Part shown: positions 1-64,000 of the stretch, piece by piece
Numbering within the stretch: position 1 is the first letter of the stretch
Layout: each line of letters begins with the position of its first letter
Virus record (IMG/VR): IMGVR_UViG_3300046163_000066
Coordinates: 102,177-166,176 of that record
Source of the DNA: a virus
Strand: one strand, 5' to 3'
DNA: 64,000 bases
Notes under the pieces: model-generated
Databases searched by the model: none
Seen by the model: only the letters and a program-made list of their open reading frames with translations
Told to the model about the DNA's origin: nothing
Made by a program: the position numbers and the translations under genes

Positions 1-535
1 CATACGACTTTCCTCGCAAGAATGCCAAAGCCGCCGAAAGTTTCTGAAGTGAGTTGGTGAAACGGAAACCAAGAACACGCCCAATATCGCTGGGTGCGTG
101 ATTTTCGTAAGTTTTACCCTTTTCTCGGTCTGGTCGGATTTTGCTACCTCCTTCTTCATTGGTGTTGGTAGTAATGGAGAAATCCATCAAGGGTGAGGCA
201 TAAAGATAATCGGAAGATTTAGGTTGTAGGTCTGTGCCACCTGCTGCAAACAGACCGGTGTTCAAAGGTTGGAATCTTTGGGTGAACAACACAGAAATGT
301 AAGACATTTCTCGAAGTGCGTCGTAAGTAGAACTGCCAACAGTTTGACCGGGTGGGGCGTAACCAATGTCTTTGCCTACAAAGTTCCAAACTGAAGCCAA
401 TTCGTTGAAACGTAGAGGTTCAATTTGTCCTTGAATGGCTTTAACAACCAATCGCTCTTGTGGGGGTCCACCGCCACCGAGAACTTTGCCTGAAAGTTGT
501 TCATATCTGGCACCCGAGAGAAATTGACTTAAACA
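1..535 (-). CDS. AAA+ ATPase, C-terminal part in shifted frame (partial)
   Basis: This frame is open from the left window edge to about position 535 and has no start of its own. It reads on from the MoxR-like ATPase one frame over: after the DRID motif it gives a helical lid-like stretch, LSGARYEQLSGKVLGG, and ends in a SLQKLSAALAFLRG helix typical of an AAA+ lid. I infer that it is the C-terminal domain of the same protein, separated by a single-base shift. The gene continues beyond the window. Confidence 0.7.
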
Positions 536-2288
536 GCAATTCCATGTCAATACGGTCAATGAAAGCAAGGTCGTTTCCTTTTTGGTGAGGGTTGGTATCC
601 ATCCAAGCAACGAAAGATGGTGAATCGAAACTTCGGCCACGGTATTCTACTTTTCGCTCGGCAATTAGACCCAGAACAGCGTCTTCGACACCAGCCTGTG
701 AACGGTTGGCTTCGTTGAAGAACTTAACAGGTTGGGTAACGATAGGTCGTGGAACTGGCTCGAACTCGTAAGTTGATTCTTCCACACCACGCAATTCATT
801 TTGTTTGGTGGCTTGACGGATTTCAATACCGTAAAGAACTTCGTCAGCACGCTTTTCGTAGTCAATCTTAGCCACACCGATTTCACGAAGCATTTCTTCA
901 AGAATACTCTTGGTGTCGTTGTATTTTCCACCAGACCCTTGAGCATTTGACATCCAATCAGCACGCAAGTCATAGAAATGTTCCATCAAAAAAGCACGGA
1001 AGTTGTAGCCTTCGTTACGACCTGCATCTGTGTAGAGACCATGACCTGCAACAAGGTAATCTTTGAGATTGTCACGAGCGTATCCACCTGAACCGGGTCG
1101 GTCTTCAACAATGTTTCGGTAATTTTGAGTGGGTTCAGGAGTGTCAGCGTTGTAAGCAGGGAATTGCAGACCCATTGTGTAAGTGAGTTTAACATCTCCA
1201 GTAGAATCTGTAACTGTGTATTCACGAGTATTCTTGAAAACAAACTCTCCCTTTTCATTCAGGATTTGAATAGGTGCCACAGCCATTTCTACTTCATTGT
1301 CTGGCAAAAGTTTCAGAATATCTGAGGTAGTCAAATCTTCGTTATCTGGGTCTGGATGATTGAAACCTTGAATGGGAACTTTAGCAACGTAGCAGTTGGT
1401 AAGTAAGTAGTAGTAATCTTCAATAGACATAGGATTCTTGTTGAAGGAATCACCTTTGCTGTTCTTGGCATTAGCGTGCAAGAAAGAAGTGTCATAAAGA
1501 TAAGAACCTGAAACTTGGGAATCTTCAGTCCAGCGAGTAAATCGCCACTTGTTCCAGTTGTCACGAACTGCAAAGTAAGCATCGTTAGAGTAATCAATAG
1601 CATAGTTTTGACCAGCAGGGAACTCTTTGGGAACATACGGTTGGTTGAAACGAGCCTCGTCGTTGTAGGTTTTACCTTCAGAAACAACAAATCGCTTTTT
1701 TCCAGAGTGTCCGTAAGAGTTGCACAACAAAACTGCTGCGCTTTCGATAACAGTAGTTTTACCTGTGCCGGGAATACCAGACAATCGGCAAGTAGAATCT
1801 TTCATCAACCATGCGGCTGTGAACATTTCAAGGTGTTCGTAAGTATCGAAACCGAAAACTTCACCGAGATTGGTCATACTGGTTTGAATCTTCTTGAGTT
1901 GTCGCTCATGCGCTTTCTTGTTTTGAGTAAGTTTGGTAAGTTTCAACTTGGCTTCAAAGATTTTTCCTAAAGCAGCACCCAATGTGGCTGGCAATCCTTT
2001 ACTCATTACTGTGTCATCATAAACTGCCGAAACTTCGTAACCACCGTAAGAAGATTCTTCCAAATCTAAATCAAGGTCAATTACATCTCCTTCATCGTCA
2101 AGAACTACAAAGTTTAAGGGTCCACGATTGACACCTGAGAAAACTTCTACGCTACCGAGAGTTTCATCAATTTCTTCAAGAGTTACCATGTCTGCCAAAC
2201 TGCGACCACTACTGGAAGCCACTTCCTTAAGAACTGCCATGCCTTCTTTACCAATAAGTTCTTCCAATTGTTCTTCGAGAGTCGTCAT
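501..2288 (-). CDS. MoxR/RavA-like AAA+ ATPase, N-terminal part (frameshifted)
   Basis: Visible motifs are Walker A GIPGTGKTTVIE near residue 171, a Walker B-like FFNEANRSQAG near residue 521, sensor-like MDTNPHQKG near 560, and the arginine-finger DRID near 578. This order matches MoxR-type ATPases, which remodel partner proteins with ATP. The roughly 350 residues between Walker A and B are far longer than in ordinary MoxR proteins. The frame stops early at a TGA, but the protein clearly continues in another frame to the left edge. It is the third gene of an operon: its ATG lies 2 bp after the previous stop. The upstream unknown proteins may be its substrates. Confidence 0.75.
   Translation of the reverse strand: MTTLEEQLEELIGKEGMAVLKEVASSSGRSLADMVTLEEIDETLGSVEVFSGVNRGPLNFVVLDDEGDVIDLDLDLEESSYGGYEVSAVYDDTVMSKGLPATLGAALGKIFEAKLKLTKLTQNKKAHERQLKKIQTSMTNLGEVFGFDTYEHLEMFTAAWLMKDSTCRLSGIPGTGKTTVIESAAVLLCNSYGHSGKKRFVVSEGKTYNDEARFNQPYVPKEFPAGQNYAIDYSNDAYFAVRDNWNKWRFTRWTEDSQVSGSYLYDTSFLHANAKNSKGDSFNKNPMSIEDYYYLLTNCYVAKVPIQGFNHPDPDNEDLTTSDILKLLPDNEVEMAVAPIQILNEKGEFVFKNTREYTVTDSTGDVKLTYTMGLQFPAYNADTPEPTQNYRNIVEDRPGSGGYARDNLKDYLVAGHGLYTDAGRNEGYNFRAFLMEHFYDLRADWMSNAQGSGGKYNDTKSILEEMLREIGVAKIDYEKRADEVLYGIEIRQATKQNELRGVEESTYEFEPVPRPIVTQPVKFFNEANRSQAGVEDAVLGLIAERKVEYRGRSFDSPSFVAWMDTNPHQKGNDLAFIDRIDMELLFKSISLGCQI
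505..540 (-). other. Frameshift junction in the ATPase
   Basis: The N-terminal frame runs ...DMELLFK then SISLGCQI-stop. The +1 frame runs QFLSGARYEQL with no stop to the window edge. The switch must fall around the TTTAAGTC stretch. It could be a sequencing indel, a real inactivating mutation, or programmed frameshifting. Confidence 0.65.
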
Positions 2289-2290
2289 GT

Positions 2291-3418
2291 TTAGTCACCT
2301 CTAATTTTAAGTGCGTAGGTTGTTGAACCAATGCCTACAATGATAACGTAATCATTGTCTTGTTGAACCATAATTGTTTTGGTATCAACTTGACCTGTCA
2401 ATTCATCAATGGCATTGTATTTAGCCGAAAGTCTGGAAGAACGACGTGAGTTGGTCAAATACTTTTGCACATCTGCAACATCGAGTTTGCCTGTGATAAC
2501 CATCATGGCAGGGCGACTATCAATAACATTGACTGTGCCGCTAATTTCTTTTGATTGATTGTCCAAAGCCTTGAATCGTTCATCAAGGTCTGGAATGAGA
2601 ATGGTCTCGCCTGTATCAGTTGTTAGTTTAACTTGGCTGTAAGTAATCACATCGTAAGTTTTGCTACCAATTTTAAGTGTGTTGCCTGTGATAGCATTCT
2701 TGGAAGCAACTTCAATGGACGTGATGCCTTCGCCAGTATTTCGCTTGGCTGGGTCTAAAACTTTACCATCTTCATTGATAGGTCTCAAGTTTCGGATGTC
2801 GAAGGGGAACATAAACTCTTGATTGTTAATATCGCTGTTATCATTGATGTTGAAACCGGGGAACAAGTTGGAAGCATCTTTGGAAGTTTCATAGTTAAGT
2901 GTGAAAAATGCACCTTGAGTGTTAAGGTCAAGTTTGGTATCAAAGTCTAAAGCAAGTGGTTGTAGCACATCGTCGCTCAAAGTTGATTTGTCAAACTCGA
3001 TTTCGGTAATTTTGGGTTCAAAAGTGACCTTACGGAAACCTTCATTGAGGTAAGCCGAACTTAAAGCACGCAAGGCTTGTTGGTCAGCAGTATTGCCAGC
3101 ACCTTCGTCGGTGTAATTCTCTGGTCTGAAACGGTTTTCTAAGCCTCCAAGACCCATGTAAGGGAAACCATAAACACCTTGAGATAATCCCAGAGTTTCG
3201 GTAAAGGAACTTTTATTGACTCGAATATCAGTAATGGCTCCACCTTTGCTGGGTTCTTCCAACACAATTTCTAACATAGAGTAAGTAGCGAAGTCTCCAC
3301 CGACGGTAGCCGGAACCATACCGAAACCTTCAATCTCAATATACATTTGACCCTTTTCAAAGAAGAATGAAACTGCGGGTGTGTTGATTGCATCGTATTC
3401 TTCGCCAGTATCATCCAT
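2291..3418 (-). CDS. Unknown 375-residue protein, beta-rich
   Basis: I recognise no family. The protein is acidic, has no signal peptide or membrane helix, and looks beta-rich, with a C-terminal YVIIVGIGSTTYALKIRGD stretch. It overlaps the upstream stop by one base (TAATG) and is followed 2 bp later by the MoxR-like ATPase. The tight coupling suggests that the three products work together, but the role is open. Confidence 0.6.
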   Translation of the reverse strand: MDDTGEEYDAINTPAVSFFFEKGQMYIEIEGFGMVPATVGGDFATYSMLEIVLEEPSKGGAITDIRVNKSSFTETLGLSQGVYGFPYMGLGGLENRFRPENYTDEGAGNTADQQALRALSSAYLNEGFRKVTFEPKITEIEFDKSTLSDDVLQPLALDFDTKLDLNTQGAFFTLNYETSKDASNLFPGFNINDNSDINNQEFMFPFDIRNLRPINEDGKVLDPAKRNTGEGITSIEVASKNAITGNTLKIGSKTYDVITYSQVKLTTDTGETILIPDLDERFKALDNQSKEISGTVNVIDSRPAMMVITGKLDVADVQKYLTNSRRSSRLSAKYNAIDELTGQVDTKTIMVQQDNDYVIIVGIGSTTYALKIRGD

Positions 3419-4416
3419 TACTTCCGAAACATTGGAAGCATTGTCGAAGTATTCACCATGTCTGCTGAACTGATTTCTCCATTAGTGACTAACATACTCA
3501 AGAAGTCCAGTTCCCATGCACCGTCTCTGCTTTGCGGGACACGAACTCGCAAGGCTGAATCTCCAATATCAATGAAACCTCGTGAGGCTGTCCAAGCCTT
3601 AGAACTAACTTCACGTTCTGATTCTTCTATTACCTCTGTTTCCAAACCATCTTTCCACCAAACTGATAAATCTTCAGTATCCACATATTTTTCAAACTCT
3701 GAAGGTGGTGCAGGAACTGGTTCTTCAGGAAGTTCTTCCTCTTCTACGGGTGTTGCTGGAGTCGCTGGAGCCGATGGTGACGATGGTGATGGTGTTTTAG
3801 GAGCAATACCAGAAGGACTAACTGTGGGAATAGTTTTTCCATAGCCTCCAAGCGCACTCCCTAATTCATAATCTGTTTTAACAACTGTTGGCATAGTGGA
3901 GGAGCCAGAAGCATTATCCTGCACAGATTTTGTCCAGTTAGAATCTACTGAACCCGTTTCTGCAATAGCATTGATGTTGATAGCACCCCAGCCATCACGA
4001 TTAAACTTCGGATATTTTTGAGAACGACCTGCTCCACCCTTTTTAGCAGGAACTGGAACACCTAATCGAAGAACTGCATTAGAGTAAAGAGTATCTACTT
4101 CATCACGAGTCAATCCGAAAGTTTCTGCAACTAAAGCCAAGAAGGGCGGTTCGTCTCCATACCAACGGCTACCAACCAATTCAGAGTAAGTGCTACCAGC
4201 AATACCTGTGCCTCTGGGACTGTATTTCTTATCATTGTCACACAGCAGATAATCTCTGGCTTTGCTCGTTAGGGTGTGTCCTTGACCTTCCAAAAATGCA
4301 ATTACATCTGCACCGAGACCTACACCTGCCGATTCAGCCAAATTGGTATATTTAAAACCATTAGCCCAAAGATACACCAGTATTTTCTGAGCCTTTGTAT
4401 CATCAACACGAGCCAT
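3418..4416 (-). CDS. Unknown protein with Pro/Ser-rich linker
   Basis: 332 residues in two parts. The N-terminal half is globular. A Pro/Ser/Ala linker (around residues 200-235) joins it to a C-terminal part with WTASRGFIDIGDSALRV. A similar GSGFVNIGES phrase occurs in the protein encoded at 4867-6030. It is the first gene of the ATPase operon. Its ATG lies 24 bp from the TATA box at 4441-4447, so the mRNA is probably leaderless. Confidence 0.6.
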   Translation of the reverse strand: MARVDDTKAQKILVYLWANGFKYTNLAESAGVGLGADVIAFLEGQGHTLTSKARDYLLCDNDKKYSPRGTGIAGSTYSELVGSRWYGDEPPFLALVAETFGLTRDEVDTLYSNAVLRLGVPVPAKKGGAGRSQKYPKFNRDGWGAININAIAETGSVDSNWTKSVQDNASGSSTMPTVVKTDYELGSALGGYGKTIPTVSPSGIAPKTPSPSSPSAPATPATPVEEEELPEEPVPAPPSEFEKYVDTEDLSVWWKDGLETEVIEESEREVSSKAWTASRGFIDIGDSALRVRVPQSRDGAWELDFLSMLVTNGEISSADMVNTSTMLPMFRK

Positions 4417-4440
4417 GTATATTCCTCACTCCGTTCTACT

Positions 4441-4447
4441 ACTTAAA
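4441..4447 (-). promoter_or_regulatory. TATA box of the ATPase operon
   Basis: TTTAAGT on the minus strand, 24 bp before the ATG at 4416. It lies at the very end of the next gene upstream, as is usual here. Confidence 0.75.
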
Positions 4448-4859
4448 GATTCCGACCCTCTTCTCTGATATACATGATAATATCGGCACGGAAAAATTGA
4501 TACAAACGACGAAACCAGTTTTCATGCAACCTCAAGAAATCTGAAAGGTGGCGAATCTCTCGATAACGTGTTCCATAAGGCTCTAAAGCATCCAAAAAAT
4601 CAGCAAATCCTGAGTTAGCCCAAACTGACAATCCTTTATCAGAAAGACTCATAATGAACTCTCGATTGGCAATCAAACGATTAAACAAGTCATTGGTCTC
4701 TTCAGAAAAATCGGCTTCATCTGGTGTGTAAAATGGATGTGAACGAATAAATCTGTCCATCAATTCAAGATAACTTTGTAAATGAACTCCTCTAATCCAT
4801 GTGAGCCAACCCTCCATGTGGTTAGCACAGTAATGAGTCCAAATCGGATTGAGAGGCAT
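4443..4859 (-). CDS. Unknown helical protein, 138 residues
   Basis: No family recognised. It is rich in aromatic residues and arginine (RYREIRHLSDF, LHENWFRRLYQFF), so probably all-helical and soluble. I chose the ATG at 4859, 7 bp after the previous stop, over an in-frame TTG at 4880 that would overlap that gene. It ends inside the next promoter. Confidence 0.55.
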   Translation of the reverse strand: MPLNPIWTHYCANHMEGWLTWIRGVHLQSYLELMDRFIRSHPFYTPDEADFSEETNDLFNRLIANREFIMSLSDKGLSVWANSGFADFLDALEPYGTRYREIRHLSDFLRLHENWFRRLYQFFRADIIMYIREEGRNL

Positions 4860-4866
4860 GGTTATC

Positions 4867-6030
4867 TCACTCGAAATCAACTAAAAATGTGGAAGATTCA
4901 GGTCGGTCAGGATTTTCTGGAATCGTAACATGGGGTGTGTCGTGAACTTCCGAAAGTTCTTCTTGAGTAATGGTTTGTGATTCAGGTTCTTTAGAACCAA
5001 CAGGTTGAACCTTGAGGTCTTCTTCGGAGACACCTGCTTTAGCAGCCAATGAACCTAATGATTCTAAGCCACCACCCTTAAGTGAGTCTGGGATTTGAAG
5101 ACCATCAACAGCCAATGGATTATACTGTTCTGCTGATTCGGGAGTGGGTAAATCTTCAAAGGAAATCTTAGAATTGCGTCGGTGATTTTCGGCTTCAGCA
5201 GCCATCTGTGCTTGGATTTTATCAACACCACTTTGGAATGTCGGGATTCCACCTTCGGCGGTGTAATCTACACCATCGGAGGCTTTCTTATTGATTTTGT
5301 TTTGAGAATCTCTGGACATAACTTCATCCACAGACAAACCTGCTTCACGAGCCAATTGTTCTAATCCATTGATTCCAAATTGAGTTTCAACTCTGTTATT
5401 GACACTTGAAGTTTCATAGTGTGACCTTTGTTTGGAAGGATTTGGTGCGCCCAGAACATCATACCAATCCACGGGTCCATCTGTGAAAGGGTCTTTAGGA
5501 AGTTCAACAGGTTCAGCGGCCGGGGCGGGAGCAGTATCTACTGATTCACCGATATTAACGAAACCAGAGCCGGCTGGCGAAGGGCTGTCATCGTCAGATT
5601 GAAACAACGTCATATCTGCGGAATCGTTTTGAGCAGCACGAATGCGGTCCAAAAACTCTTTGTCTGAATCATCAAGTGTTTGCTTGCGACCTCCGAAGAA
5701 ATCGGAAGCATTTCTGACTACGGGGGCAATATCATTCCAGAACTCAGCCATACTCAGCAATCGAGATGCCGTAGGTGAGGTATCCACCGCATCGGCTACA
5801 CCATACTTTTCTAAAAAGTTCACTAAAGGAACTAAAACTCGCTCTCCCATTTCTGGGTCAAGATTGAACTTTCGAGTCAATTCTGCCATATCGGAAGCAC
5901 CAAACATACCTGCTACGGAAGCCGAACTGGAAGATTTCTTCTTAGAGTCAGAACTCTTGTCGGATGACTCGTCTGATGAAGCCTTAGTTTCTGTCTTGCT
6001 GTTGCGAAGCAAGTCATCAAAATCACTCAT
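4867..6030 (-). CDS. Unknown low-complexity acidic protein, 387 residues
   Basis: The N-terminus is a Ser/Lys/Asp-rich disordered stretch. Two related helical phrases follow, INGLEQLAREAGLSVDEV and GLESLGSLAAKAGVSEEDL, which look like an internal repeat. The composition resembles a scaffold or internal virion protein, but that is only an impression. The ATG is 23 bp from the TATA box at 6054-6060. Confidence 0.55.
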   Translation of the reverse strand: MSDFDDLLRNSKTETKASSDESSDKSSDSKKKSSSSASVAGMFGASDMAELTRKFNLDPEMGERVLVPLVNFLEKYGVADAVDTSPTASRLLSMAEFWNDIAPVVRNASDFFGGRKQTLDDSDKEFLDRIRAAQNDSADMTLFQSDDDSPSPAGSGFVNIGESVDTAPAPAAEPVELPKDPFTDGPVDWYDVLGAPNPSKQRSHYETSSVNNRVETQFGINGLEQLAREAGLSVDEVMSRDSQNKINKKASDGVDYTAEGGIPTFQSGVDKIQAQMAAEAENHRRNSKISFEDLPTPESAEQYNPLAVDGLQIPDSLKGGGLESLGSLAAKAGVSEEDLKVQPVGSKEPESQTITQEELSEVHDTPHVTIPENPDRPESSTFLVDFE

Positions 6031-6032
6031 AA

Positions 6033-6060
6033 ACTCTGTATAGAGTCACAACTACTTAAA
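6033..6060 (-). promoter_or_regulatory. TATA box plus palindrome, gene 6030
   Basis: The TATA box is at 6054-6060. The inverted repeat ACTCT-4-AGAGT (6033-6046) sits between it and the start codon, where a DNA-binding operator would block initiation. Confidence 0.6.
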
Positions 6061-6062
6061 AC

Positions 6063-6605
6063 TTATCTTTTGAATAGCGTTTCGGCTTGTTCTCGAAGGT
6101 TAGCGAGCCATGCTTGATTGTAAGTGTCAGAACTGCCGTGGTCTCTTTGAAACTCCGCTTGTTCGGCAAGTGTGTCAAGGCTGGTTGCCAGTAAATCGTG
6201 AAGGAATTGACTATCATCACCCGTAGCCGGAACTTTTCGGATAAACTCGGACAAATGTTGAGTCATACGTCGCATTTCGCTTTCACGGGCTGCCGTTTTG
6301 AGAGACAAAACTTGAATGATAAACGGAGATTCTAAGGTATTGAGAATCTTGTCTTGTAGTGAAAGTTCATTTTCGGTGTCCAAAGATGACACGATAGAAT
6401 CGAAACTTTCGTATAATGATTCAATTTGTTCTGGGCTGGCAGAGATTCCCATTGATTCGGTGAACTCTCGGAATTGTTGTTTAATGGTTTGCGCTCGTTG
6501 CAGTTCTAAAAACTGTTGATATGTTGAAAGAGATTCTCTCATGGCGGAAAGATTTTCAAACAGTTCTTTGGGATTCAAGATATTCACGCTCACAGATTTC
6601 ATCAA
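6063..6605 (-). CDS. Unknown coiled-coil protein, 180 residues
   Basis: Helical throughout, with heptad-like stretches (LSTYQQFLELQRAQTIKQQF) and no membrane segment. It shares the ATGA overlap with the upstream membrane-protein gene, so the two are translationally coupled. No family recognised. Confidence 0.55.
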   Translation of the reverse strand: MMKSVSVNILNPKELFENLSAMRESLSTYQQFLELQRAQTIKQQFREFTESMGISASPEQIESLYESFDSIVSSLDTENELSLQDKILNTLESPFIIQVLSLKTAARESEMRRMTQHLSEFIRKVPATGDDSQFLHDLLATSLDTLAEQAEFQRDHGSSDTYNQAWLANLREQAETLFKR

Positions 6606-7360
6606 TTAAATTGTGGTCCGTTACGCTTGTTGAAATCTCCCAATAAGAAGTTATTCAGATTACTCATGGCATCAAAACGATTAGCGGCTTGTGATTCAGC
6701 CTCTTTTTTAGCATCTTTTTCTTCGGCTCGCTTCATGTAATCTTCGGCTTCTGAAAGTTTCTTGTCGAAACGGTCAATTGTGGATTTCAAATCATCAATT
6801 TGGCTTTTGTAATACCACGATGTTCCCAAAGCACCGATGACTAAACCTGCCATCATGCCCATAGCCGCAGCAGATTTACCACCAACTGCGAAACCTGCGG
6901 AAGCCACAGGAGATTTACCACCTACGGTGGCTGTTTCGGCGGCTGAAGTGGCCTTAGAACCATTACGCTTTGACAATTCAGCATGGATTTTACCGAGGTC
7001 AGACTGATAAGTGGAAAACTCTTCAGGAGATGGTGTTTTACGACTCATAGAATAAAGCAAGTCCATAAGTTCGGTGTCATTCATGTCTTCCAACTTCATG
7101 TTTTTACGAACTGAAATGGATTCAGCAGCGAAAACAGATGTTTCGGTTTCAACCTCTCGATGAGATTCTACGATAACATCCGTAATTTTCTTCCAGCCAC
7201 GAATGCCGTTGCCACGAACACCCAAAACGTATTTGCCGGGACCCGTTTCATTAGCAAAATCAACTAACTCTGCTACGCTGATGGGTTCTTCAGAGCGCAA
7301 GATGTCTTTGCATCCTGAGTTCTTAACACCTTTTTGATAACGGCGAACAAAATAACCCAT
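6602..7360 (-). CDS. Unknown membrane protein with FAAE box
   Basis: The N-terminal globular part is about 100 residues. Then comes the box VFAAESIS, of the (A/S/G)-A-E type seen in many proteins here. One glycine/alanine-rich membrane helix follows (AAMGMMAGLVIGALGTSWYY), then a charged coiled coil. I chose the ATG at 7360 because it lies 23 bp from the TATA box. The longer GTG start at 7366 would leave only 17 bp. Confidence 0.6.
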   Translation of the reverse strand: MGYFVRRYQKGVKNSGCKDILRSEEPISVAELVDFANETGPGKYVLGVRGNGIRGWKKITDVIVESHREVETETSVFAAESISVRKNMKLEDMNDTELMDLLYSMSRKTPSPEEFSTYQSDLGKIHAELSKRNGSKATSAAETATVGGKSPVASAGFAVGGKSAAAMGMMAGLVIGALGTSWYYKSQIDDLKSTIDRFDKKLSEAEDYMKRAEEKDAKKEAESQAANRFDAMSNLNNFLLGDFNKRNGPQFN

Positions 7361-7390
7361 AGACACACTATGATGTTTCTGATACTTAAA
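7358..7390 (-). promoter_or_regulatory. TATA box plus palindrome, gene 7360
   Basis: TATA box at 7384-7390. The palindrome CATAG-5-CTATG (7358-7372) includes the start codon. Confidence 0.6.
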
Positions 7391-7426
7391 GGTTCTTAAG
7401 TTCGGATGCAGTATCCGAATATCCGA

Positions 7427-7537
7427 TTAAGCATTGAGATAAATTAACAAACCGACAGCAGCCACAGATGCCACCGTTCTAATGAGTGCCATGACGTTGG
7501 GATAATTCCCAACAAAGGCTTCCATTTTAGACAACAT
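7427..7537 (-). CDS. Small single-helix membrane protein, 36 residues
   Basis: MLSKMEAFVGNYPNVMAL opens the protein, followed by one hydrophobic helix ending VGLLIYLNA. It starts 4 bp after the stop of the 7542-8027 gene, so it is the last gene of that operon. Function unknown. Confidence 0.55.
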   Translation of the reverse strand: MLSKMEAFVGNYPNVMALIRTVASVAAVGLLIYLNA

Positions 7538-7541
7538 ACTC

Positions 7542-8027
7542 TCACGACCAAACTTGTGCCAGATACTCGTAGCATTGGGCTACGGATTCTTCGGGAACTG
7601 ATTCTGATTCGGGATTGAAATCTGACATTAAGACATTCAAGGCTGTAAGGGTATCCATCAAACGCTTCCATTTGAGATTGTGAATCTTGGTGTAAAGGTC
7701 TCGGCTGTCGGCTCGGTCTTCATAGCCTTTAGAAGTCAAGTATTTGTTAAGTGCTAACAAATCCAATCGCCAACGGATTCCTCCACTACGTTCTCGGCTT
7801 TGAGCGTGTCGAAACATAGGTCGGTTGCGAAGAATACCGATAACTTCTCTGGTGGTATAACGGCGAGGTTTAAGTTCCAGCATTTTCTGTGCAATCACGG
7901 TGCTGTGTCCATAACCGTCTTTTTCTAACAGATACTCCACGATGTCAAAAACCAATGTTTCCACTAATGGAAGTGGTGTTGAAGTCTTTCGACCCTCTGA
8001 AGCATCAGGAGAACTCAAAAAGTTCAC
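7542..8027 (-). CDS. Helix-turn-helix-like protein, 161 residues
   Basis: Residues about 25-90 read like a winged-helix DNA-binding fold (LVETLVFDIVEYLLEKDGYG, then YTTREVIGILRNRPMF with SGGIRWRL as the wing). The rest is helical. It overlaps the previous gene by ATGA. A regulator or DNA-associated protein is plausible but not proven. Confidence 0.55.
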   Translation of the reverse strand: MNFLSSPDASEGRKTSTPLPLVETLVFDIVEYLLEKDGYGHSTVIAQKMLELKPRRYTTREVIGILRNRPMFRHAQSRERSGGIRWRLDLLALNKYLTSKGYEDRADSRDLYTKIHNLKWKRLMDTLTALNVLMSDFNPESESVPEESVAQCYEYLAQVWS

Positions 8028-8428
8028 TCCTCTTCGGTAGGTTCTGGTAGGTCGAGATTTTCTCGAACCAAGAGACGCTTGCCTTCTTCGTAGGCTTCTT
8101 TAGCATCTTCCAAAGACAATCCAGTATTCTTGTGTTCCAAGATAATTTCCTTGCGACGACTTTCGTAAGTCATCAGTTCCAAAATTGCCAAGTTGGTGTT
8201 GTCCATTTCAAAGGGTGAGTCTTCGTATTCACCTGCAAACAGATTCTCAATTTCTACGGCAAGTTCCGCAGCCGTCATGGTGGAAATAGTGGTGAACTCT
8301 TCAAGGTCTTCGTCAAGTTTGCTACCTGCAACCGAATCCACGATACGGGAAATAAACTGTTCAGCAGTTTCTTTGGTTACTTTCATTCCAACTCTGGGCC
8401 AATATCGCATCTCTTGTTCTGCGTTCAT
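8024..8428 (-). CDS. Unknown acidic helical protein, 134 residues
   Basis: Soluble, acidic and helical; no family recognised. It is the first gene of a three-gene operon. The ATG is 23 bp from the TATA box at 8452-8458. Confidence 0.55.
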   Translation of the reverse strand: MNAEQEMRYWPRVGMKVTKETAEQFISRIVDSVAGSKLDEDLEEFTTISTMTAAELAVEIENLFAGEYEDSPFEMDNTNLAILELMTYESRRKEIILEHKNTGLSLEDAKEAYEEGKRLLVRENLDLPEPTEEE

Positions 8429-8461
8429 AATGCTTGTATGAATGCAAACCTACTTAAAACT

Positions 8462-8644
8462 TCACTTTTTTCGGAAACTAATAACTGCCGAACCAGACCA
8501 AATGGCTTTGGCAATTGCGAGTGAGTCGGTTTCGGATTCGCCGTTGATAAAAAACTGCTTGCCATTGTATTGTTCCAAATCAATGAGGATTTTCATTTCA
8601 TTTAATGGGACATTCGGAGGAATGTATCTTTCATTCTTCTTCAT
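8462..8644 (-). CDS. Small unknown protein, 60 residues
   Basis: KILIDLEQYNGKQFFINGES suggests a small alpha/beta fold. The start lies within the last codons of the upstream gene (14-nt overlap) and the stop lies just before the next promoter. No family recognised. Confidence 0.5.
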   Translation of the reverse strand: MKKNERYIPPNVPLNEMKILIDLEQYNGKQFFINGESETDSLAIAKAIWSGSAVISFRKK

Positions 8645-9047
8645 ACGTTTCGCTTCCTATGGGCAAGTCAAGGGTTTCAGCAGACACCCAACTGGCTGAA
8701 GTCATACCGTTTTTGGATTTAAACACACGACTGGTTCGGAAACCTTCGGCGGAACGAACTTGGTCTGAAAACAGTCGGCCAGCGCATTCCAGATTCCACG
8801 GTTTTTCTGAAAACACTTTTCGCCACATCATTTGTTCAGAAAGTTTCATAGGAACTGGGGACATGACGATACCAAACAAAGTATCGTAAGTTAATTCTCC
8901 GATGAGAACATGAAGTCCTGTTCCTGATGAACTGGTTCGGACCCACACACGAGGACCAAACTCGGTGCAAAGCACAGACAGGGCTTTCAAAACTTTGGGA
9001 TTAGAAAGGTCGGTATCATCCCAATCGAAAGTCAAACCAGAACTCAT
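8631..9047 (-). CDS. Possible primase-polymerase-like (AEP) domain protein
   Basis: 138 residues. The order FDWDDTD near the N-terminus, then SSSGTGLHVLI, then ECAGRLFSDQVR resembles the hDhD ... sGxH pattern of archaeo-eukaryotic primase folds. The protein is short for a full catalytic core, so this is a weak guess. I chose the ATG at 9047, 23 bp from the TATA box at 9071-9077. The upstream in-frame KTFKSV is just translated promoter. Confidence 0.45.
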   Translation of the reverse strand: MSSGLTFDWDDTDLSNPKVLKALSVLCTEFGPRVWVRTSSSGTGLHVLIGELTYDTLFGIVMSPVPMKLSEQMMWRKVFSEKPWNLECAGRLFSDQVRSAEGFRTSRVFKSKNGMTSASWVSAETLDLPIGSETYEEE

Positions 9048-9070
9048 GGTTTCAATAAAGCCTATCACCG

Positions 9071-9077
9071 ACTTAAA
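9071..9077 (-). promoter_or_regulatory. TATA box deciding the 9047 start
   Basis: The box lies inside the longer reading frame that begins at 9119, so that longer start cannot be right if this promoter is used. Spacing to the ATG at 9047 is 23 bp. Confidence 0.65.
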
Positions 9078-9082
9078 TGTTT

Positions 9083-9286
9083 TTATTCGGCAGTTGATTT
9101 CCATGCAGCACAAACCCAATCGGCTCGAACTTCAGGATTGCCTGAGAATAATCCACAAAAGTATTCTCCGTTGAGAAACATAACGTGGGCGCAGTTGCTA
9201 CAATTCTTTTCAAGATTGCCTTCTTGGTAGGCTTGTGGCAACGCTTCTGGAATGGGTTCTCCATTCGGATAAGTTGTCATTCTCAT
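9083..9286 (-). CDS. Small four-cysteine protein, 67 residues
   Basis: CSNCAHVMF, then YFCGLF, then ADWVCAAWKS supply four cysteines that could bind zinc or an iron-sulfur cluster. A GGTGAT ribosome site sits 5 nt before the ATG. It follows the 9296-10144 gene by 9 bp. Confidence 0.6.
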   Translation of the reverse strand: MRMTTYPNGEPIPEALPQAYQEGNLEKNCSNCAHVMFLNGEYFCGLFSGNPEVRADWVCAAWKSTAE

Positions 9287-9295
9287 GTTATCACC

Positions 9296-10144
9296 TTAAA
9301 AGCAATTATCTGGGCGTGACTTGGGGTCGAACTGAATTGAGTTGCTGGCTGGTTGATACGACAACGGAGTGTATTCAGCAGGTGCAGAGACTTCTTCAGC
9401 CTCGTTAGTTTGTGTTTCAGTTTCTGAAGTCTTGGCTGTGCCGTCATCGTTAAACTTGTCAGAGTATTTGAAACCTTCAAAGCCAGACTTGATGTAAGAA
9501 ACACCTTTTTGACTCATGTGTTGTTCATACTTCCAGTCCTTTTCAACATCTCCTTCAAGATGGTTAGCGGCTTCTCCACGAGGTCGGCGTGAATCAAGAT
9601 ATTCATGGGAGGGTCCAACACCTTGAGAAAGTGAAAGTGCGCCGTTGGCTGACTTCCATGTGCTACCGTCGTAGTCGTTAGGAAGTTTTGGAGCAGAACT
9701 ATCTGTCCAGAAGTAAGAAAGTCCCCAGTTGAAACTTCGGCAGTAGTTATCTACGCACTTGCCTGAGCCACAGTCTGTGTCAGCAGAACAAGGTGTTTCT
9801 GGTGACTTAGGGTGTTCAGTAGTGTATCTTTCAGGCCAGTAAGTGAATCCAATACAGTTTTCATCCGAATCACATTGAGCAGCAGCCTCTTCCAATGTCT
9901 TGTAAGCGGCTCTGGGTTCGTCGGGTTTCGTGCCTCGATAAAGATTGCTGGACCCCATCGCTGGATAAAGTGAACCTGTTTTCTTAGTGAAGTTATCGAG
10001 AGGTTTGGTTTCAGTTGGTGTAACTGCTGGAGTTACTGTGGTTGTAGTTTCAGTTTCTTCTGAACTATCGCCTTTGAAATGCCAATATGCTAATCCACCT
10101 GCGACTACTGCACCCAAAATGCCGATTACTTGCGCTTGTGCCAT
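9296..10144 (-). CDS. N-terminally anchored surface protein with PAN/apple-like region
   Basis: One membrane helix lies at residues 4-23 (VIGILGAVVAGGLAYWHF), then a Thr-rich stalk. Next is YKTLEEAAAQCDSDENCIGF followed by YWPERY, which is the usual pattern of PAN/apple-type disulfide domains. More cysteines follow (CSADTDCGSGKCVDNYC). Such domains bind proteins or sugars outside the cell, so a surface or virion role is likely. The ATG is 23 bp from the TATA box at 10168-10174. Confidence 0.6.
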   Translation of the reverse strand: MAQAQVIGILGAVVAGGLAYWHFKGDSSEETETTTTVTPAVTPTETKPLDNFTKKTGSLYPAMGSSNLYRGTKPDEPRAAYKTLEEAAAQCDSDENCIGFTYWPERYTTEHPKSPETPCSADTDCGSGKCVDNYCRSFNWGLSYFWTDSSAPKLPNDYDGSTWKSANGALSLSQGVGPSHEYLDSRRPRGEAANHLEGDVEKDWKYEQHMSQKGVSYIKSGFEGFKYSDKFNDDGTAKTSETETQTNEAEEVSAPAEYTPLSYQPASNSIQFDPKSRPDNCF

Positions 10145-10182
10145 ATTTAGTATGGTTCGCTACTGATACTTAAAGTTTAGCA

Positions 10183-10881
10183 TCAATAGTTAGGAGAATG
10201 GTCCTTACGGTAGGGTCCAGAACCATCTCTGAATACATAGAATTGCTTACGCCACATACTGTCTGGAGATTTCATATAATGATATATAACCTGAATGTTG
10301 AATCCTTGATAACTCATACTTTCGCACCAATCTTCGATGTCTCTGGCCTCTGATTCGTTGATTCCATCGTCATTCCATGAACCACCAGAATAAAAGTCAG
10401 GGGACTCTCTGCCACTTCCCAAAAAGTGAAATACAATCGGTTTCATGTATGCTGGGTTTTTACTATCCTTCAGAATCATCAGCAATTTTTTTAGAAGGCG
10501 TAAAGAACGCACCTCGTCGTCAAAGTATCGAATAACTTCGTAGTTTTCTATGAAATAATTGAGATTTTTCATAATTTCTGTTTCCTCATTCTTCCAATGT
10601 GCAACACCCTTGAAGGTAAGTCCACCCCCTGCGGGTTCTGGCAATTTCCAATAATTTCTTGTGGTTTTGTCTGGGACTTGTTCATAAAAATATCCGTTGC
10701 GATAGATGTAGAAATCCTGACTCCACCTTGTAGAAAGGTGTTGGCCTTGCTGTCCATAAGCCAGACCTAACTTGTTGTGAAATACTTTGGAACGAGAGTT
10801 GATGTAAATTAAGGCTCCTTCATTTAGAGAACCGTATATATTTCTGTCTTCATCCTTAATGTGAAGGATTTCGTATTCCAT
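10183..10881 (-). CDS. Unknown protein, 232 residues
   Basis: Aromatic-rich soluble protein with no recognised family. A longer frame to 10920 would begin MNIFKYQN, but those codons are the TATA box (10905-10911). The ATG at 10881 lies the usual 23 bp from it. Confidence 0.55.
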   Translation of the reverse strand: MEYEILHIKDEDRNIYGSLNEGALIYINSRSKVFHNKLGLAYGQQGQHLSTRWSQDFYIYRNGYFYEQVPDKTTRNYWKLPEPAGGGLTFKGVAHWKNEETEIMKNLNYFIENYEVIRYFDDEVRSLRLLKKLLMILKDSKNPAYMKPIVFHFLGSGRESPDFYSGGSWNDDGINESEARDIEDWCESMSYQGFNIQVIYHYMKSPDSMWRKQFYVFRDGSGPYRKDHSPNY

Positions 10882-10904
10882 GCTGATTATACAGTAGTTC
10901 TGAT

Positions 10905-10911
10905 ACTTAAA
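10905..10911 (-). promoter_or_regulatory. TATA box deciding the 10881 start
   Basis: TTTAAGTATCAGAAC on the gene strand, the commonest promoter form in this window. It is read as FKYQN if an upstream ATG is wrongly chosen. Confidence 0.75.
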
Positions 10912-10916
10912 GATGT

Positions 10917-11084
10917 TCATTCTTCAGAGTCTATATCTTTATTGAAACGATACTTCCAAACAGCCAATTCTGTCAGCAATTTGTTACGCCATAACACCCA
11001 GCGAACAAAATAAATGCTAAGTGTGCCTTGTAAGGCCACAACACAAGCCAACAAAACCAACAAAGCCCATTCCCAATCAATCAT
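10917..11084 (-). CDS. Small membrane protein, 55 residues
   Basis: Begins MIDWEWALLVLLACVVAL, a strong membrane helix, then a basic cytoplasmic tail with VRWVLWRNKLL. It overlaps the ArsA/Get3 stop by 8 nt and so is coupled to it. Small and unrecognised. It may be a client or partner of the ATPase. Confidence 0.6.
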   Translation of the reverse strand: MIDWEWALLVLLACVVALQGTLSIYFVRWVLWRNKLLTELAVWKYRFNKDIDSEE

Positions 11085-12270
11085 CCGAATCCGCCTCTGG
11101 TTTCCAAGTCAAAACTACGGTGTCTTTTTGCTTGCGACGTGAAATCTTGACATCGGGCAACTCCGAAAGTTCATAAACAAAATTACCAACTGTTGCATCT
11201 GAACCGCCATAATAAAACTCTCGATTGTTTCGACTCCACTTCGCAGAAGTGATATACGGTGTGCGAATAACGCCTTTACCTTCAGAAATGTTGAAAGATT
11301 CAAAGGTTTCAAAGCGAAGTCCTCGTTCATTCCAAAGAGTCTCTGCAACTTCGGTGAGTCGTGAACCACGAGGTTCAAATGGTAATCGAGTCATGCCAAC
11401 AATTCGGATAGATGTTTCGGATGAAAGTGTCCGAAACTTTCCAAGATATGGCTGTTGGATTTGCCACTCATTGTGGAGCAAGGCAGCCGCAGGATTATTT
11501 ACCGCAGTAGCCCAAACATCCTCTCCAAAGTTAGGAATAATTTGATTGATAACAATGTGATTTACAGGAATCTTCATGCTATCCATAAATCGGACAGTTC
11601 GAGCGCACTCAGCATAACCCGCTTCGGTGGGAATAGAAACCAAATTGATGCTAACGTATTCAGGATTGCGTAGCAAGGCTTTGAGTCGCTCAATTCGCTT
11701 GATGAAATCCTCCATCAGAGCCACAAGTTTGGATGTATCTCCCTTTTTGATAAAGAAACCTTTGAGATTTTCAATCTTGGCTTTCATCCGAAGAATCTTG
11801 AGAAGAAATGTATTGAGATAATCTGGGGCTGAAAGGGCTTTGAGAGTGTGTCCTGTGGGAGCAGTATCAAAAACAATTAAGTCATAATCTGTGCCAGCAC
11901 ACAATCGGTTGATTTCTTCTAAAGCAAAGGCTTCATCCATCCCCGGAAACTTAGAAAGTTCGGATAACATTGAGGAATCGAAACCGGGCAAACTTCCGAA
12001 AGATTTTTCCATAAGGGTTTCAATCTGACCGAAAAAATCGCCGGCAAGGGCTTCGGCATTCAAGTTTTTAGCCCACAAATTAGAGACTCCAGTAACTGGT
12101 GTGGCCTCGAATCCGACTCGGATGCCGAGAGTATCATCGGTGCTGTGGGCTGGGTCGGAAGAAACCAAAAGAGTTCTGAGACCTTGTTGAGCGTGGTGCA
12201 AAGCCGTCGCAGCCGACACAGTAGATTTACCAACACCACCTTTTCCTGTGAATAATAACATCTGTGCCAT
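11077..12270 (-). CDS. ArsA/Get3-family ATPase
   Basis: MAQMLLFTGKGGVGKSTVSA is the deviant P-loop of the ArsA/Get3 family. VSSDPAHSTDDTLG follows as switch I, and VFDTAPTGHTLKALSAP as switch II. At 397 residues it matches single-domain archaeal Get3. These ATPases carry tail-anchored membrane proteins to the membrane; ArsA forms drive arsenite efflux, but no arsenic genes are nearby. The many C-terminally anchored proteins in this window make Get3 the better call. The start is 24 bp from the TATA box at 12295-12301. Confidence 0.85.
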   Translation of the reverse strand: MAQMLLFTGKGGVGKSTVSAATALHHAQQGLRTLLVSSDPAHSTDDTLGIRVGFEATPVTGVSNLWAKNLNAEALAGDFFGQIETLMEKSFGSLPGFDSSMLSELSKFPGMDEAFALEEINRLCAGTDYDLIVFDTAPTGHTLKALSAPDYLNTFLLKILRMKAKIENLKGFFIKKGDTSKLVALMEDFIKRIERLKALLRNPEYVSINLVSIPTEAGYAECARTVRFMDSMKIPVNHIVINQIIPNFGEDVWATAVNNPAAALLHNEWQIQQPYLGKFRTLSSETSIRIVGMTRLPFEPRGSRLTEVAETLWNERGLRFETFESFNISEGKGVIRTPYITSAKWSRNNREFYYGGSDATVGNFVYELSELPDVKISRRKQKDTVVLTWKPEADSDD

Positions 12271-12310
12271 GTAATGACATAGGATGTATCACTTACTTAA
12301 AACATCTCTG

Positions 12311-12766
12311 TTAAGACCAATCGGCTTGAAACTCGGTATCAAAAGCAAAGTTTCCTTCCGAATCTGTGTCAAACTCTTCAGGATAATCTGGAATATCAAT
12401 CATTAACGGGCATTCTCCAATTGAACCTTTGACGGCTACCAAAATACTGCTGGTATCGAAATCCATAGGAGGCAAATAATCAGAAGGATTGACCAAGACC
12501 ATTAACAATCGCTTGTCTTCGGAATGTGACATTTCGGCTGGAACGCTAATGTGGCGACCTGTTTCGGGAACATGACCATCCCAGAGAGGTTGTCCGTCTA
12601 ACAAAATAACGAACTCTAATCCTGACAAATAAACGGCAGCGTTGGGTCCAATAACAAGTGTTTCCAAACAGACGTTTTCCGAAACATTGATGGTGCCGAT
12701 TGAAACTGTTGAAGGGTTAATCGGTAAATCCACAATGCCGTAGTATTCATCTGACTTTTCAGCCAT
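12311..12766 (-). CDS. Unknown beta-rich protein, 151 residues
   Basis: The middle resembles a jelly-roll or sandwich (LSGLEFVILLDGQPLWDGHV) and the tail is strongly acidic (EFDTDSEGNFAFDTEF). No family recognised. The ATG is 23 bp from the TATA box at 12790-12796. Confidence 0.55.
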   Translation of the reverse strand: MAEKSDEYYGIVDLPINPSTVSIGTINVSENVCLETLVIGPNAAVYLSGLEFVILLDGQPLWDGHVPETGRHISVPAEMSHSEDKRLLMVLVNPSDYLPPMDFDTSSILVAVKGSIGECPLMIDIPDYPEEFDTDSEGNFAFDTEFQADWS

Positions 12767-12806
12767 ACCCTACATAAGTGTTTTCTGATACTTAAAGACT
12801 GAGGTA

Positions 12807-15635
12807 TCATGCGTCAGAATCACGCTTTTTATCGGATTTTGATTTCTGGATACTGGAATGTTTCTTTGATTTGTTTCCTGAAATCGGGGCTGATTCGGAT
12901 GGGGCTGGAACAAAGGTTTCGGATGCCTTATCCAAAGCCTCCAAAGAATCGAACCCTGTGGTTTCTTGGAAATCCCCAGCCAGAGTATCTTCTAAACCTT
13001 CACGCCATGCGGCTTGTTGGCGACGACGTGTGCGAAGGCGACCTTGACGCTCCTTTAGTTTAAGAGTTTCACGATATTCTTCTTGCTGTGAGCGAACCCA
13101 ATCCTCAATTTCTTCAGGTGTGATTCCCAATTTGCCTGATTTGAGAATCTTGGCTTTATACCATTCGACGTTTTCAACTGTAACTCGGAGTCCCATACTT
13201 TGTAATTCTTTAGCAATCATAGAATCTACACCATCAAACAACAGATAATCAACCCAAACACGGGCTTCACGACCTGTGGTTCCCTGAATGATATACGGTT
13301 GGAATCCTGTGACTGAAATTGTATTGTTGCCGAGTGTGGTTTCCACAGTTAGTGATTTAATGGCCGCTTGACCCTTACTTGTGGTATCAACTTCCCCACC
13401 AAACAACACCAAACCATCCAAAAATGGAGTCATATTGCGAGAAATGTATAAACTGCTTTTAGCATCGGAATCAATTCCTACAAACTGGTCGGTTTGGTCG
13501 AGATATGCAACTTGCGTAGGAGGTTGTCGGTCGAAAGCAGAATTACAAGAAACAAGACTACCTCCTGTGGTATCTGCAAACGTAAAAATCCATTGGTCTC
13601 TGTCAGCATCCCATCGGGCAGAAACTGGTCGGCGGGTGGTTGAACTGCCACCATCAATAGCGTTATTGAGAGATTGTCCAACTGAAATTAGGTCAATAGG
13701 CTGGGGTGGGTTCGGAGGAAAACCCAGAACAAACTTAGGTGGATTCTGATTGGTAATGCCCATAGTGAGTGTTCCAAAATCATACATGAAAATCACGGGT
13801 CCGACACCTGTGGAATATCCCAAAAATCCATAAGCGATGTTAGCAGGAAAACCAACTGGTAATTCATTTTTGTTAGAAGTTCCATATTGATAATAATTCG
13901 GAGACTGACTCGGAACTAAGAAATTGAGTGGGTCTGGTTGAAGCCCTCCAAGTGTGGGGTCTCTTTCAAGTAAGACCTCCAATTCACGGTCTGCATAAGA
14001 TTGATAATCCAGCATATCGGCTGTGGCTCGTTCTGGGTCTGCCAACTGAACCTCATACACATCTAACTGTTTAGCGACGGCTTCATCTTGGCGACTGTAA
14101 GTTGCTTGTTGAACTGCTTTACCCAACCATTTTTCTGGAAGTGTGAATCCGGTGGCTGTTTCAAAACCACCACCCTTGACAGCGAAAGGAAATATCGCTT
14201 CAGATTTTGTTGGCCGAAAGTTTGGAGCCCCTAAATCAAAAGCACCTAAACAATACTGCCAGTTAGCAACATAGATTTCAGTAGAGGTTGTGGCTCCATG
14301 TGTGACGTTATCAATACCAATAGTAACAGAGGTAATGAATGGGTCTGGACTTTCTGAGAAAGTTGGCATAATAACCGTGCCATAAGCACCGTTAAGATTG
14401 TAAGCAGGTAATGAACCATCGAGACCCCAATTTTTGTTGCCTAATGCGGTGTAAAGTTGATTTAGTCCTGTGCCAGCAGGTGGTGGTTCAGTATCTGGTT
14501 GCCAAAATCCAACGAAAGGCGTTGTGAAACTTACTCCACCTGCCCCATCATCAGCGATGGCCTCTCCAGTTAGATTCATACACATAGTTGTAGCAGTTCC
14601 ATCGCCAGTCAAATCTGCAAGAGTCATAGGGAAGGGTCCACCGTTGGTAACAACAAGGTCATGGATTCGACTGATGTAATACCCGTTGTCAATTGTAGTA
14701 AGTTCTGGAAAGTTGTATGTGAGATACGGAGAAGCGGTGGTGTTGATACCACAAGCCTCATCTTCAATGGCTTTAGCATTTGGTTTGAGAGGCGAAACTC
14801 CGGGCAAATATCTGCCGATGTGGTTGGCTTGGTCTCCTTTCCAAGAAGCGGTAAAACTGAGACCAGCCTCAAAAAATATACCTGTATATGGAGTTTGGGC
14901 TTGCTTACCACCGGGAACCGCAGCAATAGTTGAAATCACAAAAGAGGTCTCAAGGATGAAGGTCAATTTACTTATCCAACCAGAGTAATTTTGTGATGTC
15001 GTCATCCCTTCAGAAGCAGCAATTCTTTGATGACCTGCTGCATAAACAACCAATTCTGGTTTTCCACCAGTAACAGGACCAAACTTAGCCACATCTACTG
15101 CATAAACTCCGGGTGTGCTATCCGAACCAAGACCTGTCAAATCAGGCTCTACTTCGTAGGGCATCCGACAAAGATAGGTGAAAAAGGCATTTTCAATGGA
15201 ACTAAACGGTTGGTCAAGAAATTGTCCTTCAATAATCCCCGGTGTAACCCAAAACTTTCGGCGGTCATTAGCGTAACCTTCAGGTTCGGGGATGGGAACA
15301 TCAGGGGGTGCTACCATACCAATGTTGTGCGCTCGAACAAAAGTTATGAAACCATCCCAAGCCCATGCTCCAGTCCCGCCATTAAGTTCTCCAAAAAAGG
15401 CACGATAACTTCCTGTAATAATGTAGAAATCATTGGCATAAGTGGTGCTTCTGATAATAACATCAAACTCTGAATAATCTGTATCAGCAAAACTGGGAAT
15501 CCGAATGTCGCCGTTGCTTCGATTGTCACCACCAGCATTAAAAAGATTGGTATCTCCAAGTGTCAGAACTTGGTCCCATGCAAAAAAATGCGGATTAGGA
15601 AACTTTTTGGTGTCTAAATCGTAAGCCAATCCCAA
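12807..15635 (-). CDS. Giant unknown, possibly structural protein (942 residues)
   Basis: Long beta-rich chain with Gly, Thr, Pro and aromatic residues, no signal peptide and no membrane helix. It ends in a charged helical region (RLRTRRRQQAAWREGLED) and a disordered basic tail. KASETFVPAP near the end resembles the recurrent AETF box. Size and composition fit a capsid, spike or fibre protein, but I recognise no fold. I chose TTG 15635, which sits just past the upstream stop with an AGGAG site. An in-frame TTG at 15707 would overlap the previous gene by 68 nt. Confidence 0.55.
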   Translation of the reverse strand: MGLAYDLDTKKFPNPHFFAWDQVLTLGDTNLFNAGGDNRSNGDIRIPSFADTDYSEFDVIIRSTTYANDFYIITGSYRAFFGELNGGTGAWAWDGFITFVRAHNIGMVAPPDVPIPEPEGYANDRRKFWVTPGIIEGQFLDQPFSSIENAFFTYLCRMPYEVEPDLTGLGSDSTPGVYAVDVAKFGPVTGGKPELVVYAAGHQRIAASEGMTTSQNYSGWISKLTFILETSFVISTIAAVPGGKQAQTPYTGIFFEAGLSFTASWKGDQANHIGRYLPGVSPLKPNAKAIEDEACGINTTASPYLTYNFPELTTIDNGYYISRIHDLVVTNGGPFPMTLADLTGDGTATTMCMNLTGEAIADDGAGGVSFTTPFVGFWQPDTEPPPAGTGLNQLYTALGNKNWGLDGSLPAYNLNGAYGTVIMPTFSESPDPFITSVTIGIDNVTHGATTSTEIYVANWQYCLGAFDLGAPNFRPTKSEAIFPFAVKGGGFETATGFTLPEKWLGKAVQQATYSRQDEAVAKQLDVYEVQLADPERATADMLDYQSYADRELEVLLERDPTLGGLQPDPLNFLVPSQSPNYYQYGTSNKNELPVGFPANIAYGFLGYSTGVGPVIFMYDFGTLTMGITNQNPPKFVLGFPPNPPQPIDLISVGQSLNNAIDGGSSTTRRPVSARWDADRDQWIFTFADTTGGSLVSCNSAFDRQPPTQVAYLDQTDQFVGIDSDAKSSLYISRNMTPFLDGLVLFGGEVDTTSKGQAAIKSLTVETTLGNNTISVTGFQPYIIQGTTGREARVWVDYLLFDGVDSMIAKELQSMGLRVTVENVEWYKAKILKSGKLGITPEEIEDWVRSQQEEYRETLKLKERQGRLRTRRRQQAAWREGLEDTLAGDFQETTGFDSLEALDKASETFVPAPSESAPISGNKSKKHSSIQKSKSDKKRDSDA

Positions 15636-15639
15636 AGTT

Positions 15640-16131
15640 TCACACTCCTGTTGTTTCCCACTCAAAAAAGTCTTGAGGGTCTGTGGGGAAATCCTCAATG
15701 GGTTCAACTAAAGCGTTAGAAATAAAATAAGTGACGTTCCAGTTCGTTCCGGGTGGAATCTCAATTGGAATCCAATTTTGAAGAACTGGAGAAGCAGAAG
15801 ATGAAATCGGATATGGGGCTGCTGTGCCTGACATCCCTTGTGCATCTCGACCATCAAGAGTTTGATAGTAAGCCGTGGATTCTACCACGATGTTCACGAA
15901 ACCACCGGGTTTCCAGTTGTTAGCCAAACCGTAAATGCCGGGAGTGCTACCAATGTATTGAAGAACCAAAAACTCATCGCCCTTTGTTGTTAAACGATTG
16001 GTAATGGTGGCAGTTCCAATTTTAGAATAGAACACAGATTGAGGGCGATTTTCCAAAAGTTCTATGTCTTTCGGTGGTAGATTGCCGAGGTCGGCTACAA
16101 CCCATTGAAAACCTTGACGACGAACTGACAT
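15640..16131 (-). CDS. Unknown beta-rich protein, 163 residues
   Basis: Looks like a small beta-sandwich (FLVLQYIGSTPGIYGLANN), with no membrane segment. A GGAGGA site precedes the ATG at 16131, which is preferred to a start at 16158 that would overlap the upstream gene. Middle gene of a three-gene operon with the 942-residue protein. Confidence 0.55.
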   Translation of the reverse strand: MSVRRQGFQWVVADLGNLPPKDIELLENRPQSVFYSKIGTATITNRLTTKGDEFLVLQYIGSTPGIYGLANNWKPGGFVNIVVESTAYYQTLDGRDAQGMSGTAAPYPISSSASPVLQNWIPIEIPPGTNWNVTYFISNALVEPIEDFPTDPQDFFEWETTGV

Positions 16132-16135
16132 TGAA

Positions 16136-16495
16136 TCAATCCTCCAAACCGTAAGCACGGCGTAATTGTTTTCTAATCTTTTCTAATTCCTCTTCGGCAT
16201 TGTTAAGCAAACGAGATTGGTTGCCTTGAATGTTGCGTCGAATCGGGTCGGCTTCAGGAATAAGTGTGGGAGCAGAACCTTCGGGGCGGATTTGTGAAAC
16301 CCAATCTGGAGTTCCAGATGGATGAGCAATTTCGGAAGGTGTAACTTTCGGCTCTGGAGTTCGTTGTCGTTGAGTGGGGTCTGCACGTTTTCGTGTGTCT
16401 TGAAGACCTGTGCGTTCACCTTGCGCTTGGCGACGAAGTTTATCTCTGGCTTGTTGAGCCGCAACAGCCTTTTTCAAACTGTCGTCAGAGTCCAT
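16136..16495 (-). CDS. Unknown charged helical protein, 119 residues
   Basis: Mostly Arg/Gln/Lys-rich and probably disordered (RDKLRRQAQGERTGLQDTRK), with a C-terminal coiled coil. First gene of the operon. The ATG is 24 bp from the TATA box at 16520-16526. Confidence 0.5.
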   Translation of the reverse strand: MDSDDSLKKAVAAQQARDKLRRQAQGERTGLQDTRKRADPTQRQRTPEPKVTPSEIAHPSGTPDWVSQIRPEGSAPTLIPEADPIRRNIQGNQSRLLNNAEEELEKIRKQLRRAYGLED

Positions 16496-16497
16496 GT

Positions 16498-16526
16498 AGA
16501 AACCTATACGGTTTCTGCTACTTAAA
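16498..16526 (-). promoter_or_regulatory. TATA box plus perfect 7-bp palindrome
   Basis: The palindrome AGAAACC-5-GGTTTCT (16498-16516) fills the space between the TATA box and the ATG at 16495. Probably an operator. Confidence 0.7.
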
Positions 16527-16539
16527 CCTTCGTAGAATC

Positions 16540-17988
16540 TTAACGACGGTCGCCTTGACGGGTTGCTTTTGCATCGCCTTCATTACGGAATCCGGGCTTG
16601 GCATAGTTCTTAGCCTTTTGTCGGCGGTCGTTAGCGATAGCACCTTTCTTGCCATCAACATTTACTTGGTAATTGGTGAATTGTCCTTTCTTGTTGCGTC
16701 GAACATATCGGCGTGTGCCGTCTTGAAGGGTCATGCGAGTGCGAGCCTCTGCTGATTTTGCGACATCAGTATTGACTCCACGTCCTTGCCTCTTGTTGTC
16801 TCCTTGTCTAACAGGAATTGCATCTCCTTCGTTGCGGTATCCGGGCTTGGCATAATTCTTAGCCTTCATGCGTCGGTCAATAGCAGCGGCTCCCTTCTTA
16901 CCATCAACATTGACTTGATAAGTAGTGAATTGTCCCTTGTTGTTGCGACGAACATACTTACGAGTGCCACCAGCAGTTGTCATACGGGTGCGAGGTTGTG
17001 CCTCGAACTCAGCAGAGCCAATCCATTGTGGAACTCCGTGTCCTGAATCAACAACTGTGGATTCTTCTCCAAAGGAGTTAGGAACTACTGGAAGACCCAT
17101 TTCAGTTTCAGCCATCATTGTGCCAACGTCAGAGTAAGGGTGGTGATGATTCATAGAACCTGTCATACCTTTGGACTCATCTCGACGAGACTTGAGGCTT
17201 TGCTTGTGGTGTCCACGGTGTCGCATACCGATTGATTCGTCATCACGGTCATTGTAGCCTTGTTCTGCGCTACCATACCATTGTGGAACTCCGTTGCTGG
17301 AGGACAAAGCAGAGTTGTCTCCGTATGAGTTAGGGATAACTGGTTCCATTTGAGTTTCGATTGTTTCTGAACCGAAAACACTATCAATAGCGTTTTCAAT
17401 GCTACGGGAAGCACGGTCAATCATACCGACTGGATTTGCGTCTCCTTGGTCCCTGTGTCCAGACTTAGCATAGTTTCGGGCATTCATGCGTCGGTCAATA
17501 GAAGCCGAGCCTTTCTTACCTGCGATATTTACTTGGTAAGGTGTGAATTGTCCTTTCTTGTTACGACGAATGTATTTGCGAGTGCCGTCAGCAGTTGTCA
17601 TAACGGTGCGGGGTCCTGTTCCTCCGTAGCCGGAGGCTTCAAAAGTTTCTGCGGAACCATACCATTGTGGAACTCCGTCTCCAGATTCCAAAGCAGATTC
17701 TTCTCCGTATGAGTTAGCGATTACAGGAACTCCCATGTATTCTACTTCAGCACCCATAACGCCAGCGATTTCATCTTTCATTTCTTGTGTGGCTTCACCG
17801 ATGGCTTCTCCACGTAGTTTTCCAAAGAGGAATAGTCCACCGCCGATAGCAGTTAATCCGAGAGTCAAATAACCAGCAGGACCGTAACAGCCCAAACCAG
17901 ATAGTTCTTTCATTGAACGGTAGCCAAGCACGCCACCGCCGATAATCATTCCAGCACCTGCAATTGTTTTAGCATCCATTTGTTGCAC
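16540..17988 (-). CDS. Modular basic membrane protein with repeated GSAE boxes
   Basis: 482 residues. Two hydrophobic helices come first (IAGAGMIIGGGVLGY; LTLGLTAIGGGLFLFG). After them two modules each occur three times. Module A is PxxxNSxGExS...GVPQWYGSAE (the second and third copies are variants). Module B is a basic block, RTRMTxxxGTRKYxRRN then KGQFTxYQVNxxGKKG and DRRxxAxNYAKxG. The GSAE boxes separate the modules as if for cleavage. Module B looks DNA-binding. I infer an internal, processed DNA-condensing protein, but this is not established. The GTG at 17988 is 25 bp from TATA; an ATG at 17979 with an AGGTG site is the alternative. Confidence 0.65.
   Translation of the reverse strand: MQQMDAKTIAGAGMIIGGGVLGYRSMKELSGLGCYGPAGYLTLGLTAIGGGLFLFGKLRGEAIGEATQEMKDEIAGVMGAEVEYMGVPVIANSYGEESALESGDGVPQWYGSAETFEASGYGGTGPRTVMTTADGTRKYIRRNKKGQFTPYQVNIAGKKGSASIDRRMNARNYAKSGHRDQGDANPVGMIDRASRSIENAIDSVFGSETIETQMEPVIPNSYGDNSALSSSNGVPQWYGSAEQGYNDRDDESIGMRHRGHHKQSLKSRRDESKGMTGSMNHHHPYSDVGTMMAETEMGLPVVPNSFGEESTVVDSGHGVPQWIGSAEFEAQPRTRMTTAGGTRKYVRRNNKGQFTTYQVNVDGKKGAAAIDRRMKAKNYAKPGYRNEGDAIPVRQGDNKRQGRGVNTDVAKSAEARTRMTLQDGTRRYVRRNKKGQFTNYQVNVDGKKGAIANDRRQKAKNYAKPGFRNEGDAKATRQGDRR
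16553..17720 (-). repeat. Threefold module repeat inside the basic protein
   Basis: Three diverged copies of the basic KGQFT...DRR module lie roughly at 17430-17620, 16810-17000 and 16560-16745. Three copies of the PNS-GVPQW-GSAE module lie near 17655-17735, 17265-17345 and 17010-17095. Confidence 0.65.
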
Positions 17989-18013
17989 CTAACTTGGCAT
18001 GAGTTGTTCTGAT

Positions 18014-18020
18014 ACTTAAA
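18014..18020 (-). promoter_or_regulatory. TATA box of the modular basic protein
   Basis: TTTAAGTATCAGAAC form, 25 bp from the GTG at 17988. Confidence 0.65.
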
Positions 18021-18033
18021 GACTTCGGTAAAA

Positions 18034-18150
18034 TCAATTGTGGGGTGATTTCCGTCGAAACCACATTCCACACGCATGACAAACTAAAGTCTTAGAATCT
18101 ACATCACATTGTCTTCGGCAGGGTCCTCCTACACGAATCCATTCAGACAT
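18034..18150 (-). CDS. Tiny zinc-binding protein, 38 residues
   Basis: GPCRRQCDVD then LVCHACGMWFRR gives C-x3-C and C-x2-C, enough for one zinc knuckle. An AAGGAG site sits 9 nt before the ATG at 18150. A longer in-frame start lacks a ribosome site. Confidence 0.55.
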   Translation of the reverse strand: MSEWIRVGGPCRRQCDVDSKTLVCHACGMWFRRKSPHN

Positions 18151-18250
18151 GAGAATTAACTCCTTGACACAACCTTTCGTATTGTTCATCAGAACAGATT
18201 CCTCGATAATGCTGGAACTTAAGAGCAACAAGGAACAAGTATCTACTCAA
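18143..18250 (-). CDS. Possible tiny overlapping gene, 35 residues
   Basis: TTG start overlapping the previous stop by 8 nt and an end overlapping the next ATG. The peptide begins hydrophobic (SRYLFLVALKF) and ends CSDEQYERLCQGVNSHV. The chained overlaps resemble other genes here, but the size and TTG start keep confidence low. Confidence 0.35.
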   Translation of the reverse strand: MSRYLFLVALKFQHYRGICSDEQYERLCQGVNSHV

Positions 18251-18491
18251 GCGGGTGTGTAACATCCTTATCACCAAGAGTCCAACGCAAAGTTTTGATT
18301 ACTCCTTCCAATGCTTTTTTGTTGCGAGCCGCTTCTTTCATTACTGTGCGATTGTTTCGTTCTCTGGCTTCAAAGAATGTGTTCACCCAATAATTTTGTT
18401 TTCGCTCGGCAGCATACAGCATCTCTTCAATTTCATCCCATGTTCTTGCATAAGAAAAATGCTCGGAATCTTGGTGGTCGCTCAATGTCAT
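18243..18491 (-). CDS. Unknown helical protein, 82 residues
   Basis: Charged, all-helical (RTWDEIEEMLYAAERKQNYW). The TATA box at 18533-18539 is 41 bp from the ATG, so this gene has a leader of about 17 nt, unlike most. No family recognised. Confidence 0.5.
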   Translation of the reverse strand: MTLSDHQDSEHFSYARTWDEIEEMLYAAERKQNYWVNTFFEARERNNRTVMKEAARNKKALEGVIKTLRWTLGDKDVTHPLE

Positions 18492-18546
18492 TATACATCA
18501 ATCCAGTATGGTAATCTGGAAGGTGTGCTGATACTTAAAACTTCGC

Positions 18547-18819
18547 TTACTCTTCTGATTCAGAAGGTTCTGAGACAGGAGAGGTGGTTGCAGAAGAAAT
18601 CCTTTCAGACTTGTTCAATGCGGAGGCGATGTAAATGAGAGTTTCCATAGTCAAGGCTTCCAAATTGACTTTGGCTCGACCAGACTTTTCATTTCGATTG
18701 TTCCATGAAGCAACGCTACGTTTGTTAAGAGAACTGAGTCTCTTACCTACATATTCTTGTAGTTGTTTTCGGCTGCAAAGCACACGCATTTGGGCTGGTG
18801 TCATACGACGGGGGTTCAT
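18547..18819 (-). CDS. Unknown basic helical protein, 90 residues
   Basis: RMTPAQMRVLCSRKQLQEYV and SLNKRSVASWNNRN suggest a small helical nucleic-acid-binding domain. The ATG at 18819 is 23 bp from the TATA box at 18843-18849. A longer start (MKTYTTT) reads into the promoter spacer. Confidence 0.5.
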   Translation of the reverse strand: MNPRRMTPAQMRVLCSRKQLQEYVGKRLSSLNKRSVASWNNRNEKSGRAKVNLEALTMETLIYIASALNKSERISSATTSPVSEPSESEE

Positions 18820-18844
18820 AGTAGTTGTATAGGTTTTCACTTAC

Positions 18845-18958
18845 TTAAAACTTCTTTTCAGCATTATTGACACGCCAACTTTCAATGAACAACCAACCAA
18901 ATAATGTCAGAAATATCCCTGCCACAAAAATTGCTGCGAACCAATCTGCATCATTCAT
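18845..18958 (-). CDS. Small membrane protein, 37 residues
   Basis: One helix (WFAAIFVAGIFLTLFGWLF), then a short charged tail. Its TAA stop is part of the next gene's TATA box. Confidence 0.55.
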   Translation of the reverse strand: MNDADWFAAIFVAGIFLTLFGWLFIESWRVNNAEKKF

Positions 18959-19053
18959 AGTATTTCATCTCCAAAAAACCAAGACCACGGAAACATCAAC
19001 AACCAACCAACTGCACTAAACAGATTCAAGAAGAGATTTACAAGAAACCTCAT
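18955..19053 (-). CDS. Small membrane protein, 32 residues
   Basis: Begins MRFLVNLFLNLFSAVGWLL, hydrophobic almost throughout. The stop overlaps the next start (TATGA). Coupled pair of tiny membrane proteins; function unknown. Confidence 0.5.
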   Translation of the reverse strand: MRFLVNLFLNLFSAVGWLLMFPWSWFFGDEIL

Positions 19054-19086
19054 CCGTCATTACCTGCCGTGTAGTGTAGTGGAAAC

Positions 19087-20770
19087 TTAGAGTTCCAACT
19101 CATCGAGGATGCCGTCGTTATCATCGTCGTCATCCAAGTGGTCGGAAAGTCCGTCGTTGTCGTGGTCGAATTGACCGGTAGCATCGTTTCCGTCGTTCTG
19201 CTCGAACCAATCGGAAAGGCCATCGTTGTCGTCATCGAGGTCAGACAAGTCCCAGATACCATCGTTATCGTGGTCGTAACGGTATGATGAGAATGCTCCA
19301 CCGACTTCATCAACGTCAAGAATGTTGTCGTTGTCATCGTCGTCATCCACAGCATCGTTTAGACCGTCGTTATCGTGGTCACGCATAGCGGAAGAACCGT
19401 TGTCGTAAAGGTCTTTGTAGTTGTCAATACCATCGTTATCAATGTCCAAGTCGAAACGGTCTTCAATACCGTCGTTGTCATGGTCATAAATGTCGGTGTT
19501 ATCGTTACCATCATTGACTTCTTCACGGTCATTTAGACCGTCGCCATCGTCATCGTCATCTTCGGCATCATTGATACCGTCGTTGTCGTGGTCCAGAGGT
19601 GAATCATCCATTGAATCAGGGATTCCATCGTTATCGTCATCGTTGTCGAGGTCATCAGGAATGCCGTCTCCATCGTTGTCGTTATCGCCAGACTGGTCTT
19701 GGTTGTCAAGTTGTTGGTCTTGCTGTGTATCAGTTTGTTGTCCCTGTTGGCCTTGCTGACCATTCTGGGTTTGACCTTGCTGTTGTTGGCTTTGCCCGTT
19801 TTGGTTTTGACCATTCTGTTCTTCGGCTTGTTGTTCCGATTGCTGACCGCCTTGCTGACCACCTTGTTGTTGTTGGCCTTGACCATTATCTTGTTGTTGT
19901 CCTTGCTGACCTTGCTGACCTTGTTGGGATTGACCCTGCTGACCCTGTTGGCCTTGTTGTCCTTGTTGTCCCTGTTGGCCTTGCTGTCCTTGCTGTCCTT
20001 GCTGTCCTTGTTGTCCTTGTTGTCCCTGACCTTGACCTTGTTGTTGGCCTTGTCCTTGACCTTGACCTTGACCTTGACCCTGCCCTTGTCCTTGACCTTG
20101 GCCCTGTCCCTGTCCTTGTCCCTTGTCCTTGTCCTTGTCCTTGACCTTGACCCTGACCTTGACCCTGACCCTGACCTTGACCTTGCCCCTGTCCTTGTCC
20201 TTGACCCTGCCCTTGTCCTTGTCCCTGTCCTTGACCTTGACCTTCACCTTGTCCTCCAGCGTCGGATTCTCCGCCACCTTCTGTGCCACCATCGCCGTTA
20301 CCGGCTTGGGACTCTTGGAAATCGGGGTCATAAGCATCGGGGATTCCATCTCCATCGGAGTCAGAATACTCACCATCGTTAGGGTCGGTTGGGAATTGGT
20401 CAGTAGAGTCAGGCTTACCGTCGCCATCAGTATCTGCGTTGTTCGGGTTAGTTCCCTTTGCATATTCTTGAGCGTTGGTTAGACCATCGTTATCTGGGTC
20501 CGCATTTCCATCACCGCCATTGGTGGGATTTAGACCATTACTGACTTCCCATCCATCGGGAAGGCCATCTCCATCGGAGTCGGCATTGTTCATATTGGTG
20601 CCATGAGTTTGTTCTTCAGAGTTGGTCAAACCATCTCCATCCCAATCAGCCCCACCATCGGAAGGGTCGAGTGGGTCAGAACCATCGGCGGCTCCAACAC
20701 CTGCGCTCATAACGAGCATCAGGGTAGTCAGTAGTGCAAGCATCGTATTTTTGAATCTGTTATTTTTCAT
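19087..20770 (-). CDS. Secreted TSP3-repeat / QG-rich calcium-binding protein (frameshifted)
   Basis: Signal peptide at residues 1-27 (TMLALLTTLMLVMSAGVGAA). Then thrombospondin type-3-like repeats (DWDGDGLTNSEE, DSDGDGLPDGWE, DPDNDGLTNAQE), a long Gly-Gln repeat (about 19715-20255), and at least ten more acidic DNDGDGIPD-type repeats to the end. Such repeats bind calcium and are common in secreted marine proteins. The upstream frame breaks inside the QG tract at 20120-20122 and the rest is in the next frame. Neither half alone makes sense. The transcript starts near 20823, giving a 53-nt leader with a hairpin. Confidence 0.75.
19715..20255 (-). repeat. Gly-Gln / Gln-Gln-Gly coding repeat
   Basis: Low-complexity tandem array of GGACAA-like hexamers and CAAGGACAA-like nonamers encoding (GQ)n and (QQG)n. 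It is prone to slippage and mis-assembly. The frame changes within it. Confidence 0.85.
20118..20124 (-). other. Single-base frameshift in the QG tract
   Basis: The gene strand reads CAAGGGACAAGG where the repeat elsewhere has CAAGGACAAGG. One extra G turns (GQ)n into TRTGTGPRSR. Removing it restores one reading frame from 20770 to 19087. Confidence 0.75.
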
Positions 20771-20801
20771 AGTAATCGTTTTCCTATAATGTGTTGTTCA
20801 T

Positions 20802-20853
20802 AGGGAACCCTCTGTTCCCTCTAATAACCAATAGGACTAATCAACTATTTAAA
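20802..20853 (-). promoter_or_regulatory. Promoter and 5' hairpin of the TSP3 gene
   Basis: TATA-like TTTAAAT at 20847-20853. The predicted leader contains a 7-bp hairpin (AGGGAAC-5-GTTCCCT, 20802-20820). This is one of few long leaders in the window. Confidence 0.55.
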
Positions 20854-20968
20854 GGTTAGGAGAGATTGTATCACGATTCAACTAACAGGGCTGATTTTAC
20901 ATTAAACCTGCTTACCTCTGCCGTCTTACCTCTAAAACGGTGGTTGGGTGTTCGTCGAACCCTTACAA

Positions 20969-21343
20969 TTATTCTGTAAAGTATGAAGTATTTTCTTCAG
21001 GAAAATCGTCGTCATCAGATTCTTCTTCGTCTCCGAGTTCTTCTACGGCGACACGATAACGTCGGGTTTCTCCGTTCACCACACGTTCTACAATAACGGT
21101 GACACGAAGCCCTTCTTCTTCAGAATCTTTGGCGACCAAAACTTCTTCAACAACTTGGGACTTAGGGAGATTGTTGGACAACAAAGCAGCCACCATACGA
21201 TTGATGTCTGCAATTTGAGCCAGCAAAGAAGTCTTGACTCTGTAATTGTAGGGTTGATAACCCCACCTGCGGTCTGAATCTTTCGGGTTGTTATACGGGT
21301 TGCTAAAAGTGTCGTTGAAAATATACTTCCAAATGTCATCCAT
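20969..21343 (-). CDS. Unknown protein with acidic tail, 124 residues
   Basis: Begins MDDIWKYIFNDTF. The middle is helical and the end is beta plus an acidic tail (EESDDDDFPEE). The ATG is 24 bp from the TATA variant at 21368-21374. Just after the stop a GTTCG-1-CGAAC hairpin could mark the transcript end. Confidence 0.5.
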   Translation of the reverse strand: MDDIWKYIFNDTFSNPYNNPKDSDRRWGYQPYNYRVKTSLLAQIADINRMVAALLSNNLPKSQVVEEVLVAKDSEEEGLRVTVIVERVVNGETRRYRVAVEELGDEEESDDDDFPEENTSYFTE

Positions 21344-21387
21344 GACTCTTCATAACATCAATCACTCATTTAAAGATTTGGACGTTT

Positions 21388-21478
21388 AACCGTTATAGCG
21401 GTTTGAAATCTATGATTCCACACCCGGATAGGGGAAACTCGAAGAGTTGGGGAAAGGTTGTCCCCGCCAGATGGCGAA
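21388..21478. other. Short non-coding stretch with hairpins
   Basis: Holds AACCG-6-CGGTT (21388-21403) and GGGGA-7-TCCCC (near 21450). It lies between the zinc-finger stop and the next promoter, so a transcript end is likely. I see no gene here. Confidence 0.4.
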
Positions 21479-21486
21479 GCCTCTGG

Positions 21487-21657
21487 TTAAGGATTCGACT
21501 GAGAATCCTCGGAAACAAAAGGAAATGACCACGGGGCTTGATAAATCTGACGATTGATTTGGCATCTAAGATGAACTTTGTTGCCGTGTTGGTAAGCCGT
21601 GGATTCACCGGGCAAAATATGTTGATTACAAGTATGACAGTAATTCAGCATCGGCAT
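21487..21657 (-). CDS. Small zinc-finger protein, 56 residues
   Basis: NYCHTCNQHILPGE then GNKVHLRCQ gives C-x2-C ... H-x3-C, a LIM/DksA-like knuckle. The ATG overlaps the previous stop (TGATG). The last codons form a perfect 7-bp hairpin in the RNA (AGGATTC-6-GAATCCT). Confidence 0.55.
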   Translation of the reverse strand: MPMLNYCHTCNQHILPGESTAYQHGNKVHLRCQINRQIYQAPWSFPFVSEDSQSNP

Positions 21658-21995
21658 CACAGAATCTCATCAGAAATCTCATCAAGTGGGCTACGGAAAA
21701 CAGTAGTCTCAGATTCTGACTCTCTGGTTAGGATTTTTTCGGTGACTTCGACATAATCTTCAGTATCATTATCTAAAATCTCAACGTAACCGTCGGAAAC
21801 AAAAATGACTGATAAAACTTCTGCACCCTCTTCGTCAGGGAAGTATTGAAGCACTTCAACATAATCTCGTGCAGCCGCACCAGCCGCCATTAAAGCACTC
21901 AAACCTTCGTTAATCAGAGTATCAACACCACGGCGGGATGGCGTGTTACGACGAAAAACTAAATCTCCATCCATGTAACCTTCTATCGAGAACAT
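21657..21995 (-). CDS. Unknown acidic protein, 112 residues
   Basis: Alternating beta strands (EVLSVIFVSDGYVEILDND) and an acidic tail; no family recognised. The ATG at 21995 is 25 bp from the TATA box at 22021-22027. A TTG one codon upstream is possible. Confidence 0.5.
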   Translation of the reverse strand: MFSIEGYMDGDLVFRRNTPSRRGVDTLINEGLSALMAAGAAARDYVEVLQYFPDEEGAEVLSVIFVSDGYVEILDNDTEDYVEVTEKILTRESESETTVFRSPLDEISDEIL

Positions 21996-22022
21996 CAAAT
22001 GGTATGATATGGGTTCAACTAC

Positions 22023-22499
22023 TTAAACCTTCGCTTCAAGGTCGTCGTCGAGAACATAGCCTTTAGGCAAATCTTCGGAATCTTCTGGCTGGAATCCTGA
22101 AAGTTTTGAAATCTTAGATTTGAGGTCTTCGGTGCTGGTAGCAGGTGAACGACAACGAGTGCAAAGCAATTCTAAATTGGGAATGATACCATTAAGAGAG
22201 TCCCATGAATAATCTAAAATGTATCTGGGCGTATCACCTGAACTACTTCGACTGGTCCAAACGGCACGTCGGCTGGAGTCTTTAGGAACGATTACCAAAT
22301 CAGATGGGTCATCAAACTTACAACGGCTACAACAGGATTCAAAATAATCCCAAAGATACTGTCGCTTCTGGTCTCGAAGTCTTTGTTTAGAACTGACCGC
22401 TTTATTGACCAGATTTTTGCGAGTCTTATTACGACGATAATACTGCCGATTGTAAGCGTCTTGATACGCTTTTTTCTTGGCTGGGTCGGTGTAAGGCAT
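22023..22499 (-). CDS. Degenerate HNH-type protein
   Basis: The N-terminus MPYTDPAKKKAYQDAYNR then YYRRN is typical of phage HNH endonucleases. The zinc-pair scaffold is present (CCSRC ... LLCTRC). The catalytic histidines expected after the first pair (usually LxxHH) and at the last CH are replaced: LVIVPKDSS and CRS. It is therefore probably a DNA-binding relic or a repurposed regulator rather than a nuclease. Spacing from TATA is 36 bp, with a palindrome over the start. Confidence 0.55.
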   Translation of the reverse strand: MPYTDPAKKKAYQDAYNRQYYRRNKTRKNLVNKAVSSKQRLRDQKRQYLWDYFESCCSRCKFDDPSDLVIVPKDSSRRAVWTSRSSSGDTPRYILDYSWDSLNGIIPNLELLCTRCRSPATSTEDLKSKISKLSGFQPEDSEDLPKGYVLDDDLEAKV

Positions 22500-22542
22500 T
22501 CTTGATTCCTCAAGAATTACTATGGTTGTTCTGATACTTAAA
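22498..22542 (-). promoter_or_regulatory. TATA box plus perfect 8-bp palindrome over the start codon
   Basis: ATTCTTGA-4-TCAAGAAT (22498-22517) runs into the ATG of the HNH-like gene. It lies at and after the expected transcription start (about 22512), so it could act as an operator in DNA or shape the 5' end of the RNA. TATA box at 22536-22542. Confidence 0.65.
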
Positions 22543-22559
22543 ACATTGGTTTCAAGACC

Positions 22560-22865
22560 TTAGATGATAAGTCCTGTAATCAAAGCGACCACACCCGGAA
22601 CGGCGGCAACCCAAACTTGCCACCATCTATCGGCTACTTTTTCTTGTTGAGTCAATCTTTGGTCTAACAATTCCATGCGAGTAATCAAAGGAGGTCTGCC
22701 GTTGCCATCTCGAACTACTTTGTTCATGTAATCTAAACTTTCATCAACAGTTTCTAAGCGTTCAGAAACTTGTCCCATCATTTGTTTCATTTCAGAAGTT
22801 TCGGTGACAAAACCTTCTACCATGCGAAGCAAGTCTTGTCGGAACTCGTCAGATTCGGTGGACAT
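22560..22865 (-). CDS. Coiled-coil tail-anchored membrane protein, 101 residues
   Basis: Residues 1-75 are a coiled coil, followed by one C-terminal helix (WWQVWVAAVPGVVALITGLII). The topology is that of a tail-anchored protein, a Get3 client type. No lysis family recognised. Confidence 0.6.
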   Translation of the reverse strand: MSTESDEFRQDLLRMVEGFVTETSEMKQMMGQVSERLETVDESLDYMNKVVRDGNGRPPLITRMELLDQRLTQQEKVADRWWQVWVAAVPGVVALITGLII

Positions 22866-22869
22866 AGTT

Positions 22870-23022
22870 TCACTCTCCAGAACTTAGTTTAGAAATGAGG
22901 GCTGTTAATTGTGTGCTACGAAGTAAAAGTGTATCCATGTGTTTCTCGGTCATGGCGGCCCATGCTACGGCATCATTGGCTCGAAGCGAGGCGGTGGCTA
23001 AAAGTATTTCAATATGTTCCAT
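22870..23022 (-). CDS. Small helical protein, 50 residues
   Basis: MEHIEILLATASLRANDAVA and a Leu/Ser-rich tail; a GTGATAAC site precedes the ATG. It sits 4 bp from both neighbours in a three-gene operon. Confidence 0.5.
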   Translation of the reverse strand: MEHIEILLATASLRANDAVAWAAMTEKHMDTLLLRSTQLTALISKLSSGE

Positions 23023-23026
23023 GTTA

Positions 23027-24745
23027 TCACTTCTTTGGTTTAAGTCCTGCGGCACGAAGTCCGGCTTTGATAGCCTTTTCCTTTTTTGTGTATCTGGCTT
23101 GTTGAGATTTGGTCGGTGACCAGTATTCTGCGACCTCAAGACCGTAAAGATACGGTAATCGGGATTCAAGGATTTCAGTTTGTGGACCCACAGGATTACC
23201 CCAATAAGCGGTGGCTGTTTCTCCATCCCACCAATTTTTAATTTCAATTGAGAACTCCCCACCAATGGGGGCATCAAGAACTGGTCCATGACTGTAAATG
23301 TGAGCCGCAAGTTTGCGAGCGTCTGACAAGGTTTTCATGGGATTTTTGTAATCTCGACAGATGGGGCAAGCATCAAATCGGTAATCTTCTCCAACGTGGA
23401 GTTCAAAACTGCGGTCATACCATTCAGGAGGTGTAGTCAGCGAAAAATACTTGTAGTAAGGTTCGGAAACAAGGAATCCTTCAGAGTCATAGAACTGCCA
23501 AACCAATGCAACTTTGTTTTTGGCTTTGTTTTCCCACGGACTAAACACGAATTGGTTGTTAGTCATATACTCAAGGTATTCTCGGTCTTCAACAACTCCC
23601 CGATAGCCCTTGATTTTGTCAGGAAGGTCACGAAGGTATCTGACGAAACGATACAAAACCCAAGCATAAGTTCGGTCTGTGAAAAACTGACCTGAACCAC
23701 ACTTTTTGTAACCTTGAGAACTCAAGTGATTTTCAATAATGGTGGTTTCATCACTCCAGTATTCATCTTCTAACTCGTTTTCTTCAGTATCAATCCAAAA
23801 AATACCTTTCTTATTGATTCCTTCGGCTCCACGAACCCATCGTTGAGATTTGCCAGCAGGTTTGACTTCCCACATAGAACCGTCGTTGCCACGCATTCGA
23901 GTTCCAATTTTACGCTTAGTTGCTGAAATGTCTGGACCCTTACGACCAGCCTTAGCCTTAGCCTTAGCCTTTGGCTTGGATTTGGATTTGGATTTGGATT
24001 TACGAGTAGCCTTTGGCTTGGCCTTAGCCTTTGGCTTGACTTTGCCGAGAATTACATTGGTTAAAGATTTGAGTTCACGAATTGGGATTTTGTCTTCTTT
24101 ACAACCTTCCCAAAACTCATCAGACTCATCAAGGTATTCCCAATCCCAATTGTTCTGGTTATTCATGGCTTTGATAACTGGTCCACAATATCGGCAATTG
24201 GTTCTGGATGCCTCGTTTCGATGAAACTTTTGAGTGGAATACTTTTCCGTAATTGCATCCCAAGTATCGTAGTATTCATCGTCGCTAATTTTGTCGGCTT
24301 CATAACGCTTTTCTAACGCATTGATTTTCCTTCTGTCGGCGGCACTATACTCATCTTCAGAGGGTTCGCCATCTAAAATGCAAGCGTGTGTTTCATCGTC
24401 AAAGATGTTAGACAAATCAAAGCCGTTATCATAATCATACTTTTCATACATTTCTTCTGAAAGTCCAACGGCGATGCTGTCAATAAAAGTGTAATAGGAA
24501 TCTGGAAGGGATTCTCTTAGCACGGTGTCTCCAGAAGGGCTGGCTGGTCCGTAGGCACCGGATTGAACAATTTTAACATGGATATTATACCAGCCCCAAT
24601 CATGTTGATAGAACTCTTTGTTATCCTGAGTTTTATCGCTTCGCTTGAGCCAATTATCCAAGCCATTTTGTTTTTGTTTCAAAGCCTTTAGCCAATAAGG
24701 TTTCAACACATTCAAGAACTTTTTCTTGGCTTGAAGTGGTGTCAT
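23027..24745 (-). CDS. Large unknown protein with Lys/Ala linker, 572 residues
   Basis: Two globular halves joined by a KAKAKPKAT/KSKSK linker (about residues 240-275). Straight after it comes IGTRMRGNDGSMWEVKP, a short G-x-DG-x-W motif also found in large DNA-virus proteins. Later FDACPICRDY ... AAHIYSHG forms a C2H2-like site. No enzyme motif recognised. A DNA- or virion-associated role is plausible. The start is 23 bp from the TATA box at 24769-24775. Confidence 0.6.
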   Translation of the reverse strand: MTPLQAKKKFLNVLKPYWLKALKQKQNGLDNWLKRSDKTQDNKEFYQHDWGWYNIHVKIVQSGAYGPASPSGDTVLRESLPDSYYTFIDSIAVGLSEEMYEKYDYDNGFDLSNIFDDETHACILDGEPSEDEYSAADRRKINALEKRYEADKISDDEYYDTWDAITEKYSTQKFHRNEASRTNCRYCGPVIKAMNNQNNWDWEYLDESDEFWEGCKEDKIPIRELKSLTNVILGKVKPKAKAKPKATRKSKSKSKSKPKAKAKAKAGRKGPDISATKRKIGTRMRGNDGSMWEVKPAGKSQRWVRGAEGINKKGIFWIDTEENELEDEYWSDETTIIENHLSSQGYKKCGSGQFFTDRTYAWVLYRFVRYLRDLPDKIKGYRGVVEDREYLEYMTNNQFVFSPWENKAKNKVALVWQFYDSEGFLVSEPYYKYFSLTTPPEWYDRSFELHVGEDYRFDACPICRDYKNPMKTLSDARKLAAHIYSHGPVLDAPIGGEFSIEIKNWWDGETATAYWGNPVGPQTEILESRLPYLYGLEVAEYWSPTKSQQARYTKKEKAIKAGLRAAGLKPKK

Positions 24746-24780
24746 GCCATTTGTGGGTCGTTTCTGATACTTAAAGAGTG

Positions 24781-24858
24781 TGGTGGGCTTGCCAAGATTT
24801 GAACTTGGGTCTAACGACCCCCAGCCGTCAAGTATAGGCCAAACTAACCCACAAGCCC
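24781..24858 (-). tRNA. tRNA-Pro(GGG), CCA encoded
   Basis: The cloverleaf folds fully on the minus strand. Acceptor GGGCTTG/CAAGCCC; D-loop with A14, G18G19 and A21; anticodon stem GACGG/TCGTT with loop CTGGGGG (anticodon GGG, G37); 4-nt variable loop; T-arm CCAAG-TTCAAAT-CTTGG; discriminator A then CCA. It is transcribed behind the small RNA at 24860-24928 with one spacer base. A proline tRNA on an element can offset codon-use differences with the host. Confidence 0.9.
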
Positions 24859-24859
24859 G

Positions 24860-24928
24860 TGGTGGACCCCACCGACCCGCTTGGAGGCGAGAGGAGACCG
24901 AAGAAAGAGGTCACAGGCCGGGGAGTCC
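24860..24928 (-). ncRNA. tRNA-like small RNA with 7-bp acceptor stem and ACCA end
   Basis: Ends pair as GGACTCC/GGGGTCC (a T.G wobble on this strand would be a mismatch on the other), followed by A-CCA. Inside are small hairpins (GACC-9-GGTC; CGC-6-GCG) but no canonical T-loop TTCNANN, so it is not a normal tRNA. A TATA box at 24953-24959 predicts transcription from about 24929, one base from the stem. It ends one base before tRNA-Pro, so RNase P processing of the tRNA would release it. Confidence 0.6.
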
Positions 24929-24952
24929 AAGATAATGTATCTCGTATCACTT

Positions 24953-24959
24953 ACTTAAA
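24953..24959 (-). promoter_or_regulatory. Promoter of the tRNA-like RNA / tRNA-Pro transcript
   Basis: The TATA box overlaps the TAA stop of the reductase gene. The 24-bp spacing puts the start at the first base or two of the RNA. Confidence 0.7.
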
Positions 24960-27021
24960 GTTTCACTTCAGATTCTGATTCTGTCATGGATGAAACTGCT
25001 TCGGTAAGAACTGCTTCAACGGTTTCGGATTCAGAAGTGACGAAATCTAAATCACACACGTCGTTATCACAAAATCTTTCAACAACAACTTCTTCACCTT
25101 TGATTCGACCAAAGGAAAGTTTGCCAAGTTTTGACTTGATGGAATCGTAAGTTTCAGCATCAATACTTTCGTAAGGCATTTGTGGGTAAGCACCAAAGTC
25201 AAGTTTCGGCAAAAACGAAATACCCTTGAGTTGATATTGGAAAATATCGAGAGCATTAGCAATTTGAGAACCTTCGGATTCTGGATTGAAAGTTACGGTG
25301 CATGACACTTGGTTGTCTGCCCAGTATCGTTGTGCCAGAGCAGCCATACTCAATTGTTCCCACATGGAAACATCATCAAGAGTTCGCACACCTTCGCCCA
25401 AATCCACAGGGATTTCAACTACTAATGTAGTGGTTTCGCTTCCAAAAGCAGGTTCAATTTTGTAACCAGCCTTTTCCAACGGAGCCACAAGGTTAGAATC
25501 TTTGCCAAGTCTCATGCGTCGAATGTAATATCGAGATTCAGGGAAGTGGATTCCCGGTGTAGCACCTGCCAAAAGTGAAACTGTTCCTGATGGCTTAATG
25601 CTGGTGGTCTTGATAGACTTGGGAATCGCAAACCAGTTGGAATACTTTTCATCAAGTTTCTGAATGTGTCCGTAGCCAACATCCATCCATGAACGAAGTT
25701 CTCCGATGCCACGGCTGGCTACAAATTGTGCAATACCACTCATGGAACATCCGATACGACGGTTGCGTAGCATAACTCGATTGGTTTCTGCCCAATGAGT
25801 TTGACCCAATGTAACGGTTTTAGCATAAAGATACGCATACTTGAGAGTTTCCAGATAATCGTCAAGTGAATCGTGATTGTTGGGGAAAGTTTCAACCAAA
25901 CAGCACAGTTCGTGAGATTCCAATGTTTGTTCCAAACAAGGGTTTCCACCCATCGCTCGATGGTCTTTGAAATCTGGAGCATCAGCCATGCGACCATAAT
26001 CTTTCATGTTTTCCAACCAAGCATAACCGGGTTCACCGTTAAGTCGCACACGTTCTGCTGAAGGTTCATAGTCCATACCAAGTTCTGCAAAGATAGAATT
26101 GTTGGATGTCCAACCGTATTCGGCTCGGTGCGGATTAGCCTCGTAGTTTTTGAGGTCAAGGTATTCTTCGTTGTCTGGTTCTCCAAACACAATTTCAGCA
26201 GTTCGACGGACGTTTCCTGCGACGACACACTTACCAATGAGATTCATAATATCAACAATGGAAGTAATAGAAATAGGACCTCCTGTTTCAGCGTTGAGAA
26301 TCCTTCGGACATCATCGTGAAGTTGCACCAAAGGTGCGGGTCCAGAACTTTCACCTCCGAAACCTCGGATGCGAACTCCAGCAGGTCGGATTTCAGAGTA
26401 ATCAAACTCGACTGGGGCTGTGCCGTAGGCATACGAATCCAGCAAAAGTTTCAAGGATTCTACCCAGCCTTCACGAGTGTCTGGAATAACAACTGTTTCA
26501 GATGAACGATGTTCGGCAGGTCCTTTGACTACCATTGTTTCAGCACCTTTGGTATCGAAACCTACTCCGACTCCCAACATGGAAGCATCCATCAGGAAAG
26601 TGAAAGGCTTAGAAAAGTCTGAAGAAATGTGGTCGGTGGATACGAAAGCACAATTGTTGAGAGCAGCAAACAGTCCCTTTTCTTCGGTGATTGGTGTTCC
26701 CATAGCCCAAAGACCTCGACCGGGTGGTAGGAACTTCATGTTAAAGATGCGGTCATACATGGCTTGAGCCGAGTGTTGTGCTTTCCAAGCATTCCAACCG
26801 AGACCGTGTGATTCAATGTGTCGCTTTTGCATATTGAAAGTTCCTTCCACAACACGTTGCACAGTTTCAAACCATTGTTCGTTCTTGCCGTCAGCCTTCA
26901 AGCGAGAGTAAGTTCGATTATAGACCAATTCACCGAGTCCGTTGAAACCAAACGGTGCTTTGCGTCGGCGGTATTTATTCACAAAATTATCGGAAAGGCT
27001 GAAACGGTTTTGGTTAGTCAT
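24955..27021 (-). CDS. nrdJ: Class II (adenosylcobalamin-dependent) ribonucleotide reductase
   Basis: 688 residues. Recognisable blocks are GRGLWAMGTPITEEKG with NNCAF, NVRRTAEIVFG, NPCLEQTLESHELCCLVE (substrate loop with the radical cysteine), SIKPSGTVSLLAG near the active site, and AALAQRYWADNQVSCTV. The order fits the monomeric B12-dependent triphosphate reductase family, which turns ribonucleotides into deoxyribonucleotides. It would raise the dNTP supply for replication. The TATA variant at 27064-27070 is 42 bp from the ATG, so there is an 18-nt leader. The TAA stop forms part of the next promoter. Confidence 0.92.
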   Translation of the reverse strand: MTNQNRFSLSDNFVNKYRRRKAPFGFNGLGELVYNRTYSRLKADGKNEQWFETVQRVVEGTFNMQKRHIESHGLGWNAWKAQHSAQAMYDRIFNMKFLPPGRGLWAMGTPITEEKGLFAALNNCAFVSTDHISSDFSKPFTFLMDASMLGVGVGFDTKGAETMVVKGPAEHRSSETVVIPDTREGWVESLKLLLDSYAYGTAPVEFDYSEIRPAGVRIRGFGGESSGPAPLVQLHDDVRRILNAETGGPISITSIVDIMNLIGKCVVAGNVRRTAEIVFGEPDNEEYLDLKNYEANPHRAEYGWTSNNSIFAELGMDYEPSAERVRLNGEPGYAWLENMKDYGRMADAPDFKDHRAMGGNPCLEQTLESHELCCLVETFPNNHDSLDDYLETLKYAYLYAKTVTLGQTHWAETNRVMLRNRRIGCSMSGIAQFVASRGIGELRSWMDVGYGHIQKLDEKYSNWFAIPKSIKTTSIKPSGTVSLLAGATPGIHFPESRYYIRRMRLGKDSNLVAPLEKAGYKIEPAFGSETTTLVVEIPVDLGEGVRTLDDVSMWEQLSMAALAQRYWADNQVSCTVTFNPESEGSQIANALDIFQYQLKGISFLPKLDFGAYPQMPYESIDAETYDSIKSKLGKLSFGRIKGEEVVVERFCDNDVCDLDFVTSESETVEAVLTEAVSSMTESESEVKL

Positions 27022-27120
27022 GGTATCATCTCTGGTCAGGATTTGGTCTTATTCTGTGCAACTACTTAATGCTTTGCTTCGGTAGGTTTTCGGTCTCGAT
27101 GTAGTTTCAAGACCCCGCAG

Positions 27121-27333
27121 TTATGCGATTCTCTGAAACTCTGTGGGTCCACGCTTAGTTTTGATAACTAAGAAATCTGGGTCTTGTTTCATGCGAGCAG
27201 ACAAACTGCGTTTGGTAGGGATTTCACGACGACGTGATTCAATGAGTCGGCCAACCATAACTTCGGCAGTAACTGTTTCACCAACCATAACTAAGCGTTT
27301 AGCGGCTTCATAATTTGTAGGTTTGGTTTGCAC
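27121..27333 (-). CDS. Small basic DNA-binding-like protein, 70 residues
   Basis: NYEAAKRLVMVGETVTAEVM then RREIPTKRSLSARMKQD looks like a small winged-helix or HTH. GTG start with a GGAG site, 4 bp after the PCNA stop; coupled to PCNA and XPF. Confidence 0.5.
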   Translation of the reverse strand: MQTKPTNYEAAKRLVMVGETVTAEVMVGRLIESRRREIPTKRSLSARMKQDPDFLVIKTKRGPTEFQRIA

Positions 27334-27337
27334 AATA

Positions 27338-28096
27338 TCAACTCCTGTTGGCTACCATAGCAATCACACGGAATCCATCGTGAGGTGTCCATTCGGCTCG
27401 AAGTGGAATGTCTTGTCCACCTTGTAAGGTCAAGGGTTGTTTTCGGAGAGTAGCACCCAAAGTGGAAAGAACTTCTTCGGTGGTGTAAGTAGTGGATGAA
27501 ACACCGCTTGCAGTAAGAACTCTTTCTTCTTCGGCTTCAGCATCAAAAACAGGTTTCCATTCAATTGGTTCGTCGTCGTTTTTGCTACGCCAAAGAAGTT
27601 CAGAATTGCCTGATGTATCATTTCGGAGAATGGCATCAAAGGCCAAAGTTTTACCCAATGCTTTCAGATAATCTCGAATGTCTTTGGAAATGGTTGTCAA
27701 AGAGTAAGAATAAGAAAATTGCGGAAGGCTATCAACTTCATTCATGTATTCCAAACGAAGTAGTTTGACGACACGACGAAGCCCTTTGGATTCCAAGACA
27801 AACTTGCCGTCTTCGTAGGAGAAATCAACAGTATCTTTAGTAGTAAGTGTTTTTACTATGTCTTTCAAGCGTTCATTCACAACTCCCAACTTGATGGTTT
27901 CAGGGCAATTGTATTCTCGGAAGGCTTCTGGCTTTAGCCAAATGTCGGCCAGTTTGAAACGATGAGCGCAGACTACACGAATACGGAGTCCTTCTGGAGT
28001 CCATGTGTAAATGGCTTCTTCTGAGAGTTTCGATAAAATTGAGAGCAAAGTTTTGACGGGTTGCACGTCAATGGTGGCAGTAAAGGATTCAGTCAT
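27338..28096 (-). CDS. pcn: PCNA sliding clamp
   Basis: 252 residues, the family's usual length. LLSILSKLSEEAIYTWTPEG and LRIRVVCAHRFKLADIWL match the first PCNA domain, and EYNCPETIKLGVVNERLKDI the D-x-x-L-x-D-like region. The clamp rings D-family polymerase, flap nuclease and XPF onto DNA. The start at 28096 carries GGAGTTGAT before ATG. It follows the XPF-like gene by 4 bp, a pairing that fits known XPF-PCNA partnership in archaea. Confidence 0.85.
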   Translation of the reverse strand: MTESFTATIDVQPVKTLLSILSKLSEEAIYTWTPEGLRIRVVCAHRFKLADIWLKPEAFREYNCPETIKLGVVNERLKDIVKTLTTKDTVDFSYEDGKFVLESKGLRRVVKLLRLEYMNEVDSLPQFSYSYSLTTISKDIRDYLKALGKTLAFDAILRNDTSGNSELLWRSKNDDEPIEWKPVFDAEAEEERVLTASGVSSTTYTTEEVLSTLGATLRKQPLTLQGGQDIPLRAEWTPHDGFRVIAMVANRS

Positions 28097-28100
28097 AACA

Positions 28101-28814
28101 TCAACTCCGTTGTGCGAGAGTCTCGCTGTTCTGAGCAAGCCATGACTCTGTTATGAAGTTAAGGATAGTTTTGTAAGCCACAGATTCTGGCTTGATTCCC
28201 GCAGGTGGGTTGGCTTCAAAGGTGGCTACGAAATCTCCAAGTGAGTCGAAATGGTCGTAGATTTTCTTACCTGTGGTGCGACCAACTTTCGGGATTTGCT
28301 CTAACAAAGCATGATGCTTGTTGCGAGTGGAACTAACAACAGTTACTGGTCGAACTAAACTTCCGAACTCACCTGCTTTGACACGGGCAATAACTGAATT
28401 GAGATACCGAAAAGTTTCATCCATTGATTCTGTATAAACCACGGGAAGTGATTCTACGGAAAGCCGATTAAGATGTTGTTGCAGAGAACGAATGCGGTCA
28501 GGGCTGACTCCGTAAATGTCTCTGGGTGAACCTTCAATAAGAAGCACAGTTCTAACTCCTGAGTCTTGTGAAGCGGATTCAATCAAGCGAGAAACCTGTT
28601 CTTGAAGTCGCTTAGAGTTGAAACTACCGTAAGCATCACTCCAAGTTTTACGTTCAACTTTAACGGTTAAGGGTTGTTGGTTGAAATCTTTTCCAAGGAC
28701 CCAAAAATCGCCTTCAGATAAAGTTTTAATTTCGGCATTAAGTATGAGTTCTGCCATCGCTCGAACCGAACCATGTTCGTGAGCATCCACCAGAACCTGA
28801 GCATCGCTGGACAT
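28101..28814 (-). CDS. XPF/ERCC4-type structure-specific nuclease
   Basis: 237 residues: an ERCC4 nuclease core with VERKTWSDAYGSF then QEQVSRLIE (the ERKxxxD signature), followed by tandem helix-hairpin-helix (LLEQIPKVGRTTGKKIYDHF). It lacks a helicase, like crenarchaeal XPF. It cuts flaps and branched DNA together with PCNA. Start corrected to 28814, 23 bp from TATA (28838-28844). Confidence 0.85.
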   Translation of the reverse strand: MSSDAQVLVDAHEHGSVRAMAELILNAEIKTLSEGDFWVLGKDFNQQPLTVKVERKTWSDAYGSFNSKRLQEQVSRLIESASQDSGVRTVLLIEGSPRDIYGVSPDRIRSLQQHLNRLSVESLPVVYTESMDETFRYLNSVIARVKAGEFGSLVRPVTVVSSTRNKHHALLEQIPKVGRTTGKKIYDHFDSLGDFVATFEANPPAGIKPESVAYKTILNFITESWLAQNSETLAQRS

Positions 28815-28837
28815 GGTTTCAGTAGGGTAAATCACTC

Positions 28838-28844
28838 ACTTAAA
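28838..28844 (-). promoter_or_regulatory. TATA box of the XPF-PCNA operon
   Basis: Overlaps the end of the deaminase gene. Excludes an apparent start at 28835. Confidence 0.7.
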
Positions 28845-29250
28845 CATTAGTGTGCCAATCCCGATGGATGGTGTAAAAATCTTCGGAATCGGCTTGTGAA
28901 ACCTTGATAACTTGAGGTTTTCCTGAATAATCATGGTAGAAAATCCTTGAAATGTTGGCTTCAGCAAGGGCTTCAAAACAATGCCGACAAGGTTTGCTCA
29001 TGCGGTGTGAACCATCTGCTCCAAATCGAAAGATGTGTATGTCTGCACCTTCAGAGCCATTTTTCTGCCAACGCAACTGACGTAGAGCATCCATTTCAGC
29101 ATGAATGCTGGACCCTCGATAACCCTTACGGTTGTAACCCACAGAAAGAACTCTTCCTCCTTTGACAATTGTAGCCGACATGGGCGTTTCACAATCTGAT
29201 GACTGGGCGGCTCGGCGCACAAGCCGAGCGTAATTCTCCTTTCGGGACAT
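28840..29250 (-). CDS. Cytidine/deoxycytidylate deaminase-family protein
   Basis: SIHAEMDAL is the H-A-E zinc and proton-shuttle motif, and KPCRHCFEAL the PCxxC motif. At 136 residues it is the short CDA/dCMP deaminase type. It probably makes dUMP from dCMP for the dNTP pool; cytidine or tRNA deamination is the alternative. It closes a three-gene operon. Confidence 0.8.
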   Translation of the reverse strand: MSRKENYARLVRRAAQSSDCETPMSATIVKGGRVLSVGYNRKGYRGSSIHAEMDALRQLRWQKNGSEGADIHIFRFGADGSHRMSKPCRHCFEALAEANISRIFYHDYSGKPQVIKVSQADSEDFYTIHRDWHTNV

Positions 29251-29259
29251 TGAAATCTC

Positions 29260-29397
29260 TCACTTCAAATGATACGCATACCCACAACCACATTCATAAA
29301 TGCGGTCTGAAAGACGCAGAACCAAACTTCGATAATTGCCACAAGCAGGACAATTGATTCGTTCTGGTCGGTCAGCATGAGTCGTTTTAGCCTTCAA
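29260..29397 (-). CDS. Small zinc-ribbon protein, 45 residues
   Basis: INCPACGNYRSL then YECGCGYAY gives CPxC ... CxC ribbon pairs. TTG start with an AAGGAG site, overlapping the upstream stop by 11 nt. Similar ribbons serve in DNA or RNA binding. Confidence 0.6.
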   Translation of the reverse strand: MKAKTTHADRPERINCPACGNYRSLVLRLSDRIYECGCGYAYHLK

Positions 29398-29659
29398 GTT
29401 GATACTCTCCTTGTTCTGCATCGAAACTCACTTCTTTGTTTTGTAGCAAAAGGTCACAGTATTCAGCATAGGGTTCAGAAAGTTCTCCGTCGTGGTCACC
29501 ATTAAACATTACGATTTTCCATTCATCTCGGAAAGAAGCCCCCATCATGTGTAATTGTTTAAGGATGTGATAAAGATAACGGTTTTCAATTTGACCGCCG
29601 GGTCCTGCATCGGAAAGAAGTTCTAAAAGTCTTTGTTCATCAAGAAGTATTTCCTTCAT
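29387..29659 (-). CDS. Unknown acidic protein, 90 residues
   Basis: Helical N-terminus (MKEILLDEQRLLELLSDAG), then alpha/beta. The ATG at 29659 is 23 bp from the TATA box at 29683-29689. First gene of the deaminase operon. Confidence 0.5.
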   Translation of the reverse strand: MKEILLDEQRLLELLSDAGPGGQIENRYLYHILKQLHMMGASFRDEWKIVMFNGDHDGELSEPYAEYCDLLLQNKEVSFDAEQGEYQLEG

Positions 29660-29676
29660 GGATGGTCTATGAAAGT

Positions 29677-30216
29677 TCACTTACTTAAAACATCCTCTGT
29701 ATCTGGAGTCTCTTCCTCAGTTCTCTGAAAACCCTTTATCCACGCTTCACTTTTGCTAAAAACTTGTGAATCCCAACATGAATGACGATACCATGTAGCA
29801 TTACTTGGTTGCATCATTGACATAGGCTTCTCTCGAACAACATCAAACAAACTTCCCAGCCCTTCAAATCCGGGTTCATACTGAATTACAATGGTAATGT
29901 TGCTGTTGGGTGCCAAACCATCTTCTCGAACTGATTGAATAAATAGTTGTGCAACATCCTCATCCAAAACTTTCAAACGTAGATTATCAAGTGTGTTGCC
30001 TGTGCCAACAACGGTTTTAGTGGTTTCCTCATCATGGTAGATTATAGGAGGATTCATCAGTTGTTTTAGAGTTCTCTCTTTTGCATATACTTGGTTGTCC
30101 ATAATGCTCCAATACGAAGTTGGTGAAACCCAGTTAAGAATCTCTTGAACCTCCGTAGGTTGCCAAGCCCTCGGTTCGGCTTTGATAGGAACTAAGATTT
30201 TTCTGGGGAACGCCAC
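29677..30216 (-). CDS. Unknown protein with FEGLGSLF motif, 179 residues
   Basis: Shares the phrase FEGLGSLF, the N-terminal KILVPIK/KILISE-like start and an ILNW/IINW motif with the next gene (30252-30671), so the two may be related. GTG start at 30216, confirmed by 23 bp to the TATA variant at 30240-30246. Its last codons (DVLSK) are the next TATA box. Confidence 0.5.
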   Translation of the reverse strand: MAFPRKILVPIKAEPRAWQPTEVQEILNWVSPTSYWSIMDNQVYAKERTLKQLMNPPIIYHDEETTKTVVGTGNTLDNLRLKVLDEDVAQLFIQSVREDGLAPNSNITIVIQYEPGFEGLGSLFDVVREKPMSMMQPSNATWYRHSCWDSQVFSKSEAWIKGFQRTEEETPDTEDVLSK

Positions 30217-30251
30217 AGTAATTGTGAACCGTGGCTGCTATTTAAAGTTTT

Positions 30252-30671
30252 CTAACTGAACAAACTTCCTAAGCCCTCAAAACCTTCGTTGTTGGCTGGG
30301 TCCATTTCTTCGGAACGGGTGTTCAACCAAACTTCAAGTGAGCGTATGCTTCCGTCGTCTAAAATCTCAATTTCAGAAAGAATAAGGAACTTGTCTGTGG
30401 GTGGTCTTTTACCCATCAAACGGTATTCATTGTCGCTGCTATCGTATATCCATGTTAGTTCGGTATATTGCTTGGAGGCAAAAGTTTCCAAAATCAGTTT
30501 CTTACTTTGAGACAAATCGGTATGAATCCCATAAACTGAGGTCAAATCGCCGTCGGCTCGGACTCTAATTTTGAATCGAATTGAGGCTTGAGTCCAATTG
30601 ATGATGTTCAAAGGATTAACAACCTTTGGTTTAGGTTTAGGAGGTTCTGAAATCAGAATCTTCCGACGCAT
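30252..30671 (-). CDS. Unknown protein with C-terminal FEGLGSLFS, 139 residues
   Basis: Beta-rich, ending NEGFEGLGSLFS. Likely a relative of the 29677-30216 product. ATG 24 bp from TATA. Confidence 0.5.
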   Translation of the reverse strand: MRRKILISEPPKPKPKVVNPLNIINWTQASIRFKIRVRADGDLTSVYGIHTDLSQSKKLILETFASKQYTELTWIYDSSDNEYRLMGKRPPTDKFLILSEIEILDDGSIRSLEVWLNTRSEEMDPANNEGFEGLGSLFS

Positions 30672-30675
30672 AATT

Positions 30676-30702
30676 CTATCTGAGATAGTCCAACTACTTA
30701 AA
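30676..30702 (-). promoter_or_regulatory. TATA box plus 5-bp palindrome, gene 30671
   Basis: CTATC-3-GATAG (30676-30688) between the ATG and the TATA box (30696-30702). Confidence 0.6.
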
Positions 30703-30737
30703 GTGTTGTGCGAGCCTGAAACAAAATGTGTGAATCA

Positions 30738-30743
30738 TTAAGT
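30738..30743 (+). promoter_or_regulatory. Plus-strand TATA box
   Basis: TTAAGTAGTCGTGCA, 23 bp before the ATG at 30767. The same 15 bases drive the other plus-strand gene at 47644 and lie in the minus-strand promoter at 35805, so this is a shared extended promoter. Confidence 0.7.
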
Positions 30744-30766
30744 AGTCGTGCAAACGAAATTGAAAT

Positions 30767-31411
30767 ATGGCAAAAAAGAACCGCCGTAGCGGTTCGTCTT
30801 TGGTCAAAACAAAGGCGGGTCATAAAGTTCGTAGCCAAAGTGAAGCCAAAATTGATGATTGGTTGTTTAGTCAGAAACTTAATTTCGTTTATGAGCCTAT
30901 TTTTTGGATGCGTAATCGAAAGATTGAACCTGATTGGGTCATTATGCCCAGCGATAATCCATCAGTTGTCAGACCCATTATTATTGAGTATTGGGGATTG
31001 TCATATTCTAAGAAAGATTTGAAAACGGCTGCACATTGGGTCAAAAATGCCAAAGAAGGGTATGAAGCACGTCGAAATCGCAAAGAAAGTTTCTACTCAG
31101 AACAGAATACTTACGATTACATCGGGATTACGCCCGATAATCTCAAAAATCTAAAACGATGGTTGCCTCAACAACTCAAAAAGTTGGGTGTGCAATTACC
31201 TATTCCAGAGGCTCCTGCGAATCCAAATAAGCAGACCATTGTTCAGGGTCGCAAAGATTGGTCGGTTCAGAAGCCCAAGAAATCTGGCGGTCTGGGTCAA
31301 AAGGAAGTTGAATCAATCTTAGGTTTGACTCCACCATTGGGCGGAAATCAACGAACTCAAGATATTCGGGAGCGATTACCCGACGGATGGAACTACTTTC
31401 CTCGAAAGTAA
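30767..31411 (+). CDS. PD-(D/E)XK-type nuclease
   Basis: Conserved run: QSEAKIDDWL, FVYEP, then KIEPDWVI ... RPIIIEYWGL with a following lysine-rich helix. This is the fold of small VSR/T7-endonuclease-like enzymes, with D of PDW and E of IEYWG as metal ligands. The substrate is unknown; junction or repair cutting is possible. One of only two plus-strand genes. Its last 212 bp overlap the convergent flap-nuclease gene in antisense. Confidence 0.75.
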   Translation: MAKKNRRSGSSLVKTKAGHKVRSQSEAKIDDWLFSQKLNFVYEPIFWMRNRKIEPDWVIMPSDNPSVVRPIIIEYWGLSYSKKDLKTAAHWVKNAKEGYEARRNRKESFYSEQNTYDYIGITPDNLKNLKRWLPQQLKKLGVQLPIPEAPANPNKQTIVQGRKDWSVQKPKKSGGLGQKEVESILGLTPPLGGNQRTQDIRERLPDGWNYFPRK

Positions 31412-32357
31412 GATATTCCTTTTTACCTTTTTCTAAAGATTCCCAACAAGTGCCATAATCTTTCTTGACTCGATACATTGAAAGTTCTTCGGATTCTCGG
31501 AACTCTTTGAGATGCTTCGCCAGCAACTTTGGTTTCAAGACCCGATAGCGGGTCAAAAGGTTGGCTGGAATGTCAGATAAATGGTGGTATTCATTGAGAA
31601 GTTTGGAGGCTGCTTTGGGTCCAACTTTCGGAAGTCCAAAAATGTTGTCTGATGAATCTCCGACCAATGATTTCCAAGAAGCATACTTTTCTACTGAAAC
31701 TCCTGTGGTGGTTTCGATGTCTTCGACAGAAACTTCAGTTTCTACTTTGGACAAAATCAATTCAGAACCTGTTGAAGAAGGCCATCCCAAAATCTGATGC
31801 AAATCAGAGTCTTTAGAAAAGACTACAATTTTACGTCGCTCTGGGTTTTCTAAGGCTTCGGCTACGGCTTCGGCTATCAAATCGTCGGCTTCTTTTTCGG
31901 CATCGTAAATACCGACCCAACCGTTGCGAGGCAACATAGGATTGATATTCCACTTGGTAAAGTCATCTCGTAAATCACGGATTTCATAAGTTTCGGCAGA
32001 ATATCCTTCGGCGGCTGCATCATCGTCAGCAATAATAGCACGGTTGGCTTTGTAAGTGTCTTGATGTTTGCCACGAGCAGCACGTCCAGAAATACCATCA
32101 TAACAAACGATAACTTCAGAGTTGCCGTATTGTGGGTGAACACCCATTTGTTTCATACGATATTCAAGATAAGTAAAGTCATTAAAGACGATTTTTCGGC
32201 AACGGTAATAAAACTTGTATGGATTCGGAGGCTTTGTGCGAATCATGTGGCGACGATGCGCTCGCCTCATGCCACCTTTGGGCGACCAATGACGGGCGTT
32301 GCGACCTACAAACCAACCTGCATCAATCAAAACGAGATTTTTCTTGACTTCATCCAT
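31200..32357 (-). CDS. FEN/5'-3' exonuclease family protein
   Basis: CYDGISGRAARGKHQDTYKA, then YDAEKEADDLIAEAVAEAL, then VVFSKDSDLHQILGW and LVGDSSDNIFGLPKVGPKAA. These are the acidic clusters and the helix-hairpin-helix of phage-type flap nucleases such as T5 and T4 RNase H. It removes RNA primers and flaps and probably acts with PCNA. At 385 residues it has a C-terminal extension that overlaps the convergent nuclease gene. Overlaps the upstream stop by 8 nt. Confidence 0.85.
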   Translation of the reverse strand: MDEVKKNLVLIDAGWFVGRNARHWSPKGGMRRAHRRHMIRTKPPNPYKFYYRCRKIVFNDFTYLEYRMKQMGVHPQYGNSEVIVCYDGISGRAARGKHQDTYKANRAIIADDDAAAEGYSAETYEIRDLRDDFTKWNINPMLPRNGWVGIYDAEKEADDLIAEAVAEALENPERRKIVVFSKDSDLHQILGWPSSTGSELILSKVETEVSVEDIETTTGVSVEKYASWKSLVGDSSDNIFGLPKVGPKAASKLLNEYHHLSDIPANLLTRYRVLKPKLLAKHLKEFRESEELSMYRVKKDYGTCWESLEKGKKEYLTFEESSSIRRVIAPEYLEFVDFRPMVESNLRLIQLPFDPDRQISWASEPTNLCDPEQWSAYLDSQEPLE

Positions 32358-32631
32358 CGTTTAAAACCTCGGAGAGTTGGGTGCGGAGTGCTGAGGGTCG
32401 GGCTTCAGAAAGAATGTTTCGGAGTAAGTCGAGAATACTTTGACACTCGGAATCTGAAAGTTCATCTGGGTTGCTGACCGAAGGTTGGAATCCATTAGCA
32501 AACTTGTTGAGAGGGGCTTTAGCAGCGATGTCGCAATTACAATCTGCACAATGCCACAGCGCACAACCATAACCAGAAGTAACCCATTGAAGTTTGGGTG
32601 ACATAGGCCAATGGCATACTGCACAGTTCAT
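32350..32631 (-). CDS. Zinc-ribbon protein, 93 residues
   Basis: MNCAVCHWPM ... WHCADCNCD has two CxxC pairs and a helical tail. Own TATA at 32655-32661, 23 bp. Coupled to the flap nuclease, so perhaps a DNA-binding helper. Confidence 0.6.
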   Translation of the reverse strand: MNCAVCHWPMSPKLQWVTSGYGCALWHCADCNCDIAAKAPLNKFANGFQPSVSNPDELSDSECQSILDLLRNILSEARPSALRTQLSEVLNDG

Positions 32632-32674
32632 GCAAAGCCTACTGCTTCAGACCTACTTAAAGGTTCTCACTCGA

Positions 32675-32878
32675 TTAGTTAGGATTCAATCGAAGAGTCC
32701 ACTCATACCAGTATTGTCCTGACCAGTCGTTTCGATTTAATTGCCAGAACCAGTAATGGGTTTTAACACAAGAATTACATTGGATTTCTGGTGGTTCTTC
32801 GGAATCACGAAAGTCTCCGTAAAGAAAGCCGTCGGCACAAGGACAAACACGAGTTTCCTTATCATCCAAGTAGTGCAT
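32675..32878 (-). CDS. Zinc-binding protein, 67 residues
   Basis: RVCPCADGF ... IQCNSCVKT supplies four cysteines; the rest is Trp/Tyr-rich. Starts 17 nt inside the end of the upstream membrane-protein gene. Confidence 0.55.
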   Translation of the reverse strand: MHYLDDKETRVCPCADGFLYGDFRDSEEPPEIQCNSCVKTHYWFWQLNRNDWSGQYWYEWTLRLNPN

Positions 32879-33818
32879 AAATCAATGCACCTCCAATAAC
32901 CATTCCTCCGATGATGGTTTCAAGACCCACGTTGGTCTTAGTTGAGGACCCTCCAGAAATGGTTTCAACGAAAGTTTCGGGTTCTTCAGTTCCAGTAGAA
33001 ACTGAAACTGTTGGGTCCGAGAAATCTTTACCCCAGTTCTCAGGTGTGGCTACGGTGAAAGTTTCACGTTGAGCAAGTTTAGGATTGGAACATGAACCTG
33101 AGCCGATGGAATCTACCGTTACTGTCCAAAGACCCGGTGAATCCACAGCAAAATAAGAAACAGCAGGTTGTATGAATGTTTTACCTCCTTCTTCAAAAGT
33201 AGTTGATGAACCTGCTAATTCGGAATCATAAACTGTGCGAAGCACTCCTTCAAACTTGTTGGTAATTTTGATACTAATCTTGTGAGCCGTTGCATCTTCG
33301 TAATGATAGTCTGTTCCCCACACGTCGGCGTTGAAACTTTCTGCTCCGAAAATACTGTTCCAAATCTTTTTGGCGTTGGAAGGTGCAGTAGTAACCCATC
33401 GAACTGGCATAGAGCCATAGTAAGCAGTATTGTAGCCATAGTATTCTAAAGCAGAGGCTTCGCCCTTGTCATACTTTTCTTGCATGATGTCTTTGCCTTC
33501 TTTAACAACTCTTTCATATTCCAAAGGGTCGAAAATTAAGGTTGTATAGGCTTCACCAATAAGACCTGCTCCAGATGTATCGGCGGCTGTGAATAAAACC
33601 ACAATGCTACTTTCAAAAGGAATAATTTCACCTGTGTCCGTAGTGGTTACTCCAACGATAACATTGTGTTTAGAAGCACACAGAGTATCTGGGTCTTTAG
33701 AGCGTGACTTTTCACCCACTTTTTGGATTTTTGTCCCTGATTTGAGACCGGGATATGTCAGTAAATCTTCTGATTCCATCAATCTGTGATTGTGATTACC
33801 AAAAGGAAGATTATTCAT
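32862..33818 (-). CDS. Tail-anchored surface-like protein with GAE box, 318 residues
   Basis: Beta-rich body with IFGAESFNADVWG (an A/S/G-A-E box) and one C-terminal membrane helix (GLETIIGGMVIGGALIYALLG). ETIIGG also occurs near the N-terminus of the 41193-42653 protein. ATG 33818 with a GAGGTGA site is preferred to GTG 33827. A membrane virion or surface protein is the likely role. Confidence 0.6.
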   Translation of the reverse strand: MNNLPFGNHNHRLMESEDLLTYPGLKSGTKIQKVGEKSRSKDPDTLCASKHNVIVGVTTTDTGEIIPFESSIVVLFTAADTSGAGLIGEAYTTLIFDPLEYERVVKEGKDIMQEKYDKGEASALEYYGYNTAYYGSMPVRWVTTAPSNAKKIWNSIFGAESFNADVWGTDYHYEDATAHKISIKITNKFEGVLRTVYDSELAGSSTTFEEGGKTFIQPAVSYFAVDSPGLWTVTVDSIGSGSCSNPKLAQRETFTVATPENWGKDFSDPTVSVSTGTEEPETFVETISGGSSTKTNVGLETIIGGMVIGGALIYALLG

Positions 33819-34848
33819 TGGATTCACCTCTTGGCTTCGTCAGAATCAAAAGTGCGGCTACTATGGCCGAACCACCTGCAATCCATGACCACATTTCAGT
33901 TTTAGGAACTGAGTAGGCTTTGACTTTATCAGTATGGTCTGAGATTCGAGACACAATGGCTTGAGTCTTGGCTGTGGATTCAGTTTCTGTTCCTGTTTCC
34001 TCGTCTATAATGGTGACTGGTTCATCAATAGTGAAGGTATAACTGTGGTTGAATCCCATGATGGGGAACAAGCATCCGTGTCGGTTTTCATCAATAGCAC
34101 CGAAACCTGAACCCAAATAAGAGGTAGCAGCATAAGCGATGTCCACAGCACCGATAACGGCGGCTGTGCCGACTAACCCTGCTCCTAATGCGGGTGCGAG
34201 TGTGCCTCCTGAAAGAATCGAACCTACAACAACTAAAGCAATTTCTCCAACCAGAAGGCTGGTTTCCCAAATGAACTCATCCGATTTTTTAGAATCAGAA
34301 CGCTCAGAAGTGTTAGAGTAACCGTAGTGGATGTTGAGAACGTAGTCGGCAAAAGGATAAGTTTCGGGAAGCACAATTGTTCCTTTGGCTCGGCCTGATG
34401 AATCAGTAATCACAGTCGTTGAATAAATGGTTTTAATGGTTTGATTCAAATCCACCATTTTAGCAGTTTTTCGTTCAACTGCTGAATTATCACCTGCTAA
34501 GACATTTCCGATTTCGTCATCAGTCAGCGTAGCAATAATTTGGTCAGAAAGTCGGCCAATGTAATAAGGGTCGTAGTAAGTCAAAGTCAGATTTACTCGG
34601 TCGGATTGGCCTTTGCCATCACAGGTTGTGATAACTTCCCATTCGATAGCATCGGTTTTAGAAACTTTCGGAAACTCAATGGTGGTAAAACCATCTTTGG
34701 TTTTCTTGCTACTGGCACGTCCTTTGTTTTCAGATGAAACTATTTTAACAATGGATTCTAAATTGGTTCTATCGCTACTCGAACCTGCTCCTTTGACTGG
34801 TTCAAAATTAGCAGAACCTGTGTAAGTCCAACCCTTTTGCTTTGCCAT
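33811..34848 (-). CDS. Multi-helix tail-anchored protein, 345 residues
   Basis: Beta-rich N-terminal half; a central hydrophobic block (LLVGEIALVVVGSILSGGTL ... GLVGTAAVIGAVDIAYAA); a second beta part; and a C-terminal helix (WIAGGSAIVAALLIL) with a short basic tail. Has the strongest ribosome site seen (AAGGAGGTG). Couples to the next gene. Confidence 0.6.
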   Translation of the reverse strand: MAKQKGWTYTGSANFEPVKGAGSSSDRTNLESIVKIVSSENKGRASSKKTKDGFTTIEFPKVSKTDAIEWEVITTCDGKGQSDRVNLTLTYYDPYYIGRLSDQIIATLTDDEIGNVLAGDNSAVERKTAKMVDLNQTIKTIYSTTVITDSSGRAKGTIVLPETYPFADYVLNIHYGYSNTSERSDSKKSDEFIWETSLLVGEIALVVVGSILSGGTLAPALGAGLVGTAAVIGAVDIAYAATSYLGSGFGAIDENRHGCLFPIMGFNHSYTFTIDEPVTIIDEETGTETESTAKTQAIVSRISDHTDKVKAYSVPKTEMWSWIAGGSAIVAALLILTKPRGESNE

Positions 34849-34852
34849 AGGT

Positions 34853-34981
34853 TCACACCTCCTTGTTTTGACTCAAGTAATGCTCAATGGCTAAATCTCG
34901 ACAAGGAATACAAAAAGAACGAACCGAGTAAGTCATACCCGATTTAACTTGCCCACAAATGCAACAACTTCTTCGGCTCAT
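34853..34981 (-). CDS. Small zinc-ribbon protein, 42 residues
   Basis: RSCCICGQVKSG then SFCIPCRDLA. Four-nt overlap with the upstream gene. Its last codons form the ribosome site of the downstream gene. Confidence 0.6.
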   Translation of the reverse strand: MSRRSCCICGQVKSGMTYSVRSFCIPCRDLAIEHYLSQNKEV

Positions 34982-35781
34982 GCAGTAGCCCCCGTCGCTC
35001 CAACGGGAGGTTCTGGTTTTTTCTTAGGAACTAATCGAGTGATAATCAAGGCTCCTAAAAGTCCCACAACTCCAAGACCTGCTGCTCCAAGCATCATGGT
35101 TCGCTTGAAACCTTCGGCTTCACAGGCTTCCATGCGGGCATCAATTTGTTCTGAAGATTCGTCTGGGTATTTTTCTTCGGTGTCTGCACGGTCACAACTG
35201 TTGCCCAAAAATGAGTCAGCAGTATCACCGATAACATCTGCAAGGGCTTCAGCAGGAACTTTCAAGATAGCAAAGGCAGTTGCGGCCACAAGTCCACGAC
35301 TGGTTGCATATTTAGCGTATCGCTCAACAGCCGTTTCACGAGCCTCTTTCTTAGCAACCTTTTTTGTGACTGTTGTGGCTACCTCTTTGGAACTTGCTTC
35401 TAAACTTTCAGAAGCCAGTTTTTTGGCTTCTAATCGAAGGGCATCGAGTAATGTTTCACCAGAAAGTTCCTTACCATTCTTTTCAAGGGCTGCTTCTTGA
35501 ACATTTTTGTAGGCTTTTTGCATAACTTCTTTTGAAGTTTTCTCGGCTACACTTGCAGAAACCATTTCACCAGTTTTTTTGGTGACTGTTTCAGACACTT
35601 CCTGTGCAATTTCTTTAGCCACTCTTTCGACAATTTCTTCTGAAACTTCTCCAACGGCTTTTGTTGCTGCTCTGAAACTGGTGGTTTCGGAATAGAACGC
35701 AAGGGCTTCGGGTGGAAGCGTGATTGCAGGGTCCACACGGAAAAATCCCTTACCGAGTGGGTCGAGAGAATAATAGCCCAT
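34978..35781 (-). CDS. Long coiled-coil tail-anchored protein, 267 residues
   Basis: Ala/Glu/Lys/Thr-rich amphipathic helices (residues 40-165) followed by a C-terminal membrane helix (MMLGAAGLGVVGLLGALIIT) and a short Lys/Pro tail. The composition of the helices resembles LEA or phasin-like membrane-associated proteins. ATG 35781 lies 23 bp from TATA; an ATG at 35790 would be only 14 bp away. Confidence 0.6.
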   Translation of the reverse strand: MGYYSLDPLGKGFFRVDPAITLPPEALAFYSETTSFRAATKAVGEVSEEIVERVAKEIAQEVSETVTKKTGEMVSASVAEKTSKEVMQKAYKNVQEAALEKNGKELSGETLLDALRLEAKKLASESLEASSKEVATTVTKKVAKKEARETAVERYAKYATSRGLVAATAFAILKVPAEALADVIGDTADSFLGNSCDRADTEEKYPDESSEQIDARMEACEAEGFKRTMMLGAAGLGVVGLLGALIITRLVPKKKPEPPVGATGATA

Positions 35782-35783
35782 GA

Positions 35784-35811
35784 GCAACATTCAGTTGCAC
35801 GACTACTTAAA
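35784..35811 (-). promoter_or_regulatory. TATA box plus palindrome, gene 35781
   Basis: GCAAC-5-GTTGC (35784-35798); TATA at 35805-35811. The core CAACTGAATGT is shared with the 38434 palindrome. Confidence 0.6.
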
Positions 35812-35822
35812 GATTGTGATGT

Positions 35823-35966
35823 TCATTCTTTTGGGAATATCTCGTAAGCCACAGTTCCTACGATGAAAGTTCCGACGAAAGGCCACCATTTAGCCCTGAT
35901 TGGAATTATCATAAGTGCCGAACCAAGAGCCAACGTGGTCAATCCAAATTGAATGCTGGGTCTCAC
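35823..35966 (-). CDS. Small two-helix membrane protein, 47 residues
   Basis: FGLTTLALGSALMIIPI and WWPFVGTFIVGTVAY are two membrane helices. GTG start overlapping the previous TGA. Confidence 0.55.
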   Translation of the reverse strand: MRPSIQFGLTTLALGSALMIIPIRAKWWPFVGTFIVGTVAYEIFPKE

Positions 35967-37984
35967 GAAATCGCCACCGAGTTAGCGAAATGGTCTCCGC
36001 TTGCTTCTGATTCCCCTACAACACGATACTTCATTAGAACTTCATAAGTTCCGGGTGGGAGGTCTTTGAACAACTGACATTCATCAGAAGTTATCTGAAG
36101 AGTTTGGTTGCCACCAGAGTTGGTATAAACTTCCCAAACACCATTCTGAGAGAAATCGCTGACATTGTAGTATTGTCCGTTTTGATAAATGGTAATCATT
36201 ACTTCGATTTCAAGGGAACAATCTGGATGGTCGGGTCCATCGTGAGATAGATTCCATGTGGCTACTAAGTCATCGTTGCTGTCCTTCGACAACTCTAAGG
36301 AGTTAGAACTGAGGGATAGATTGCTACAATCCACAGGTTCTTCGGGTTCAGAAGGATGAGTTACTTCTTGATTGAGCCAAGTTCTTTCAATCATTTCATA
36401 ACCTCCTGAAGCATTAGTCCAAACCGCATACCAATAGAAATCGTAATGAGTTGTATTAACATCGGTAAAGTTGTCAATACTTAGAGTATGAATATCTTCA
36501 ACATAGCCTGAGATAAAGTGTAATCCTGTATCGAGAGTGATGTAATCATCCAAACTACCCGCACGATAGACTATCAATTGTGTGGACACGTTGTAACCCA
36601 CAGTTTCATCGGTGTCGCCATAACCACAATCTAAGTCATAGGCTACATTAGCAGCATTGGTTTCATTAACAAGGAAAACAATACCATAAAGGTTAATTTG
36701 ACAAGTTTCTGGTTCAGAAGTTTCGGCTTCAATGGTGATAATATCTCCAATCCATTTCTCGTCGAGTTGGTCACCATCTAAAAACAATGAAACTTTCGGG
36801 TCGTAGGCTCCTTCATCCACGTTGTCCCATGTGTGAAACACATAATCTGCTCCATCTGAGTCTGATGATTCTCCACTTTCCCAAGTGGTGTGTTCGTATT
36901 TGACAACATCTGGATTGTTATGTTCGTAGAGTTGCCAGAGAATCTCAAAGTTTCGGTCTTTACAGTTGTCTTCTTCAGGAACAATGGTGACATCAGCACT
37001 CATAGTAATCGCATCCTGTTCTGAATCGAACTCTTCCAAGTAGGCTTGAGAATTGATGAAATAAGCATCGCAACCAATTTCTTCAACTGGGTCTGGGGCT
37101 TCCGTAGTAACTAAGGCTGAAGGACCTTCCCAGAAATCTTCATCGAACTCATAGTTGATAGAAATCACATAGTCGCTGTTGGGCAAGTCGTATTCGTGAT
37201 GGTCTATTACGAATCTGTCGTGAAACTTATTGTCTATAATGTGTTCTGAATAATCTTGGCCGTTGTCTTCATCCCAAATAGCGATAATAAAGTAACCTTC
37301 CATGTGTCGGTTGCATCCACTCATGTCTTCAAACACAGTTCGCATTTCAATATCATTATTGAAGCCTTCGCCGTTAGCATCGAAATCACGAATTACAACA
37401 TCGTTCCAACGCCAATTTTCTGAACAATCTGGTGGTCCACCTCCGCCACCATTGTTATCATCCCAGTAACAAGAACCGTCGTCATCAGTTGCCATTGAGT
37501 CATAATTTTCAGCACCCATAGCGGTGCAACCCCAGATGGTTTCAAAGTAAATGTCGTCAGGACTTTCGCTGGAATCATTGTTATCCATGAAATAATCTAA
37601 TCCGACACCACCTGTAAGCAACAACAGAATGGGAGCGACAATCGCAATTATCATTTTGAGTTTCTCAGCCTTTCTTTGCACCGACTCTAAGGCACGGTCC
37701 ACAATGTCTCCTTCCAAAGTAGTTTCAACTTTGACTTCAGTAGAATTGTCTCCTCCGTTTAAAACAGTATTTGCCGAAACTTCGGCGGAGATATTCTGAA
37801 CAGTAGCAATCAGTTCGGCGGCTTCTTTGAGTTGGGCTACCAAATCTTTGTCTTTCTTATCTTCGTTAGAAAGATTGACTACTCCATCGTCAAGCAAATC
37901 TTCTAAAACTGCTTCGGCTGTTCGACCCGTGGCTTCGGCAATAATTTCAGCCTTACTACGAAGTTCATCCATCTCTTCTGTCAT
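35963..37984 (-). CDS. Membrane-anchored extracellular protein with DGSC box, 673 residues
   Basis: Coiled-coil cytoplasmic part (1-110), one membrane helix (LKMIIAIVAPILLLLTGGVG), then WGCTAMGAENYDSMATDDDG-SC, a Cys-rich box common in marine secreted proteins. Several beta domains with acidic residues follow. Probably displayed on the cell or virion surface. A GTGATGGAC site precedes the start; coupled to the next gene upstream. Confidence 0.6.
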   Translation of the reverse strand: MTEEMDELRSKAEIIAEATGRTAEAVLEDLLDDGVVNLSNEDKKDKDLVAQLKEAAELIATVQNISAEVSANTVLNGGDNSTEVKVETTLEGDIVDRALESVQRKAEKLKMIIAIVAPILLLLTGGVGLDYFMDNNDSSESPDDIYFETIWGCTAMGAENYDSMATDDDGSCYWDDNNGGGGGPPDCSENWRWNDVVIRDFDANGEGFNNDIEMRTVFEDMSGCNRHMEGYFIIAIWDEDNGQDYSEHIIDNKFHDRFVIDHHEYDLPNSDYVISINYEFDEDFWEGPSALVTTEAPDPVEEIGCDAYFINSQAYLEEFDSEQDAITMSADVTIVPEEDNCKDRNFEILWQLYEHNNPDVVKYEHTTWESGESSDSDGADYVFHTWDNVDEGAYDPKVSLFLDGDQLDEKWIGDIITIEAETSEPETCQINLYGIVFLVNETNAANVAYDLDCGYGDTDETVGYNVSTQLIVYRAGSLDDYITLDTGLHFISGYVEDIHTLSIDNFTDVNTTHYDFYWYAVWTNASGGYEMIERTWLNQEVTHPSEPEEPVDCSNLSLSSNSLELSKDSNDDLVATWNLSHDGPDHPDCSLEIEVMITIYQNGQYYNVSDFSQNGVWEVYTNSGGNQTLQITSDECQLFKDLPPGTYEVLMKYRVVGESEASGDHFANSVAIS

Positions 37985-37990
37985 TGTCCA

Positions 37991-38431
37991 TCACTTCTTC
38001 TTCAAGTTTTCAATCTCTTTTTGCAGATGCTTGATTTGTTCATTTAGATTTTTAACTTGTGTGCTAATTGAACCAGAAGTGTTCTGAACCGCAGGTGATG
38101 GGATAGTTTGTGGATTCCTTTCCATGTCAGCACGATGCTTGGTCAGAATCTCATTCATAGCACGCTCATGCCCTGCTTGGGATTCGTAATCTTGAAGTTC
38201 GGTTTGCTTTTCTATGGTCCACGTTTCGATAATCTTGGTGACAATCAACAAGGCAGGACCTCCGATGATAGCCAGAATTGAAACATAATTTTCAGCAGAA
38301 TCTAAGTAGGTCGGGTCCCATGCGGTAAGCACGAAGAAACCAACTGCAAGTAAGACCCACGCATACACAATAAGAAGGCCAATCTTTTGGAGCAACTTGT
38401 CGTTGTTAGTTTTGGGATTACTTACGCTCAT
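37991..38431 (-). CDS. Two-helix membrane protein with coiled coil, 146 residues
   Basis: Helices IGLLIVYAWVLLAVGFFVL and YVSILAIIGGPALLIVTKII, then a C-terminal coiled coil (VKNLNEQIKHLQKEIENLKK). It may pair with the coiled coil of the following gene. ATG 24 bp from TATA. Confidence 0.55.
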   Translation of the reverse strand: MSVSNPKTNNDKLLQKIGLLIVYAWVLLAVGFFVLTAWDPTYLDSAENYVSILAIIGGPALLIVTKIIETWTIEKQTELQDYESQAGHERAMNEILTKHRADMERNPQTIPSPAVQNTSGSISTQVKNLNEQIKHLQKEIENLKKK

Positions 38432-38433
38432 GT

Positions 38434-38462
38434 CAAGACATTCAGTTGTCTTGATACTTAAA
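38434..38462 (-). promoter_or_regulatory. TATA box plus perfect 7-bp palindrome, gene 38431
   Basis: CAAGACA-6-TGTCTTG (38434-38453); TATA at 38456-38462. Confidence 0.7.
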
Positions 38463-38474
38463 GATTACTGGAGC

Positions 38475-39140
38475 CTAATCAATGTTGGATTCTTTAGCCA
38501 ATGCGTCAATGTCTGGGTCTGAATCTACTCTTCGCTTTCGACCTTTTGATTTTGTGGTCATTTTAGCCTTGCCATCTGGGGCTGAAACATCCATGAAAAC
38601 CCATCGAGACAAATCTCCTTCAATTGTGCCATCATCAATCTGAGTAATCCAAGTTTGAAGTGATTCAAAATCGTCAAACATGAACTCATAATTCATAATA
38701 CCGAACAACCAATTAGAAGCATTAGACCTACCGCCTTCAATCACAACCAATGTTGGCTTACGCTGGTGGAGTGAGTTCAAAAGTTCGTGAATCGTTCCGA
38801 AAGGTCGTTGGTTGAAATCGAGATAAACAATCACAAAGTCAGAAATATCAACCATTCGCAAATCCATGTGAACGATTTCTTTCATACGTTGGGTCAGTTC
38901 AAAATAACGACCTGTTTCTTTGAGGTTCATCATCTTTTCTTTTTCGTTGCCAATTTCCTTAAAATAAGAATCTTTGACTGGCTTATCACAAGGGTCGAGA
39001 ACAACTACACCATGTTCCGACAAAAAGGAAGTCATTTCAGTTCTCCAACCGATACCGTCATCGTCTGCATGGTCAATAGGACCCGCAAGATAACATCGCA
39101 AATTATTCAGTCTGTTAGGTTCATCAACCATGATACTCAA
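38475..39140 (-). CDS. Nucleoside 2-deoxyribosyltransferase-like protein
   Basis: CYLAGPIDHADDDGIGWR at the N-terminus, VVVLDPCDKP, then VDISDFVIVYLDFNQRPFGT ending in IHELL. This is the family's catalytic layout, with the nucleophilic Glu probably in the GTIHEL region. It swaps bases on deoxyribosides for nucleotide salvage. The TATATAAA-type box at 39163-39169 gives 22 bp to TTG 39140. ATG 39131 is the alternative. Confidence 0.75.
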   Translation of the reverse strand: MSIMVDEPNRLNNLRCYLAGPIDHADDDGIGWRTEMTSFLSEHGVVVLDPCDKPVKDSYFKEIGNEKEKMMNLKETGRYFELTQRMKEIVHMDLRMVDISDFVIVYLDFNQRPFGTIHELLNSLHQRKPTLVVIEGGRSNASNWLFGIMNYEFMFDDFESLQTWITQIDDGTIEGDLSRWVFMDVSAPDGKAKMTTKSKGRKRRVDSDPDIDALAKESNID

Positions 39141-39162
39141 CAGAAGGTAAGTTGAATGACTG

Positions 39163-39169
39163 ATATAAA
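39163..39169 (-). promoter_or_regulatory. Variant TATA box (TTTATAT)
   Basis: Differs from the TTTAAGTA majority and resembles the box of the TBP gene and of gene 57075. Confidence 0.5.
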
Positions 39170-39176
39170 CTTGACT

Positions 39177-39293
39177 TCACAAATAATACCAAAGCGGAAC
39201 AGCAATACTTACGAAAATAATGTAAGGTGCATACTTTTTGAACAGTTTATGTTCCTTGATTTGCTTTAGGAACGTTTGAAATGGTGTTTCCAT
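39177..39293 (-). CDS. Small membrane protein, 38 residues
   Basis: Basic start (FLKQIKEHKLFKKY), then helix APYIIFVSIAVPLWYYL. GGTGAG site before ATG. Coupled to the upstream gene at 39305. Confidence 0.55.
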   Translation of the reverse strand: METPFQTFLKQIKEHKLFKKYAPYIIFVSIAVPLWYYL

Positions 39294-39304
39294 TATCTCA
39301 CCGA

Positions 39305-39559
39305 TTATTCAGAACGAAGTCCTTTGTGAAGGAAATAAACTCCGACTAATCCGACAACCACCAAAAGAGGTTGTGAAGAGACCATGTTAGAAATACCCAT
39401 AAAGGCTGCGGTGACACGCTCTCCGATACTGGGTTCGGTTTCAGCAGCAAATGTTTCAGCGAAATTGGTCGAAGTTACTTGCGGTTGCTCAACCTCGTGT
39501 TCCCAGCGATGACTAATCATGTAGTCTTGGTAGTTTTGACCTTCTGCTACTGCACCCAT
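39305..39559 (-). CDS. Tail-anchored protein with AETFAAE box, 84 residues
   Basis: MGAVAEGQNYQDYM start, then NFAETFAAETEP and one C-terminal helix (QPLLVVVGLVGVYFLHKG). The longer start at 39604 would read the TATA box as FKYQN and is rejected. Confidence 0.6.
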   Translation of the reverse strand: MGAVAEGQNYQDYMISHRWEHEVEQPQVTSTNFAETFAAETEPSIGERVTAAFMGISNMVSSQPLLVVVGLVGVYFLHKGLRSE

Positions 39560-39562
39560 GAT

Positions 39563-39589
39563 AGAACTGTGTTGGTTCTGATACTTAAA
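39563..39589 (-). promoter_or_regulatory. TATA box plus palindrome, gene 39559
   Basis: AGAAC-7-GTTCT (39563-39579) runs up to the TATA box (39583-39589). Confidence 0.55.
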
Positions 39590-39596
39590 GACTTGC

Positions 39597-40172
39597 TTAC
39601 TCAATGAACATCTCTGGGAACGGATACCAATTCAAAATGCGTGAAACCGATTCAAAGGATGTGTGGGTGTATGAATACAATTTGTAGTATCTGTATTCAG
39701 CCGGGGAGTAGTGCAAGTCATCCTCAACCACATACTGAAACCGGTTTGCCTTATCTATTACACTAAAATGAGTCTGGTCATTTTTATTGTTGGTGTCTTC
39801 TGCAAATGGTTTCACATACGGTGTAAAAATTACCTCATAATCTGGTTTAGTGGTTACTTCTATACGGTTGATTGCTTGAGTTTTTAGGTCCGCATAGTCA
39901 GAATTGTTGAAAGGGAATCCATAGAAACCAGTTGAACTCGACCGGGGCTTTTTAACCACCATGTATATGCCGGGGTCGTCTAAGTATTGGTCTCTATCAA
40001 CTTCTTCGTGAACATACTTCTCAAGATTGTAAATGTCCCAATCTAATCTACTATCTGTTGGATTGTCCAGCCAAGTTTCATCCACCATTCCATTTAAACC
40101 CCAATCCTCTTGTGGACCATACCAGTATTCAAGAACCCTCATTGGTAAAATAGAGGTTTGGTAGCGTGGCAT
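39597..40172 (-). CDS. Unknown aromatic-rich protein, 191 residues
   Basis: Tyr/Asp/Pro-rich, probably beta (YMVVKKPRSSSTGFYGFPF). No family recognised. ATG 23 bp from TATA (40196-40202). Confidence 0.5.
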   Translation of the reverse strand: MPRYQTSILPMRVLEYWYGPQEDWGLNGMVDETWLDNPTDSRLDWDIYNLEKYVHEEVDRDQYLDDPGIYMVVKKPRSSSTGFYGFPFNNSDYADLKTQAINRIEVTTKPDYEVIFTPYVKPFAEDTNNKNDQTHFSVIDKANRFQYVVEDDLHYSPAEYRYYKLYSYTHTSFESVSRILNWYPFPEMFIE

Positions 40173-40197
40173 ACTCTATTGAGTGTTTCTTTGATAC

Positions 40198-41157
40198 TTA
40201 AAGACTCTCACACATCACTTTGGCAATCGGTGGGCAAACCATGTTTCCGACCATAACACGTTTCGACTTGGCGTAAATGCCTTCGGCAAATTGTAGGTCA
40301 GGCCAACCTTGAAGGGTGGCTGATTCTTGAAGTGTAAATCCACGCTTCGTGATTTCTTCTGTATCTTCATCAATTTCTTCCACAATATGGTTCACTTGTG
40401 TAATTGTGTGGGCGGGCTTATCAATGGTATAACTTTGTGGTTCTTCGTGGGCTTTGCGACGACGACTCACAATTCGGATTTGAGATGGACTACATGAAGT
40501 CACAGTTGGAAACGGCTTGTCTAAGCCAAGTTTAGTCCAGCGTTTCTTAGCGACCATGTAAGGTGCTGGTTCTAAAGTCGAACCTATCAAGTCGGGCAAA
40601 ACATCTTGCACCGTCAATCCCTCATTAGTTGGTTTCAAGACCCAGCCTTCACCTGCAAAGACTCGCTTTCGCTTTTGGGCTACTCCGTAATCGTTAGCGT
40701 TGGCTACAACATAAGGAATTGGTGTGGGCAAAGAATCGAGAAACTTTCGGACTGGCACGACGTTCTCCATGCTCCACGAATCTGGGTTCATTACACCAAC
40801 GAGGTCAATAAACCATTGAACCATAATGTAACCGTCAGCAGAAGCCCTGCTGTGACTGGCTGTGGAAATGGCTTGACAAGGTGGTGAACCATGCAAATGG
40901 AAATGCAAATCTTCGGGTTCGATACCGTGAGCCGCACAGTAAGTAGCCAGATAAGCCAACAGAGTTTCAGCAGTTTCTTGAAGGTCGCCTCCAAGTGAAA
41001 GATTCAATACTGGAACATCAGGGTGATTAAGTGCATGATTCTTCAAAGCATCTTCCCAATTATCAACGCTGACAGCAATACCGCCACCACCTTGAATCCA
41101 ACCGTGGCTAAATCCACCAGTTCCACAAAATAAGTCAATCAACACTTTATGTTTCAT
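40198..41157 (-). CDS. DNA (cytosine-5) methyltransferase
   Basis: LIDLFCGTGGFSHGW (motif I), GSPPCQAIS (IV, catalytic Cys), SMENVV (VI), DYGVAQKRKRVF (VIII), TLQESATLQGWP (IX) and VGNMVCPP (X) are all present and in order, so it should be active. At 319 residues the recognition region is short. No partner nuclease is adjacent, so self-marking or evasion of host restriction is more likely than a restriction system. TATA variant at 41183-41189, 25 bp. Confidence 0.9.
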   Translation of the reverse strand: MKHKVLIDLFCGTGGFSHGWIQGGGGIAVSVDNWEDALKNHALNHPDVPVLNLSLGGDLQETAETLLAYLATYCAAHGIEPEDLHFHLHGSPPCQAISTASHSRASADGYIMVQWFIDLVGVMNPDSWSMENVVPVRKFLDSLPTPIPYVVANANDYGVAQKRKRVFAGEGWVLKPTNEGLTVQDVLPDLIGSTLEPAPYMVAKKRWTKLGLDKPFPTVTSCSPSQIRIVSRRRKAHEEPQSYTIDKPAHTITQVNHIVEEIDEDTEEITKRGFTLQESATLQGWPDLQFAEGIYAKSKRVMVGNMVCPPIAKVMCESL

Positions 41158-41192
41158 ACTAAGTGCTATTATGCTGGCACCTATTTAAACCT

Positions 41193-42653
41193 TCACTCGG
41201 ATTGGCTACGAAGTAGAAGAACTCCTAACAGAAGAACTCCACCGACCACAGGAATAATTGGGAAACTTCCTTCTTCGGGTGTTTCCTGTGCAACCAATGG
41301 GTCTCCAGTTTCATCTCCGCCGTTTTCTCCCTCTCCGTTGTCCCCATTGTCTCCGTTTTCTCCGTTTTCATCGAAACAAAGAGATTCGTCGTGAACTTGT
41401 GCGGTTTCATCGTAGTTGTAATTGCCTTCAGTTGTGCAACCAACTTTTTGGCACAGTCCATCAGATTTTTGGAATCCATCATTACAGGGTCCACAATCTC
41501 CAGTTTCTGAAGTTTCTTGATACTTGGAAGCGTTAGGGTCATTACAACTCAAAAGGGTGTTGGGTGAATTGACTGTAAGTGTTACAGTTTCCTTTTTCTC
41601 CTGACCCACTACTTTGTCCCATCTGGAAAGTAGTGTGAACGTGCTGGTGCCAACAGGTAAGGCGGAGGTGTTGTAAGTGTAAGTTTGCGCTGTGACACCT
41701 TTAGCCCATGAAGTGATTTCTTGGTCGTTGCCAGCAGAGTTGCTGACTAAAAGTTTCACCGAGGAAGCATTTTTCCTGTCGGTTGTATCGAGACTCCAAT
41801 TGAAAGTTACGGAATCTGAGGCACCCTGAGTAACTTGAGATTTAGAAATTGTAAATGTATCAACTGGTGCAATTTTGTAAGTGCAAGTAACGGATGCAGG
41901 TTGTCGGTTGTATTTGGATTTGTAGTTGTAGGCTTCATTATCCATGCAACCATCTTCATACATAGCCCACTTGACTAATCCAAGATACATAGGTGTGGCT
42001 TTGCCACTTCCAGAGATTCTTGCGTCGGTAGAATTATCTCGCTCGAACTTGATGTCGCCGTTAGGTCCTCTGAACTTGACTGTGAAAGTTCCAATACCTG
42101 AAGCATCTGCACCGGGGTCGAGACTAATGTAGTGGCTTCCTGACGTAAGTGTGACATCTACCTTTTTACCACCAGAACCCGAAACTTCCTTAATGTTGGT
42201 AAAGGCAGAGTTTCGAGCAGCAGAAAGCAGACTAATCTTATCACCATCATAAGTAGCAACGGGACCCAAATGCCCAGAACCGCCCATAACTGCTTGAGAT
42301 TCAATCCTGAAAGTCATTTCACTTCCTGTTGCACCATTAACATTGACTCCATAATCTGAAGCCCCTAAAAGTTTGATTCGGTCATTTTCCCATTCTGTAA
42401 AACTTGGGCAATCAGTTGAACTGGTGCAAACGTATTTGGTTGAAGAATCTTTCTTTTTGAAATAATGTGAGATTCCATAACCACTACCGGGAATCTTGTG
42501 GCCGAGGGCTTGTTTGAATGTTCCATTTGAAACTGTGGCTCCGGGGACTCCCACGATTTCGGCTGCGAAACTTTCTTGCTTAGATTTGCCACCAATGATG
42601 GTTTCGGCTGACAAGAAGTTCTTGCTAAAAATATCGCCTACGGAAAAACCCAT
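41193..42653 (-). CDS. Tail-anchored surface protein with SAE/FAAE boxes, 486 residues
   Basis: N-terminal FLSAETIIGG and QESFAAEIVG boxes in quick succession look like pro-peptide cleavage sites. Then come a beta body, a GCMDNEAYNYKSK Cys-rich box, an Ig-like domain (VTQGASDSVTFNWSLDTTD), more Cys (CGPCNDGFQKSDGLC), an acidic Gly/Asn spacer and a C-terminal helix (VVGGVLLLGVLLL). Most like a spike or envelope protein. Start 23 bp from TATA (42677-42683). Confidence 0.6.
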   Translation of the reverse strand: MGFSVGDIFSKNFLSAETIIGGKSKQESFAAEIVGVPGATVSNGTFKQALGHKIPGSGYGISHYFKKKDSSTKYVCTSSTDCPSFTEWENDRIKLLGASDYGVNVNGATGSEMTFRIESQAVMGGSGHLGPVATYDGDKISLLSAARNSAFTNIKEVSGSGGKKVDVTLTSGSHYISLDPGADASGIGTFTVKFRGPNGDIKFERDNSTDARISGSGKATPMYLGLVKWAMYEDGCMDNEAYNYKSKYNRQPASVTCTYKIAPVDTFTISKSQVTQGASDSVTFNWSLDTTDRKNASSVKLLVSNSAGNDQEITSWAKGVTAQTYTYNTSALPVGTSTFTLLSRWDKVVGQEKKETVTLTVNSPNTLLSCNDPNASKYQETSETGDCGPCNDGFQKSDGLCQKVGCTTEGNYNYDETAQVHDESLCFDENGENGDNGDNGEGENGGDETGDPLVAQETPEEGSFPIIPVVGGVLLLGVLLLRSQSE

Positions 42654-42678
42654 GACAATTATTCGGTTGTTCTGCTAC

Positions 42679-42894
42679 TTAAAGACTCTGGCGATTGTCC
42701 CAGTAATTTTCATAGTAAGCATAACAAGGTATCAACCAAATAGTGCTAACTACTTGTAAAGGCCATCCCAGAGACTGGTAATCTGCGACCCAATCATCAG
42801 AAAACAGATAAAACCAACCCAGCATGATTGGCTGTAAAGCCACGAATCCCCAAACGGGTCTAAGAATAGTTCTCCAATCTTTCATACTTGTCAT
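42679..42894 (-). CDS. Small multi-helix membrane protein, 71 residues
   Basis: PVWGFVALQPIMLGWFYLF and PLQVVSTIWLIPCYAYY are two membrane helices. ATGA overlap with the zinc/winged-helix gene. Confidence 0.55.
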   Translation of the reverse strand: MTSMKDWRTILRPVWGFVALQPIMLGWFYLFSDDWVADYQSLGWPLQVVSTIWLIPCYAYYENYWDNRQSL

Positions 42895-43358
42895 ACTAAC
42901 CAAACTCCAGCGTGTCCATCAGGGTTGATAATTTGATACTTAGTCGGAGCCATTGAAACCTTTCTAACAGTTTCAAAACGACATAACTTTCGGAGGTGAT
43001 GACTAACTGACCTCTGATTCTGGTTGAAGTCGAACTCATCCATTAGTCGAGCGATTTCACCCGATGTTAGCCCGTCTGGATGACGTGCCAGAATGCGACA
43101 AATGTTAAACAACAACCATTTGTCTTTGGATTGTATCTGTTTGCGACAGTCGTTAGCACAAAAGATTTGGTCTCGGTGTCCATACACCAGTTGAAAGTTA
43201 GACCCACAACCCGGACAAAACATAGTCTGAGTATTACCCATTGGATTCCACCACGAAGTAGTTTTATCTGAATCGAATGAACTGCAAAAGTCAGAACAAT
43301 AGGACCCGTAATGTTGTGGCCTTTTGACTGTGTTGCCACAAGGACAAATAGAGACCAT
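42891..43358 (-). CDS. Zinc-finger plus winged-helix regulator
   Basis: Two cysteine fingers (CPCGN ... YCSDFC; FCPGCGS ... FCANDC), then a winged helix (ICRILARHPDGLTSGEIARL, SVSHHLRKLCRFE). A second copy of this architecture is at 61673-62188. Its start region carries the same operator as the PolD subunit gene next door, so it may regulate both. ATG 43358 is used because the longer MLCCITH is operator sequence. Confidence 0.65.
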   Translation of the reverse strand: MVSICPCGNTVKRPQHYGSYCSDFCSSFDSDKTTSWWNPMGNTQTMFCPGCGSNFQLVYGHRDQIFCANDCRKQIQSKDKWLLFNICRILARHPDGLTSGEIARLMDEFDFNQNQRSVSHHLRKLCRFETVRKVSMAPTKYQIINPDGHAGVWLV

Positions 43359-43388
43359 GTGTGTTATACAGCACAACACCGTATTAAA
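43359..43388 (-). promoter_or_regulatory. Promoter with TGTGTT-4-AGCACA operator
   Basis: TATA variant at 43383-43388, 24 bp from ATG. The half-site GTGTGTTATACA adjoining the ATG is identical to that at 44834. Confidence 0.65.
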
Positions 43389-43403
43389 CTGTTCTTTAAT
43401 CTG

Positions 43404-43465
43404 GTAGTCTGAGGCTTACCTGCGGCGAAGCCGCAATCAGAGAAGGCTATGCGTGTGGTCATGCC
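43404..43465. terminator. Structured intergenic hairpins
   Basis: TGCGGC-3-GCCGCA plus outer GAGGC...GCCTC and a GGC-ATG...CAT-GCC arm. It lies directly after the PolD-subunit stop and before the next promoter. A terminator or small structured RNA. Confidence 0.45.
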
Positions 43466-44833
43466 TCATTCAAAACTTTGGAATGGAATGACTCTTGTGC
43501 TACGATTTCTAAGATTATAGACGGTTAGCCTTGACTTCTTGGCTTGATAACCCAACATATTCATAAAGTCTGTTTCATTTTGAAATGTAGATGAAACTAC
43601 TAACGGAATACCTCGATACCATTCAACTTGGTGTGCATGAGTGTGGCCTGTGACCATCAAATCTGGAACATCTCTGATAACCATTTGGTCTTCGGTTTCT
43701 GGCGACAAAGCATTTCTTTCGCCCCACATCGGAGCGAGGTGTCTTTTCTTTAGCATTTCTTTCATGGCTTCCGCAGGTCGCTCATAAGTAACGTGTGCCA
43801 TGCGTGGCACCATGTCGTCAATACCTTTGCCGTGATAACTAAGAATCTGGAAGGGGTCTGCATGAGATTCCGCTGCGTGGTGAAGATTGATTCGAGCAGG
43901 GTTGCCAACATGAACGGTTGAATTGAACCTTTGTTGGATAAGTGGTTCAAGAACTGGTTGTGGTTCGGCAGGTCGCACAGCGTCGTGATTGCCCGGAAGA
44001 ATTACTGGTGTAATGTGGTCAGGCAATTCGTCTAACTTACGAGCGCACATCTCGTATTGGTCATAAACATCGTGGATGCTCAAGTTTTTGTCGTGGCCGG
44101 GATAAACACCGATGCCATCTACTACATCACCAGAAAGAACGAAGTATTTGATATTCTGAGCCGTTTCATCGTCAGAGTTCATCCAGCGCATCATTTTGTC
44201 CCAATCTTTTTCCAGAAACTCTTTACTGCCCATGTGAATGTCAGAAGCAAATGCTACTGAAACTGGGTCAAACTCCATGCCTCCTCGATTGTAATTGTGA
44301 GGTAAGACTTCTGGATATTGAACACGACTACAAAACATCAGGTCTCCTGCCCCTCCTTTTTGCTTATCTTCTGCAAACTTGGCCGTGACACCAATCACGT
44401 CGTCAAGAAGAAGTGTTCCCGCAGCAGGGTCTTCGGCTCGAATGAAAATGTTCACGCTACCAGTTCGGTCCTCAAGTTCCACAATGCGACCACCGCTTCG
44501 ACTACGCCGAATGTCGGAAACCATGCCAACTAATGAAACTGAATGACGCAAGTATTTGTTGCGGTCTTTATTGACGGTGCGAATGTCTGCAAAGGCAGTA
44601 AATCCATGTTCCTTTTTGAGAATCCCTTGAACGGTTTCTAATCGGTCTTGGAACAAGTTGATGATGTCCGACATTTTACCTGTTTGGTCGGTTTGGCCCA
44701 CGGAAATACCTGTCTGGAGTTCGTAAGCATAATCTGAGGCTTTTTCACCCCATGCGTCAGCGATTTGACGTGGCTCCATGCGAAGTTCGGAAGCAATTCG
44801 GCTGGGAGTCCAGCCTCGAAGTTCAGAAACCAT
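43466..44833 (-). CDS. DNA polymerase D small subunit-like (DP1) exonuclease
   Basis: 455 residues. OB-like domain (LVGMVSDIRRSRSGGRIVEL) then a calcineurin-like phosphoesterase with all metal motifs: ASDIHMGS, SGDVVDG, LPGNHDAVRP and VTGHTHAHQ. Intact motifs suggest an active 3'-5' proofreading exonuclease. In euryarchaea DP1 pairs with DP2; no DP2 gene is visible here, so it may use the host DP2 or one outside the window. Shorter at the N-terminus than usual DP1. Start 44833, 23 bp from TATA. Confidence 0.82.
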   Translation of the reverse strand: MVSELRGWTPSRIASELRMEPRQIADAWGEKASDYAYELQTGISVGQTDQTGKMSDIINLFQDRLETVQGILKKEHGFTAFADIRTVNKDRNKYLRHSVSLVGMVSDIRRSRSGGRIVELEDRTGSVNIFIRAEDPAAGTLLLDDVIGVTAKFAEDKQKGGAGDLMFCSRVQYPEVLPHNYNRGGMEFDPVSVAFASDIHMGSKEFLEKDWDKMMRWMNSDDETAQNIKYFVLSGDVVDGIGVYPGHDKNLSIHDVYDQYEMCARKLDELPDHITPVILPGNHDAVRPAEPQPVLEPLIQQRFNSTVHVGNPARINLHHAAESHADPFQILSYHGKGIDDMVPRMAHVTYERPAEAMKEMLKKRHLAPMWGERNALSPETEDQMVIRDVPDLMVTGHTHAHQVEWYRGIPLVVSSTFQNETDFMNMLGYQAKKSRLTVYNLRNRSTRVIPFQSFE

Positions 44834-44863
44834 GTGTGTTATACAACACACCACCCTCTTAAA
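44834..44863 (-). promoter_or_regulatory. Promoter with GTGTGTT-4-AACACAC operator
   Basis: Perfect 7-bp inverted repeat at 44834-44851 touching the ATG; TATA at 44857-44863. Confidence 0.75.
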
Positions 44864-44868
44864 CGTAT

Positions 44869-45102
44869 CTACGATTCTGGTTCATCGTCATCGAAACTAT
44901 CAAAGTCTTCAACATCAATATGAATTATGCAATCTGTTTCTTCACGACATCCTTCGCAATCACAAACAAGTTCATTAAGATGAAGCCAAAGTGGTAAAAT
45001 ATCTTCAGTAGTCATGTGAACCTTAGTAGTTAAGATTTCTACGAATTGTGCATATCTACTGGCATACTGTTGCATTTGTGCTATCCAAAACAAATCTGCC
45101 AT
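44869..45102 (-). CDS. Small acidic Cys protein, 77 residues
   Basis: LVCDCEGCREETDC then an acidic tail (DVEDFDSFDDDEPE). Start moved to 45102; upstream codons are a palindrome. Function unknown. Confidence 0.5.
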   Translation of the reverse strand: MADLFWIAQMQQYASRYAQFVEILTTKVHMTTEDILPLWLHLNELVCDCEGCREETDCIIHIDVEDFDSFDDDEPES

Positions 45103-45103
45103 G

Positions 45104-45132
45104 TGCAACTTATGTTGCAGCAACTACTTCAA
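45104..45132 (-). promoter_or_regulatory. Promoter with perfect 6-bp palindrome
   Basis: TGCAAC-4-GTTGCA (45104-45119); TATA variant TTTGAAGT from 45126. Confidence 0.6.
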
Positions 45133-45141
45133 AGTTCTTAT

Positions 45142-45609
45142 TCAAGCCTTGTAGTCTTTGCCAGCAGCACGGATGCTGATAACGGAATCCATAGATACCA
45201 TGCGGAAACCGCCCTTTTGCATATCGTAAATCGTGAACAAGTCTCGACCACGGCGAGCCTTCTTGCCACCCAATGGGTCTGTGCCAGTTGGCTTGTATTT
45301 CTTACCGATACGGCCAACAAGGGTTCGCTTTTCACCGTTGGTTCGCTTGATGAAAGTTACGGAAACAATTTTACCTCTGGAAGCATCGAGAATCTTTTCA
45401 ACTTCATCACGTTCCATGTAATCTTCTGCTCCGAATGGAACTACATCACGAAGCGTGCGGAGATTCCAGCCAACCAGAGCAAGTGAAGTAGCACCAACGA
45501 CTGTGCCAACAGCAACGGCTTTCCAATCTTTCTTTGTGAGTTTCACTACGGCGTAACCAAATCCACCAAAGCCGATAACAGTTCCAACGAGTCCAAGTGC
45601 GGGCATCAT
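45142..45609 (-). CDS. Membrane protein with C-terminal SH3-like domain
   Basis: Two helices (LVGTVIGFGGFGYAVV; VAVGTVVGATSLALVGW), then VVPFGAEDYMER (an A/S/G-A-E box), then a domain VTFIKRTNGEKRTLVGRIG ... GFRMVSMDSVISI similar to small SH3-like phage domains. Cleavage at the box would release the soluble domain. Start 45609; upstream FKYQNNNN is promoter. Confidence 0.6.
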   Translation of the reverse strand: MMPALGLVGTVIGFGGFGYAVVKLTKKDWKAVAVGTVVGATSLALVGWNLRTLRDVVPFGAEDYMERDEVEKILDASRGKIVSVTFIKRTNGEKRTLVGRIGKKYKPTGTDPLGGKKARRGRDLFTIYDMQKGGFRMVSMDSVISIRAAGKDYKA

Positions 45610-45632
45610 ACCAAGATTGTTGTTGTTCTGAT

Positions 45633-45639
45633 ACTTAAA
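45633..45639 (-). promoter_or_regulatory. TATA box deciding the 45609 start
   Basis: TTTAAGTATCAGAAC form, 23 bp to ATG 45609. Confidence 0.7.
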
Positions 45640-45644
45640 GATTT

Positions 45645-46157
45645 TCATTCTTTTGGAACATAGTGGAAATACTCTTCAATAATTCCATTGACTCTGGCGA
45701 CACTTCCTGAATCACCTTCTTGGAGGTTGTTAATCAACCTTTGAATGGCTTCAATTTGAGTTGCTAATGACTCTTTGTTACCACGAATGTTGAAGTAATC
45801 TTTAACATCTGAAACTTTCCAATTTCGATTGGGTTTGATACCACGGGTCCACATCTTCAAATCACGAACTGAAAGTGTTAGATTCCACCAACCCGGATTG
45901 ACTGGTGTTGTGCTGGTAGTCCAATCGTTCCAGAATTGGCTTTCAATAAGTTCCACAATTTGTTTGTCAGTCATGCCTGAATCTTCGGCTGAAAAGAAAC
46001 GGTTGGAATCTGCCCACTCGTCGAGTTCTCCGTTGTCAATACTACGTTGGATGTATTCTTCAAAAGATTCTTCCATGTCCCAATCCAATTCATTCTTGTA
46101 ATATCCTTGATAGTCAAGATAGTCTTGATACATAACTCGGAAGGTTTCGTCTTTCAT
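45645..46157 (-). CDS. Unknown helical protein with FSAE box, 170 residues
   Basis: RFFSAEDSGMTDKQIVELI near the middle. The C-terminal half has a SAP-like phrase (KVSDVKDYFNIRGNKESLAT), suggesting DNA binding. Confidence 0.55.
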   Translation of the reverse strand: MKDETFRVMYQDYLDYQGYYKNELDWDMEESFEEYIQRSIDNGELDEWADSNRFFSAEDSGMTDKQIVELIESQFWNDWTTSTTPVNPGWWNLTLSVRDLKMWTRGIKPNRNWKVSDVKDYFNIRGNKESLATQIEAIQRLINNLQEGDSGSVARVNGIIEEYFHYVPKE

Positions 46158-46187
46158 ACCTTGTATGGTATGGTTCGACTACTTAAA
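46155..46187 (-). promoter_or_regulatory. TATA box plus palindrome over the start codon
   Basis: CATACC-6-GGTATG (46155-46172) includes the ATG; TATA at 46181-46187. Confidence 0.65.
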
Positions 46188-46192
46188 ACCTT

Positions 46193-46759
46193 TCAAACGT
46201 AAGCATCCAACTCGGCTTGAAGTTCTGCCACGGCTTCTTCAGCCTCATCAAGACTGGAAGTTCCTGTGATGACACACTTACCAGATGAGAAAATCAAACA
46301 AACACCGCTTGTTTCTGTGAGTCGGTAAATGAGTCCCGGGAATTGTTCTGGTTCGTATTCAGACTTGTCAAAAGGCAAAGCCAAAACAAGGTTGCGAAGG
46401 GACAAAGTGTTGCCATAATCAGTTGTAATCACGATGTTGGAAACTTCAATGTCTGACTCTTCAAAAGGCCAAAGACTAAACTTGGCTTCGGTCAAATCAT
46501 CGTGAATCATTTGCATGGCAGTAGCAACATCTTCGTAAGTTTTGGCACCTGTGGCGACACACTTACCGCTATTGAAGAGTAGCAAACAAAGGGTTGGTGC
46601 AGAGGGTCCGTGAGTTGCAGGGCTGATGCGATAAACCATACCGGGGAATTGTTCGGCTTCGTAATCTACATCCAATTCTGCTGATACTGCATAAAGGTCA
46701 ATGCTATCTGTCAATCTTGTTCCCGCCACCATGTTCACGACTTTGTATTCCGAGGTCAT
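46193..46759 (-). CDS. tbp: TATA-binding protein (element-encoded TBP)
   Basis: 188 residues, two half-repeats: YKVVNMVAGTRLTDSIDL ... FPGMVYRISPA ... LLLFNSGKCVATGAK, then VSNIVITTDYGNTLSLRNLV ... FPGLIYRLTET ... LIFSSGKCVITG. This is the saddle fold that binds TATA boxes and recruits TFB and RNA polymerase. The half-repeats are more diverged than in host TBPs. Its own promoter is TATATAAA-like, unlike most here. Confidence 0.9.
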   Translation of the reverse strand: MTSEYKVVNMVAGTRLTDSIDLYAVSAELDVDYEAEQFPGMVYRISPATHGPSAPTLCLLLFNSGKCVATGAKTYEDVATAMQMIHDDLTEAKFSLWPFEESDIEVSNIVITTDYGNTLSLRNLVLALPFDKSEYEPEQFPGLIYRLTETSGVCLIFSSGKCVITGTSSLDEAEEAVAELQAELDAYV

Positions 46760-46783
46760 ACTCTGGTTAGTGTGTATTCACCC

Positions 46784-46790
46784 ATATAAA
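46784..46790 (-). promoter_or_regulatory. TATATAAA-type promoter of the TBP gene
   Basis: CCCATATAAAC on the plus strand (TTTATATGGG on the gene strand), 24 bp from ATG. The identical box drives gene 57075. Confidence 0.7.
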
Positions 46791-46804
46791 CTTGCAGGTT
46801 TCAT

Positions 46805-46978
46805 TTAACTGCAAGAGGGACAAACACCGAGTTCTCTGGGGTATGTGTGCTGGCATTGAACACAAAGTTCGATACCCAATAATTCTCTTTGGAGTCTTAG
46901 AGCATCCGTATCCTCCACAGGTGTCTGCGTGGATTTCCACTTCTTATCCCGCTTCTTCAAGCGATTCTTTTTCTTCAT
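46805..46978 (-). CDS. Small basic zinc-ribbon protein, 57 residues
   Basis: MKKKNRLKKRDKKW then ELCVQCQHTY ... GVCPSCS. Basic tail plus zinc ribbon suggests nucleic-acid binding. ATGA overlap with the previous gene. Confidence 0.6.
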   Translation of the reverse strand: MKKKNRLKKRDKKWKSTQTPVEDTDALRLQRELLGIELCVQCQHTYPRELGVCPSCS

Positions 46979-47271
46979 ACTGAAACACCGTTGTCTAACA
47001 AATCCTGAAGGGTTTGAGAAGTAGAATTGTTAAACTGCAAATGTTGTTGAAGCAGTTTATGAACGATAATGTCCGTCAATTCTAATGAAAATGTGGGGTT
47101 GAAAAGTTCCAAGTAATCTAAGAGTTCTCGATGGGCTAATTGATAACCAACAAGCAGTTCCATGATGGTCATAACCATGTGTTGTTCTGAACCAAAATGA
47201 CGGCTCAAGATTTCCTCTACGGTAGAAGTATATTCATCGCCAACGAAAAGAAGCGACTCAATCGGAATCAT
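46975..47271 (-). CDS. Unknown helical protein, 98 residues
   Basis: Leu-rich helices (MELLVGYQLAHRELLDYLEL). TATA at 47305-47311 is 33 bp away, so about 10 nt of leader with an AGGT site. Confidence 0.5.
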   Translation of the reverse strand: MIPIESLLFVGDEYTSTVEEILSRHFGSEQHMVMTIMELLVGYQLAHRELLDYLELFNPTFSLELTDIIVHKLLQQHLQFNNSTSQTLQDLLDNGVSV

Positions 47272-47298
47272 TTGACTACCTACTCTGTATTGGAGTTT

Positions 47299-47540
47299 TC
47301 AGATACTTAAAACTTGTGAATATGAAATGGGACGTATCACTCTGGCTTGCCATTTCGACCGTTTCCCTTTTTCTATCTCGCCTTTCGATGAGAATTGTTT
47401 GCTCTTTGAAGCCGCCCCTATGCTCGGAGATGCACTTAACTTACAATAAGTTTGATAATTTAATTCTCCTACCCCTTCAGATGCAATCTCAAGTGCGTAT
47501 TCTGAATCCTCAGCCGAATCATCAGATGGTGAACTTCATT
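47299..47540 (-). pseudogene. Possible broken small gene between divergent promoters
   Basis: An 80-codon frame, SDDSAEDSEYALEIASEG to the C-terminal QARVIRPISYSQ, has protein-like composition but no start codon in frame. An ATG at 47539 with AAAGGAGG upstream, 50 bp below a TATA box at 47589-47595, begins MKFTI and stops at once in another frame. One inserted or lost base would join them. The rest of 47272-47643 holds only the two back-to-back promoters. Confidence 0.35.
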
Positions 47541-47588
47541 ATCCTAACAGAACCTCCTTTAGAACAAATAATGTATAAACAATCAACT

Positions 47589-47620
47589 ACTTAAAGATGA
47601 GTATTCAAGTGGTTTTAAGT
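47589..47620. promoter_or_regulatory. Divergent promoter pair
   Basis: Minus-strand TATA at 47589-47595 and plus-strand TTTTAAGTAGTCGTGCA at 47613-47629, the latter 23 bp before ATG 47644. Confidence 0.65.
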
Positions 47621-47643
47621 AGTCGTGCATTCCCAGATTCAAC

Positions 47644-48383
47644 ATGAAGTGGCAAGATGGACTTGACTCGTTTGCTACTAACAGGATATTTTTAGGTGGC
47701 GAAAGTGTCGTTGAAGCATTTTTGGCAGGTAAGATTTTTACGGATGAGGAAAAAGAGGTTTGGAACAATGGTCACATCAACGAAACTTTGCTAACTCCTA
47801 CCTTGATTAAAAGAATCGTTGAACTTTATGCAAGACGAACCAACAAACCCATCTTAATTGAAGACATTTATTCACCAGCGACTCCAGACTACTCCAAGAT
47901 GGAACCTGAGATTGCATACAGCGACGTAGGTGCTATTCTCAACATTGGAGAGATGATGAAGGATGAAGTTGGTGAGGATTCTATGCTTATCATTGGATTG
48001 GCTTCTGATAAAGATAGTGTCTCCCCTGTCGGTATTTGGAGTTGGTCTGATTGGTTCGGATTGGATTTTTGGGGCGTTCCTCCAGCAGATTTCGATAGCG
48101 TTGAACAAATCCATTTAGGGAGAAGGAATCACCTCCTGTTTCAATTGAGTCTCCGGAAGGACCCAAGATTGGAAAAACAATTTTTAACGGTTTAGAGGCC
48201 GACCATCAAAAGTGGCCTATTTTTGATGAGTGGAAGGACACTTTCGACGAATATCTTGACCCAATAAATGCTGAGAGTGGTGCGCTGGTTTTCGCTATGA
48301 AACTTACTCTGGAACGCCAAACAAATGAGACAGGTATTATCAACTGGTTAGAGTTTCCTGCTTTGTTGTTGATGAAGCCTTAG
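47644..48383 (+). pseudogene. Unknown plus-strand protein, frameshifted
   Basis: The first frame (MKWQDGLDSFATNRIFLGGE...) is good to about 48110 and then degrades (GRRNHLLFQLSLRK). From about 48105 the -1 frame is clearly coding: FREKESPPVSIESPEGPK, WPIFDEWKDTFDEYLDP, NWLEFPALLLMKP, stop at 48381. Together they make one protein of about 245 residues. It has an intact leaderless plus-strand promoter. The tail overlaps the convergent glycosylase by 44 bp. The family is not recognised. Confidence 0.6.
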
Positions 48384-49227
48384 ATTTTTGACACTCTGGA
48401 CACCACCATGTAGTTCTTTTGTCTGGAGTTTCATGGCGAACAATACGGTGTTTTTCTGGACACCTTGATTGGGAATAACACAAGAACTTGAACTGATAAT
48501 CTCCTACTGAACCGTCTGGCATCACATAATCTCTAATCGTAGCACCTCGACTCTCATACGAGGCTTTGATAACCCAGCAAGTCTGCTCATAAATCTCAAT
48601 CAATTGAGCATCCGAAAGTTCCGAAACCAACAACATCGGAGATATTTTGGCTCGGTAAAGAACTTCGGCTTTGATGTAATTTCCAATCCCTGCGACTACT
48701 TTTTGGTTCATCATGGCTTTAGTGATGTTCCAATGGTTCTTACGACGGAATCGTGAAATAAACTCTGATACGGTGGGTGGTGCTGACAACATATCAGGAC
48801 CTAAATCTTTGTTCAATTTTTTGATAAGTTCGGGCGACTGAGAGCCTGTTTTCGATGCAAATACTCGGAATGTTCCAAACCTTCGAGTGTCTTTGTAATT
48901 CCATACTGAGCCATCAGAAAATTGGAAAGATAGCATGACGTTGCCTCTTTTCGGCCAATAATTCCTCCAAGTTCCACTCATGCCAAGCGTATGCCAAACT
49001 TCATACTCCCCGAAGTCAAACCAAATAAACTTTCCTTTACAATTCACACTATTGACTTCAAGACCCTCGGAGAGTTCAGAAAGAAAATTAGAAACTGCCG
49101 TAGGGTCGCCTCGGAATTGTTTGTTTCGATATGACTCAACATGAAACTCAATGTGAGTCAAAGTTTTATCCGACATTCCAGAATCCAATCTTTGTGTAAT
49201 CCTAAGCACTTCTGGACCTTCAGGCAT
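48340..49227 (-). CDS. Fpg/Nei-family DNA glycosylase
   Basis: 295 residues starting MPEGPEVLRI: Pro-2 nucleophile and Glu-3 after Met removal, CKGKFIWFDF with the conserved Lys, HTLGMSG, NQKVVAGIGNYIKAEVLYRA (H2TH), and a C-terminal zinc finger (CYSQSRCPEK ... WWCPECQ). It excises oxidised bases and nicks the strand, fitting a sunlit marine setting. The true start is fixed both by MPEGPE and by the TATA box at 49251-49257. Confidence 0.88.
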   Translation of the reverse strand: MPEGPEVLRITQRLDSGMSDKTLTHIEFHVESYRNKQFRGDPTAVSNFLSELSEGLEVNSVNCKGKFIWFDFGEYEVWHTLGMSGTWRNYWPKRGNVMLSFQFSDGSVWNYKDTRRFGTFRVFASKTGSQSPELIKKLNKDLGPDMLSAPPTVSEFISRFRRKNHWNITKAMMNQKVVAGIGNYIKAEVLYRAKISPMLLVSELSDAQLIEIYEQTCWVIKASYESRGATIRDYVMPDGSVGDYQFKFLCYSQSRCPEKHRIVRHETPDKRTTWWCPECQKSKASSTTKQETLTS

Positions 49228-49325
49228 AGTTCCAGTAAGCCGAATCACCGTCTTAAAGGCTGTGAAAATTATTTTTTTGAAACCCAGAACCGAGAGTGGC
49301 TTCAAGACCCCATGTAGGAGTTTCT

Positions 49326-49712
49326 TTAGCCAAAAAGTTCCAAAAATGAGAGTTTGTGGCCTGATGCTCGACGACATTCCATGCAAACATAGTTACTGAT
49401 TTCTTGCGGCCATTTGTGTGTGCGTCTGGTTGTAGGTGATGAGCCATCATATCCAGAGAAAATCATTCTGTGTCCCAGATAGTCTATGCTGGAATTAGCC
49501 GTAACAGACGCATCGGCCAGAACATCTCGGTCTTCTATGATTACTTCCCACTTAACAAATAAGGATTTACCATGACTGGGACACAAGGCTCTGATGAATA
49601 CTTGTGTTTCTCCAGACTCCCAATCAACAGGAGATGGAAGATATTCAATAGGTGAAATCAAATCGAACAAATCTTCTTCCATCATGCCTTGCTTCCAATT
49701 CATAGGAATCAC
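49326..49712 (-). CDS. Unknown protein with CMEC zinc pair, 128 residues
   Basis: Beta-rich (SLFVKWEVIIEDRDVLADA), with YVCMECRRASGH near the end. GTG 49712 with GGTGG, or ATG 49703. Coupled to the superoxide dismutase fusion. Confidence 0.5.
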   Translation of the reverse strand: MIPMNWKQGMMEEDLFDLISPIEYLPSPVDWESGETQVFIRALCPSHGKSLFVKWEVIIEDRDVLADASVTANSSIDYLGHRMIFSGYDGSSPTTRRTHKWPQEISNYVCMECRRASGHKLSFLELFG

Positions 49713-49714
49713 GA

Positions 49715-52480
49715 TTAAACCACCGGATTTTGAAATGGCTCTTGGAAATACATGGATTCTGCGATAGATTCTGCAAACTCTTCTTCTTGGTTGCTATTAT
49801 CGAAAGGATAGATTTCTTCCATGTCCCAAAGTTCACACAATACATGACCGAGTTCGTGCCAAACTGTTGTGGCTACCGCAGTTTCCAATGGGACTCCGTA
49901 TTGGTCAGCAGATTCTCGGATGGCATCAGAAGATAACATGATGATAGGAATGTGGCTGGCAGTTTGGCTTCGGAAACGTGCTACATGACTACTACGGCCA
50001 AAAGCATCTGCGGAGACGAAAACAAAGTGTGGCTTGGTATGTAACTGAAAAGTTTCAGGTAAATCTGTTCGAGACTGATATTGAGAAACAGCAGATTCGG
50101 CAAAAGAAAGCATTTCTGGGTCAGAAGGAATCAAGCCGTAAGTTTCATCAATGCCTTCAATTTCAATTTCTAATTGTTCATCGTGCAAAGCACCCTCCGC
50201 TGCTGCGGCTGCGGCTGGTGGAACAATGCTGGTCGGAACAAGAACTTCGGTATCAACGTAACGAAAATAATCTCGCCAAATTGCTCCGCAACCTTCTGCT
50301 TGACAAGTAACATCTGTTGTTACTGTGCCTTCTCCATCGCCATCTAAGCCATCCGTAGTAATATCTTCAGAACGACAATAAATACAACGAACTGGTTCTA
50401 AAGGAAACTCAACTGGCTTTGTGATTATTTGGGGTCGGGCAATCCAATTAAGAACTGCTTGAGTTGGAACTGGCATATCTTCAAAAGTTTCGGCTCGATA
50501 TTGTTTGACTACTGCTCGAATGTCATCAGAGTATCTGGCATTTTGTTTGCCAGCCTTCGTAGCGGCTTGCTTTTGTCGCTTGGCTTTAGCGTAAAGATTC
50601 TTTTGCTTGAGTGCTGCAACGGCTTTGGCTGGGAAGTAGGGTTCTCCTGTGGTTGAAGACTTTTTGCCTGATGCCGTTTTCCACTTTTGTTTGCTCCAAT
50701 CCGAGAGGTCTTGTTGCTTTTTAGTTTTGGACCCTTTGTAGGGTTGGAGACCTTTCTTACTACACGCTGCCTCATACTGACGTTTGAGTTCTTGAGACTT
50801 TCGAGCCGACCATTGACCTGCCTTTGTTCCCATGATGGCTTGTTTCTTAATTTTGTTTTTGAGTTTCCTACGAATCTTGGCTTGGGCTTTGCCGTAAGTA
50901 GAATCATAGTTGTCTTCCGCAGCGAATTGACCACCTTTCGCTTCCGATTCAGCAAGATAAATTAGAGTATTTAATTCAAGGTGTTTTGCCAAAAACTCAT
51001 CTTTTGGTTCAACAAGACCAAACGGTTCTATAAAACCCATCCATTTCCAAAAATTAACACTTTCTGGCACAGACTCTACCACGATGTATGCAGCACCTTG
51101 TTTGTAGGCCCAATCCTTAAAGTTCTCAAACTCGGCCCTTCCAAAACCATTTCCTTTAGGACTCGCAAACATATCAATTCGGGCAACTTTTTGACCTGTG
51201 TTTTTGATGATTTCTATCTTTGCATCAATATATACCTCTTCGTTTGGTGAAACATAAATTATATCCTCCGCACCTAAGTTGATTGGCAAACAATCATAGC
51301 AATAAGTTCCTGCTTGAATAGTTGTCAAACCTTCAGTTGTGTGGCATTCACAACACCTTCGAGTTTCGGATTCCCATTCAACGTCTTCCCATTCTGGTTC
51401 AGTCTTTTTCTTTGACTTCTCGTTCCATTCTATTTCTTCTTGCCATTCGTTTTCGGCTTCCGAGACTTTCGGCTCAGATGCTTCGGCTGCTTCTTTCTTG
51501 TGCTTTCGGAAGTGAGAATCAATGCTGGCTCGATTATACGCTGAGATGGTTTCACCACAAAGAGGACAATCAACGGTGAGTCCAAACTTTTGCAGAGTGA
51601 TGTCTCCTTGAGATTTGACAGTTTCGTAGTTATCTGACCACTCACAACTTAGACATCTGAAAGTTTTGCCCTTAGAGGTGGTTTTCTTCCAGAACAAATC
51701 TACGTTGCCACAGTTAGGACAACCAAGATTTCCATACGAGTCGTCGTGGTCTCCAGCCTCAATTTGAGATTTCAACTCTTCTGCGGTGGGTGCATTATCG
51801 TAACCCAAATCAACCCAATTACCTGCGGGTAACCAATCAAATGCTTCGCTGTTGAAAGTTTTCGACGGTGGTTCTGCTAATCCAATGACTCCACAAGCCA
51901 AACGTTTTCCAGCGTTGCCTGTCTTGAGTGATTCTTCGTTGCCGCCTTGTCCCAAATCATCTTCATCAGCGTGAACAATCATCATGCGGCCTAACACACC
52001 ATATTTGGAACCATCTAATTTGGCTTTAGGAAGAAATAAAGAACCTTTGGAAACTCGGTTCTTAGAAGAAATGTTGCCCAAATCTCCCATGTGTCGAACA
52101 TCAGAAGTTAAACCTCCATGAGTGGTGTTGTCTGGATTAAAATGAGCGCAAGCGGAGGTGCATCCATCAGTTAAGTCTCCGTATTCGTGAATATGGAATC
52201 CATGAAGTCCGTCATACAAACCACGGATTTCATAATCAATTTTTAGTCCATCTCCTGTTTCTTCTAAGTGAATTGTTCCTGAAACTTTTGGGTTGCTGGA
52301 AGATGCGGGGTCATGTTCTAAAAATGCAACACCATAACGAGTATCAGACTCTGCCCGAAGTGATGTGGGTCCAAAACCATACTTGAGTGAATCTGTTGTG
52401 AAGTCTCCAGTAATAACTGAACTGGTTGCCAAGTCCCAATCGTTGTAATCAACGATAGATTGGTCTGGTTGATACTTCAT
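49715..52480 (-). CDS. Multidomain fusion: Cu/Zn SOD, zinc fingers, GNAT-like, DUF5872-like, HELGH zincin
   Basis: 921 residues. About 45-205: Cu/Zn superoxide dismutase (GFHIHEYGDLTDGCTSAC, HFNP, RHMGDLGNI, VHADEDDLG, NAGKRLACGVIGL), copper and zinc ligands kept. About 250-400: zinc ribbons (CPNCGN...CLSC; CPLCGE...HFRKH; CCECH...CYDC). About 430-500: GNAT-like end (PKGNGFGRAEFENF ... VNFWKWMGF). About 525-670: basic block KAGQWSARKSQELKRQYEAA ... GEPYFPAKAVAAL of the DUF5872 type, flanked by QFAAE and YRAETFE boxes. Then a ribbon and, near 870, VWHELGHVL with EFAESIAE, a zinc metallopeptidase. Parts are probably separated by cleavage. Confidence 0.75.
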   Translation of the reverse strand: MKYQPDQSIVDYNDWDLATSSVITGDFTTDSLKYGFGPTSLRAESDTRYGVAFLEHDPASSSNPKVSGTIHLEETGDGLKIDYEIRGLYDGLHGFHIHEYGDLTDGCTSACAHFNPDNTTHGGLTSDVRHMGDLGNISSKNRVSKGSLFLPKAKLDGSKYGVLGRMMIVHADEDDLGQGGNEESLKTGNAGKRLACGVIGLAEPPSKTFNSEAFDWLPAGNWVDLGYDNAPTAEELKSQIEAGDHDDSYGNLGCPNCGNVDLFWKKTTSKGKTFRCLSCEWSDNYETVKSQGDITLQKFGLTVDCPLCGETISAYNRASIDSHFRKHKKEAAEASEPKVSEAENEWQEEIEWNEKSKKKTEPEWEDVEWESETRRCCECHTTEGLTTIQAGTYCYDCLPINLGAEDIIYVSPNEEVYIDAKIEIIKNTGQKVARIDMFASPKGNGFGRAEFENFKDWAYKQGAAYIVVESVPESVNFWKWMGFIEPFGLVEPKDEFLAKHLELNTLIYLAESEAKGGQFAAEDNYDSTYGKAQAKIRRKLKNKIKKQAIMGTKAGQWSARKSQELKRQYEAACSKKGLQPYKGSKTKKQQDLSDWSKQKWKTASGKKSSTTGEPYFPAKAVAALKQKNLYAKAKRQKQAATKAGKQNARYSDDIRAVVKQYRAETFEDMPVPTQAVLNWIARPQIITKPVEFPLEPVRCIYCRSEDITTDGLDGDGEGTVTTDVTCQAEGCGAIWRDYFRYVDTEVLVPTSIVPPAAAAAAEGALHDEQLEIEIEGIDETYGLIPSDPEMLSFAESAVSQYQSRTDLPETFQLHTKPHFVFVSADAFGRSSHVARFRSQTASHIPIIMLSSDAIRESADQYGVPLETAVATTVWHELGHVLCELWDMEEIYPFDNSNQEEEFAESIAESMYFQEPFQNPVV

Positions 52481-52511
52481 CAACAATATGTTGATGTTTC
52501 TGATACTTAAA
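52478..52511 (-). promoter_or_regulatory. TATA box plus perfect 8-bp palindrome over the start codon
   Basis: CATCAACA-3-TGTTGATG (52478-52496) includes the ATG at 52480; TATA at 52505-52511. It excludes TTG 52486. Confidence 0.75.
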
Positions 52512-52513
52512 GA

Positions 52514-52897
52514 CTAACCATACATAAAGTCGTTGCGGTCAAGAACTTCTTCTTCGTGGACTTTGAAAAGATTATTCATAATTTGAGAGATGAAATCCGA
52601 AAGGAAATACATGAGCAACAACTTGTTGATAGATTCTTCCCTTTCCAAGATATACTCGCTCAGATTGAGACCCACTTTGCCCAGTCTTTCTTTGAAACTT
52701 TCGGGAGTCATACCTTCAGAATCCGCACCTGCTTCTTCAACGGGAAATTGGTCTATGAAGATTTGAAGAACTTCGGCTCGAACTACGCCTCGATAGGATT
52801 CCTCTGTTTCATCTTGAACATCTTCAAACAAAACGGTTTGTATTTTTTCAAGTTGTCGGCTCACTTGTGCATCTGTTAGTCCAAATTGATTTGCCAT
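52514..52897 (-). CDS. Unknown helical protein, 127 residues
   Basis: All-helical, acidic (SEYILEREESINKLLLMYFL). A GGTGATT site precedes ATG 52897. Follows the exonuclease by 5 bp. Confidence 0.5.
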   Translation of the reverse strand: MANQFGLTDAQVSRQLEKIQTVLFEDVQDETEESYRGVVRAEVLQIFIDQFPVEEAGADSEGMTPESFKERLGKVGLNLSEYILEREESINKLLLMYFLSDFISQIMNNLFKVHEEEVLDRNDFMYG

Positions 52898-52902
52898 TGT
52901 AA

Positions 52903-53574
52903 TCACCATACTGCCTTGAGTGGCCTTTTTTCTTGGGTGGAATAGATGCGACCTTCACGACGGCCATAGAAGAATAAGTCAGCAGTATATTTGGCATCTG
53001 AACCACAATAGTCCAAGACTTTTTGATGCTGACCGGCTGCCCAATTTTCTGGAGCCTCGGCAGCGTTCATCAGTTTCGATTCTTCTAATCCAAACGTGCC
53101 TTGAATGAGATGTTGTAGTCGGTGTCGTGAACCTGTGGTGTCTCGCAGATATTGACAAATATCAAAGTGTTTAGGAGTCAATTCTTTGATGTTGCCATTA
53201 GGCAATTCCTTTTCAGTCGGTGCATCTAAGAATAAGCGTAGTTTCTCGGCAACTTTTTCTCCGCAACCACCAGATTCAAGACCCTTTGAAATAATCGGCA
53301 AATCGAAAGACCCTCCGTTCTTGGTAATCAATTGATAACCAGAGTAATACCATTCTTCAAGGTCGAAACCGAGGTCTTGGAAATCATTGATGCTTTGGTC
53401 AGAATCATTGAGGTTCAATGCTTCGGGTTCGCCAACATAATGAAACAATGTTTCTCGGTGGTGGTCGTAAATACTGACACAGGAAACTTGCCAACCCGAT
53501 GGGTCGTCAAAAGTCAATCCTTCTGCCTCCATATCGAGATTTTGAGTCTCAATATCAAGAGCAATAATCTTCAT
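52903..53574 (-). CDS. DnaQ-like 3'-5' exonuclease
   Basis: MKIIALDIETQNLD has ExoI D-x-E, TKNGGSFDLPII ExoII, and LDYCGSDAKYTADLF ExoIII (Y-x3-D). 223 residues, RNase H fold as in proofreading domains of B-family polymerases but stand-alone. Probably proofreading or DNA end trimming. Start corrected to 53574 by promoter. Confidence 0.8.
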   Translation of the reverse strand: MKIIALDIETQNLDMEAEGLTFDDPSGWQVSCVSIYDHHRETLFHYVGEPEALNLNDSDQSINDFQDLGFDLEEWYYSGYQLITKNGGSFDLPIISKGLESGGCGEKVAEKLRLFLDAPTEKELPNGNIKELTPKHFDICQYLRDTTGSRHRLQHLIQGTFGLEESKLMNAAEAPENWAAGQHQKVLDYCGSDAKYTADLFFYGRREGRIYSTQEKRPLKAVW

Positions 53575-53577
53575 GTT

Positions 53578-53605
53578 GATTGCTATGCAATCACACCTAC
53601 TTAAA
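53578..53605 (-). promoter_or_regulatory. TATA box plus 6-bp palindrome, exonuclease gene
   Basis: GATTGC-3-GCAATC (53578-53592); TATA at 53599-53605. Confidence 0.65.
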
Positions 53606-53614
53606 ACTACTGAA

Positions 53615-53905
53615 TCATTCTTCAACAGGTGCTGAACCTGCTTCCAAAATGTTCACGTCTTTTTGATTGATGGTGTATTCGCCATCAACCAGAGTGGCAT
53701 TGACGGTGCAACGCTTCTCAGTTGTCTTGGTAACGACTCCTGTAATGTTCAACTTTCGGACTGGAAACTCAACGACATCGCCAACATTAACTGGGTCGGT
53801 GTTATCACGGAGTTCGTCGAGTCGGTCTTTGATGGCTTGGAGCAAATCATCAAGTTCTTCTTCATTCATAACTTCAATTTCAGTAAAGACATCTGTGCTG
53901 GTCAT
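53615..53905 (-). CDS. Small coiled-coil plus KOW/SH3-like protein, 96 residues
   Basis: An N-terminal helix pair (ELDDLLQAIKDRLDELRD), then VGDVVEFPVRKLNITGVVTK, a small beta-barrel like SH3 or KOW. TATA at 53930-53936; short palindrome GGTG-4-CACC at 53917-53928. Confidence 0.55.
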   Translation of the reverse strand: MTSTDVFTEIEVMNEEELDDLLQAIKDRLDELRDNTDPVNVGDVVEFPVRKLNITGVVTKTTEKRCTVNATLVDGEYTINQKDVNILEAGSAPVEE

Positions 53906-53931
53906 GTTTATCCATAGGTGAAAGCACCCAC

Positions 53932-54585
53932 TTAAACATTCACTTTTTCATTGTAAATGGAATTGACAATCGCTCTCATCTTTATTACTGCCTCTTCATA
54001 GCACAGCCTACACATACCGTAGGGGCGACTGGGTGATGATGGGATTCTGCCTTGTTGGTAGGAATTGTAAGGCAATCGTTCAGTAACTTTGTATCCATAT
54101 TTGTCATAAACATTTGACAAACCTTTCTCTTTGGCTGCTGTGTATTCCTCTGGTGTTGCCCCGCTGCCATACTCACTTCCGAGTTCCTCTTTCAAAGTGT
54201 CCTGAAAAATTGCCATAGCATCCTTTTCAATTTCAAAAGAAGTTTCACATTTTTTACAAGGTTTTCCCCAATACCAACCGTTTCCACTTCCGTAATTTTC
54301 GGGTCCAACAATAAAGTCCAACAACGTGTATCGTAATTCATCTCTTTGCTTTTCTAATCTATTCGGAATCCAGCGAGGACTTCGATTAGGGTGCCTCTTC
54401 ATTTTTCTTTCTTCGTCAGTCATTTTAGAACGCCAATACCCATCGTTTTCCAAGTTTCGATAGTCATCCATCTGTTCAATGATTTTTTTCGTGGGTGTCT
54501 CAAAATCTTCTGTGATGTTAAAATAAGTCCAATTCAAGATTTTGCCTCTTTGAAAGTTCATCTTCAGTATGTCGCTCCAAACCAT
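53932..54585 (-). CDS. Unknown protein with split zinc site, 217 residues
   Basis: KPCKKCETSF and GMCRLCYEEA, 80 residues apart, may bind one zinc. Basic middle. GGAGGACTGATAAT-ATG gives start 54585. Family unknown. Confidence 0.5.
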   Translation of the reverse strand: MVWSDILKMNFQRGKILNWTYFNITEDFETPTKKIIEQMDDYRNLENDGYWRSKMTDEERKMKRHPNRSPRWIPNRLEKQRDELRYTLLDFIVGPENYGSGNGWYWGKPCKKCETSFEIEKDAMAIFQDTLKEELGSEYGSGATPEEYTAAKEKGLSNVYDKYGYKVTERLPYNSYQQGRIPSSPSRPYGMCRLCYEEAVIKMRAIVNSIYNEKVNV

Positions 54586-54589
54586 ATTA

Positions 54590-55231
54590 TCAGTCCTCCA
54601 AAAATCTTTCAGGGATGGTTTGCCAATTAAGAAATCCAAACCAAAAAGTTTCAAGTATTTTTACGGTTTCTGCACTTAACGTCGCTAACAAAATTGAGCA
54701 AGGCTCCCCATCCAATTCGTTGGTTTGAAATCCCCAATGGTCCACCAAATCTTGAGTATTGTTAAACGTCTCGCCACGTTTGCTCATTTCTGGTGGTTGG
54801 TCGGGATGCAAATCAATTCTAAATGGATTTTCGATGGTGTATGCTGTTTCGGACCACTTGTTCAGATACCAATAAGATAGGATGTTGTATTGATGGGTGG
54901 CTGAAGATTCGGTGGTTGTAAAAAATCCTACCATTACTTGAGGTTCCTTGTTTGGGTTGGTAAGATAACCTTCAATGACATTATCGAGCGCAATCTCCAT
55001 CAAGTTATGAGAAACTCCCAAATTATCTTCATCATAATAATCTGAACTCTCCTTGTAAATCTGCTTCAATTCAAAACCATAAGGTTCAATCGTGAATGAT
55101 AATCTTTCAAAAAGATAATCCACAGACATTGGTGGTTTGGCAGAAATTACGGCGACTCTGGCGAACTCCATGAACAAATCCTGTATCTCTGTCGAGAATG
55201 GCATACTCCCTTCTCTCAACTTCGGCATCAT
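54590..55231 (-). CDS. Unknown protein, 213 residues
   Basis: MPFSTEIQDLFMEFARVAVI start, alpha/beta; no motif recognised. ATG 55231 is 24 bp from TATA (55256-55262). Confidence 0.5.
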   Translation of the reverse strand: MMPKLREGSMPFSTEIQDLFMEFARVAVISAKPPMSVDYLFERLSFTIEPYGFELKQIYKESSDYYDEDNLGVSHNLMEIALDNVIEGYLTNPNKEPQVMVGFFTTTESSATHQYNILSYWYLNKWSETAYTIENPFRIDLHPDQPPEMSKRGETFNNTQDLVDHWGFQTNELDGEPCSILLATLSAETVKILETFWFGFLNWQTIPERFLED

Positions 55232-55264
55232 CAATTTGATTTGATTGTTTCTGATACTTAAATG

Positions 55265-55831
55265 TTACCAATCTGTAATTGGGTTTTCAAGGTGCTGAAT
55301 TAGACTATTCATCGGCCTCATCATTTCTGGGTCCTCCAACCAAATGTTATCGCAAATGGTTTTCTTGAAAACCCCAAACTCTGAAACTTCCCATGCGTAG
55401 TTCCACCCTCGAAGCAAGACTTCGCCAGATTTGGTATCGCCTGTGGTAGTTGTCCAAACAACGAATGAACCTTCACGCACGTATTTCTTGAGTTGATTGG
55501 GAGGAATCATGCGTTGAAACTTTGCCCATTGATGCGGGCGTAGCCCTTTGACTTCTAATGGGACAAGTGTTTCTAACACTTGAAGGTCTCCGACTAAACT
55601 TTTGTCACGGAAGTTCTTGAAGTTCTCTACGATTGGAGATACCCTTTTGAATCGAAACCATTTGACAAGAGCGACTTCGCTTTTGACTCCAATGAGATTG
55701 GAACTTACCTTGTTGTGATTGTAAGAGCCAGAACCTCGGCTGCCTTCGCCACCGTAATAATCCACGATGGCCGTTGCGTGCGTGCGAGACCAATCTAATT
55801 CGGCCTTTGAAAGTGTGATGGTATCAACCAT
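55265..55831 (-). CDS. Probable PD-(D/E)XK endonuclease, 188 residues
   Basis: NLIGVKSEVALVKWF (leading helix with Glu), then GDLQVLETLVPLEVKGLRPH, the D...(E/D)xK metal site, then a conserved helix. Restriction- or junction-type nuclease; target unknown. TATA variant at 55856-55862, 24 bp. Confidence 0.6.
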   Translation of the reverse strand: MVDTITLSKAELDWSRTHATAIVDYYGGEGSRGSGSYNHNKVSSNLIGVKSEVALVKWFRFKRVSPIVENFKNFRDKSLVGDLQVLETLVPLEVKGLRPHQWAKFQRMIPPNQLKKYVREGSFVVWTTTTGDTKSGEVLLRGWNYAWEVSEFGVFKKTICDNIWLEDPEMMRPMNSLIQHLENPITDW

Positions 55832-55870
55832 TAACTCTCATAAACCGAGTGAACTACTTAATGGTTCTTA

Positions 55871-56122
55871 TCAATGATTGAAATAAACATCTGCCAAAGG
55901 CACTCCCATGTGGGTCGCCAACACCTGTGCCATATCTGAAACGGCTCGATTCATAATTTTGAGTTGTTGAACCACGTTGTCAATTTCAGCCTCCATGTTT
56001 TCAATCGTGACCATGAACTTTTGATGTTCTTCTTCTTGCCACTTGAACTTAGTGGTTAGTTCTTCAATTTGCCCTTGAATGTGTTTGAAAGCATCTTCTA
56101 CTTCTTGCCGAGTCAATTCCAT
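55871..56122 (-). CDS. Coiled-coil protein, 83 residues
   Basis: Heptads across most of the chain (IENMEAEIDNVVQQLKIMN). Overlaps the lipoprotein stop by 10 nt. Confidence 0.55.
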   Translation of the reverse strand: MELTRQEVEDAFKHIQGQIEELTTKFKWQEEEHQKFMVTIENMEAEIDNVVQQLKIMNRAVSDMAQVLATHMGVPLADVYFNH

Positions 56123-56562
56123 GTCATAACCTCCGTTTGAACTACCAACGCATCACCGGGGTAATCGTTGGATTGATTGTTAGCCCCAGATGTGTGAATC
56201 CGAAGTGTGTAATTTCCTGCTTGTTCGATGTTCACTTCAAGCAACACATGAATGGTGTCTTGAGTTTGCCAAAACCATGTGTAGTTGTTGGGTCCGTAAA
56301 GGCTAATGTTGCCATAGCCCCGTTCCCAATCAACGGGTTCGTGGAATCGAGACCAAGTATCAAATTGAATTGTTGATGTCTGATTAAGCGTGAACTCTGT
56401 AATGTTGGCGATACTGGAGGGCATACTGTAATTGAATTGATGACCCCAAATCATTTCAAAAGTATCAATCTCTGGTTCAACAGTCGGAGTGGATTCGGCA
56501 CTTGAATCGAGACAACCACTCAATAGAATGAGTGGCAAAATCATCGCAAACATTTTGTTCAT
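56113..56562 (-). CDS. Lipoprotein, 149 residues
   Basis: MNKMFAMILPLILLSGCLDS is a signal peptide with lipobox LSGC. The rest is beta-rich with many N-glycosylation-like sites. Style is typical of marine euryarchaeal lipoproteins. Start 56562 by promoter (56586-56592). Confidence 0.65.
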   Translation of the reverse strand: MNKMFAMILPLILLSGCLDSSAESTPTVEPEIDTFEMIWGHQFNYSMPSSIANITEFTLNQTSTIQFDTWSRFHEPVDWERGYGNISLYGPNNYTWFWQTQDTIHVLLEVNIEQAGNYTLRIHTSGANNQSNDYPGDALVVQTEVMTWN

Positions 56563-56587
56563 AGTGGGGCTAATGTAAATCACCTTC

Positions 56588-56686
56588 TTAAACATCTTCA
56601 GAGTATTTGTGAATCAAGAACTCGGTCAAACCAAGAATGAAATTAGCCAACAAAAATGAAAAGAAAATTGACCCGAATACACTCAT
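56588..56686 (-). CDS. Small membrane protein, 32 residues
   Basis: MSVFGSIFFSFLLANFILGL and a charged end. GAGGAG site. Its TAA stop lies in the next TATA box. Confidence 0.5.
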   Translation of the reverse strand: MSVFGSIFFSFLLANFILGLTEFLIHKYSEDV

Positions 56687-56826
56687 GCTTTTCTCTCCTC
56701 GACTAAAACCCAATTACAATCTGACTCTCGACATTCATATGAATACACGGTTCGGAATCCAAAAACGGAGTCAATGTGTCTGCTAATGTTGTCACTTCCA
56801 CAATACTCGCAAACGGTTCGCCACAC
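56683..56826 (-). CDS. Small zinc-ribbon protein, 47 residues
   Basis: TVCEYCGSDN ... YECRESDCNWV. GTG start with GGTGAT. ATGA-type overlap with the next gene. Confidence 0.55.
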   Translation of the reverse strand: MWRTVCEYCGSDNISRHIDSVFGFRTVYSYECRESDCNWVLVEERKA

Positions 56827-56832
56827 GGCAAA

Positions 56833-57075
56833 TCACCGAATGTATTTGGAGTTGTGAGTCAGTTTCCAAGTTTCTGGAACTACGGCACTACAAGCCTCAA
56901 AATTGTCTTGAACGACCTTTGGTAGTGCGTTCCAACCGATGGTGTCCTTTGGATGACGACGTGCGTGTGCGACCAAAGTTTGAAGTGTGGTCGGTGTGAT
57001 GTAAGCATAGTCTTTGTCAATTGAAGAAATTGTTAGTTTCGACAGAAGCAGAATTACTCGGTTTAGTTGTTCCAT
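56833..57075 (-). CDS. Unknown helical protein, 80 residues
   Basis: MEQLNRVILLLSKLTISSID start; basic middle. Uses the TATATAAA-type promoter, as the TBP gene does, so it may be an early partner of TBP. Confidence 0.5.
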   Translation of the reverse strand: MEQLNRVILLLSKLTISSIDKDYAYITPTTLQTLVAHARRHPKDTIGWNALPKVVQDNFEACSAVVPETWKLTHNSKYIR

Positions 57076-57106
57076 GTGCTTGTTTAAGCACAATCACCCA
57101 TATAAA
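57076..57106 (-). promoter_or_regulatory. TATATAAA-type promoter plus 6-bp palindrome
   Basis: GTGCTT-4-AAGCAC (57076-57091) touches the ATG; box at 57100-57106, 24 bp. Confidence 0.65.
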
Positions 57107-57108
57107 CA

Positions 57109-57441
57109 TCAAGATTCAAGGTATTGGCGTAGCGTTTTGGCCTCACCTACATAATCCGATACAGGACTTTCAATCGGACTTGATTCTGACTCGGAGACCG
57201 ATTCTGTGTCCGTTGCAGCGGGCGGAGCCGATGTATCTGAAAGCCTCGCCAACAATCTTTCTTTGGCTTCAGAGCCTCTTTTGGACTCGTAAATGTCAAG
57301 ACAGGACTCACAAACTTCCAGAGTTCGTGCTACTGCATCATCGAGATATTTTTCAGGCCATGATTCGGTGCGTTCTGCATCACAAAGGTATGGTTTTTCA
57401 GAACCTCCGATGTGTAGTGTCGGTGGTTGCTTCTTAGGCAT
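57109..57441 (-). CDS. Unknown protein with Cys pairs and Ser/Glu tail, 110 residues
   Basis: PYLCDAERT and LEVCESCLDIYESKR may bind zinc; tail rich in Ser, Glu, Thr. GAGGAATGATT before ATG 57441. Confidence 0.5.
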   Translation of the reverse strand: MPKKQPPTLHIGGSEKPYLCDAERTESWPEKYLDDAVARTLEVCESCLDIYESKRGSEAKERLLARLSDTSAPPAATDTESVSESESSPIESPVSDYVGEAKTLRQYLES

Positions 57442-57443
57442 AA

Positions 57444-57689
57444 TCATTCCTCTTTGGCTTGATAATCTGGGTGTTCTGGAGGCAAGCGGTGTAGTCGTCT
57501 TTCAGCCATGTTCAAAACGAGTTTGGCTACGTTCTTGACACCATCGTTAAACCTTCTCTCGGCTACTTCATCTGATGGGTCTGGGACAAGGCTGGCTTTC
57601 AAAGATTCCAAAGTTTCTGCAATTACTTCGTCATCCATAATGGCGTTGAGAACTTCGTATTCAACATGGGTTACAGTCTTGGCTCTCAA
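57444..57689 (-). CDS. Unknown helical protein, 81 residues
   Basis: Charged helices (VIAETLESLKASLVPDPSDE). TTG start with GGTGAT, overlapping the previous stop. Confidence 0.5.
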   Translation of the reverse strand: MRAKTVTHVEYEVLNAIMDDEVIAETLESLKASLVPDPSDEVAERRFNDGVKNVAKLVLNMAERRLHRLPPEHPDYQAKEE

Positions 57690-57961
57690 TACACATCACC
57701 ATTCTCTTCGGCTTTCAAATCTTCATACGGTGCAGCGACTCGACGGTAAAGTTCCAGTTTGATACATTCAAGCACACCAACAATATCGTTGATATGGCTA
57801 TATCTGGGTCCACCCAACCGTTCAATCAATTGAGAAATGATGCTACTAATCGTGTAATTGAAATTGCCTCTCCATGCTTCACCGCTATGGTAAAGGTCTT
57901 CGACCATTTCTTTGACTACGGCATCGTAGTTTTTTCGTTCATCTGGCTTGATATACGGCAT
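57686..57961 (-). CDS. DUF6899-like protein, 91 residues
   Basis: MPYIKPDERKNYDAVV, NFNYTISSIISQLIERLG, then DIVGVLECIKLELYRRVAAP and PYEDLKAEENGDVY match a small widespread family of unknown function. GGAGAAATTGTG before ATG 57961. Confidence 0.6.
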   Translation of the reverse strand: MPYIKPDERKNYDAVVKEMVEDLYHSGEAWRGNFNYTISSIISQLIERLGGPRYSHINDIVGVLECIKLELYRRVAAPYEDLKAEENGDVY

Positions 57962-58095
57962 CACAATTTCTCCATTAAATCTTTCAAGGCGGTTCTGAGG
58001 TTTTCCATTGAGTCTTTCAAATAGTCTTTGTTGTCCCAACTGCGAAGAACTTGAATCGCTGCGATGAGAACACGGTCATTCGGACTGACTGACAT
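57961..58095 (-). CDS. Small helical protein, 44 residues
   Basis: SPNDRVLIAAIQVLRSWDNK, helical throughout. Overlaps both neighbours. Confidence 0.5.
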   Translation of the reverse strand: MSVSPNDRVLIAAIQVLRSWDNKDYLKDSMENLRTALKDLMEKL

Positions 58096-58243
58096 CGGAA
58101 TCCCTCGCAATCAGATTCTGAAGTCGTGTAATCAACGATTGAGTGATAGACACTCGATTGGCTGCGTCAGCATCCTTTTCGGCCAATGCTGCCTCATAAG
58201 TCATCATCACATTTTCTACAAATAGTTCAAAGTTTTCATCCAT
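58076..58243 (-). CDS. Small helical protein, 55 residues
   Basis: MDENFELFVENVMMTYEAAL and a charged second helix. AGGAGG sits 7 nt before ATG 58243, better than the ATG at 58249. Confidence 0.5.
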   Translation of the reverse strand: MDENFELFVENVMMTYEAALAEKDADAANRVSITQSLITRLQNLIARDSDVSQSE

Positions 58244-58245
58244 GT

Positions 58246-58437
58246 TCATTCCTCCTCGACAAAATCATCGAGAATCGTTTGGCCGTCTGGCAAAGTAAAA
58301 TGCCCAGCATCAGCGAAAAGCAAACCTTCCAGATAGGAAACTCGCTCTCGATTGTTGATAACCAACCATGAAGTCAAAAGACCCCAACCTCCGAGAATCA
58401 GAAGCCATAGTAGTTCCATGTTGTCCAACTCAAGCAT
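58246..58437 (-). CDS. Small membrane protein, 57-63 residues
   Basis: One helix (MELLWLLILGGWGLLTSWLV), then NRERVSYLEGLLFADAG. Start at ATG 58437 (8-nt overlap) or ATG 58419. Confidence 0.5.
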   Translation of the reverse strand: MLELDNMELLWLLILGGWGLLTSWLVINNRERVSYLEGLLFADAGHFTLPDGQTILDDFVEEE

Positions 58438-58864
58438 CTCCCTTATGTGAACAGGTATTGGTGGCACAACAATCATGCTCAACAATGTTGTCGAAAGTTT
58501 GTTCGGCATCCGTCAAGGATTCACCAATTTCCATGATTTGTTGGTCGGGTTCAATGTCGTGACCACAATTCTCATCATGCACATGAGGGATAGCGTGGGC
58601 TTGTTCATACATCTCGGTGATGTAAGCACGTTCCTTGTTGGTCATCTTGCGACGACGTGAATCCAAGAAGGTTGCTTTAGAAACAGAATGTCGGTGATGC
58701 TCATGCTTTTCATAAGGCGTTCCCGATTCGGTCACTCGGACTCTCGAAACTGCATTGAGAATACCTCCTGATTCAGAATACTCGGTGCATGAACGACACA
58801 ATCCTTTGTGATGATAGGTAATATCATCTTCACAACCTTCGGCAAGACACTTCCAATACTTCAT
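58430..58864 (-). CDS. Cys/His-rich zinc protein, 144 residues
   Basis: WKCLAEGCEDDITYHHKGLC then CRSCTEY, and HVHDENCGHD ... HDCCATNTCSH at the end. Several zinc sites. ATG 58864 fits TATA (58888-58894) at 23 bp; the ATG at 58870 would be 17 bp. Confidence 0.55.
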   Translation of the reverse strand: MKYWKCLAEGCEDDITYHHKGLCRSCTEYSESGGILNAVSRVRVTESGTPYEKHEHHRHSVSKATFLDSRRRKMTNKERAYITEMYEQAHAIPHVHDENCGHDIEPDQQIMEIGESLTDAEQTFDNIVEHDCCATNTCSHKGDA

Positions 58865-58889
58865 ACTCATGTTATCACCAATGACCCTC

Positions 58890-59249
58890 TTAAACTTCCT
58901 CATTCCAAATTGATTTGAAACGCTTAAGGGAATACTCTGAATCGGTTTGAATTGACTCCCATGTGTCAGGAGTCTCAACGCCAAGTGAAATGATGGTGGT
59001 ATCGTCTCGAAGTGTAAAGATGTAATCAAAGACTGGTGCGGGCAATTCACAACCATTGACTTCCTTGAACATCAGGTATCCAGTTTTCTCAAAAATTGAG
59101 CAAACGAAATTGGTCTTGCCATCAGACATTAGACTGTTGCTTTCATCTTGCATTTCAAAACCCGTATGCTTGAAATAATTCAAGATACTTTTACGAGTCA
59201 ATTTATCTTCGGTGGGTCCGTATGATATTGCGATGATTTGGTTTTCCAT
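58890..59249 (-). CDS. Unknown alpha/beta protein, 119 residues
   Basis: MENQIIAISYGPTEDKLTRK start; no family recognised. GGAGGACTGAAT before ATG; follows the HTH gene by 2 bp. Confidence 0.5.
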   Translation of the reverse strand: MENQIIAISYGPTEDKLTRKSILNYFKHTGFEMQDESNSLMSDGKTNFVCSIFEKTGYLMFKEVNGCELPAPVFDYIFTLRDDTTIISLGVETPDTWESIQTDSEYSLKRFKSIWNEEV

Positions 59250-59251
59250 AT

Positions 59252-59443
59252 TCAGTCCTCCATGTTTTCAATAATCCATTGATTCAATTTGTTTCGAGGG
59301 ATTCTGATTAAATCGCCCAACTTGAGATGTGGCAACGGATTAGGAGTTTGCCTAATCAGCCTTCTAACGGTTGATACCGATACTGACAGATATTCTGATA
59401 CTTCAGAAATCGTCATCATTTCAAGGTCGTTCATATCATCCAT
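59252..59443 (-). CDS. Excisionase/MerR-type HTH protein, 63 residues
   Basis: MMTISEVSEYLSVSVSTVRR then LPHLKLGDLIRIPRNKLNQW is the small HTH_17 fold of excisionases and phage regulators. Binds DNA; the role could be regulation, copy control or excision, but no integrase is seen. GGAG site before ATG 59443. Confidence 0.7.
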   Translation of the reverse strand: MDDMNDLEMMTISEVSEYLSVSVSTVRRLIRQTPNPLPHLKLGDLIRIPRNKLNQWIIENMED

Positions 59444-59457
59444 ATTCCAAAACTCCC

Positions 59458-60282
59458 TTATGAAGATACTTGATGCCACTTGTAGCCTTTGTGAGATACC
59501 AGACCTTCGGCCTTCAACAATTCCAATGTTCGCTTTACTTTACGTCGGCCATAAGAGTTGTCATAGCCAATAAGTTTGACAATACCATTGACGGTCAGGC
59601 TGTCGGCATAGAGACACTCGAAAACTCTGCGAGTAAAATCTGTTTCGACCATGCGTGGCTGATGGTGATTGTGATGATACCGTGAACCAACTTTAGAAAT
59701 CTGTTTCTTAGCGGTCAAGTAAAGCAAAACTTCCTTAGCGGCAGACCTCCACTCTCCCTTATCTTTCTTGATGGTCTGGAGAATCTGTGTTTTAGTCAAA
59801 TCTGGCTTACCGTATATGGCGGGTGCATTGAATAAGGCTTCCATGATTTCACGGAGAAGCACATCATGGCGATTCAAAGGAATGTTGTTAAGGGTTCGCA
59901 CATAACGATGTGCTTCATCATATTCAATACGGGTTGGCTTATATGCTAATGCTCCCTCAAAGTCCATACCTTCAACAACCTTATTCTGCACAATGGATGC
60001 CCTTACCTGTTGCTCAATCTGATGGTTCTGTTCGGCAGCATCAAGAATGTAATGCTCAAACTCATGGTAATTGCATAGGGTTTCCCTTGTAGCCTCAAGG
60101 CGTTCAAGGTCACGGGCTTCTAAGGCAAGCAAATGCTCAAGATAAAGGTCAATGTGCTGAGGGTTCTGATGATTGAAACTTTCCACGAATCTCTGACGCA
60201 TCAAATCGTTTGTGCTTATGCCTTGCCTATCCCATTCAGGTAAGCCCTCATAAGCAGATTTGACCCTGTGGTAATCAACCAT
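59458..60282 (-). CDS. Unknown protein with C-terminal winged helix, 274 residues
   Basis: Helical N-terminal 130 residues, then two HTH-like segments (LLREIMEALFNAPAIYGKPD; VNGIVKLIGYDNSYGRRKVK). It lies beside the repeat cluster at 60.3-62.4 kb, the usual place for a replication initiator or repressor. This is inference from position only. ATG 60282 by TATA (60306-60312). Confidence 0.55.
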   Translation of the reverse strand: MVDYHRVKSAYEGLPEWDRQGISTNDLMRQRFVESFNHQNPQHIDLYLEHLLALEARDLERLEATRETLCNYHEFEHYILDAAEQNHQIEQQVRASIVQNKVVEGMDFEGALAYKPTRIEYDEAHRYVRTLNNIPLNRHDVLLREIMEALFNAPAIYGKPDLTKTQILQTIKKDKGEWRSAAKEVLLYLTAKKQISKVGSRYHHNHHQPRMVETDFTRRVFECLYADSLTVNGIVKLIGYDNSYGRRKVKRTLELLKAEGLVSHKGYKWHQVSS

Positions 60283-60303
60283 ACCCCTCATATTGTGTAT
60301 CAC

Positions 60304-61060
60304 CTACTTAATGGTTCGGCAGTATTTCGGACTGGCTTCGAGCATAAATGACCACTATTTGTCGTGATAGGTTTTGAACGGATTTTCTATCATATCGGTT
60401 TATTTTCGGTCAGCGATTTTCTCAACGGCACGCTATATGGAGAATTGAAAAATTAAGTCCGAATTAAAACCGCCCTCGGTGGCTATGTCTGACCACTCCT
60501 GACTATCGCTGACTACTTATGACTATCAGAGGACACTCTTAACGCAAGGTAAAAAATCGGTCTGGGTTGCGAAGCAACAAGGGGTCATTGGGGTTCCGAA
60601 AACGGTCATTTTGGCGCAGACAGGCTCGCAGTATGCCTTTTGGCCTCAAAAGGCTGGGGTTCCGAACTTTCGTTTGCGACGTGTCTCGATAGAGCAGTAG
60701 CACGGTTTTTGGGGTTCCGAACTTTTTGACAGGCTTGCAGTAGCACGGTTTTCGGCGCAAGTCTCCACGCAGTAAGCCTTTTTCATCGCAAATGTTGGGG
60801 TTCCGAAGGGGTTCCGGGGGGTTCCGAACCTTATTCCTGCGCCGCAGAGTTGTCTTATTCAAGAAAGGGCCCAGTAGAGTTGAATTGTAAGTGGAAGTTT
60901 CGGTAACTGTAAGTAACTGTAAGTAGCCTTACGTTTGTCCATTTTTTCCTTACTACTAATCGACCAACAAATCTCGAAACAAGTTTCGGGAAATCAAATG
61001 TTTCGGAAACCAGATTTATACAGGCTCGCAGTATGCCTTTTAGAATCAAAAGTCTGTTCA
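60304..61060. repeat. Gene-poor repeat cluster (candidate origin), part 1
   Basis: Holds six copies of GGGGTTCCG(AA) between 60590 and 60830. It also holds five full or partial copies of AGGCTCGCAGTAnnCCnTTT (60621, 60693, 60731, 60768, 61021) and a TGACTA-rich patch near 60490-60535. Reading frames across it are Arg/Asn/Pro-repetitive and not credible. Iteron-like arrays next to a winged-helix gene suggest a replication origin. Confidence 0.6.
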
Positions 61061-61345
61061 TTATACACTTTTTACATCCAATGATGTCACATATGTCACA
61101 TCAATTTCCATCTCCTCCAGATAAACGTCATAACTTTCAGCATTTCTGAAGGACTTAGAGTCGATACCTATCGAAGAGTGGTCATCTACACGTCCAGCCC
61201 AGTCAAAAAGTTTCGGAAACAGGCTCTCAGTAACTCGAATGGAACTATTTAGGTCCTGAAAAATGCTTTTCGGAGAAAACTCCAGTCGCTGGTGAGAAAA
61301 CTCCTCTTCTACCAAGGGCCCAAGTGAAACTTCGTTACAAAACAA
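61061..61345 (-). CDS. Doubtful protein, 94 residues
   Basis: Acidic, protein-like frame (DVYLEEMEIDVTYVTSLDVK) with only a TTG start and no promoter at the usual distance. It may be a real gene with a lost start, or a remnant. Confidence 0.3.
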   Translation of the reverse strand: MFCNEVSLGPLVEEEFSHQRLEFSPKSIFQDLNSSIRVTESLFPKLFDWAGRVDDHSSIGIDSKSFRNAESYDVYLEEMEIDVTYVTSLDVKSV

Positions 61346-61672
61346 ATCATATACATGGTGTTAGGACCTGAAACAAGTTTCGGTTAGGCTCGCAGTAACA
61401 CGTTTAGTATCGCTCTGTTTCCGGCGGAACCCGGTGTGGCACGCCACGTCCGGAGGCGAAACTTTGCTACACCTGCTGTCGATGACATCCCGGTAGTGAC
61501 TCTCATCTTCTGAGTGACGTTCAGGTGAAACTTTCACGTCTACAAGATAAACAGGCTCGCAGTATCCCGTTTCCAGTCCGAAAGTTGAACTTTAGTTCCA
61601 CTAAATATACCTTATATGATGGACCTGATGATTTGAATCTCTGGTAGAAAGATTCGAATCTTTTTACTTGTG
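61346..61672. repeat. Repeat cluster, part 2, with long stem-loop
   Basis: Two more AGGCTCGCAGTA copies (61386, 61552). A strong stem-loop at 61417-61462 (GTTTC ... CCGG-GTGGC-2-GCCAC-CCGG ... GAAAC). A perfect GTGAAA-1-TTTCAC at about 61527-61539. A TATATAAGG-like box near 61600-61615, within a 30-bp sequence repeated at 62340. No convincing gene. Confidence 0.55.
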
Positions 61673-62188
61673 TTAAAGTTTCAGAAGATGTCCGGGACGT
61701 AGTTGTGGGTCTGGTGACCATCGAAATACCTTTAGTTTAGTTCCCGGTTCGTATCTGGATACTACCATTCCACGCTTAACAAAAGGTTTCAGTATCTGGG
61801 TAATACCAGATGCTCCCTTGATATTGTTAGGATACCTTTGCATTCTAATGGCGATGTCCTCTGCTGTAAGTCCGGGACTATCATATTGTGCTAACTCGTA
61901 AATAATAGTCAGAATAGCAAAGTTTCTCCTTCCTTTCTTAATTTTATCAATTGACAACTGACATCTGCTGCTGCAAGTTCTTTGATTAGCCCGGTTGTAT
62001 GGATACGACAAGTCAAATGTTTCATCGCAGACGTAACAAGTTCGAGTTATGCTTTGACTGGGGTGACATCGACCGCCGGGACGTTCTGATGAAAGTTTGC
62101 AGTAGAGACTACAATAGGAGTCGTGAATCTTATTTCTCAGAGCGTATCCTGCTAACTTACGTTCACACCCTTTAGTTAAACACTTCAT
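61673..62188 (-). CDS. Zinc-finger plus winged-helix regulator (second copy type)
   Basis: CLTKGCERKLAG ... YCSLYCK; TCYVCDETF ... TCSSRCQ; then a winged helix (ILTIIYELAQYDSPGLTAED; GITQILKPFVKRGMVVSRY). Same order as the 42891-43358 protein, so a likely paralogue. Sits inside the repeat cluster. Start 62188 by TATA (62212-62218), 23 bp. Confidence 0.6.
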   Translation of the reverse strand: MKCLTKGCERKLAGYALRNKIHDSYCSLYCKLSSERPGGRCHPSQSITRTCYVCDETFDLSYPYNRANQRTCSSRCQLSIDKIKKGRRNFAILTIIYELAQYDSPGLTAEDIAIRMQRYPNNIKGASGITQILKPFVKRGMVVSRYEPGTKLKVFRWSPDPQLRPGHLLKL

Positions 62189-62254
62189 AGTGAAACAATA
62201 TCTAATCATTAACTTAAAGATTTCAATCGCCAACAAGTTTCTGGAACTGGGTAT

Positions 62255-62360
62255 TCTACGTCAGGGAGTCCTCCCTGATGCTCTGAAACTTACACAAATA
62301 ATGTTTCATAGGCTCGCAGTATCCCGTTTTTAGTTCAACTAAATACACTTTATATGATGG
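62255..62360 (-). ncRNA. Candidate small RNA with repeat box and hairpin
   Basis: A TATATAAAG-like box near 62345-62355 predicts a start near 62325. The RNA would read AAACGGGATACTGCGAGCCT and end in a perfect hairpin TCAGGGAG-2-CTCCCTGA (62261-62278). The box and the repeat also occur together near 61552-61640. Confidence 0.4.
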
Positions 62361-62393
62361 ACCTGATGAACTGATTGCGGTCAGATGAAACTT

Positions 62394-62945
62394 TCAGTCG
62401 TAACCTTCGCATGGAATCTTCTTCATCAGGTTACCACGTCGATTAACTGAACGCCCTTCTGGGTCGTTAGGTTTCAGTAACCAAAAGTTGTCATGTTGTA
62501 ACCACGGGAGAAACACTTTGTCGAAACAAACTTTCTGCACATCTGAACGTGCTGCTGTCTTGATAACGTCTTGCCAGTAACTCTCTGACATCAAACTTTC
62601 GCCGTAACTGTCCACCAGTTCGAGAGCCTCGCTAATCCACTCAGGTAACATCTTTCGCATCTCTACTAAACCTTCATCAGTAGGACTGTATTGATTTCGA
62701 GAAGTCTTGTTTAACCAACCTTTGGAAGACCAGCCATCACACATTGTTCCTATAACCTTCGCCAGCACGTCGTTCTTACCAGTAAAGGATTCACTTCGAT
62801 AACTTCTACCTGCTGCACGCAAAGCCTTTGCTGACCACGGAGCGTCTTCTTGCTCTGCTTCCCAAAGTTCCAAAAACACCGCAGCCAGAGCATCCTCTGG
62901 TATCTTGGTGGGCTGACTGGAACTCTTTTTGGGCATGGCTAACAC
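62394..62945 (-). CDS. Unknown helical protein, 183 residues
   Basis: ALAAVFLELWEAEQEDAPWS and KVIGTMCDGWSSKGWLNKT ... YSPTDEGLVEM look like an HTH-type domain. GTG 62945 is 23 bp from TATA (62969-62975); an internal ATG at 62936 is the alternative. Confidence 0.5.
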   Translation of the reverse strand: MLAMPKKSSSQPTKIPEDALAAVFLELWEAEQEDAPWSAKALRAAGRSYRSESFTGKNDVLAKVIGTMCDGWSSKGWLNKTSRNQYSPTDEGLVEMRKMLPEWISEALELVDSYGESLMSESYWQDVIKTAARSDVQKVCFDKVFLPWLQHDNFWLLKPNDPEGRSVNRRGNLMKKIPCEGYD

Positions 62946-62980
62946 CCCATAAATAGATGAAACCACTCACTTAAAGGTGG

Positions 62981-62997
62981 GTCGAAGAAACTTCGAC
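62981..62997 (-). terminator. Perfect 7-bp hairpin after the 62999 stop
   Basis: GTCGAAG-3-CTTCGAC lies straight after the stop of the upstream operon and before the next TATA box. Confidence 0.5.
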
Positions 62998-62998
62998 A

Positions 62999-63325
62999 TC
63001 AATACATTGGAGTGAAGTCATCAAAGTCGTCGTCGAAGTTCTGCTCCTCATCATCTGAGTCTGAAAGTTCTGCTACGTCTCCGGAAGCAGCCTCCATTTT
63101 GCGGAAGTTAAGCCTCTGAATAGCATCTGCGAACTCTCCTGACCTGTCCGAAAGTCCATCGTATTCATCAAGTCTTTCGAGCAAACTAAGAAATTGTTCT
63201 GCTAACCAGTCCATCTCGAAGTCCTCGTATTCCATCATAACTTTGAAAATATCTACCATGCGCTGACTTTCCAGAAGTTCATTAAGAACATAAAGTAAGA
63301 CATCATCATCCATTTTCCAAGACAT
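62999..63325 (-). CDS. Acidic helical protein, 108 residues
   Basis: LLYVLNELLESQRMVDIFKV and tail SDSDDEEQNFDDDFDDF. GGAGG 7 nt before ATG 63325. Confidence 0.5.
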   Translation of the reverse strand: MSWKMDDDVLLYVLNELLESQRMVDIFKVMMEYEDFEMDWLAEQFLSLLERLDEYDGLSDRSGEFADAIQRLNFRKMEAASGDVAELSDSDDEEQNFDDDFDDFTPMY

Positions 63326-63327
63326 AC

Positions 63328-63603
63328 TCATTCCTCCATCAACTTCCAAGTCCAGACTTCTACGTTGGCCTGACTGAAACTTTGTTGCTTGACTCTACGT
63401 CCTTCAACTCGATTGTGCTTACTGTGAAGTTTCATCGCATTAGTTACTGCTCGTGGAGCCACATCCCAGCGACACAGACTTTCAGCACGTTCCGAAATCT
63501 CTGCACTCGTGAACCAACCTTTGTTTCGAGCCACAAGTTCTGGCTCTGCCGAAAGTGAACGTAGGGCTTCAAGTGGAACACGCCACTTGTATTTGCGAGT
63601 CAA
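63328..63603 (-). CDS. Small basic HTH-like protein, 91 residues
   Basis: WFTSAEISERAESLCRWDVA then RAVTNAMKLHSKHNRVEGRR reads like a winged helix. TTG start with GAGGAGG. Confidence 0.5.
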   Translation of the reverse strand: MTRKYKWRVPLEALRSLSAEPELVARNKGWFTSAEISERAESLCRWDVAPRAVTNAMKLHSKHNRVEGRRVKQQSFSQANVEVWTWKLMEE

Positions 63604-63606
63604 GTT

Positions 63607-63828
63607 TCATTCCTCCTCTTCTGCATCGGAGACTGTGACACCCAACTGAAGTTTCACTACGATGCTGGAGGCTTCGTCAAGTTTCGCTTTAGCCCAATGC
63701 CACACTTCTTGTGCTTCTCTGATATTGTCCTTGTTGCGAGTTCCTCGTGCCTCCGTAAGTTCTGCGTTAGCATCCTCCATCGTTTCTTCCCATTGTTTCA
63801 ACTTCTCTTGCGCTTGTTCCATGTTCAT
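63607..63828 (-). CDS. Coiled-coil protein, 73 residues
   Basis: MNMEQAQEKLKQWEETMEDA and so on, one long helix. Its start overlaps the stop of a 13-residue upstream frame. Confidence 0.5.
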   Translation of the reverse strand: MNMEQAQEKLKQWEETMEDANAELTEARGTRNKDNIREAQEVWHWAKAKLDEASSIVVKLQLGVTVSDAEEEE

Positions 63829-63866
63829 ATCATCACATCCTTTCGACAGTATTTAAGGTCTGCCAT
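63825..63866 (-). CDS. Possible 13-residue leader peptide
   Basis: MADLKYCRKDVMI. Its ATG lies 23 bp from the TATA box at 63890-63896 and its stop overlaps the next start. Translation of it would deliver ribosomes to the downstream GGATGTGAT site. Confidence 0.4.
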   Translation of the reverse strand: MADLKYCRKDVMI

Positions 63867-63905
63867 ACCTTTCCTGTGTTCAACCACCCTCTTAAACTTT
63901 TCAGT

Positions 63906-64000
63906 TCAGAGGTGGTCAGGGTTATCCTCCCTCAACTTTTGGAGTTCAACTTGTGCTTGTCGAGTCTGGGTATGAAACTCTTGGACTTGGGGCAACGTCA
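63906..64000 (-). CDS. Partial gene, C-terminal coiled coil
   Basis: The frame from the right edge reads FHTQTRQAQVELQKLRED and ends PDHL-stop at 63906. The rest is outside the window. Confidence 0.5.
   Translation of the reverse strand, partial: TLPQVQEFHTQTRQAQVELQKLREDNPDHL

Follow-up and report, generated by a model that had tools for sequence, protein, structure and literature searches.

Tailed viruses carry tRNA genes, and the tRNA cluster of phage T4 also contains stable small RNAs. RNase P removes tRNA leaders in the course of maturation. Viruses of Poseidoniales are, to our knowledge, known from metagenomes only. In a text search of one study on Poseidoniales viruses, the word "tRNA" was absent (PMC10160649). 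A dicistronic tRNA-sRNA precursor has been described in Nanoarchaeum; in the portion of that study drawn on here, the sRNA follows the tRNA and owes its 5′ end to RNase Z (PMC3491384).

The window analysed here, a stretch of 64,000 nt, comprises bases 102177–166176 of a 166,176-base virus record (IMGVR_UViG_3300046163_000066); positions below refer to this window unless stated otherwise. The record is of archaeal type, and so are the genes near the locus of interest, which encode PCNA, an ERCC4 nuclease, a class II ribonucleotide reductase (RNR) and a match to the DNA polymerase alpha/epsilon subunit B. Downstream of the reductase gene, on the minus strand, lie a 69-nt element that is predicted to fold into a rod-like hairpin ending in ACCA (24860–24928) and a tRNA-Pro gene. 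We give roughly even chances to the reading that a promoter drives a hairpin-tRNA precursor, which RNase P would split and from which the hairpin would persist as a small non-coding RNA. One archaeal-type viral promoter would yield a precursor of ~148 nt, consisting of the 69-nt rod hairpin, one linker base and a tRNA-Pro(GGG) derived from Poseidoniales. The RNase P of the host would cut at the 5′ end of the tRNA. In this simplest reading, one transcript and one cut would give two products: a mature tRNA supporting CCU/CCC decoding and a ~70-nt hairpin RNA with a 5′ triphosphate, i.e., a virus-specific structured leader. We infer transcription, RNase P cleavage, the stability of the hairpin and any role it may have.

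As with the tRNA genes of tailed viruses, a large viral genome here harbours a tRNA of host origin whose stems are intact, but the locus differs from them in having a single tRNA, a promoter of its own and a long structured leader that the host copies lack. As in the phage T4 cluster, a non-tRNA RNA, whose stability is here predicted, lies beside a viral tRNA; T4, however, is a bacterial phage, and no sequence relation is claimed. The part of the Nanoarchaeum report considered here offers a similar arrangement, in which a small RNA of an archaeon adjoins a tRNA within a single predicted precursor and gains one of its ends through tRNA processing (PMC3491384). In contrast to the precursor described there, the viral hairpin precedes the tRNA, RNase P would be the cutting enzyme, C/D boxes are lacking and the carrier is a virus (PMC3491384).

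Calibration of the promoter across the viral genome

The gene for the class II (B12-dependent) RNR (24955–27021, minus strand; an ORF of 688 aa with the Pfam domains RNR_Alpha, RNR-II insertion and barrel) ends with the stop codon TAA at 24955–24957, which is overlapped by the TATA box TTTAAGTA at 24952–24959 (minus strand). The box belongs to a motif, TTTAA[AG]TA, with 91 occurrences in the 166-kb record, against 13.3 ± 3.2 in simulated sequence. Counted from the first T of the motif, an ATG start follows at 30 nt in 50 cases and at 31 nt in 11 cases. This spacing fits leaderless genes, and the start site is fixed by this calibration. At the hairpin-tRNA unit, a T stands at distance 30, and G24928, the first stem base and base 1 of the 69-nt element, follows at distance 31. 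A shift of the start to distance 31 is expected here because those of the listed 31-nt cases that were read carry a pyrimidine at distance 30. Both the box embedded in the reductase stop and the start at the first base of the 69-nt RNA had been part of the original prediction, and the genome-wide spacing supports the latter, with G24928 as the predicted start.

A second TTTAAGTA box lies directly behind the tRNA (24768–24775, minus strand). It is followed, at a distance of exactly 30 nt, by the ATG of the next gene, an ORF for a predicted protein of 572 aa (23027–24745, minus strand). Of the 26 boxes without an ATG at 28–32 nt, none is followed by an RNA nearly as stable as that of the hairpin-tRNA unit (−32.4 kcal/mol, z = −3.8); the runner-up reaches z = −3.15 at −13.5 kcal/mol. 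The promoter, from which the unit is presumably transcribed, is well supported by the sequence pattern, and its placement agrees with hairpin and tRNA on a single predicted transcript. Several short sequences recur after TTTAAGTA boxes, namely TCAGA, GTCG/GTTGA and AGTG/GGTG (e.g., after 24952–24959 and 24768–24775); they may represent promoter classes with different timing.

Predicted fold of the 69-nt element

The termini of the element read GGACUCC...GGGGUCC-ACCA, with a U-G wobble as the fifth pair. In the predicted fold, the seven terminal pairs are followed by a bulged U, nine further pairs and an apical stem of four pairs that closes a pyrimidine loop; a 15-nt pyrimidine-rich bulge protrudes on one side. 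The rod thereby comprises 16 pairs with one bulge. On its own, the element folds to −32.0 kcal/mol, vs about −23 on average for shuffled sequences (z = −3.17, 10 of 2000 shuffles; with flanks, z = −3.68, 0 of 200 shuffles). The opposite strand folds only to −22.6 kcal/mol, which agrees with the earlier argument that the wobble pair speaks for the minus strand. The element has a GC content of 67%, vs 54% for the tRNA and 44% for the genome; its composition is foreign to the virus.

A single base, C24859, corresponding to position N-1 of the tRNA, separates the element from tRNA-Pro(GGG) at 24781–24858, just as originally described. According to the sequence and the fold of the whole unit, the hairpin stem is joined to the tRNA by an unpaired ACCAC linker (24859–24863, minus strand). 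In the predicted 148-nt precursor, the pairs of the terminal stem have probabilities of 0.998–1.0, and only 0.01 leader-tRNA pairs are expected; the hairpin is thus modeled as folding independently of the tRNA.

Searching for known classes of archaeal small RNA, we found neither the C box RUGAUGA nor the D box CUGA in the 69-nt sequence, and the best match among C/D families in Rfam scored 17.4 bits vs a cutoff of 64. As for H/ACA RNAs, an ACA (ANA) box is absent directly 3′ of the stem, where the tail reads ACCAC, and instead of a two-sided internal pocket the predicted fold has a one-base bulge. The complementarity of the loops to viral gene starts was no better than that of shuffled loops. 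At record position about 8547 (plus strand), the side bulge of the hairpin has a perfect 10-nt complement, TTGGAGGCGA, which lies ahead of a gene start and spans GGAGG; here, too, the match is no better than with shuffled loops.

Host affiliation of the tRNA and distribution of the unit

The tRNA-Pro gene (24781–24858, minus strand; anticodon GGG, CCA encoded) was identified by ARAGORN, by Rfam model RF00005 (47.2 bits) and by its identity to host genes, and it is the sole tRNA of the record. It is at best 90.5% identical to tRNA-Pro of Poseidoniales (Marine Group II), with which it shares the arms and the D-loop sequence. Compared with the commonest host sequence, one acceptor pair and one T-stem pair are altered on both sides, and the acceptor, anticodon and T stems remain paired despite the base differences. 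The tRNA pattern was found in at least 115 stretches of a genome collection; among the 80 listed, nearly all came from Poseidoniales or "Euryarchaeota archaeon" marine genomes. Together, the tRNA and the gene content point to Poseidoniales as the probable host. The tRNA also fits the codon demand of the virus, as CCU and CCC account for 54% of the 2356 viral proline codons in a crude gene call.

Unlike the viral copy, the Poseidoniales genes directly follow a gene that by sequence reading has an rpb10-like end, and they have neither a leader nor a sequence corresponding to the 69-nt element. Of 113 host copies, 33 encode the CCA. None of 129 sampled regions upstream of host tRNAs contained a stable RNA with z ≤ −3, in a control that is biased because it consists mostly of tRNA-Pro behind a coding gene. 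Some Poseidoniales tRNA-Pro genes possess complementary flanks (AGGAG...CTCCT; GGCAA...TGCC), which might lengthen the acceptor stem of the precursor. One contig labelled as Rhodobiaceae bacterium bears the rpb10-tRNA-Pro arrangement of Poseidoniales, probably due to a binning error.

Among viruses, the best relative has an RNR that is 85% identical, and it is the only one of 80 RNR loci closer than 75%. It keeps the gene order ERCC4-PCNA-RNR, followed by orthologues of the window genes 22560–22865 and 22023–22499, and lacks the element, tRNA-Pro and the 572-aa gene at the syntenic locus as well as any tRNA on its 40.6-kb contig. Because all three are missing there, the unit of leader, tRNA and 572-aa gene constitutes a lineage-specific insertion or loss. 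The region from the RNR to the gene at 22560–22865 (window 22560–24955) appears as a variable insertion site. Two further related virus records contain neither element nor tRNA. For the polymerase small-subunit-like protein, two relative records were found at 62%, and for PCNA one relative, which lies on the contig of the best RNR relative; searches with ERCC4 and with the 572-aa protein gave no relatives.

For the leader itself, BLASTN against 293 Poseidoniales genomes returned 15 matches at E 0.05, which is chance level. A covariance model, weak because it was built from a single sequence, recovered the element and no other sequence in four virus records and had no match in 146 genomes. Exact tRNA patterns were not found in viral contigs, and a phage collection gave no match. 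As no second copy of the element turned up in any searched collection, neither covariation nor conservation stands behind the fold.

Elsewhere in the window, a 923-aa protein (49715–52486) carries, close to the N terminus, a Cu/Zn superoxide dismutase domain that is fused to a long remainder. Two overlapping minus-strand ORFs at 19087–20770 contain aspartate-rich repeats and long GQ repeats; the pair looks like a single gene with a change of frame inside the repeat, owing to a sequencing error or a real frameshift.

Possible roles of the hairpin

The original prediction had called the element tRNA-like. The 7-bp end stem followed by ACCA is indeed present (GGACUCC/GGGGUCC-ACCA), but this stem continues into one long rod hairpin. 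The seven terminal pairs, the ACCA, a length near that of a tRNA and the tandem position would all suit a second tRNA gene that had lost its D- and T-arms and kept acceptor stem and CCA. However, RF00005 matches the neighbouring tRNA only, even at an E limit of 5, ARAGORN does not list the element, and no T-arm adjoins the acceptor-like stem, next to which at most 3 of the 5 T-stem pairs can form. The best tRNA-like three-stem fold (−20.5 kcal/mol) is worse than the rod by 11.5 kcal/mol at 37 °C and by 13 kcal/mol at 15 °C. Furthermore, the 293 Poseidoniales genomes searched give no relation above chance, and a long continuous rod is not what decay would be expected to leave. These models argue that the hairpin is not a tRNA; the tRNA-like label is not supported, and an origin by decay of a host tRNA copy is very unlikely. 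A functional tRNA mimic, in which the ACCA end and the acceptor-like stem would engage the CCA enzyme, a synthetase or RNase P, strikes us as hardly credible. Its terminal stem of 7 bp at both ends plus NCCA arose in only 0.16% of shuffled sequences, but stem plus NCCA anywhere arose in 3.8%; given this wider test and the post hoc choice of the feature, the ACCA end alone is weak evidence and probably incidental. Moreover, RNase P would leave ACCAC, not ACCA, unless trimming followed, and the A of ACCA would be paired if transcription began one base earlier.

Possible, though tentative, is a hairpin that only aids expression or processing of the tRNA, by sealing the 5′ end, preventing leader-tRNA pairing and offering RNase P a short single-stranded linker, and that is then degraded; a spacer with a function in processing had been among the options of the original prediction. 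The position directly between promoter and tRNA, the predicted independent folding and the 5-nt linker suit such an aid, but host tRNA-Pro genes manage without a hairpin, and a start adjoining the tRNA would be simpler. It is unlikely that the element is a neutral passenger, a functionless GC-rich stretch brought in together with the tRNA cassette. Its foreign composition and its absence, together with tRNA and next gene, from the syntenic relative would be expected of a passenger, yet composition-matched shuffles fold less stably, and transcription is predicted to start right at the first stem base. A recent chance gain of a GC-rich leader could produce the same picture. That a GC-rich 69-nt rod is kept before a tRNA in a virus with many leaderless genes suggests that the rod has a use. 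Its use as a trans-acting viral non-coding RNA, released by RNase P, matured to a 69-nt rod ending in ACCA and acting on host translation or RNA processing, is quite improbable.

Returning to the reading of a precursor split by RNase P, a promoter calibrated across the genome, whose predicted start falls exactly on a stable hairpin that is linked to a tRNA of host origin, makes for a concrete, testable candidate for a non-coding RNA in Poseidoniales viruses. The hairpin-tRNA unit would be one way for a virus to express a captured tRNA outside the host operon, and its hairpin, if stable as an RNA, would be released by RNase P.
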